From Rubrobacter sp. (GTDB lineage: Bacteria > Actinomycetota > Rubrobacteria > Rubrobacterales > Rubrobacteraceae): a stretch of DNA of 33,000 bases. Within the stretch, counting starts at the first letter, position 1; every line of letters starts with the position of its first letter. Where the stretch lies: contig JACDAJ010000098.1 of the NCBI GenBank assembly GCA_013695475.1, positions 1-33,000 of the forward strand, written 5' to 3'. The notes under the pieces are model-generated. The model saw only the letters and a list, made by a program, of their open reading frames with translations, was not told the DNA's origin and searched no databases. Made by a program: the position numbers and the translations under genes. Below are positions 1 through 33,000 of the stretch, piece after piece.

Positions 1-182
1 GTGGGTTGCCATCGCATGTCGAGGTCGAGGCGTATATAAGCGGATTGGATGAGGTCAGCTACGCGAAGTGTGAGGACGTGAAATCCATCTCGGTCGAGCG
101 GCTGGAAAGACGCTTCGGCGCCGTTCCTCCGGAGGTTCTCGCCCGCATCCGGCAGATTCTTCGTTATCTCTTCGAACTATAG
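1..182 (+). CDS. mazF: MazF/PemK-type endoribonuclease toxin, C-terminal part (5' end outside window)
   Basis: Frame 3 reads GLPSHVEVEAYISGLDEVSYAKCEDVKSISVERLERRFGAVPPEVLARIRQILRYLFEL*, matching the MazF C-terminal pattern (GL.S.V....GL...S.AKC.....S..RL..R.G.L). Stop TAG is at 180-182. Confidence 0.8.
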   Translation, partial: GLPSHVEVEAYISGLDEVSYAKCEDVKSISVERLERRFGAVPPEVLARIRQILRYLFEL

Positions 183-190
183 AGCGGTTT

Positions 191-790
191 TCATATTGAG
201 TGATCCCGAGGCGTTTTGTAGTCGCAATGCCCGAAATAGCCTCGGGCGTCCTCGCCCGTGACCGCCCGAATCGCCTGTGTGGCCGCCTCGAAGAGAGCTT
301 GGAGGGTTCTCGCTTTCGCTCTTCTCATGAGGTTCTTCACCTTGGGGAAGGCCTGCTCGACGGGGTTGAAGTCCGGCGAGTAGGGAGGGGGCAGCCATAG
401 CTCGCACCCCTTCTCCTCGATGAGCTCCCTGACCCACCCGCTCGTGTGCACGGAGAGGTTGTCCATGACCACGATCCGCCCGGACACGAGGCCCGGAGCG
501 AGGACCTCCCTCATGTAGACGCCGAAGGAGACGGTGTCCGACGAACCCTCTATGCCCATCGAAGGCCCCATACCCTCCAACGTCATGGACGAGACCAGGG
601 TGGCGTTCCTGTCCCAGTTCCTCGGGGCTTCTCCATTCGCCCTCCCGCCTTTGGGCGCCCTGGCGTAGCGCGGGGTGAAGGTCGTGTTCGTCGAGGACTC
701 GTCCACGAAGAGCAGGCGTTTGGGATCCACGCCCCTCATCCGCTCCCGAAAATCTCTTCTTTTCGCCTCGTCCCGCTCGGCGGCCGCCAA
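191..790 (-). CDS. IS630 transposase OrfB (DDE domain), probably expressed by -1 frameshift from OrfA
   Basis: LLFVDESSTNTTFTPRYARAPKG...VVMDNLSVHTSGWVRELIEEKGCELWLPPPYSPDFNPVEQAFPKVKN is a DDE_3 endonuclease signature. Confidence 0.9.
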   Translation of the reverse strand: MAAAERDEAKRRDFRERMRGVDPKRLLFVDESSTNTTFTPRYARAPKGGRANGEAPRNWDRNATLVSSMTLEGMGPSMGIEGSSDTVSFGVYMREVLAPGLVSGRIVVMDNLSVHTSGWVRELIEEKGCELWLPPPYSPDFNPVEQAFPKVKNLMRRAKARTLQALFEAATQAIRAVTGEDARGYFGHCDYKTPRDHSI

Positions 791-1155
791 CGTCTTTTTT
801 TATATGTCCATCCGAGCTTTTGCCGTATGGCCCGGCTCATCGCCGAGACGGACACGCGAACGCCCGTCTTCTCTCCCCGCGTCTCGCAGTGGCTCTGGAG
901 GGTGGCGTCGTCGTTCTCTTCGAGCTGGCTCCACAACATTCGCTTCTCCTCGACCGTGGCGAGGATGCGGCGCTTCCTGCCCGTGGAGAACCTCGGCGAG
1001 AGGTCTTCGCCCGCCCTCCTTCTCCTCAGCCATCGTTTGAGCGTCGTGAGCGAGATGGAGAAGGCCCCGACGACATCCCTCCTGGGAACGCCCCGCTCGA
1101 CCGCCTCGACCGCCCTCGCCCTGAGATCCTTCGAGTAAATACCCATGCGCGACAT
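736..1155 (-). CDS. IS630 transposase OrfA (HTH N-terminal part)
   Basis: MGIYSKDLRARAVEAVERGVPRRDVVGAFSISLTTLKRWLRRRRAGEDLSPR... is a typical IS630 N-terminal HTH. It overlaps OrfB. Confidence 0.85.
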   Translation of the reverse strand: MSRMGIYSKDLRARAVEAVERGVPRRDVVGAFSISLTTLKRWLRRRRAGEDLSPRFSTGRKRRILATVEEKRMLWSQLEENDDATLQSHCETRGEKTGVRVSVSAMSRAIRQKLGWTYKKRRWRPPSGTRRKEEIFGSG

Positions 1156-1193
1156 CCTCGCACATGGGCCACTTTATTTGCAAGCTGCTCTAG

Positions 1194-1239
1194 GCTACTT
1201 GCTAATACCATCGTAATGCCCAAAACGGGCGAAAGTAGC
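1194..1239 (+). terminator. Hairpin downstream of mazF, now separated from it by the IS
   Basis: GCTACTT...AAGTAGC outer arms with an inner GCCC-aaaac-GGGC stem. Confidence 0.4.
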
Positions 1240-1254
1240 GCGTGCGTATTCCAC

Positions 1255-1959
1255 TCACCGGCGACGGAGAATGAAGACCGCCGCCCCGAACGCCGCCGCG
1301 ACCACCACGACCCCCGGAAGCACCCTGAAACCGCTCGTCGTGGGAAGCGCTTCCATCCCGGATCCCGAGCCTTCGCCTTCGGACGCAGCTCCCCCCGAAC
1401 CGTCGTCTCCGACATCGAGGAGAGCCGACATGATGACCGTTCGGATGCGTGAGACACCGCCTTCGGAGCCGGATGCTCCGGGGTCGAAGTCTCCGGCTCC
1501 GAACTCGGGCGAGCCGAACCCGGACGAGCCGAACTCGGAGCCTCCCACGGGCGAGCCGGGAGCCGTCGGCGGGGGATCATACTGTGAACTGAACGGTGTT
1601 TCGGCATCCCCATCGGGAGCCTCTCCCCCGGCGCCTTCGGAACTTGGCCCGCCCGCGCCACTCTCGCCCGTGCCGTCCGCGTCTTCGGATTGAGCGTCTT
1701 CCTCGTCCTCATCGGCGGAGGCCTCGTCTTCCGTTTCGTCTCCGGCCTCGTCTTCCGTTTCGTCTTCGATTCCCTCGCCGTCCGGCGGGGTGGCGGGGTT
1801 TCGGGGGCTTTCCGAGGTGGGTGCGTCGGCGGTATCCACGGTCGAGGGTTCGTACCAAAGCTGGTAGAGGAGCCAGCCGTTGGCAGCGAAAATCACCGCC
1901 ATGAGAGCGACGATCACCTTCCGTGTATATAGTTGCTCCAACATCTCGAACACCGCCAA
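1255..1959 (-). CDS. Hypothetical acidic low-complexity surface-type protein with N-terminal hydrophobic segment and C-terminal LPTTSG-TM-RRR
   Basis: N-terminal VIVALMAVIFAANGWLLYQLWY; central D/E-rich and S/G/P-rich linker; C-terminal LPTTSGFRVLPGVVVVAAAFGAAVFILRRR. The start may be the downstream ATG (MLEQLYTRK). Confidence 0.65.
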   Translation of the reverse strand: MAVFEMLEQLYTRKVIVALMAVIFAANGWLLYQLWYEPSTVDTADAPTSESPRNPATPPDGEGIEDETEDEAGDETEDEASADEDEEDAQSEDADGTGESGAGGPSSEGAGGEAPDGDAETPFSSQYDPPPTAPGSPVGGSEFGSSGFGSPEFGAGDFDPGASGSEGGVSRIRTVIMSALLDVGDDGSGGAASEGEGSGSGMEALPTTSGFRVLPGVVVVAAAFGAAVFILRRR

Positions 1960-2252
1960 TGAAACAATGAAGCGCCGACCAAAACAATTCCCTGCCCGCG
2001 TCCGGATCGAAGCCGAAAGCCGCCGAAAGCCGTCTCGCGCACGATTCCTTATGCTGAGCCTATACTATTCTGAGTTTAGAAGACAATGGAATGAGGCGAA
2101 CAAGGCGCCTCCACACGAAATTCGGCACGGCTTAGCATTGCGGCTAATACCACGTTCCGCCGCCGTATGGCACATTACATCCTTTCCGGGGGCGGATACG
2201 TAGTAATCTGAAAAGCCCATTCGAACCCGAGACACGGAGTCAGGAGACTGAA

Positions 2253-2978
2253 TTGCGTCCGCAAACGTCACCGAAATGGAGGTTTCTCGCCCCCCTCCTC
2301 GCACTCACCCTCGTACTTGCCGCCGCATGCGGAGGCACAGACTCTTCCCAGGAACCCGCCGGAGAAGAGATGGACAGCGAGGAATCGTCCATGATGGAGG
2401 ACACCGCAATGGAGTCGTCCATGATGGAAGAAACGACCATGGATCTCTCGCAGCTCGCGGTCGGCCCCGAGGAGGAGGCGAACATGTCCCCCGCCGAGGG
2501 CATCGAGAAGGCCGAATCCCAGCCGCTCCCCGAAGACCCGCCCGAGGGCGTCGAGGTTTTCGACGCGACGACGAACGAGCTCGTTGACAATCCCTCGTAC
2601 GACCGAAGCCCGGCCACGAACGGCGACCACGACCCGTTCTGGTGGAACTGCGGCTACTACGACGAGCCGATTGACGAGGCGAAAGCCGTCCACAGCCTCG
2701 ACCACGGCGTCGTCTGGATCACATACTCCCCCGACCTCCCCGCCGAGGATGTCGAAACCCTCCGCGAATACGGTGCCGAGGAATACGTCATAGTCAGCCC
2801 GTACCCCGAGCAAAACGCCCCCGTCACGGCGACTTCGTGGCGCATACAGCTCGAGCTCGACGAGGCCGACGACCCGCGCCTCCGGCAGTTCGTGGACGAT
2901 TTCCGGGTCAGTGAGATCGCCCCCCTCGCGGGCAACGGATGCACCAAAGGCTCCGGGGAACCCGCCTTCTCCGGCTGA
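2253..2978 (+). CDS. DUF3105 domain-containing lipoprotein
   Basis: TTG start; lipobox LVLAAACGG; NPSYDRSPATNGDHDPFWWNCGYYDEP...VHSLDHGVVWITYSPD resembles the DUF3105 consensus. Confidence 0.75.
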   Translation: MRPQTSPKWRFLAPLLALTLVLAAACGGTDSSQEPAGEEMDSEESSMMEDTAMESSMMEETTMDLSQLAVGPEEEANMSPAEGIEKAESQPLPEDPPEGVEVFDATTNELVDNPSYDRSPATNGDHDPFWWNCGYYDEPIDEAKAVHSLDHGVVWITYSPDLPAEDVETLREYGAEEYVIVSPYPEQNAPVTATSWRIQLELDEADDPRLRQFVDDFRVSEIAPLAGNGCTKGSGEPAFSG

Positions 2979-3126
2979 CAATCTCCGGGGAGGGGGTTCA
3001 CAAAGGTACACCCTCCCTGATATGCTTCGAGTTTGTAAAATCCGTTCGGTCGCCGCTCGGTCTGAAAACAGGCGGCCATCGGATCATATGGGGCGTCAAC
3101 GAAAAACGAGCGAAGGAGGGGGTTCC

Positions 3127-3645
3127 TTGCCCGAAACACCATACATAGAATTGAAGTCCTCGACTCTGACAAAGCGCGTCGCCTTGACTGCGGCGGCCAT
3201 ATCGGTCTCGCTGTGCTTCGCGGCGAACTCGAACGCCGCGTCCGCGCAGGAAAACGCGGACGTTCCCGAGTACACAGTCATAAACGCTTTCCAGGCGTCC
3301 GGCGTGAACGAGGTTCGGGTAACCACCGAAGAGGCACGCGAGGCCGAGATGCGCCTCATCGCCGACGAACTCCGCGACGAAGGAAACGTCCCCGAGGACG
3401 GCACGCTCCTCGTCGAATACTATGACTCCGCCGACACCGCCGAGAACACCGGATTCGCCCTCGTCTTCGACAACGAAGACGCCGTCCTCGACACCGGGAC
3501 CACCGAGCAATTCGGCGAAGTCTACGACCGCGAAGACGCCGAGCGCATCATCGAAGAAGAGGGCGCGATGCGCGTCGTAAGCAACGAAGAATTCGCCGAA
3601 GAGAACGCCTCGATCTGGGATCGGATCAAAGGCTTCTTCGCCTGA
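3127..3645 (+). CDS. Hypothetical secreted acidic protein
   Basis: TTG start at 3127 with upstream GAAGGAGGGGG RBS, within ORF 2911..3645. Signal peptide VALTAAAISVSLCFAANSNAASA. Confidence 0.6.
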   Translation: MPETPYIELKSSTLTKRVALTAAAISVSLCFAANSNAASAQENADVPEYTVINAFQASGVNEVRVTTEEAREAEMRLIADELRDEGNVPEDGTLLVEYYDSADTAENTGFALVFDNEDAVLDTGTTEQFGEVYDREDAERIIEEEGAMRVVSNEEFAEENASIWDRIKGFFA

Positions 3646-3668
3646 AAGCGAATGGCAATTAGCGAATA

Positions 3669-3691
3669 GCCGCCAGCGAAAAGCTGGCGGC
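3669..3691. repeat. Perfect 9-bp stem hairpin
   Basis: GCCGCCAGC-GAAAA-GCTGGCGGC just after the stop at 3645. Confidence 0.7.
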
Positions 3692-4414
3692 GTGGCTTTC
3701 CATGGGGTCGCGAGTCGAAAAGCGCATCGCCGTTCGCAAACGGCCACCGAGGCGGACTCACCGAACCTTATCTGGGCGACGCAAAGTCCGGTCGAAGAAA
3801 CCGTCGCTCGCCAAGCAACCTGTGATTCCACGCCACCGGAAAGCGACGCGAGGCTCCCCGTCCGCGCGGCTCCGTCCCACCGGAGGAGATCCGGCGGCGG
3901 CTCGCCGCGTCTCTTCTGTGGAGCTTTCCATGACCGGGCGGGTATGTCGCGGGAACGCGGCTGTGATTTTTGCGCGGAAGTCGGAAAAGCGAGCGATGGA
4001 ACTCCTCGAAGCCGACCTCCCGACCTCGGACACATCGCCCCATCGCTTCGAAACGAACTCCGTCGCGACGGGGTGATGGCGAGCCGGGCGAAGCGCAATT
4101 CAAAGAAACACGCCTCTCGGAAAAGCGAGCGACGAAGCCCCTGTTCACACGAAATCCGGATGAATGGTTTCGGGGTAAAGCCCGAATGCGGAGCGTCCAC
4201 TCCGAAGTCTCGGATCGCGGCGTGTGAGAGTTCGCCGGGCGGGGATACGCCGGCGGGGGAGCGAGCCGGAGCCTTCCCGAAGCAAAGCGACCCCGCTCCG
4301 GGAGGGGAGAGTCGCCGACCGACGAGGAATACGACCTTCGGGAAGTGATTGTCCGGATTCCGTATGAAAGCCGCGATCCACAAACGTAGATAGTCGCCGA
4401 AAAGCTGGCGGCGA

Positions 4415-4437
4415 GCGATTTCCGCGCCGGAAATCGC
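4415..4437. terminator. Perfect 10-bp stem hairpin just downstream of the MFS gene
   Basis: GCGATTTCCG-CGC-CGGAAATCGC, 3 bp from the MFS stop codon at 4441. Confidence 0.55.
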
Positions 4438-4440
4438 GTT

Positions 4441-5679
4441 TCACCTCAAAACGTGCGACACCGCCGCTTTCATGATCCGGGCGGCTCGTTTCCGGCTCCT
4501 CGGGGCGAGGAGAAGCGCGAGAGCCGCCCCGATGAGAAGCACGCCGGGAACGAGGAACGGAGTGGAGAATCCGAAGGACGCCGCGAGAAGCCCCCCGCCG
4601 AGCGGCCCGACCCCGAATGCCACCGAAGTGACCGAAGCCGCGACCCCGAACGCGACACCGTGCCTCTCCGTCGCCACCGCCTCCCGGATGGCGAGGTTGA
4701 CGACCGGGATGACCACTCCCACGAAGAGGCTCGCGACGACGCGGAGAACCCACAACTCCGCCACGCTGTCCGAGGCGGCTTGCGGAAGGAACGCCAAACC
4801 GGAGAAAAGAAGCGCGAAGAAGACCACCGGACGAGGCTCGAACTTCGCGGCGAGCCTCCCGCCCGCCATCGCCCCGACCGCCGCCGCCAAAGCGCCCGCA
4901 CCGAGTATTTGCCCGGCGAGGCTCGCGACCCGCACCGGCTCCTCCATGAGCGTCGTGATGAACCCCGGAAGCACGGGCGCGACGCCCGTGATCGAGGCAT
5001 GCGCCACAAACAGCGCGAGAAGCACCGGAACAAGCCCGAGCCACGGTATCGGAGCCGCTCCGGGAGACTCCGCCCCTCCCTCGTCCTCGACCCTCTCCGG
5101 CTTCGCATCGCCGACGGCGAGGAGGACGAGTACCCCGGATAACGCGAGAAGCCCCGCCGTCACGGCGAACGAGGCCCGTATCCCTACGAGATCCGCGAAA
5201 ACCCCGCCCACGAACGGCCCCGCCGCCGCCGCGACGAAGATGACGGTTTGCAAAGTCCCGAGGCGGTTCCCTTCCCTCCCGGCGGGCGCGGTCTCCGATG
5301 CGAGCAAAGTCGCCGCCGCGACGGTTCCGGTGAGGCATCCTTGCAAAAGCCGGAGCCAGAGAAGATGCCACGGACTCGTCGCAAGACCCATGAGTCCGAC
5401 GACTATGGAACCCGCGATCGTCGCCCGAAGAAGCATGGATTTCGGCCCATACTTATCCGCGAGCCTCCCCCACAAAGGCGCGGTGAGCGCCATCGTGACC
5501 GCCGTCGCCGCATTCAAAAGCCCCGCCCACGCCGCCGCATTCCCCGCGCTTTCGACCCCGAGTTGCTCGACATAAAGCGGCATGAATGGCATCACGAACA
5601 TGAACCCCGTCGCCGCCGCAAGCTGCGAAATGAGAAGCGCCGCGAAGGCGAATTTCCCTTTCGAGTCGAAGCGCATCAT
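4441..5679 (-). CDS. MFS transporter (drug/sugar efflux type)
   Basis: 412 aa with about 12 hydrophobic segments; loop-2 motif GRLADKYGPKSMLL; GFMFVMPFMPLYVEQLG start. Confidence 0.9.
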   Translation of the reverse strand: MMRFDSKGKFAFAALLISQLAAATGFMFVMPFMPLYVEQLGVESAGNAAAWAGLLNAATAVTMALTAPLWGRLADKYGPKSMLLRATIAGSIVVGLMGLATSPWHLLWLRLLQGCLTGTVAAATLLASETAPAGREGNRLGTLQTVIFVAAAAGPFVGGVFADLVGIRASFAVTAGLLALSGVLVLLAVGDAKPERVEDEGGAESPGAAPIPWLGLVPVLLALFVAHASITGVAPVLPGFITTLMEEPVRVASLAGQILGAGALAAAVGAMAGGRLAAKFEPRPVVFFALLFSGLAFLPQAASDSVAELWVLRVVASLFVGVVIPVVNLAIREAVATERHGVAFGVAASVTSVAFGVGPLGGGLLAASFGFSTPFLVPGVLLIGAALALLLAPRSRKRAARIMKAAVSHVLR

Positions 5680-6247
5680 ACGTGCCTCCGACCCGGCTCG
5701 GCGTATGCGTCTTTAGTGGATGATGAAAGTGGAATTATCCGATTCTTCGGCGTTTCCCCGGAATACTCACCGCACTCCGGATATTCGTCCCCCTCGTATT
5801 CCCCGTCGGAGGACGGCTTTTCTGTCTTCTCTGGCGTGGCTTCTCCTCGTTTCGGCTGTCTATTCGATCTTAACAAACCTTCCGCAAGCGTCCACTCAAA
5901 CTATGACAATTTTCACATGAGCGGCGATGCCATGCACACGCTTCGCTCGTCGGCTTGTCGGCCAGAATTCGGGCGAGGAACTTTCGCTCGTCACGGCTCC
6001 GCGACATTACGGGCGACATTCCGGGAGGAATTCCGGCGGAGCCTCTCCGGCGAAGCCTCTCCTCCTTCACGGTGAAACTTCCGCCGGACGGGGGTTCGTC
6101 GCGGGAAAGCGGTGTCCTTCCGGCATCGGCACCGGCCAGAAAACGCGCCGTGAGCGGGTGGGTTCATCTTCGGAGCCTCTCCCTAAAAAGCTGACAGGCG
6201 CGAAGCAAAGCGGAGTGCGGAACGCGCCCCGCTTCACGCGCCCCGCT

Positions 6248-6985
6248 TCACAATAACGCCCACGCGGCGGTCGCCACTCCGAGCGCGCCAGTGACGAAGA
6301 CGAAAAGGAGGGTGAGTTTTCGGAAGAAGGTTTCGGAGACGCGTTTGAGGATGCTCGTGCCGAGCGTTTTTCCGAGGATGGCCGCCGGGACGAGGATGAG
6401 CGAGACGGGGATGTCGCCCGACTCGACGAGGCCGCGGACGGCGAGGACGACGAGGCCGAAGACGCTCATGAACAGGAAATAAAGCGAGCTTGTGGCTCGG
6501 AAGGCATGTTTCGCGTAGTCGCGGGAGGCGAGGAGAAGGACGATGGGCGGCGCGGCGAGTCCCGTCGAGGTCGAGAGGGCGCCGCTCGTCCATCCGGCGA
6601 CGACCGTTCCCCACCGCGTCTTCGCGCCGGGGAGGCGTATCTCACGGAGAAGAAGCCCCGCCGAGAAGACGACGAAAACTCCGACGAAGAGCCGGATGTA
6701 TACGGGGTCAACGACCCGCAAAATCTCCGCGCCCATAACGACCCCTATGAAGGACGGGATTATGAGGGCGGCGACGATTCTCCGGTCGGCGTCGCGGAAG
6801 GAGTCGCGCACGACGTCGGCGCATATCACGATGGACATGACGACGGACAAAAATACGACGGTGCGAGGCTCGTATACGAAGAGGAGGATCGGGACGCTTA
6901 TAAGCGCGAGTCCGAAGCCCGTCAGCCCGGAAATAGTCCCGGCGGCGAACGCCGCGAAAAGCGCGACGACTATTTCCCATCCCAT
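6248..6985 (-). CDS. Sulfite exporter TauE/SafE family protein
   Basis: FAAGTISGLTGFGLALISVPILL...STGLAAPPIVLLL; TauE/SafE-type topology, 245 aa. Confidence 0.85.
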   Translation of the reverse strand: MGWEIVVALFAAFAAGTISGLTGFGLALISVPILLFVYEPRTVVFLSVVMSIVICADVVRDSFRDADRRIVAALIIPSFIGVVMGAEILRVVDPVYIRLFVGVFVVFSAGLLLREIRLPGAKTRWGTVVAGWTSGALSTSTGLAAPPIVLLLASRDYAKHAFRATSSLYFLFMSVFGLVVLAVRGLVESGDIPVSLILVPAAILGKTLGTSILKRVSETFFRKLTLLFVFVTGALGVATAAWALL

Positions 6986-7007
6986 TAAAAAGAGCCTCCC
7001 ACGCGAA

Positions 7008-7039
7008 AACCTCCGCCCGAATCACTCCGGGCGGAGGTT
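7008..7039 (-). terminator. Intrinsic-terminator-like hairpin between the siroheme decarboxylase and TauE genes
   Basis: AACCTCCGCCCG...CGGGCGGAGGTT, perfect 12-bp stem; TTTT follows on the minus strand. Confidence 0.65.
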
Positions 7040-7066
7040 CTCAAATCATCCGTCTTTTGGCGGTTT

Positions 7067-8128
7067 TTAACGAAGGACGCCCGCGTAAAGACGCTCCCAC
7101 GCCTCCATCTCCGGGGTGAAGTACCGGACGCGGGTCTTTTTGTATTCGCGGGTGGAATAAAGGGATTCGCGCTCGGGGATGCCGCTCTCCTCTGACATCG
7201 CGTCGAGGACGGCCTCGCATTCCTCGACCGAGCGACCATGTACCATCGAGAATATAGAGTACGGCCAGTCTTCGTAAGTCGGGCGCTCATAACAATGCGA
7301 GACGGCTTGATATTGCGCGAACATGTTTCCGACTTCCTCGGTGCGGTCTTCGGGAACCTTCCACACGCCCATCGCGTTCGCCCGGAACCCCGCCTTCCGG
7401 TGGTGCAAAACGGCGGAGAAGCGGCGCATGATCTTGCGCCGCCCGAGGTCTTCGGCGCGGGCGATGAGTTCGTCGTATTCCATCCCGATCTCACGCCCCC
7501 AAAGATCGAAGGGCCGCGGAGTCAATGGGATGTCTTCTTGCAAAGCGCGGATCGCCGCCTTGTCCTCTTCGGAGACGTTCCGATCCGCTCCGGCGCGGTC
7601 GTTCTCGCCGTATGCGGGGGCTTCTTTTTTCGCCGTCGCGCCTTTGTTCATGTCGAGGGTGACGCCTATTTTGAAGAGTTTGAGCGTCGGGAGGATGCGC
7701 GTTTTCTCGGCGTGGCTTATGTGGTGGAGAACGTCCACCGTGCCTTCGAGGCCGAGGCGGGAATCGGGCGGGGCGGCGACGGTGTACCAAAGATTGAAGG
7801 CGTTGTCGCGCTCGTAATTGTGGGAGACGCCGGGGTGGGAATTGACGGCTTTCGCGCCCGCGTTGAGTTTATCTTTCGGGATCGTGGCGGCGACGAGGCT
7901 CGATTCATAGCCGAGGACGCGGGTATCGAAAATGGCGGATATTTGGCGGATCATCTTTCCCTTTTTCAACGCCTCGATGCGTCGGATGACCTCGTTCCCG
8001 GTGAGGCCGAGTTCACGCCCGAGGGCTGTGAAAGGCTCTCGTTCGAGGGGGAAGCCGCGTTGAATGAGATTCAAAATGTCCTTGTCGGCGCTGTCCATGA
8101 TCCGGCTGTCGGAGACTGTGCTTACCAC
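7067..8128 (-). CDS. Fused AhbA-AhbB-type siroheme decarboxylase (tandem Lrp/AsnC-like domains)
   Basis: Two HTH/AsnC-like halves. First half has GVSHNYERDNAFNLWYTVAAP (AhbA/NirD-like). Second half has VSHCYERPTYEDWPYSIFSMVHGRS (AhbB/NirL-like). The start could be ATG at 8098. Confidence 0.8.
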   Translation of the reverse strand: MVSTVSDSRIMDSADKDILNLIQRGFPLEREPFTALGRELGLTGNEVIRRIEALKKGKMIRQISAIFDTRVLGYESSLVAATIPKDKLNAGAKAVNSHPGVSHNYERDNAFNLWYTVAAPPDSRLGLEGTVDVLHHISHAEKTRILPTLKLFKIGVTLDMNKGATAKKEAPAYGENDRAGADRNVSEEDKAAIRALQEDIPLTPRPFDLWGREIGMEYDELIARAEDLGRRKIMRRFSAVLHHRKAGFRANAMGVWKVPEDRTEEVGNMFAQYQAVSHCYERPTYEDWPYSIFSMVHGRSVEECEAVLDAMSEESGIPERESLYSTREYKKTRVRYFTPEMEAWERLYAGVLR

Positions 8129-8302
8129 GTTTCACAAGCCCTTCTCGAAGGTTTCAACTACATATAAACCGCGTGTTTCAAATGTTCCCGCACGACCGAT
8201 TTCGTAAGCCGCTTCCGGTTGTATGCATAGCATAATAACAGGCATGCCCGAAATCCAGTATGAATTTCTTTACCATAAGGAGGCGGGATACAATATCGAA
8301 CG

Positions 8303-8965
8303 TCAGTTTCTTTTCTCCATCGCTTTCTGATACTCCGCATACACCGCCTGTATATCCTTCCAAACGAGCCGCTTCGTATTTTGCAAATCCTCGCCGTGCT
8401 GCCGCAAAACATACGCCGGATGGAACGTCGCCATCGTCTTCGCCCCATATATGTCGTGCCACTCGCCGCGATCTTTCGTGATGCGGAAGTTCTTGTCAAT
8501 GATGCTTTTCGAGGCCGGGCCTCCGAGGCACAAAATTATCTCCGGCTTTATGGCTTCGAGCTGCCCTTGCAAATACGGGTCGCACGCGTTCGCTTCGGCG
8601 GCTGTCGGGGGGCGGTTCTTCATCCGGCCTCCTTCGCGGTTCGCGGCGCGGCATTTCACGACGTTCGTTATATAGACCATGTCCCGGTCGAGATCCACGG
8701 CCGCGAGGATGTCGTCGAGCAATTTCCCGGCCCGCCCGACGAAAGGCAAACCACTCGCGTCCTCGTTCTCGCCCGGCCCCTCGCCGATGAGCATGAGCGG
8801 CGAGGTCGGGTCGCCGACCCCGAAAACCGTGTTCGTGCGGTTGAGCGAGAGGTCGCACTTCGTGCATACGGCGACTTGCCGCGAAAGCTCGGCGAGCCGC
8901 TCCTCCCGACCCTCCCCACCGTTGTCGGCCGCGTCGAAGAGGCTGTCCATAAAACGTTCTCCCAT
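8303..8965 (-). CDS. Uracil-DNA glycosylase, family 4 (Fe-S type)
   Basis: VCTKCDL, LMLIGEGPGENEDASGLPFVGRAGKLLD, YITNVVKCR, MATFHPAYVLR motifs. Confidence 0.92.
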   Translation of the reverse strand: MGERFMDSLFDAADNGGEGREERLAELSRQVAVCTKCDLSLNRTNTVFGVGDPTSPLMLIGEGPGENEDASGLPFVGRAGKLLDDILAAVDLDRDMVYITNVVKCRAANREGGRMKNRPPTAAEANACDPYLQGQLEAIKPEIILCLGGPASKSIIDKNFRITKDRGEWHDIYGAKTMATFHPAYVLRQHGEDLQNTKRLVWKDIQAVYAEYQKAMEKRN

Positions 8966-9107
8966 CGTCCGGTTCGGGCGATTTTACAACGGCGGCAAAG
9001 CCTACGAAACCGGAGCCGGGATACTGTTCCCCGCCCCCGGCCTTCGCTTCGAGTAAACCGTCCGGCTGTCTCACCCGGCTCGTCGTCCGCGGCGAAGGCG
9101 CATCCGT

Positions 9108-9136
9108 TTGACCGAGGCATGGCGCATAGCTAAAAT
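9108..9136 (+). promoter_or_regulatory. Sigma70-type promoter for the TAXI-TRAP operon
   Basis: TTGACC (9108-9113), 17-bp spacer, TAAAAT (9131-9136). Confidence 0.6.
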
Positions 9137-9242
9137 GGCGAAAAGCAGGGAAGGGGATGATTCTTCCATAAAGACATAGAAGGAACAATTCGGCGACGCA
9201 TGGCAAAGAGTGGGTTCCCTTGCCCAAACCGAGAGGAGAATT

Positions 9243-10271
9243 TTGACGAAGAAGTTGCTTTTGACGTTGGCAATGGCCGCGTTCGTATCGGTCGGAATTG
9301 CGTGTGGCGCGCCGCAAGGCTCCGGCGACGGTGGAAACGGTGGCGGTGGAGATGGCGGCGGGGGTGGGGAAGAGGATTTCGTGACCGACCTCCAGCTCGG
9401 GACCGGGAGCGTCGGCGGGGTGTACTTCCCGCTCGGGCAGGAAATGGCGACCATCTTCACCGACAACATTGACACGGAAGGCTTCAACGTAAGCTCCGTC
9501 GAGACCGGGGCTTCGGTGGACAATCTCGCGGCGATTGCGCGGGGCGAATTGCAGCTTGGCATCGCGCAGAATAATACGGCGCAGGATGCGGTCGCCGGGG
9601 AGGGCGAGTTCGAGGGCGCGGCGGTCGAGAACGCCGGGTGGATGGGGCAGCTTTATCCCGAGGCGATCTCCATCATCACGCTCGAATCCACGGGCATCGA
9701 GACCATCGAAGACCTCGAAGGGCAAAGGGTCGCCATCGGCCCTCCGGGCGGCGCGACGAGAGCCGCCGCCGAACTCGTCCTCACCGCCGCCGGACTCGAA
9801 GAGGGCGACTATGAGGCGTTCGAGGAGGATTTCGGAACCGCGCAGACGCGCCTTCAGGATGGAAACCTCGACGCATCCATCGAAGTCGTCGGAGTGCCGT
9901 CGGCGAGCATCTCGGAATTGCAAGCCGTCACCGGAGAAGTTCGGCTCGTCCCGCTCGACGATGACGCGATAGCCGAGATCGAGGAAAACAGCGGCTACGG
10001 GGAGTATGAAATCTCCGCCGACGCATATGAGTTCCTCGACGAGCCGGTGCCGACGGCCTCGGCCTTCTCCACGCTCTTCGGCTCGACGACGCAGGTCAGC
10101 GAGGATCTCGGGTACGAGATCACGCGCACCCTTTATGAAAACGCCGACGACATAACCCTCGCCCAGTCCGAGTTCATCACCGTCGAGGATGCCCTCCTCG
10201 GACAGGGGGATCTCCCCCTCCATCCCGGTGCGGAGCGGTACTTCGAGGAAGAGGGAATTTCACAGGAATAA
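9243..10271 (+). CDS. TAXI family TRAP transporter solute-binding lipoprotein
   Basis: TTG start with GAGGAGAA RBS; lipobox VGIACG; TDLQLGTGSVGGVYFPLGQEMA...TEGFNVSSVETGASVDNLAAIARGELQLGIAQN. Lies in ORF 9210..10271. Confidence 0.9.
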   Translation: MTKKLLLTLAMAAFVSVGIACGAPQGSGDGGNGGGGDGGGGGEEDFVTDLQLGTGSVGGVYFPLGQEMATIFTDNIDTEGFNVSSVETGASVDNLAAIARGELQLGIAQNNTAQDAVAGEGEFEGAAVENAGWMGQLYPEAISIITLESTGIETIEDLEGQRVAIGPPGGATRAAAELVLTAAGLEEGDYEAFEEDFGTAQTRLQDGNLDASIEVVGVPSASISELQAVTGEVRLVPLDDDAIAEIEENSGYGEYEISADAYEFLDEPVPTASAFSTLFGSTTQVSEDLGYEITRTLYENADDITLAQSEFITVEDALLGQGDLPLHPGAERYFEEEGISQE

Positions 10272-10335
10272 ACACGGCGGCTTCCGGGCCGGGGGATCCC
10301 CTCCGGCCCGCCTTCTTTGACCGAGGAGACGCGAG

Positions 10336-12348
10336 ATGAGCGAGAGGGTGGACGGCCAGCCGGGGGAAGAACGCCCGGACTCCGGCGAAAACCGCGAAGA
10401 GCTTCTCCGAAAATACGACACCGAGAGCGCGTTCCGCACGAACCTCGGATACTGGAAATGGGTCGTGTTCGCCCTCGGCACGGCTCTCACCACTTTTCAG
10501 CTTTATACGGCGCTCCGAGGCGGATACGTCTTCCAAATTCAGGGAGCCATCCACGTCGGGGCGGCGATGGGACTCGTTTATCTTCTTTATCCGGCGAAAA
10601 AGGAATGGAGCGGCCGTCCCGGAGTGCCGTTTTATGATGTCGTCCTCGCCGCTGCGACGATATGGACGAACTCGTACATCGTCATAAATTACGAGCGGCT
10701 CACGAATCAATCGGTCATCTTCGGGTTCTCCGTCCTCGACTATACGGTCGCCGCCCTCGGCATCCTCCTCATACTCGAAGCGACTCGGCGGTGCGTCGGG
10801 CTTCCCATCGTCGTCATCGCGTCGTGCGCGCTCGTTTACGGGTGGCTCGGGCCGTATATGCCCATTTTTCCGCACGCCGGATTCTCGCTCGACCGGCTCG
10901 CCACGGACACCTTCTTCACGACGAGTTCGATCTTCGGGACTCCGATCCAGGTTTCCGCGACGTTCATCTTCCTTTTCCTCTTCTTCGGGGTGATCCTCGT
11001 GAAGACGAACATCGGGCAGTTTTTCAACGACCTCGCCTTCGGGCTGACCGGGGGATATACCGGAGGAACCGCGAAGGCGGCGGTCGTGGCGAGCGGTTTG
11101 CAAGGAACCATCTCCGGCTCTTCCGTGGCGAACACCGTCACCTCCGGCTCGTTCACGATACCGATGATGAAGCGGGCGGGTTTCCGGCCTCATTTCGCCG
11201 CGGCGGCGGAGGCTTCGGCCTCGACGGGCGGGCAGATAATGCCCCCGATCATGGGCGCGGCGGCGTTCATCATGGCCGAATACACCGGGGTTCCGTACAA
11301 CGAGATCATCGTCATCGCCATCGTCCCGGCGATCCTTTATTTCACCGGAGTTTTCACCGGGACGCACTTCGTGGCGAAGCGCGACGGCATCGTCGGCGTT
11401 CCGAGGAATCAGCTTCCGGCGATTGGCGGGCTTCTCAAAAAGATGGATCTCATGCTCCCGCTCGTCGTGATCATCGGTATGCTTCTCTCCGGTTTCTCGG
11501 CTCAAAACTCCGCGCTTTATGGGATCGCCTCGGCGTTGCTCATCAGCTTCATCCGGAGCGAGACCCGGATGTCCCTCCCCGAACTCGGGAGGCTCTTCGA
11601 GAACGGCGCGAGAGCCGCGCTTCCGGTCATCGGGGCGTGCGCGACGGCGGGCATCATCGCCGGAACCGTGACGAGGACGGGACTCGGCGGAAAATTGGCG
11701 GGGGGCATCCTCGACCTCGCGCTCGGGAACTTCTTCCTCCTCATGTTCTTCACCATGATCGCGTGCCTCGTCCTCGGGATGGGACTCCCGACGACGGCGA
11801 ATTATGTCGTCACGGCGACCGTCGCCGCGCCCATCCTCCTTCAGTTCGACGTGCCGCTCATCGCGGCTCATTTCTTCGTTTTCTATTTCGGGATCGTGGC
11901 CGACATCACACCCCCGGTGTGCCTCGCGGCGTATGCGGGGGCGGGCATCGCCGGAGCGAACCCGATGCGGACGGGGGTGACGGCGGTTTCGCTCGCCATC
12001 GCGGCGTTCATCATCCCGTACATCTTCGTCACCGAGCCGGTTTTGGTTTTGGAAGGAGCGACGGTCGCCAATTTCGTCCCGGCTTTCGGGACGGCGGTAC
12101 TCGGCATGATCGCGATAAGCGGAGCCGTGATGGGGTATTTCATGGGACGGGCGAACTCCATCGAGCGATTAGCTTTGCTCGCGGGCGGGGTCATGCTCGT
12201 ATACCCGCTCCTCCCCATATCCCTCGCCGGACTCGGACTCGTCATAGCCATCGGCGTCATCCAATATCTCCGAGGGGCGAGCGGCGGAAAGCCCCCGGAG
12301 GAGAGCGAAGAGCGAGCTTCCGAGAAGGCCGAGGAGAGTCCGGCTTGA
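10336..12348 (+). CDS. TRAP transporter fused permease subunit (4TM/12TM, TAXI type)
   Basis: 670 aa polytopic; GLQGTISGSSVANTVTSGSFTIPMMKRAGFRPHFAAAAEASASTGGQIMPPIMGAAAFIMAE is diagnostic of DctM/TRAP permeases. Confidence 0.93.
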   Translation: MSERVDGQPGEERPDSGENREELLRKYDTESAFRTNLGYWKWVVFALGTALTTFQLYTALRGGYVFQIQGAIHVGAAMGLVYLLYPAKKEWSGRPGVPFYDVVLAAATIWTNSYIVINYERLTNQSVIFGFSVLDYTVAALGILLILEATRRCVGLPIVVIASCALVYGWLGPYMPIFPHAGFSLDRLATDTFFTTSSIFGTPIQVSATFIFLFLFFGVILVKTNIGQFFNDLAFGLTGGYTGGTAKAAVVASGLQGTISGSSVANTVTSGSFTIPMMKRAGFRPHFAAAAEASASTGGQIMPPIMGAAAFIMAEYTGVPYNEIIVIAIVPAILYFTGVFTGTHFVAKRDGIVGVPRNQLPAIGGLLKKMDLMLPLVVIIGMLLSGFSAQNSALYGIASALLISFIRSETRMSLPELGRLFENGARAALPVIGACATAGIIAGTVTRTGLGGKLAGGILDLALGNFFLLMFFTMIACLVLGMGLPTTANYVVTATVAAPILLQFDVPLIAAHFFVFYFGIVADITPPVCLAAYAGAGIAGANPMRTGVTAVSLAIAAFIIPYIFVTEPVLVLEGATVANFVPAFGTAVLGMIAISGAVMGYFMGRANSIERLALLAGGVMLVYPLLPISLAGLGLVIAIGVIQYLRGASGGKPPEESEERASEKAEESPA

Positions 12349-12351
12349 GGG

Positions 12352-12431
12352 GGTCGCTCCCTTCGGTCGCTCCGGTTTGTGGTTATTGGCAAAAACTAAA
12401 ACCAATAACCAATAACCACACAGCGAAGCGA
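12352..12431. repeat. Long palindromic element between convergent genes, with exact 24-bp word shared with 28139-28162
   Basis: GGTCGCTCCCTTCGGTCGCTCCGG at 12352-12375; TGTGGTTATTGG (12378-12389) pairs with CCAATAACCACA (12409-12420); outer GGTCGCT pairs with AGCGACC. Confidence 0.8.
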
Positions 12432-12434
12432 CCA

Positions 12435-13826
12435 TCACCCGGTTCGGGTCGTTTCGCGGGGGCGTGTCGGCTCGTTTTCTCCGGCTCGTTTTTTGAGGTA
12501 TATGTTCACGCCGTAAAGGGCGAGGCCGATGGCGATGAGGATTATGGATCTCAGCCACGTCCCGGCTTCTTGTTGCGTGAGGAGGACGAGGCACGTTATG
12601 GCTCCGAGTATCGGGAATACGGCGGGGGTTCGGAAGTGCGTGTGGCCGACTTCGTCGCGGCGAAGCACGAGGACGGAGACGTTCACCACGGCGAACACGG
12701 CGAGGATGAGAAGGACGGTCGTTCCGGCGAGGTCGCCGAAGTCGCCCGTCAGCGCGAGGACGAGCGCGATGAGGGTGGTGAAAATTATGGCGAAGACGGG
12801 GGTGTTCCGGTTCGGGTCGCATCGGCTGAAAATGGACGGGAGTACGCCTTCGCGTCCCATGCCGTACAAAACTCGGGAGGCGATTATGAGGTTTATGAGG
12901 GCGGTGTTCGTGATGCCGACGAGGGCGGCGATGGCGAAAAGGCTCGGTGGAATCGGTATCGGCCCGATCTCCACGACTTCGAGGAGCGGCCCGCTCGACC
13001 CGGCGAGCCTCTCCGTCGGGACGACCGCCGACGCGAAGAAGCACACCGCGATATATAGCCCGCCCGCCGCGAGAAGCCCCCCGAAGAGCGCCTTCGGATA
13101 CACCCGGCTCGCGTCGCGGGTCTCCTCGGCGACGTTCGCCGAATCCTCGAACCCGATGAGCGCGTAAAAAGCAAGGACCGCCCCGCCGAGAAGCGCGATC
13201 CCGAGCGCATCGCCCTCCGGAACCTCGAACGAAAGCGGCCTCGAAAAGTCCGCCTGCCCGACGAAAAACGCCGCGACGCCGACGATCAAAATGATGACGA
13301 GTCCGATGAGTGAGATCACGGTGAGGACGGCGTTCAATTGCGCCGAACCCGTGATGCCGAAGTAATTAATCGTCGCGAGTATGAGGATGAAGACGATGGC
13401 GACGAGGATCTCGGGCAAAACGATGAAGGTTTGCAAATACTCGCCGCCGAAGGTGCGGGAGATGCCGCTCGCCGACGAAAGCCCGCTGCACATCACGGTG
13501 AACGCGACGATGAACGAGAAGAGCGGTATTTTGTACGCCCGATTCACGAAAAGAGCCGCGCCCCCCGCCCCCGGATATTTCGACACAAGCTCCGAATACG
13601 AGAAAGCCGTGAAAATCGCTACCACGAACGCGATCAAAAACGGGAGCCATATGCCGCCTCCGACCACTCCGGCGACCTCGCCCGGCGCGACGTATATCCC
13701 GGCTCCGACGATATTCCCGACCACGAACGCGAGAAGGAGCGGAGTCCCGAGCGTCCGCCTCAGACCGCCCGAAAATTCGTCCTCCCCCGATGCGCCACCG
13801 CTTCTCCCCGTTCCCGCGTCAGCCAT
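12435..13826 (-). CDS. APC family amino acid permease
   Basis: [42 protein letters not shown] is the APC N-terminal signature. ATG at 13826 has a GGAGGAG RBS. Confidence 0.92.
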
Positions 13827-13867
13827 GAACTCCTCCTCCGCACAAGTCAATTTTGCGTTTCGTGAGA

Positions 13868-13897
13868 AATATAACGAACTTTCGGAGTCGTGGTCAA
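13868..13897 (-). promoter_or_regulatory. Promoter for the APC permease
   Basis: Minus strand: TTGACC (13897-13892), 18-bp spacer, TATATT (13873-13868), about 40 bp upstream of the ATG. Confidence 0.55.
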
Positions 13898-13956
13898 GCG
13901 AGGGCTTTGTTTTGGCTCGGCTTGACATAATCCTTTTCCGGCGCAAAGATTTGGCG

Positions 13957-14685
13957 ATGAGTATTATCGAGTTTCAGGGTGTGAGTAAGTTTTTCGGGGA
14001 TTTCCAGGTTCTCACGGACATCGAGTTCTCCGTGGAGGAGGGGGAGGTCGTCGTTGTGATCGGGCCGAGTGGCTCCGGGAAATCCACGCTTCTCCGGTGC
14101 ATAAACGCGCTCGAAGAAGTGTCGTCCGGTCGGCTCATCGTGGACGGTATTCACGTGCACGATAAAAAGACGAACCTCAATATTTTGCGGTCGGAGATCG
14201 GGTTCGTTTTCCAGCAATTCAACCTTTACCCGCACATGACCGTGGCTCAAAATATAAAGCTCTCTCCGAGGAAAGTTAAAAAGGTCTCGGAGGCGGAGAT
14301 CGGCGAGCGAACCGGGAGGCTCCTCGAACGGGTCGGCATTCCCGAGCAGGCGAACAAATATCCGGAGAGTCTTTCGGGCGGTCAGCAACAAAGGGTGGCG
14401 ATAGCGAGGGGCCTCGCCATGGAGCCGAGGATCATGCTTTTCGACGAGCCGACGAGCGCGCTCGACCCGGAGATGATCGGCGAGGTCCTCGATGTCATGG
14501 CCGACCTCGCGAAAGGTGGCATGACGATGGTCGTCGTGACGCATGAGATGGGCTTTGCGAGGCGCGTCGCCGACCGGGTGGTTTTCATGGATGAGGGGCG
14601 CATCGTGGAGGTCGGGCCGCCGGAGCATTTCTTCGAGAGTCCGGAGAACGAGAGGACGAAGCGTTTCCTCGACCGGATACTTTGA
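13957..14685 (+). CDS. Polar amino acid ABC transporter ATP-binding protein (GlnQ-like)
   Basis: Walker [10 protein letters not shown], signature [15 protein letters not shown], Walker [15 protein letters not shown]. The start [19 protein letters not shown] lies within ORF 13381..14685. Confidence 0.95.
14602..14685 (+). repeat. Direct repeat copy 1 (3' end of the ABC ATPase gene)
   Basis: 84 bp, 79/84 identical to 15377-15460; the first 39 nt are identical. Confidence 0.95.
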
Positions 14686-14700
14686 GTTCCGCGCTCGCGG

Positions 14701-15060
14701 TCAGTGGGGATCCGTCCGCCGCACTCGGACTCCGCGTTCCGTGACGACGATGAAGTGGCTCATATGGCCTTCATAGTGGACAAGTATGTGTTCGAGCCAT
14801 GCGGTTTTGGTCGGAAGTTCTTCGTCTCCGAGGCGAAATAAGATGACTCCGGCATGGTCGAGCCTTTGCCGGAAGATGAGTTCGCCGAAATCCCTGTCGT
14901 TGGTTATGAGGATGCGCTCCTCATCGCGGGCGATGGAAAGCACTTCGTGGTCTTTGAGCGCGTGCGGATGGTCGTGCGCGATGGCGGTGACATCGTGTCC
15001 CATCATTTCGAGAATGGCGGCTAGCGGGAAATCCGCGCTCTCGTCGAGGAGAAATTTCAC
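14701..15060 (-). CDS. DUF5615 family PIN-like toxin
   Basis: MKFLLDESADFPLAAILEMMGHDVTAI...DHEVLSIARDEERILITNDRDFGELIFRQRLDHAGVILFRL is the DUF5615 PIN-like pattern. Confidence 0.88.
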   Translation of the reverse strand: MKFLLDESADFPLAAILEMMGHDVTAIAHDHPHALKDHEVLSIARDEERILITNDRDFGELIFRQRLDHAGVILFRLGDEELPTKTAWLEHILVHYEGHMSHFIVVTERGVRVRRTDPH

Positions 15061-15077
15061 AGTCTATCGCGCGTCGG

Positions 15078-15323
15078 TCATGCCGAGGATGGGAACACTT
15101 CTTCGCCCTCCACAAGCGCGTGGGCGTACGCGAGGCACGCTTTCACGTCCTCGCGGGTGAGGCGTGGATAAGATCGTAAAAGGGTTTCCGGGTCGAGGTC
15201 GTTTGCGAGGCGCTTGAGAACCAACTCGACGGGGATGCGGGTGCCTCGGATCACGGGCTTTCCCACCATGATCTCCGGGCTGACGACGATGCGATCTCGG
15301 AGTTCCGTGTCTTCTTTCGCCAT
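15078..15323 (-). CDS. DUF433 domain-containing antitoxin
   Basis: RIVVSPEIMVGKPVIRGTRIPVELVLKRLANDLDPETLLRSYPRLTREDVKACLAYA. ATG at 15323 has a GGAGGTG RBS; immediately upstream of the DUF5615 gene. Confidence 0.88.
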   Translation of the reverse strand: MAKEDTELRDRIVVSPEIMVGKPVIRGTRIPVELVLKRLANDLDPETLLRSYPRLTREDVKACLAYAHALVEGEEVFPSSA

Positions 15324-15376
15324 ATGCCACCTCCTCGAAGAGAGCATTATCGCATGGCTCGGGAAGCGGAGAGCGA

Positions 15377-15460
15377 ATCGTGGAGGTCGGGCCGCCGGAG
15401 CATTTCTTCGAGAGTCTGGAGAACGAGCGGACGAGGCGGTTTCTCGACCGGATACTTTGA
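15377..15460 (+). repeat. Direct repeat copy 2 (remnant of ABC ATPase 3' end: [27 protein letters not shown])
   Basis: 79/84 nt identical to the end of the ATPase gene; keeps the same reading frame and stop. Confidence 0.95.
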
Positions 15461-15464
15461 CCGC

Positions 15465-15493
15465 TTGACCGGACGGGGAACTTTGAATAATAT
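15465..15493 (+). promoter_or_regulatory. Sigma70-type promoter for the SBP-permease genes
   Basis: TTGACC (15465-15470), 17-bp spacer, TAATAT (15488-15493). Confidence 0.65.
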
Positions 15494-15588
15494 TGGCGGC
15501 TGCGAAAGTGCATTGTGTGGCTTTTGCGGTTCATGATCGCACTCGCATAAATCACAGGCGGGGGAGTTTTACGAGAGGGAGGTATGGG

Positions 15589-16413
15589 ATGGGGAGCATG
15601 TACGTGAGACGGTCTTTTCTGGCGGCAGCCATCTTCGCGCTCGCGGCTTTCACAGCGGCGTGCGGCGGCGGCGGGGAAGAAGGTGCGGGGGGCGAGGAGA
15701 CGACCGGGGCGACGGTCGGGGGTTCGGGCGAGACTCTGACTGTGGCTTCGGATGTCGCGTATCGTCCGTTCGAGTTCGTTCAGGACGGGGAGCCGGTCGG
15801 GTTCGATGTGGATCTCATAAGCGAGATCGGGGAGCGTGCCGGGTATGAGATAAACCTCCAAAACGTTGTTTTCGACGGGGTGATCGAAGGCGTCGGAAAC
15901 GGCCTTTACGACGCTGGCATCTCGGCGATGACGATCACCCCCGAGCGCGAGCAAAGCCTCGCGTTCTCGGAGCCGTATTTCAACGCCGACCAGTCGCTTC
16001 TCGTGGCGAGCGGCTCGGACATCCAGACGATCGACGATATCGCGGAGGGAACCCTCATCGGGGCGCAGCGAGGCACGACCGGGGAAGCCCTCTCGAACGA
16101 GACCGCCGAGGAGGTCGGCGCGGAAGTCCGCTCATACAATACGGTGGAGGACGCTTTCAGCGCATTGGAGAACGGGCAGGTTGACACGGTCATAAACGAC
16201 TTCCCGGTCTCCGCAGACCGCGTGCAGCAAACTGGGGACACCCTCGAAATCGTGGACACGATCGAGACGGGCGAGCAATATGGCATCGCGTTCCCGCAGG
16301 AAAGCGAACTCATCGGGCCGTTCAACGAGGCTCTCCAGGAAATGAAGGACGATGGCACGTACGCGGAGATATACGAGGAATGGTTCGGGCAGGAACCCGA
16401 GAGCATCCCGTAA
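15589..16413 (+). CDS. Polar amino acid ABC transporter substrate-binding lipoprotein
   Basis: GAGGGAGG RBS; lipobox AAFTAACGG; SBP_bac_3 pattern LTVASDVAYRPFEFVQDGEPVGFDVDLISEIGERAGYEINLQNVVFDGVI. Confidence 0.93.
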   Translation: MGSMYVRRSFLAAAIFALAAFTAACGGGGEEGAGGEETTGATVGGSGETLTVASDVAYRPFEFVQDGEPVGFDVDLISEIGERAGYEINLQNVVFDGVIEGVGNGLYDAGISAMTITPEREQSLAFSEPYFNADQSLLVASGSDIQTIDDIAEGTLIGAQRGTTGEALSNETAEEVGAEVRSYNTVEDAFSALENGQVDTVINDFPVSADRVQQTGDTLEIVDTIETGEQYGIAFPQESELIGPFNEALQEMKDDGTYAEIYEEWFGQEPESIP

Positions 16414-16484
16414 AAACAAAATGGTTCGCGGGGGATGGCGCCCACCATCCCCGACCTTTTCGTTTCTGAAACCGGAGGAAGACG

Positions 16485-17210
16485 ATGCCGTTCACGTGGC
16501 CGCCGTTCGAGTTCAACCCGGGAGACTTCTCCCTGCAAAATATTCAGGAGAGATACCTCGATTTCGGGATAGTCATCGAGCGGTTCGACACCATCATCGA
16601 GGCCGTCCTCGTGACGATCCTCCTCGCGCTCCTCGCCGAACTCCTCGGGATAGTCATCGGCCTCTTCGTCGCCCTCGTCCGGCTGAGCAGCTTCCGAGTC
16701 TTCAGCTTCCTCGCGCAAGCGTACGTGGACGTGTTCCGGGGAACCCCGCTCCTCGTGCAACTCATCATCATATATTTCACGACCCCGCTCATCGGCCTCA
16801 CCTTCCGGAGCCTCTTCTTCGCCGGACTCGTCGCCCTCACTTTGAACGCCGGGGCATACGTCGCCGAAATTTTCCGCGGCGGCATCCAATCCATAGACAA
16901 AGGACAAATGGAGGCCGGGCGGGCGTCGGGGCTTTCGTACGCGCAGACTATGCGCCACATCATTGTCCCGCAGGCTTTCCGTCGGGTGATACCGCCGCTC
17001 ACCAATGAGTTCGTCATGCTCATAAAAGACACTTCGATCGTGAGCGTCATCGGCCTCGTCGAGCTTTTGAAAGCCACGCAGGATATGCGGAACGAGACAT
17101 TCAACGGGACGCCGCTCATCGCCGCCGCGCTGATTTATCTGGCGATATGCATCCCGCTCATATACCTCGCGAACAACCTCGAGCGCCGCCTGAACCGCCG
17201 GACGGCGTAA
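16485..17210 (+). CDS. Amino acid ABC transporter permease (HisM/GlnP-like)
   Basis: YVDVFRGTPLLVQLIIIYF, EIFRGGIQSIDKGQMEAGRASGLSYAQTMRHIIVPQAFRRVIPPLTNEFVMLIKDTS. Confidence 0.95.
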   Translation: MPFTWPPFEFNPGDFSLQNIQERYLDFGIVIERFDTIIEAVLVTILLALLAELLGIVIGLFVALVRLSSFRVFSFLAQAYVDVFRGTPLLVQLIIIYFTTPLIGLTFRSLFFAGLVALTLNAGAYVAEIFRGGIQSIDKGQMEAGRASGLSYAQTMRHIIVPQAFRRVIPPLTNEFVMLIKDTSIVSVIGLVELLKATQDMRNETFNGTPLIAAALIYLAICIPLIYLANNLERRLNRRTA

Positions 17211-17214
17211 AATA

Positions 17215-17326
17215 GGCTCGCTTCGCTCGCGCATGTCAGCATTTCAGCCGGTCAGCTTGTCAGCGAAAGACAAAAGCTGACCGGCTGACAGCGACCGAGG
17301 GGAGCGTGCTGAAATGCCGACGAGCC
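17215..17326. repeat. Large nested palindrome downstream of the ABC permease
   Basis: CAGCCGGTCAGCTT (17245-17258) and AAGCTGACCGGCTG (17274-17287) are perfect; outer GTCAGCATTTCAG/CTGAAATGCCGAC and GGCTCG/CGAGCC. Confidence 0.85.
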
Positions 17327-17365
17327 GCCGAAGGCGGCGTGCGCGGTTTGCGGGGGCGAACCGCT

Positions 17366-17737
17366 TCACCCGTCTATCGGGCCGCCACGCGGACGTTCAT
17401 CGTCGTCCTCGATCTCGACGACCGCGGTTCCGAGCGAGCCTCCCTGACTCTGGATGAACTTCCTCTCCGACATATACGCCTGCGCCATCATCGCAAGCTC
17501 CATCTTCTCCTTTTCGACGGGAAGGGTTCCGGCTTCTTCTTGTTTGGCGAGTTCCGTGCCGCCCTCGCCGAGGGAGTTCTCGAGTTCCTTGATCCGGCGC
17601 CGCATTTTCAGGCGGCCGCCGGGGGTGAGGCGGAGATAGACTTGCTCGTTCGGGCCTTCGACCGGATTCACCCAGGCGGCCCGCATCCAACTTTGGAGGA
17701 TCCCATTCCGAATATCGTCCTTGTTTTGAAGCTCCAC
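17366..17737 (-). CDS. Hypothetical protein
   Basis: GTG start at 17737 preceded by GGGAGGT; MELQNKDDIRNGILQSWMRAAWVNPVEGPNEQVYLRLTPGGRLKMRRRIKELENSLGEGG. A longer start at 17836 is possible. Confidence 0.55.
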   Translation of the reverse strand: MELQNKDDIRNGILQSWMRAAWVNPVEGPNEQVYLRLTPGGRLKMRRRIKELENSLGEGGTELAKQEEAGTLPVEKEKMELAMMAQAYMSERKFIQSQGGSLGTAVVEIEDDDERPRGGPIDG

Positions 17738-17899
17738 TCCGACCTCCCGTTCATTCGACGAAACGTTCCAAAGAATGCCTATCATAACCCGGCTCGCGGA
17801 CGAGTTTCGACGAACCGCTCCGGGTCGGGGCTTCATAAGAAATTCCTGGAGTTTTCATAAGACCCGAAACCTGACTCCATACGCGACGTATGAGGAAAT

Positions 17900-18412
17900 G
17901 TGTCTGGCAAATTGAAAGACTGGGAAGACCTCGAAAGCTCTTTGCCCGGAGCCTTCTCCGCCCGCGCGAAGGGCTTTCTCGGCTCCGAGTTCCCGCTCTC
18001 CGGCCCGGACGGCGACGAATTCGGAGTCCTTCGCCTCGAAGGCTCCGGCGCCTCCTTCGAGGCGGGCGGAACGGAGGGCCGGATCGAGTCATCCGCATCG
18101 AAGCATCGGATGTTCATCGGCGGCGAAGAAGTTTTGACCGCCGGGCGCGACGGACGTGGTGGCTCCGGAATGAGCATCGAGTCCGGAGGAGACTCGCTCG
18201 AAGCGGTCGTGTCGCCCGTTCGGAACTCGGCTTCGGCCCGCTCCGGAGAGGGCCGGGAACTCGTCCGCGTATCTGGCGGGGTGTCGAACCGGAGGTACGA
18301 AGTCTCCTTCGAGGGAGGGGGTTTGGCCGTCGCGGTCTTCCTTCTTTATCACGTCGTTTCAGTCAGGCGCCGGGCATTCAGGGCGGGGACGGCCGCAGGC
18401 AAGGTAAAATAG
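17900..18412 (+). CDS. Hypothetical protein with C-terminal hydrophobic segment
   Basis: GTG start with TGAGGAAAT upstream; C-terminal GLAVAVFLLYHVVSVRRRAF. No confident family. Confidence 0.5.
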   Translation: MSGKLKDWEDLESSLPGAFSARAKGFLGSEFPLSGPDGDEFGVLRLEGSGASFEAGGTEGRIESSASKHRMFIGGEEVLTAGRDGRGGSGMSIESGGDSLEAVVSPVRNSASARSGEGRELVRVSGGVSNRRYEVSFEGGGLAVAVFLLYHVVSVRRRAFRAGTAAGKVK

Positions 18413-18434
18413 AGGGATCGAAAAAGGAGGCAGC

Positions 18435-18899
18435 ATGGAGCGAGAACCGAATTACGGAAGGCACCATGAACCCGGAGACGGAATGGACTCCGAGACGCGG
18501 GGGATGAGCCACGGCGCGGCGACCATGAGCGAGAACGACGAGAGGACGTGGTCCATGCTCTCGCATCTCAGCGTGCTCCTCGCCTTTGTCGGGCTCATGC
18601 CGCTCGGGTCGCTCATAATCTGGCTGATATACAAGGATCGCTCCCCGAGGGTCGGGTTCCACGCTTTGCAGGCATTGTGGTATCAGGTCGCGTGGGTCGT
18701 GATCATCATCGCGTACAGTCTCCTGAGCGTCGTGATGATGGTCGTCTTGATCGGCTTCGTCATGATTTTCCTCGTCCCGGTCCTCGCGCTCATCCCGATA
18801 ATCCACGGCTGCTACGCCGCATATAAAGTCAACCAGGGCGTCGACTACCGATACCCGTTCATCGCCGACAAACTCGACGGCGGACAACGGATGGTCTGA
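18435..18899 (+). CDS. DUF4870 domain-containing membrane protein
   Basis: NDERTWSMLSHLSVLLAFVGLMPLGSLIIWLIYKDRSPRVGFHALQALWYQ... pattern. Confidence 0.85.
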   Translation: MEREPNYGRHHEPGDGMDSETRGMSHGAATMSENDERTWSMLSHLSVLLAFVGLMPLGSLIIWLIYKDRSPRVGFHALQALWYQVAWVVIIIAYSLLSVVMMVVLIGFVMIFLVPVLALIPIIHGCYAAYKVNQGVDYRYPFIADKLDGGQRMV

Positions 18900-18915
18900 A
18901 GAACCAAACGCCCCG

Positions 18916-18965
18916 AAAAGAAGAAGCCCCTCCGGGATATTTTCCTCGGAGGGGCTTCTTCTTTT
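18916..18965. terminator. Bidirectional intrinsic terminator between convergent genes
   Basis: Perfect 19-bp stem AAAAGAAGAAGCCCCTCCG/CGGAGGGGCTTCTTCTTTT, 12-nt loop, with A/T tracts on both sides. Confidence 0.92.
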
Positions 18966-18978
18966 ATTTATGCCGGGT

Positions 18979-20484
18979 TTACGGTGCGAGGGGCGGCGCG
19001 ACGATAGGCGGCGCGAGGGGCGGCGCGACTGCGGGTGCGGCGTTCACGGGGGCGCGGGAGGCTGCGGTTTGCGCCTGTATTTGTGGCTGGACGTTGTCTT
19101 GCGGGGTGGCGAAGACGGTGATGGCCGAGCCTCTCGGAGCCATCGTGCCGACCGCCGGGTCGGTTCCCCACGCGACTCCCCGGTTCGCGTAGCCTTCCTG
19201 GTAGGCGTACACGATCCTCGCGTCGAAGCCGCGATTCTGGAGTATTTCCACGGCGGAATAGTCGAAGTACGTCCTCACCTCCGGCACCATTTGCATGACG
19301 GCGTCGGTTTCTTCCCTCTCCGCCGTCTGGACGTTCTCGGCATTCTCGGCGGCGTCGTTCTCGGCGGCTTCGTTGCTTTCGGGCTCCGGCGCCTCGGGCG
19401 GCGTATTCTCCACGGGCTCCGCTGGGGTGAGGGCTTGCTCGACTCCGTCCCCCGCCGAACCGAGGTTCACGTATCCGAGACCCGTCGCCCCCACGGCGGT
19501 TCCTGCGCCGAGGAGGAGAACGGCGAGCGTCGAGGCGAGCGCGAGCCTGCCCCGGCTCCGGCGGGACTTGTCCGGCTTTTGGTTCCTCGGAATTTCCTGC
19601 GTCGCGCCGACGATCTTCGGGAGAGACATGTCTTCGAGGTCGTCGAGCATCGCGGACGCCGTCGGGTACCTGTGTTCGGGCTTCTTTTCGAGAGCCTTCA
19701 TCACCACCGCCTCCATATGCGGTGTGATCTTCCGGTTCAGCCTCCGGAGAGGAACCGGTGTCTCATGGAGCTGCTGCCGGGCGAGGGCTTTCAAATCCCC
19801 CGAGAACGGCGGCCTCCCGGCCAGGCAATGGTAAAGAAGGATGCCGACCGAATAAATGTCGCTTTGCTGCGTCGCCTCGCGGCCCCGGAGTTGCTCCGGC
19901 GACATATAGCGCGCGCTGCCGATGATCTCCCCCGGCTCGCCGCCCTCCGAGTCGTCCTCGACGATGCGGGCGATGCCGAAGTCCGCGACCTTCACCGTCC
20001 CGCTCGGCGTCATCAAAATATTCGACGGCTTTATGTCGCGGTGGACGATGCCGCGCCGATGCGCGTACGCGAGCGCGCTCAACAATTGCGACGATATCTT
20101 CCGGGTCGCCCTCTCGTCGAGGCGGCCGTTCTTCTCCGAAAGAAGCCCCGACATGTCCTTGCCCGTGACGCACTCCGCCACGATGAACGGCACCTCGCCG
20201 TCGTGGGAGATGTCGTAAACCTTGACGATATTCTGGTGGTCGAGGGAAGCCATCGCCCGTGCTTCCTGGCGGAAGCGGCGGCGGAAAGAGGGGATTTCGG
20301 CGTACCTTCGGTGGAGGGTTTTCAGGGCGACTGTGCGGCCGAGGATGGAGTCTTCGGCTTTATAGACCACGGCCATACCGCCAGAGCCAAGGATGTCTTG
20401 AACCCTGTATCGTCCCCCAAGAACCGTTCCCACCGGGGCTTCCAGAACACGCCTACCTTCGGTATTGTTACGCCTCGAATCCAA
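18979..20484 (-). CDS. Serine/threonine protein kinase with C-terminal PASTA domain
   Basis: GGRYRVQDILGSGGMAVVYKAEDSILGRTVALKTL, HRDIKPSNILMT, VADFGIARI; TM helix; PASTA-like VEILQNRGFDARIVYAYQEGYANRGVAWGTDPAVGTMAPRGSAITVFAT. Exact start uncertain. Confidence 0.92.
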   Translation of the reverse strand: MDSRRNNTEGRRVLEAPVGTVLGGRYRVQDILGSGGMAVVYKAEDSILGRTVALKTLHRRYAEIPSFRRRFRQEARAMASLDHQNIVKVYDISHDGEVPFIVAECVTGKDMSGLLSEKNGRLDERATRKISSQLLSALAYAHRRGIVHRDIKPSNILMTPSGTVKVADFGIARIVEDDSEGGEPGEIIGSARYMSPEQLRGREATQQSDIYSVGILLYHCLAGRPPFSGDLKALARQQLHETPVPLRRLNRKITPHMEAVVMKALEKKPEHRYPTASAMLDDLEDMSLPKIVGATQEIPRNQKPDKSRRSRGRLALASTLAVLLLGAGTAVGATGLGYVNLGSAGDGVEQALTPAEPVENTPPEAPEPESNEAAENDAAENAENVQTAEREETDAVMQMVPEVRTYFDYSAVEILQNRGFDARIVYAYQEGYANRGVAWGTDPAVGTMAPRGSAITVFATPQDNVQPQIQAQTAASRAPVNAAPAVAPPLAPPIVAPPLAP

Positions 20485-20663
20485 TTATATAACCCTCGCC
20501 ATTGACTAGATATGTTCCCTCCGAGGGGATCTTCCCGCCCTCAACATGATGCAGACTACCACGTTTGTGTACCATATTTTGTGGTTCCCTCAAACCGGAA
20601 AATGTGGGCCAGCTTCGGATATGCTTCGTGCGCTCGATAATACGCGACGAGGGGGAGGACGCA

Positions 20664-22367
20664 ATGTCCGGATCGAAACCAGACTTCGACACATACCTCC
20701 GATTCGACGAGATGACGGATGCTCTTCGAAGTTTCGCCGAAAAATATCCCGATCTCTGTGAAATCGTCTCGGTGGGAAAGAGTTATGAAGGCCGCGACAT
20801 ATGGCTCGCGGAGATAACGAACAAAGATACCGGCCCCGCCTCGGAGAAACCAGCTTTCTGGGTGGACGGGAACACCCACGCCGGGGAAGTGACGGGTTCG
20901 ATGGCGGCCCTGTTTTTGATCCACACCCTCCTCGAAGGACACGGCCCGGACGAACGCATCACCCGCCTCCTCGACGAGCAAACTTTTTATATATTGCCGC
21001 GCATCTCCCCGGACGGCGCGGAGAGATACCTCACGACCCCGCACACCCTCCGCGCGACCCTCCGACCATGGCCCGAGCCGGAAGAAGCCCCCGGCCTCCA
21101 CCCCGACGACATAAACGGCGACGGCCACATCCTTCAAATGCGCGTCCCGGACAAAAACGGGGAATGGAAGGTGTCCGAGAAAGACGCCCGCCTCCTCATC
21201 CCTCGCCCGCCGGACGACTTCGGCGGGGAATATTACCGCGTGTACCGGGAGGGGAATTTCAAGGACTACGACGGGTTCGAGCGGAAAATAGCGCGTCCAC
21301 TCCATAGCCTCGATATGAACCGCCAGTATCCATACGAATGGAAGGGCGAGAGCGAGCAAATGGGGGCGGGGCCGTATCCTCTCTCGGAGCCGGAGTCGCG
21401 GGCGCAAATCGAGGCTCTTCTCGCCCGGAAGAACGTCTTCTCCGTCCACACGTACCATACGTTTTGCGGAGCCATCCTCCGCCCCTTCTCGAACCGCGAC
21501 GACCTCGAGATGCCCGACCACGACCTCGCCGTCTTCAAAAAGCTCGGCGACCGGGGGACGGACATCACCGGATACCCGAACATCTCCGTTTTCCACGATT
21601 TCCGATACGACCGGAAGAAGTCCATAACGGGGGTCTTCGACGACTGGGCGTACGACGAGTACGGAGTCTTCGCGTTCACCATCGAATTCTGGTCAATGGC
21701 GAAGGCCGCCGGGGTCGAGGTCTCGGACTTCATCGAGTTCATCCGAAATCCGCCCGAAGAGGCGCAGATAAAGATGCTCGAATGGAACGACCGGGAACTC
21801 GGCGACGAGGGATTTTCGGAGTGGGAGACGTTCGAGCATCCGCAAATCGGGCGGGTGGAGATCGGGGGCTGGAAAACGAAGTTCACCGCGCAGAATCCAC
21901 CCCCGCACCTCCTCGAAGCCGAGTGCGAAAAACTGGCGAAGTTCGCCCTCTCCCACGCGAGCGCGGCTCCACTTTTGAAAGCCGAAATGAAAGCCGAAGA
22001 ACTCGCGGACGGGCTTCGGCGCATCGAAGTCACCGTCGAGAACACCGGATACCTCCCGACGAACATAACGAAGGTCGCCGAGGAAAAGAAGCTCATAAAG
22101 CCCGTCGAGGTCGAAGTCCATCTCCCCGAAGGCGCGAGCCTCGTCTCCGGGGAGCGGGAGAGGGACATCGGACATCTCGCCGGACGCTCGTCATTGGAAG
22201 GCGGTTCGTGGAAAGACTCGGCGTTCTTCGCCGGGCTTCCCTCGGACTACGCGAGGCGCGTCGAATGGGTCATCCGGGGCGAAGGGGCGGTCGAGGTCGA
22301 GGTGAGGAGTGAGAAGGCCGGGACGGTTCGCCTCGCTCCCTTCGGCTTCGATCGCTCCGGTTTTTAG
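20664..22367 (+). CDS. M14 family metallopeptidase (zinc carboxypeptidase)
   Basis: GKSYEGRDIWLAEITNK, DGNTHAGEVTGS (HxxE), LPRISPDGAERYL. ATG with GGGGGAGGA RBS, within ORF 20565..22367. Confidence 0.9.
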   Translation: MSGSKPDFDTYLRFDEMTDALRSFAEKYPDLCEIVSVGKSYEGRDIWLAEITNKDTGPASEKPAFWVDGNTHAGEVTGSMAALFLIHTLLEGHGPDERITRLLDEQTFYILPRISPDGAERYLTTPHTLRATLRPWPEPEEAPGLHPDDINGDGHILQMRVPDKNGEWKVSEKDARLLIPRPPDDFGGEYYRVYREGNFKDYDGFERKIARPLHSLDMNRQYPYEWKGESEQMGAGPYPLSEPESRAQIEALLARKNVFSVHTYHTFCGAILRPFSNRDDLEMPDHDLAVFKKLGDRGTDITGYPNISVFHDFRYDRKKSITGVFDDWAYDEYGVFAFTIEFWSMAKAAGVEVSDFIEFIRNPPEEAQIKMLEWNDRELGDEGFSEWETFEHPQIGRVEIGGWKTKFTAQNPPPHLLEAECEKLAKFALSHASAAPLLKAEMKAEELADGLRRIEVTVENTGYLPTNITKVAEEKKLIKPVEVEVHLPEGASLVSGERERDIGHLAGRSSLEGGSWKDSAFFAGLPSDYARRVEWVIRGEGAVEVEVRSEKAGTVRLAPFGFDRSGF

Positions 22368-22441
22368 TTGTTGGTTATTGATTATTGGCAAGTACAAAAA
22401 ACTGATAACCACAAACCAATAACCGGGAGCGAAGCCGCTCC
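22331..22441. repeat. Palindromic element related to the one at 12352-12431, overlapping the M14 gene 3' end
   Basis: CCTCGCTCCCTTCGGCTTCGATCGCTCCGGTTTTTAG...GGTTATTG...CAATAACCGGGAGCGAAGCCG. Confidence 0.65.
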
Positions 22442-22442
22442 G

Positions 22443-22916
22443 TCAATCGCCGAGCATGTCGAGTACGGACTCCGCCGCCCCCTCCCCGCTCGCGGCTCCG
22501 ACGATGCTCGAATCGCCGCCGATGACGACCGCCGAGACCCCGTCGCGCTCCGAGTCCCGATATTTCCTCGTCGTCGAGCCCGTCCAGTCCGGGAGGATGA
22601 CGACGTGTTCCCTCGGGTCGGCGTCCGGTGGGAGCGCGTTCGCGGCTTCGCGGTATGCGCGGTCGAGCTCCATGTTCGCGGCCACCCAGTAAAATGGCGG
22701 CACGAACGAAAGGTCAATGACGCTCGCCACGATCGGGTCGTCGGGTTCGGGGAACTTCTCCCGCATCGCCCGGTTCATCTCGCGGACGGCTTCTTCGTCG
22801 CCGCGTCCGTGGAGGATGAGGACGATGGTTCCCCCCGATGTCTTCCGGAGGCTCACCTGATGTCCCGACCCGGCGGCGATGAGGCTGAAAAACGGCGCCC
22901 GATCCCCGCGCTTCAT
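22443..22916 (-). CDS. Thioredoxin/peroxiredoxin-fold protein lacking cysteine
   Basis: MKRGDRAPFFSLIAAGSGHQVSLRKTSGGTIVLILHG resembles the AhpC/TSA N-terminus; no Cys in the 157 aa. Confidence 0.5.
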   Translation of the reverse strand: MKRGDRAPFFSLIAAGSGHQVSLRKTSGGTIVLILHGRGDEEAVREMNRAMREKFPEPDDPIVASVIDLSFVPPFYWVAANMELDRAYREAANALPPDADPREHVVILPDWTGSTTRKYRDSERDGVSAVVIGGDSSIVGAASGEGAAESVLDMLGD

Positions 22917-23091
22917 ACGAAGTCCGCCGACCGGACACCATCGCGAGTCGCTCCATGTCCGGCGAGGTCGTGAGGCGCGTCGCTCGGGTTCCGTCACGCG
23001 ACGCTTCATGAGAGCGTGCGTTCGCATTCATTTTTCTCGACTTCACGATGCGAAGCGGCGATCTCACCATCTCACGACCTCGCCTTCGTTT

Positions 23092-26000
23092 TCATCCCCA
23101 TTCCTCGGCTCCCTTCTTCCGGCGCGGTTCTCGAAGGAGAGAATACCCGACCGGGACGACGATGAGCGTGAGCAAAGTCGAGGTGATGAGGCCGCCGATG
23201 ACCGGAATCGCCAGACTGCTCGAAACGAGGACGCTCCCTCCGCCCCCGACCCCGAGCGCGAGCGGTATCAACGCGAATATAGTCGCGAGTGCCGTCATAA
23301 GGATCGGTCGGAGACGGGCGCGTCCCGCCTCGATGATAGCCTCGTCCAAAGTCTCGCTCGACCGCCCCGCGTTTATGACGAAATCAACGAGGAGGATGGC
23401 GTTCGCCACCACGATCCCGATGAGAAGGAGAACGCCGAGGAGCGCGGGAACGCTCAAAGTCGTCCCGGTGACGAGTAGCGCGCCGAACGCCCCGGTCGTG
23501 GTGAGTGGGACGGCGAGGAGGATGACGAGCGGAACGAGGAGTGAGCGGAAGAAAACGACGAGGACGAGGTATACGATCGCGAGCGCGATGAGGATCGAGA
23601 GTATGAGATCCTGGAAACTCTCCGCGATCTCCTCCGACTCACCGCCGATGACCGCCTCCGTCCCGCCCGGAAGTTCGAGGTCGGAGACGGCGCTTTCCAC
23701 ATCCGCCGAAAGCCCGCTCGTGTCCGTCGCCGTGATGCTCGCCGAGATGGTGACGGCCCGCTCGCCATCCGAGCGACCGATGGCCGACGGGGCGATCCTT
23801 TCTTCGACATCGGTGACATCCCCGACCGAAACCCCCGGCCCCGCCGGAAGCTCCCGAACCGCATCCACGGAATCCACCGAACCCTCCGGCGCTCCGACGA
23901 CGACGGGCGTTCCGTCGAGTTCGAGGACGCTCCCGTTCCCGAGGAGCGTCCCGAGCGAAGCCGAAAGCCCCGACGCCGAAACACCCGCTTCGGCGGCTCG
24001 CTCCGGGTTGACGACGACTTCGATCTCCGGACTCTCACCCGTGATGTCGCTTCGCACATTCGAGAGTCCCTCGATGCCCGAAAGCTCATCCACGACGGCT
24101 TCGGACGCTCCGCGAAGCTCGTCCTCCGTCCCGCCCGTGATCGAAACTTCGAGACCCCCGGTCGGCGGCCCTTGTGAGAGAACCTCGACTCGGAAACCCT
24201 CACCGAAAAGGTCGCGCCCTTCGTCGTCCACGCGGTCGAGGGTATTTTGAACGTCCGCGTCCGAGGCGACGGCGATGAAGGATTGCGCCTCGTTTTCGGG
24301 GCGGACGGAGCCGGCCGGGGCGAAACTGTCTTCGCCGCCGACCGAAAGTTGATAGCTTTCCACGCCGGGGTCGTCGAGGAGGAAATCCTCGAATGGCTCG
24401 ATCTCCCCGGCGGTCTGACTTTGGCTGTTCCCGGAGGTCGTCTCGATTTGCGCGTTGAGAAGCCGCTCCTCGCTCGGCGGAAAAAAGCTCACCGCGAGAA
24501 AAGGAATGATCGCGAGTCCTCCCACGAACGCGACGACCGCGAGAATCGCCACGACCGCCCGGTGACGCAAACTCCACCAAAGCATCGGCGTATAAATCCC
24601 GACGAGGATCCCGTCCCGAGAGCCGGACGACGCTTCGGAAGGACGATCATCTCCGCCGCGGGATTGCCGGACGAGGAAAGCGACGAGTCCGACGGCGAGG
24701 ATCGCGGCGAGTGCGGCGGCGGCTCCGACGATAATCCTCGATTCGAGGAGTTCCGAAGGCTCGACAACCCCGAAAAGCACGGCGACCGCCGCGCACGCCA
24801 CACTCGCGAGAAGAAACGCCGCCCCCCCGACGAGGAGGCGGAAACCATTCCCGAAGCTGCCGGGACGGTTCGGAAGGTTCCGGCGCGTATCGCCATATTC
24901 ACCGTCGTCTTCACGAGGCTCGACGGGTTCCGATTTCCCCGACTCGCTTCGTTTTATGAACGTGCTCGTGAGGATCGGGATGACCGTGATCGAGACGAGG
25001 AGCGAGGCGAGGAGCGCGAAGGCGACCGTGAGCGAGAGCGGCAAAAAGAACTCGCTTATGATCCCCCCGACGAGTCCGAGCGGGAGGAAAACCGCGACCG
25101 TCGTGAGGGTGGACGAGGTGATCGCACTCGCGACTTCCGTGGTTCCCCGGAGGGCGGCCTCCTCCGGCTCGTATCCTTTTTGGATGTACCGATACGAGTT
25201 TTCGAGGACGACGATGGCATCATCCACGACGCGCCCGACGGCGATGGTGAGTCCGGCGAGGGTGATGATATTGAGCGTGAGGTCGTTGCCCCACGAAAAG
25301 AGGAGCGCGGCGAGTATGGAGGTCGGGAGCGAGACCGCCGTGACGAGCGTCGCCCGCACCGAACGGAGGAAGAGGAAGATGATGAAGATCGCGAGCGCGC
25401 CCCCGAGGAGAGCCTTCTCGACGAGTCCGTCCACCGATTCCTCCACGTCCTCGGCGGAGTCGAAGATGACATCCACGCGCTCTTCGCCGAGGTCGTCCCG
25501 AATGCCCGCGAGCGCGCCCTCGACATCTTCGGCGACCTCGACGGTGTTCGCCTCGCGCTCCTTCGTGATGTTCAAACCGATGCTCGGCTCCCCGTCGCTC
25601 CGCGAAATTCCCGCGATGTCCGACTCGACCTCGCTCACCTCGGCGACATCCCCGAGAAGCACGGGTTCTTCGGACGACGAGGCCGCCGAAGGCTCGGTGC
25701 CTTCGGGTGCCGCGCCGGATGGAATGCCTCCGGTCGAAGCATCGCCGGACGGGGCTTCGCCGGACGGGGCTTCGCCCGATGCGCCGGATGGTGCGGCTCC
25801 CCCGAGCGCGGCGGCGGAGATCGGGAGGTTTCGGAGGTCTTCGATGTCGGTGACTTCGCTCGTGGTGCGGATCGGGGTGGAGAGACCTTCGATCTCGACG
25901 CTCCCGGCGGGCGCATTCGTGTTCGCCGATGAAATCGCCGCGACGACGGCCTCGGGGGGAAGGCCACTTTCGGAGAGGGCGTCGAGGTCGAGGTTCACGC

Positions 26001-26550
26001 GGATTTGGTTCTCCGAGCCACCGAGGAGATCCGCGCTCGCCACCCCCTCCACATCCTCGATGTCCGGTATCGCGGTTTCCGTCGCGTATTCGGTGAGGCT
26101 TTCGAGGTCGCCGTCGGCGGCGGAGAGCGAGATGCTTTGAACGGGAACGTCGGAGATGGACTGGCTTTGAACCTCCGGCTCCCCGGCTTGCTCGGGAAGT
26201 GCGATTCCTTGAAGCCGCCGATTCAGTTCGTCCTCGGCTTCTTGTGAATCGGTGTCGAGCGAGAACTCGACGAGGAGCGAGGAGAAACCTTGCGCGGAGG
26301 TCGCTTGTACGCCTTCGATGCCTTCGACCCCGGCGATGGCCACCTCGATGGGCTGCGTAACTTGCTCGTCCACCACGTCCGGCCCGGCTCCGGCGACCGG
26401 AGTGGATACGGTGATGATCGGGAAGTCAATGTCCGGCAATAATTCCTCGTTCAATTGCGTCGCGCCATACGCCCCGCTCACGATGAGGATGACCGTGACG
26501 AGAAAGACTATGGATTTGTTTCCGAGGCACCACCGAACCACACCCGCCAT
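23092..26550 (-). CDS. RND family efflux transporter permease (AcrB/HAE1-like)
   Basis: 1152 aa; GADFPIITV-type start (DIDFPIITVSTPVAGAGPDVVDEQVTQPIE), GRVVDDAIVVLENSYRY, GIVVANAILLVDF. Confidence 0.93.
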   Translation of the reverse strand: MAGVVRWCLGNKSIVFLVTVILIVSGAYGATQLNEELLPDIDFPIITVSTPVAGAGPDVVDEQVTQPIEVAIAGVEGIEGVQATSAQGFSSLLVEFSLDTDSQEAEDELNRRLQGIALPEQAGEPEVQSQSISDVPVQSISLSAADGDLESLTEYATETAIPDIEDVEGVASADLLGGSENQIRVNLDLDALSESGLPPEAVVAAISSANTNAPAGSVEIEGLSTPIRTTSEVTDIEDLRNLPISAAALGGAAPSGASGEAPSGEAPSGDASTGGIPSGAAPEGTEPSAASSSEEPVLLGDVAEVSEVESDIAGISRSDGEPSIGLNITKEREANTVEVAEDVEGALAGIRDDLGEERVDVIFDSAEDVEESVDGLVEKALLGGALAIFIIFLFLRSVRATLVTAVSLPTSILAALLFSWGNDLTLNIITLAGLTIAVGRVVDDAIVVLENSYRYIQKGYEPEEAALRGTTEVASAITSSTLTTVAVFLPLGLVGGIISEFFLPLSLTVAFALLASLLVSITVIPILTSTFIKRSESGKSEPVEPREDDGEYGDTRRNLPNRPGSFGNGFRLLVGGAAFLLASVACAAVAVLFGVVEPSELLESRIIVGAAAALAAILAVGLVAFLVRQSRGGDDRPSEASSGSRDGILVGIYTPMLWWSLRHRAVVAILAVVAFVGGLAIIPFLAVSFFPPSEERLLNAQIETTSGNSQSQTAGEIEPFEDFLLDDPGVESYQLSVGGEDSFAPAGSVRPENEAQSFIAVASDADVQNTLDRVDDEGRDLFGEGFRVEVLSQGPPTGGLEVSITGGTEDELRGASEAVVDELSGIEGLSNVRSDITGESPEIEVVVNPERAAEAGVSASGLSASLGTLLGNGSVLELDGTPVVVGAPEGSVDSVDAVRELPAGPGVSVGDVTDVEERIAPSAIGRSDGERAVTISASITATDTSGLSADVESAVSDLELPGGTEAVIGGESEEIAESFQDLILSILIALAIVYLVLVVFFRSLLVPLVILLAVPLTTTGAFGALLVTGTTLSVPALLGVLLLIGIVVANAILLVDFVINAGRSSETLDEAIIEAGRARLRPILMTALATIFALIPLALGVGGGGSVLVSSSLAIPVIGGLITSTLLTLIVVPVGYSLLREPRRKKGAEEWG

Positions 26551-27059
26551 TATTTCTCCTCTCCGCAGCCGGGGGACCCGAAAGCGACTCCGAATCCCTC
26601 CGCGAGGAGTTTGAGACCCTTCAAAAACGCCTCGGCCTCTTCGTCGGTGAGGGAGGCGAACGTGCTTTCAAGCCTCTCTTTGCGGCTCTCGACGATCCTC
26701 CGGGCTATGTCGTGCATTTGCGGCACATAGTCAACGAGGACGACGCGACGGTCTTTTTCGTCGGGTCTTCTTTCGACCATGCCGTGCTCGACGAGGCGAT
26801 CCACGAGTTGCGTCGCCGCCGGGGGAGATACCCCGACCGACTCGGCGAGATGCCCGACGGAGCGCGGCCCTTTGGCGAGCGAGATGAGAATTTGAACGTG
26901 TCCCACCGAGATGCTCCCACCGACCCCCTCGACCGGGAATTCGTGGCCGACTATCTCCTCGATCTCCGCCATCTCCTTCGGCCACGGACGACCGAGCCCC
27001 CGACTCAATGCCGGAAGCAAAAGCAAAACCTCGTCGAAAATGAGATCCCGGTTCATCAT
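26550..27059 (-). CDS. MarR family transcriptional regulator
   Basis: wHTH: VGHVQILISLAKGPRSVGHLAESVGVSPPAATQLVDRLVEHGMVERRPDEKDRRVVLV. Stop overlaps the RND start (TAATG). Confidence 0.92.
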   Translation of the reverse strand: MMNRDLIFDEVLLLLPALSRGLGRPWPKEMAEIEEIVGHEFPVEGVGGSISVGHVQILISLAKGPRSVGHLAESVGVSPPAATQLVDRLVEHGMVERRPDEKDRRVVLVDYVPQMHDIARRIVESRKERLESTFASLTDEEAEAFLKGLKLLAEGFGVAFGSPGCGEEK

Positions 27060-27068
27060 CCTCCGTAA

Positions 27069-27090
27069 ATTGTTTAAGCAGCTTATCTAA
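27069..27090. promoter_or_regulatory. Candidate MarR operator upstream of the MarR-RND operon
   Basis: TTGTTTAAGC-AGCTTATCTAA imperfect inverted repeat (TAAGC-A-GCTTA core), 10 bp upstream of the marR start. Confidence 0.4.
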
Positions 27091-27151
27091 ATCGCGGAGA
27101 GTTTATACGACGGCTCGGGATGTGTCGAAGGTTTCGGTTAATATCCGTGGC

Positions 27152-28138
27152 ATGAAGAGAATTATGAGATCGAGGATAGCGAAGGCTTCGGTGGCGAGCG
27201 TGGCCGCCGTCGGGGCGATGGCGGCGTGGAACAAGAAATTGGAAGGCGGCGGAGAGAAGCTCGTCAGCCGACTGGCGGGCGGCGAGGTTCATTATTATCG
27301 GTGGCGCGGGGGCGGGCGGGGCGGTGGCGACGTCGCGTACAGCGTCGAGGGCGAGGGGACGCCTTTGCTCATGGTGCATGGGATATACGCCGGGGCTTCC
27401 TCGTTCGAGTTCCGGAAGAACTTCGATGCGTTGTCGGAGGAATTCCGGGTGTACGCGCTCGATCTCCTCGGGTGCGGGCTTTCCGAGAAGCCGCGCCGGG
27501 GGTATGCGCCGGAGGATGTATCCGCGCAAATAGAGGACTTCGCGAGGGAGGAAATTGGAAAGCCGACGCACCTCGTCGCAAGCTCGCTCTCCGCCGCGCT
27601 CTCGATGCCGACGCTCGTCAAAAACCCACGCCTCTTCAAAGAACTCGTCTTTATATGCCCGACGGGATACCGGACGCTCGACCGTCCGTCGGGGCGTCTC
27701 GGAGACGCGGTTTATGGGGCGTTCGAGACCCCGGTTCTCGGGGATTCGCTTTACCACGCGCTCGCGTCGCGGCGGAGCATACGTTTCTATCTCGAACGGA
27801 CGGCATATTATGACCCGGCCTTCGTCACCGATGAACTCGTCGAGGAATACCATCGGGCGAGCCACGGTCGCGGGGCGAGGCATCTCCCGGCGGCGTTCGC
27901 TTCGGGGAAACTGAATTTCCCGGTCGCCGGATTTTGGCCGAGGGTTCCGCACCGGACGATGGTTTGCTGGGGGCGGGAGGCGACGGGGGCTTCGTCCATC
28001 GAGGGTATGAAGCCGTTTCTAAATCAAAACCCCCGCACCGCGCCCCGAATCTTCAAAAACGCCGCGCTCCTTCCGCACGACGAGCGGTCGGAGACGTTCA
28101 ACCGCGAGGTCATGGAGTTTTTGACGAGCAAAGGGTGA
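27152..28138 (+). CDS. Alpha/beta hydrolase
   Basis: LLMVHGIYAGASSFEFRKNFDALSEEFRVYALDLLGCGLSEKP; nucleophile region LVASSLSAALS. Confidence 0.88.
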   Translation: MKRIMRSRIAKASVASVAAVGAMAAWNKKLEGGGEKLVSRLAGGEVHYYRWRGGGRGGGDVAYSVEGEGTPLLMVHGIYAGASSFEFRKNFDALSEEFRVYALDLLGCGLSEKPRRGYAPEDVSAQIEDFAREEIGKPTHLVASSLSAALSMPTLVKNPRLFKELVFICPTGYRTLDRPSGRLGDAVYGAFETPVLGDSLYHALASRRSIRFYLERTAYYDPAFVTDELVEEYHRASHGRGARHLPAAFASGKLNFPVAGFWPRVPHRTMVCWGREATGASSIEGMKPFLNQNPRTAPRIFKNAALLPHDERSETFNREVMEFLTSKG

Positions 28139-28162
28139 GGTCGCTCCCTTCGGTCGCTCCGG
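28139..28162. repeat. 24-bp exact copy of the word at 12352-12375
   Basis: GGTCGCTCCCTTCGGTCGCTCCGG immediately after the hydrolase stop TGA (28136-28138). Confidence 0.9.
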
Positions 28163-28320
28163 GAGTCGGGAAAGGCGGAGAACGAAGTTCCCGCATCCGA
28201 AGCATCCTTCCGAGTTGCCGGGAGTTCGTCGGGCGGGGGGCGAAGGTGTCGCTGATGAGGCAGTCGAGAGCGGCTTGGCTCCCGACCCCCGGCGGTTTTC
28301 GGCGAAGACTGAAACCATTT

Positions 28321-28686
28321 TCACTCGTTCTTCGTTATCTCCCATATGCCGCGTTTCGTTTCGTCGGGGTTGGCTGAGAAGTCGGCGGCGGGGTCGTTCG
28401 GCGCGGAGGGTTTGCGGCTTATTTCCTTCACGTCGTCGGAGGAGACGTCGAGGATGATTTCGCCGTCTTCGGTGATTTCGCCGACGTGCGTTATCGGGAC
28501 TCCGAGATCCCGTTTCAACGTCCGGCCCACTACGAAATCGCTGTCGCCGACGGATTTGAGGTTCCCGATCCTCTCTCCGTCGGAGCCTTCGACCTCCGCG
28601 CTGCCGTCGGCGAGAAGCTGCGCGAGAAGCATCGGCCCCTCACCCTCCGAAAATTTTTGACCACGCGGGCCGATATCCTCGCTCAT
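28321..28686 (-). CDS. PRC-barrel/DUF2171-like protein
   Basis: SAEVEGSDGERIGNLKSVGDSDFVVGRTLKRDLGVPITHVGEITEDGEIILDVSSDDV. ATG at 28686 with GGAGG RBS. Confidence 0.55.
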   Translation of the reverse strand: MSEDIGPRGQKFSEGEGPMLLAQLLADGSAEVEGSDGERIGNLKSVGDSDFVVGRTLKRDLGVPITHVGEITEDGEIILDVSSDDVKEISRKPSAPNDPAADFSANPDETKRGIWEITKNE

Positions 28687-28739
28687 TTCGTCCTCCATAA
28701 ATCGCTCGCGAAGATGCTTTACCCGCGATGGGCGGTTCG

Positions 28740-29144
28740 TTATCCGCGCTCGTCCACTATGGCGACCGTGCATCGGGAGACGCACACGAGCTTTCCTTCC
28801 TCGTCTTTTATCTCGATCTGCCACACGTGCGACGTCCGACCCCGATGCACCGGAACTCCGACGGCGGTCAAACTCCCCGACCTCTTCGCCCGGATGTGGT
28901 TCGCGTTGATCTCGGTTCCGAACGCCGTTTTTCCTTCTTCGCAATTCAGCCACGCTCCGGTGCTCGCCACCGATTCGGCGAGCGTCACGCTCACGCCGCC
29001 GTGGAGGTATCCGAGCGGCTGGAGATGGCGTTCGTCAATCGGCATCGTGGCGACGACTCGTTCTTCGGAAAGCTCCGTGAATTCGGCGCCGAGGTCGGCG
29101 GGCATTCCCTTTCTCATGAGGAGTGAGCGATCCACGTTTTTCAT
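28740..29144 (-). CDS. PaaI family hotdog-fold thioesterase
   Basis: PIDERHLQPLGYLHGGVSVTLAESVASTGAWLN...GTEINANHIRAKRSGSLTAVGVPVHRGRTSHVWQIEI. Confidence 0.9.
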   Translation of the reverse strand: MKNVDRSLLMRKGMPADLGAEFTELSEERVVATMPIDERHLQPLGYLHGGVSVTLAESVASTGAWLNCEEGKTAFGTEINANHIRAKRSGSLTAVGVPVHRGRTSHVWQIEIKDEEGKLVCVSRCTVAIVDERG

Positions 29145-29229
29145 AAAGACCTCCGGGTTCGGGTTGCGAGTGCCGAAACGTCCATATGCTATACCGTGAG
29201 GGATCGGAGTTTCACAGACGGAGGTTTTT

Positions 29230-30180
29230 ATGCAGCGCGAGGTGAAGGTGAATCTGGCGAAAGAACTCGGCGTCGAGCCGCTCGGGGTCGGGGCGTGGGC
29301 GTGGGGTACGAAGAATATTTGGGGATACGGACAGGAATACGGGAGAAAGGAAGTCGGCGAAGCCTTCCGGGAGAGCGTCGAAAACGGCGTGAGTTTCATT
29401 GACACGGCGGAGATATATGGAAACGGCGAGTCCGAGAGGATCGTCGGCGAGATGCTCCGCGAGGGCGGCTTTTCACGCGAAACCGTCATCGCGACGAAGT
29501 TCGCTCCGCTTCCGTACCGGATCTCACCGCGTTCGAGCCTCGACGCGCTCGACGCGAGCCTCGTCCGGCTCGGGGTGCCGAGCGTGGATCTCTACCAAAT
29601 CCATTTCAATTCGCCCGTCCCGAACAAAAACGGCCTCCTCGACGCGCTCGCCGAAGCCGTCCACGAAGGCAAAGTCCGCCACGTCGGAGTGAGCAATTAC
29701 AACGCCGACGCGACATACCGAGCGTATGAGAGGTTGGCGAAGCACGGCGTGAAGCTCGCTTCGAATCAAGTTCAATACAGCCTCCTCCACCGCAAACCCG
29801 AGACGAACGGCGTCCTCGATGCGTGCCGCGACCTCGGCGTGACGCTCATCGCATACAGCCCCATCGCGCAAGGACTTTTGACCGGGAAGTATGCTCCCGG
29901 AAACAAACCATCCGGCATGATGCGCCGCTTCGGGAGCGCATTCCGCGAAAGCAATTTGAGGCGCGTCGAACCCGTCGTGGATATTTTGCGTGAGATCGGG
30001 AAGACCCGCGAGCGGGAACCCGCGCAAGTCGCGCTAAATTGGCTCGTCCGAAAAGGAACCATGCCGATTCCGGGCGCGAAGGACGGAAAACAGGCGAGGC
30101 AAAATGCCGCCGCGCTCGGATGGTCGTTGACGAACGAAGAAGTCGAGCGCCTCGACCTCGCGACGCTCGGGTGGCGGTGA
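29230..30180 (+). CDS. Aldo/keto reductase
   Basis: FIDTAEIYGNGESERIVGEML, LDALDASLVRLGVPSVDLYQIH, GKVRHVGVSNY, QVQYSLLHR, IAYSPIAQGLLTGKY. Confidence 0.95.
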   Translation: MQREVKVNLAKELGVEPLGVGAWAWGTKNIWGYGQEYGRKEVGEAFRESVENGVSFIDTAEIYGNGESERIVGEMLREGGFSRETVIATKFAPLPYRISPRSSLDALDASLVRLGVPSVDLYQIHFNSPVPNKNGLLDALAEAVHEGKVRHVGVSNYNADATYRAYERLAKHGVKLASNQVQYSLLHRKPETNGVLDACRDLGVTLIAYSPIAQGLLTGKYAPGNKPSGMMRRFGSAFRESNLRRVEPVVDILREIGKTREREPAQVALNWLVRKGTMPIPGAKDGKQARQNAAALGWSLTNEEVERLDLATLGWR

Positions 30181-30189
30181 GGGAGCTTC

Positions 30190-30492
30190 TCAGCCGGCGA
30201 GCGGTTTCACGGCTCTCGCGATTTCCTCACCGCGCTCCATCTTCGTCATTTCGAGGTCGTAGTGGGATTGGGCGTTGATCCAGTATTCTTCGCTCATCCC
30301 GAAGTATCGTGACAGGCGGAGCGCGGTGTCGGCGGTTATGGATCTCTCACCTTTTACGATCTTGTGCACGCGCATCTGGTCAACGCCCAGTCCTTTCGCC
30401 AGAGCGTATGGCGTGATCCCCATCGGCTCCATGAACTCCTCGCTGAGAAGCTCTCCGGGATGTATGGGCGGGTATATTCTTTCGTCGTTCAT
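30190..30492 (-). CDS. higA: HigA family addiction-module antitoxin (no HigB adjacent)
   Basis: IHPGELLSEEFMEPMGITPYALAKGLGVDQMRVHKIVKGERSITADTALRLSRYFGMSEEYWINAQSHYDLE. ATG at 30492 with AAGGAGA RBS. Confidence 0.9.
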   Translation of the reverse strand: MNDERIYPPIHPGELLSEEFMEPMGITPYALAKGLGVDQMRVHKIVKGERSITADTALRLSRYFGMSEEYWINAQSHYDLEMTKMERGEEIARAVKPLAG

Positions 30493-30511
30493 GACTTTCT
30501 CCTTCGCCAAA

Positions 30512-31228
30512 TCAAAGTTTCTTGGAAAGCTCGACGAAATTCTCCGCGACGATGTCTATGGAAGAGTCCGGCTCCTCGGCCTCTCCGCCAACGCCGAACT
30601 CGTCGGGACGCTTCACATACGCAGTTTTCAGGCCGCATTCCTTCGCGGCGAGGAGGTCGCTCACATGCGCGGCGACCATCATGGTTTCTTCCGGCGCGAA
30701 GTCGAAGAGGCCGGGCATGAGAAGGTACGTCTCCGGGTCGGGCTTATAACGGTGGATCGTCTCCGCCGAAAGGACGACATCCCACGGAAGCCCCGCCCGC
30801 TTCGCCATGTTCACAAGAAGCGAAATATTCCCGTTCGAGAGCGGCGAAATGACGTGGTTTCCTTTCATCTTCCGGAGCCCTTCGACGGAGTCCGGCCACG
30901 GGTCGAGGCGATGCCACGCCCGGTTGAGATGGTCTTTCTCGACCTCGGACAAACCTTCGATCTCGAATTCTTCGAGGAGTTCTTCGAGGGAGGCTCGGTG
31001 GAGGGAGTCGAGGTTCGTCCACTCGACTTCGCCGTTTCTCACCCGCTCCATCGAAGGCTGATATTTCCCCCGCCACTCGTCGGCGAAGGCGTGCCAGTCA
31101 ACGTCGAGGTTCTTTTTTTGGCCGAGTTCTTCGCCCTCGCGAATGACCCCCGCCCGCCAGTCAACGACCGTTCCGAACACGTCGAAGACCATGCCCTTTA
31201 TCTGTGAACCGCTTCTTTCTTTTCCCAT
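30512..31228 (-). CDS. Haloacid dehalogenase type II (HAD superfamily)
   Basis: MVFDVFGTVVDWRAGVIREGEELGQ, SPLSNGNISLLVNMAKRAGLPWDVVLSAE, KPDPETYLLMPGLFDFAPEETMMVAAHVSDLLAAKECGLKTAYVKRP. Confidence 0.92.
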   Translation of the reverse strand: MGKERSGSQIKGMVFDVFGTVVDWRAGVIREGEELGQKKNLDVDWHAFADEWRGKYQPSMERVRNGEVEWTNLDSLHRASLEELLEEFEIEGLSEVEKDHLNRAWHRLDPWPDSVEGLRKMKGNHVISPLSNGNISLLVNMAKRAGLPWDVVLSAETIHRYKPDPETYLLMPGLFDFAPEETMMVAAHVSDLLAAKECGLKTAYVKRPDEFGVGGEAEEPDSSIDIVAENFVELSKKL

Positions 31229-31282
31229 GCTCCGAAGGATGACCGCGGATGCGCTTCGGCGCAAGTTCGTTCGGCGCGAGCC

Positions 31283-31530
31283 GTCACGTTCTTCGGGAGG
31301 ATCTTCGAGGTTCTTCGTTCTTCGAGCCTTCGATGCCGAAGGCTCCGTCGAGGGCGAGTTTTCCGGGGCCGGCGAGGAGGACGACGAGGAAACCCGCGAT
31401 GAGCGCGAGGTCGAGTTCCGCTCCCGCTCCCGCCCCGGCGGTGCGATGAGGTCGACGTTCACCTTCACGAGAGAGATCGCGACCGCGAGGTTTATCGTGA
31501 GGAGAAGGGCGGCGAGGTCGAGAGGGTCGC
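31283..31530 (-). pseudogene. Decayed DoxX-like C-terminal fragment (frameshifted, 5' end missing)
   Basis: Minus strand: LDLAALLLTINLAVAISLVKVNVDLIAP, then in a shifted frame AGAELDLALIAGFLVVLLAGPGKLALDGAFGIEGSKNEEP*, resembling a DoxX C-terminus. Confidence 0.45.
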
Positions 31531-32949
31531 GTGCACGGTGGCGACCTCGACGAAAGGAAAAAGGCCGAGCGTGAGATTCACGAGAGCCACACCCTTCTCA
31601 CGTCCATCATCGAGGGAACGGACGACGCGATCTTCATGAAGGACGAGCACGGCCGGTACCTCATGGTCAATTCCCGCGCCGCCACGCTCCTCGGAAAGCC
31701 CGCCGATGAGGTCATCGGAAAGACCGACGCCGACCTCCTCCCGCCCGACATCGCCTCCCACCTCGCGGAGGCCGACCGCCGGGTCATGGGGGCGGGGGAC
31801 GCACTCACGGTCGAGGAGACTCTCCCGGTGGCGGGCGTTCCGAGGAGCTTCATCACGACGAAGTCGGCGTGCCGCGACCACGAGGGCGAGGTCGCGGGGA
31901 TCATCGGCGTCGCCACGGACATCACCGGACTGAAGGAGACGGAGAAGGCGCTCCGCGAGAGCGAGGCTCTTTACCGGGCCGTCGTCGAGCAAGCCGCCGA
32001 GAACATCTTCCTCGTGGATATGGAGACGAAGCGCATATTTCAGGCGAACGCGGCATTTTACGACTCGCTCGGGTACACCGCCGGGGAGATCGAAAACCTC
32101 ACGCTTTATGACATCGTGGCTCACGACCGCGCGTCCATAGACCGGAACATGGAGCGCATCCTCGAGGCGGGCCGCCTCCATCTCGGGGAGAGGGTTTATT
32201 TGCGGAAGGACGGGACTTTCCTCGAAGTGGAGGTCGGGGCGGCGGCCCTCTCGTATGGCGACGTGGACGCTTTGTGCGTCGTCGCCCACGACATCACCGA
32301 GCGGAAGGATGCCGAATACGCATTGTCCGAGGTTCGGGAGGCCGAGAGAAGGCGGATCGCACGCGATCTCCACGACCTCTCTTTGCAGCATATCGCGAGC
32401 GCGCTCCAGATGATGCAAGCCACGCAGATCGAGGAGAATGTCGGCGACGACTCCGACCTCGGACGGCAAATCTCCGCGCTTCGGGAGGCGGTCCGCGGCC
32501 TCCGGGGCGCGATATACGACCTCCGCCTCGAAGGGGGTCGCCCGTTCGTCCGCTCCATCGAGTCGCTCGTCGAGATGTTCCACCAGCTTTACCCGGAGCG
32601 GGATGCGAAACTGAAAATCTCCGAAGACTTCCCGCCCGACCTCCCGGAGCCGACGAAGACGCAATTGACGCGCGTCGTTCAGGAAGCCCTCACGAACGTC
32701 CGAAGGCACTCGGAGGCGCGTTCCGTGACGGTCGGCCTCGGCCTCTCGGAAGGGTGGATCGAAATCTCCGTCACCGACGACGGGAGCGGCTTCGACCCTT
32801 CGGAGCGCGTGTCGGAGCCTTCGCCGGAGTCCGGGTACGGCGTCGGGCTTTCGGGGATGGAGGAGAGGATGCGAGCCATCGGGGGCGAACTCTCCGTCGA
32901 GAGCGAACCCGGAGCGGGGACGAAGGTTGTCTTCCGCGTCCCTCGGTGA
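31531..32949 (+). CDS. PAS-domain sensor histidine kinase (HisKA_3/NarL-partner type)
   Basis: Two PAS domains; H-box EAERRRIARDLHDLSLQHIASALQ; VVQEALTNVRRHSEA; DDGSGFD; GVGLSGMEERMRAIGG. GTG start at 31531, in-frame TGA about 33 nt upstream. Confidence 0.92.
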   Translation: MHGGDLDERKKAEREIHESHTLLTSIIEGTDDAIFMKDEHGRYLMVNSRAATLLGKPADEVIGKTDADLLPPDIASHLAEADRRVMGAGDALTVEETLPVAGVPRSFITTKSACRDHEGEVAGIIGVATDITGLKETEKALRESEALYRAVVEQAAENIFLVDMETKRIFQANAAFYDSLGYTAGEIENLTLYDIVAHDRASIDRNMERILEAGRLHLGERVYLRKDGTFLEVEVGAAALSYGDVDALCVVAHDITERKDAEYALSEVREAERRRIARDLHDLSLQHIASALQMMQATQIEENVGDDSDLGRQISALREAVRGLRGAIYDLRLEGGRPFVRSIESLVEMFHQLYPERDAKLKISEDFPPDLPEPTKTQLTRVVQEALTNVRRHSEARSVTVGLGLSEGWIEISVTDDGSGFDPSERVSEPSPESGYGVGLSGMEERMRAIGGELSVESEPGAGTKVVFRVPR

Positions 32950-33000
32950 AGCATTTCGTATCGGGTACGGGTGGATGGTTTGCGGCCTTCGCTCGCTTCA

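Follow-up and report, generated by a model that had tools for sequence, protein, structure and literature searches.

A stop codon of the mazF toxin gene in a Rubrobacter contig has received an insertion sequence (IS) of the IS630 family: the element landed on the TA of the stop, and the stop was rebuilt from this TA and the G with which the element begins. Beyond the IS, the sequence is not that which naturally follows mazF but that of another chromosomal locus (locus B), and in alignments with a genome of the same genus (G001) the IS630 copy sits exactly on a synteny breakpoint. The window, i.e., the whole stretch of DNA that was analysed (33,000 nucleotides), begins where contig C269 of its own genome (G000) begins; this genome is a draft of 318 contigs. 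The best explanation overall, which we hold with good though not full confidence, is an insertion into the stop codon with automatic rebuilding of the stop, and, as the simplest account of the right flank, a recombination between two copies of the element leading to locus B. What the element marks is either a rearrangement or a join made during assembly, not a simple insertion. The features discussed below are the following.

3-182, plus strand: 3' end of mazF, comprising its last 59 codons and TAG (180-182) as the stop; the contig begins within the gene.
180-181: left target TA, formed by the first two bases of the mazF stop; contig C112 has this site without interruption (CTATAGGGACGC).
182-1190, minus strand: IS630-family insertion sequence, 1009 bp, with IS630/DDE_3 domains and TA-flanked terminal repeats; single copy in the assembled genome.
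182-202: left terminal repeat, GAGCGGTTTTCATATTGAGTG.
191-790, minus strand: transposase ORF B (DDE_3, 199 aa); PF13358 with an E-value of 2.7e-28, part 119-298 of NF033545, D30, D110, and E145 present.
736-1155, minus strand: transposase ORF A (HTH, 139 aa); HTH_Tnp_IS630 and HTH_23, part 2-128 of NF033545.
795-801, minus strand: run of seven A at the ORF A/ORF B frame change, likely a programmed -1 frameshift or slippage site.
1170-1190: right terminal repeat, reverse complement GAGCAGCTTGCAAATAAAGTG.
1191-1192: right TA, part of a CTAG site of locus B.
1191-21226: locus B, colinear with contig C59 of G001 from 29808 down to 10175, at ~75-88% identity.
1194-1239: weak hairpin in the end region of locus B, next to which it is also conserved in G001; it is no terminator of mazF.

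The end of mazF reads GAA CTA TAG in the letters of the window, and the initial annotation had read it in the same way, along with the TA at 180-181 and 1191-1192 and the G at 1193. The remaining part of the gene is predicted to encode the C-terminal half of a PemK/MazF fold domain: PF02452 (PemK_toxin) is matched above its gathering score (E-value of 1.9e-6) over profile positions 54-109 of 109, hence up to the last column. An IS-free mazF end is present in the same genome, on contig C112, which reads ...CTCTTCGAACTA TAG GGACGCTTTCC (CTATAG followed by GGACGC) and contains a single TA at this place. The C112 and window copies differ by one synonymous change at 128 (CCG for CCT) and are otherwise identical up to position 182, the 54 nt preceding the insertion site included. 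In G001, mazF terminates as ...CTCTTCGAGCTG TAA, and the MazF proteins of distant relatives likewise terminate in ..EL. It is because the uninterrupted C112 gene and that of G001 end as the window gene does that the TA of the stop codon can be identified as the landing site. The earlier proposal that the IS leaves MazF unchanged therefore holds: the copies from the same genome and from G001 stop at the same last residue, and neither has the longer C-terminus that would have betrayed a truncation by the IS.

Upstream, contig C62 encodes a sensor kinase and a response regulator, together with a 79-aa antitoxin-like ORF and the start of mazF. This is the organization of a MazEF/PemK type II toxin-antitoxin module, in which the 79-aa ORF is followed by the PemK/MazF-type toxin ORF with a 4-nt overlap; nothing notable distinguishes it from other such modules, and the IS leaves the toxin coding end as before. 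A literature search on IS630 together with mazF returned nothing on the present arrangement. Downstream of mazF, C112 bears a convergent ORF on the minus strand (L059:289-1296), which, from its sequence, we take to be a metal- or corrinoid-type ABC transporter substrate-binding protein. Taken together, C62 and C112 align colinearly, at ~80-88% identity, with contig C155 of G001, which holds its mazF region. C112 and C269 both start with exactly the 127 bases in which C62 ends, a pattern that would be expected of a forked assembly graph built on 127-base words. These common ends and the lone synonymous difference in mazF point to a strain mixture in the G000 assembly.

The element itself is a typical member of the IS630 family (IS630-Tc1/mariner, which includes IS630 itself and ISY100). 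With these, it shares a length of ~1 kb and a transposase combining a DDE_3 catalytic domain and an HTH domain (PF13358, 99 bits, and PF01710), as well as the duplication of a TA target, the preference for CTAG, and short imperfect terminal repeats (PMC2170065). The terminal repeats, GAGCGGTTTTCATATTGAGTG and GAGCAGCTTGCAAATAAAGTG, are identical at 16/24 positions in the best TA-flanked pair, including the outer GAGC, and relatives have the same ends. It differs from the family in that its transposase is split into two ORFs with an A-run at their junction; the two fragments match NF033545 with 52.6 and 98.3 bits, both short of the 100 bits set as the cutoff for the full length. Since the A-run and the frame change coincide not only in the window but also in most relatives included in the comparison (L078, L079, L081, L034, L084, and L087; the run is shorter in some), the transposase is probably produced by frameshifting or slippage, and not broken. 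Such a mechanism is documented for some IS630 members (PMC5009743), and a two-ORF transposase with an A-run is accordingly not new. The predicted catalytic D, D, and E are intact and conserved. The left end of the element (window 180-334), over its first 155 bases, is 97% identical to a sequence of G001 located at a third site (C162:44075-44229, i.e., L063:3076-3230). While this IS end is 97% identical, the DNA common to the two genomes is only ~75-88% identical, which suggests that the element has recently been mobile or transferred.

Whether the rebuilding of the stop codon is special was examined in relatives gathered from family genomes and from a genome collection; in the latter, ORF B alone retrieved no relative, and an alignment search retrieved 80. 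This yielded 68 TA-flanked insertions, the window copy included, with boundaries set by an automatic repeat search that may be wrong in a few cases. Their targets are mostly YTAR (CTAG in 33, CTAA in 12, TTAA in 7, the rest being others), and the outer base of the left terminal repeat is G in 45 of the 68. That IS630 elements target TA, as stated earlier, and duplicate it is published, and so is their preference for CTAG (PMC2170065, together with the titles of two works it cites, Tenzen et al. 1990 and Tenzen and Ohtsubo 1991). With targets that are mostly YTAR and ends that are mostly G-led, the preservation of the stop is automatic, because TA plus G rebuilds TAG. A gene that enters such a target in frame terminates there in TAG or TAA, and a stop is restored when TA is followed by G or A; the mazF case is what chance and the target sequence give. 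The same outcome is expected whenever an element that duplicates TA and has G- or A-led ends inserts into a TAG or TAA stop, and needs no special explanation.

One might still imagine that the element selectively targets stop codons, or is retained in them, as safe sites sparing the host gene. YTAR does contain TAG and TAA, and at least five relatives (L118, L130, L136, L141, and L165) lie inside the stop codons of genes whose Pfam domain reaches their end (Rce1-like, Oxidored_molyb, Dockerin_1, PG_binding_1, and PRiA4_ORF3). However, stop-codon positions are no more frequent among the insertions (8/29) than among the other CTAG sites of the same flanks (25/85; one-sided p of 0.66), a control relying on open-frame length and not on curated genes; when ORFs of at least 200 codons are considered, 7 stop-codon insertions are observed for 5.6 expected. 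A stop-codon preference of this group of elements is therefore not supported, and targeting of, or retention in, safe sites is very improbable. Just as hard to believe is the broader idea that G-led ends and a YTAR target have evolved to make stop codons safe landings, letting the elements accumulate at gene ends without protein damage. Stop preservation follows chemically from the sequences of the target and of the ends, and is not a trait that selection has shaped. In itself, the mazF stop case is ordinary; what deserves note is the breakpoint, along with the recent mobility of the IS.

At its right end, the IS630 copy abuts locus B. The comparison of the window with the mazF contig of G001 (C155) leaves only the mazF piece (3-184) in common, the right flank aligning with C59. 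In G001, the boundary of locus B (..CGCTAGGCTACTTGC..) reads ..ACTACCG CTAG GCTACTTGC, with the end of an IS701-like element on its left, and this IS701-type element has relatives in the genome of the window. Locus B is thus bordered at the very same CTAG by IS630 in one genome (window 1190-1192) and by an IS701-like element in the other (L062:2807-2810), as if the site had been reused. A search of the window's genome for the sequence that natively adjoins locus B on the left found it on no contig.

These flanks bear directly on the empty site that the initial annotation had reconstructed by joining them, a reconstruction that does not stand: the two flanks belong to two loci, the real site in C112 is CTATAG followed by GGACGC, and the right flank corresponds to C59 of G001. 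Probably, the empty site rebuilt from both flanks was never one single site. The simple insertion it implied would have mazF formerly adjoining TAGGCTACTTGC (mazF joined to GGCTACTTGC), the IS having split that site. The letters permit it, TA followed by G being present at both sides. Against this, mazF is adjoined by another sequence and by a convergent gene in the same genome and in G001, and the right flank lies elsewhere in G001, bounded at the same CTAG by the IS701-like element. A simple insertion is thus largely refuted, and we consider it most unlikely. The TA found on both sides of the element (180-181 and 1191-1192) is no proof of it, because every insertion of the IS630 family shows TA twice; conversely, the window copy alone does not prove a TA duplication, because its flanks derive from two loci. 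More generally, a TA at each end of an IS630 copy is no sufficient sign of a simple insertion.

In the mechanism we favour, the TA within the mazF stop codon received a cut-and-paste element of the IS630 family. This target resembles YTAR and its TA is duplicated; as the element begins with G, TA plus G gives TAG and leaves MazF unchanged. In the contig, the far side of the IS is attached to locus B, which is itself bounded by a CTAG site. As the simplest account, we infer a recombination, in one strain of a mixed population, between an IS630 copy in the stop of mazF and another at the CTAG that bounds locus B. Neither a second IS630 copy nor the reciprocal junction is present among the 318 contigs of the assembly, the recombination partner being thus unseen.

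The rival to this recombination is a chimeric contig: if the sampled population held one IS630 copy within mazF and another at locus B, the assembler would have passed through the identical 1009-bp element from the left flank of the first into the right flank of the second. Several observations are in keeping with such a join, as the window begins at a contig end inside mazF, the draft is fragmented, mazF is located at a fork of the assembly graph, and the element appears recently mobile when its identity in the sister species is compared with that of the common DNA. An identical repeated IS, however, normally breaks contigs at the IS ends, whereas C269 runs through it, and no other contig terminates in IS630. 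We regard a chimera as possible, if somewhat doubtful. Between the two, we lean slightly towards a real rearrangement, because the contig passes unbroken through the element. The breakpoint may reflect a real IS-mediated rearrangement in an actinobacterial population.

The initial annotation had also proposed that the IS separates mazF from a downstream hairpin. A hairpin can be drawn at 1194-1239, and its folding is no better than that of shuffled sequences (z of -1.2 and -1.1 for the two strands). The native downstream sequence of mazF in C112 is different and the hairpin belongs to locus B; as a mazF terminator, it is rejected on account of both the wrong locus and the lack of excess stability. 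An Rfam scan of window positions 1-3000 detected no RNA family, and terminator and promoter scans around the junction gave nothing useful. The suggestion that the minus-strand transposase might produce an antisense RNA also appears weakened, because the native downstream gene of C112 is itself convergent with mazF, and convergent transcription would be nothing new at this place. This native substrate-binding-protein gene is preceded by a cobalamin riboswitch, found at L059:1400-1608 (minus strand) and at L061:2211-2419 (plus strand).
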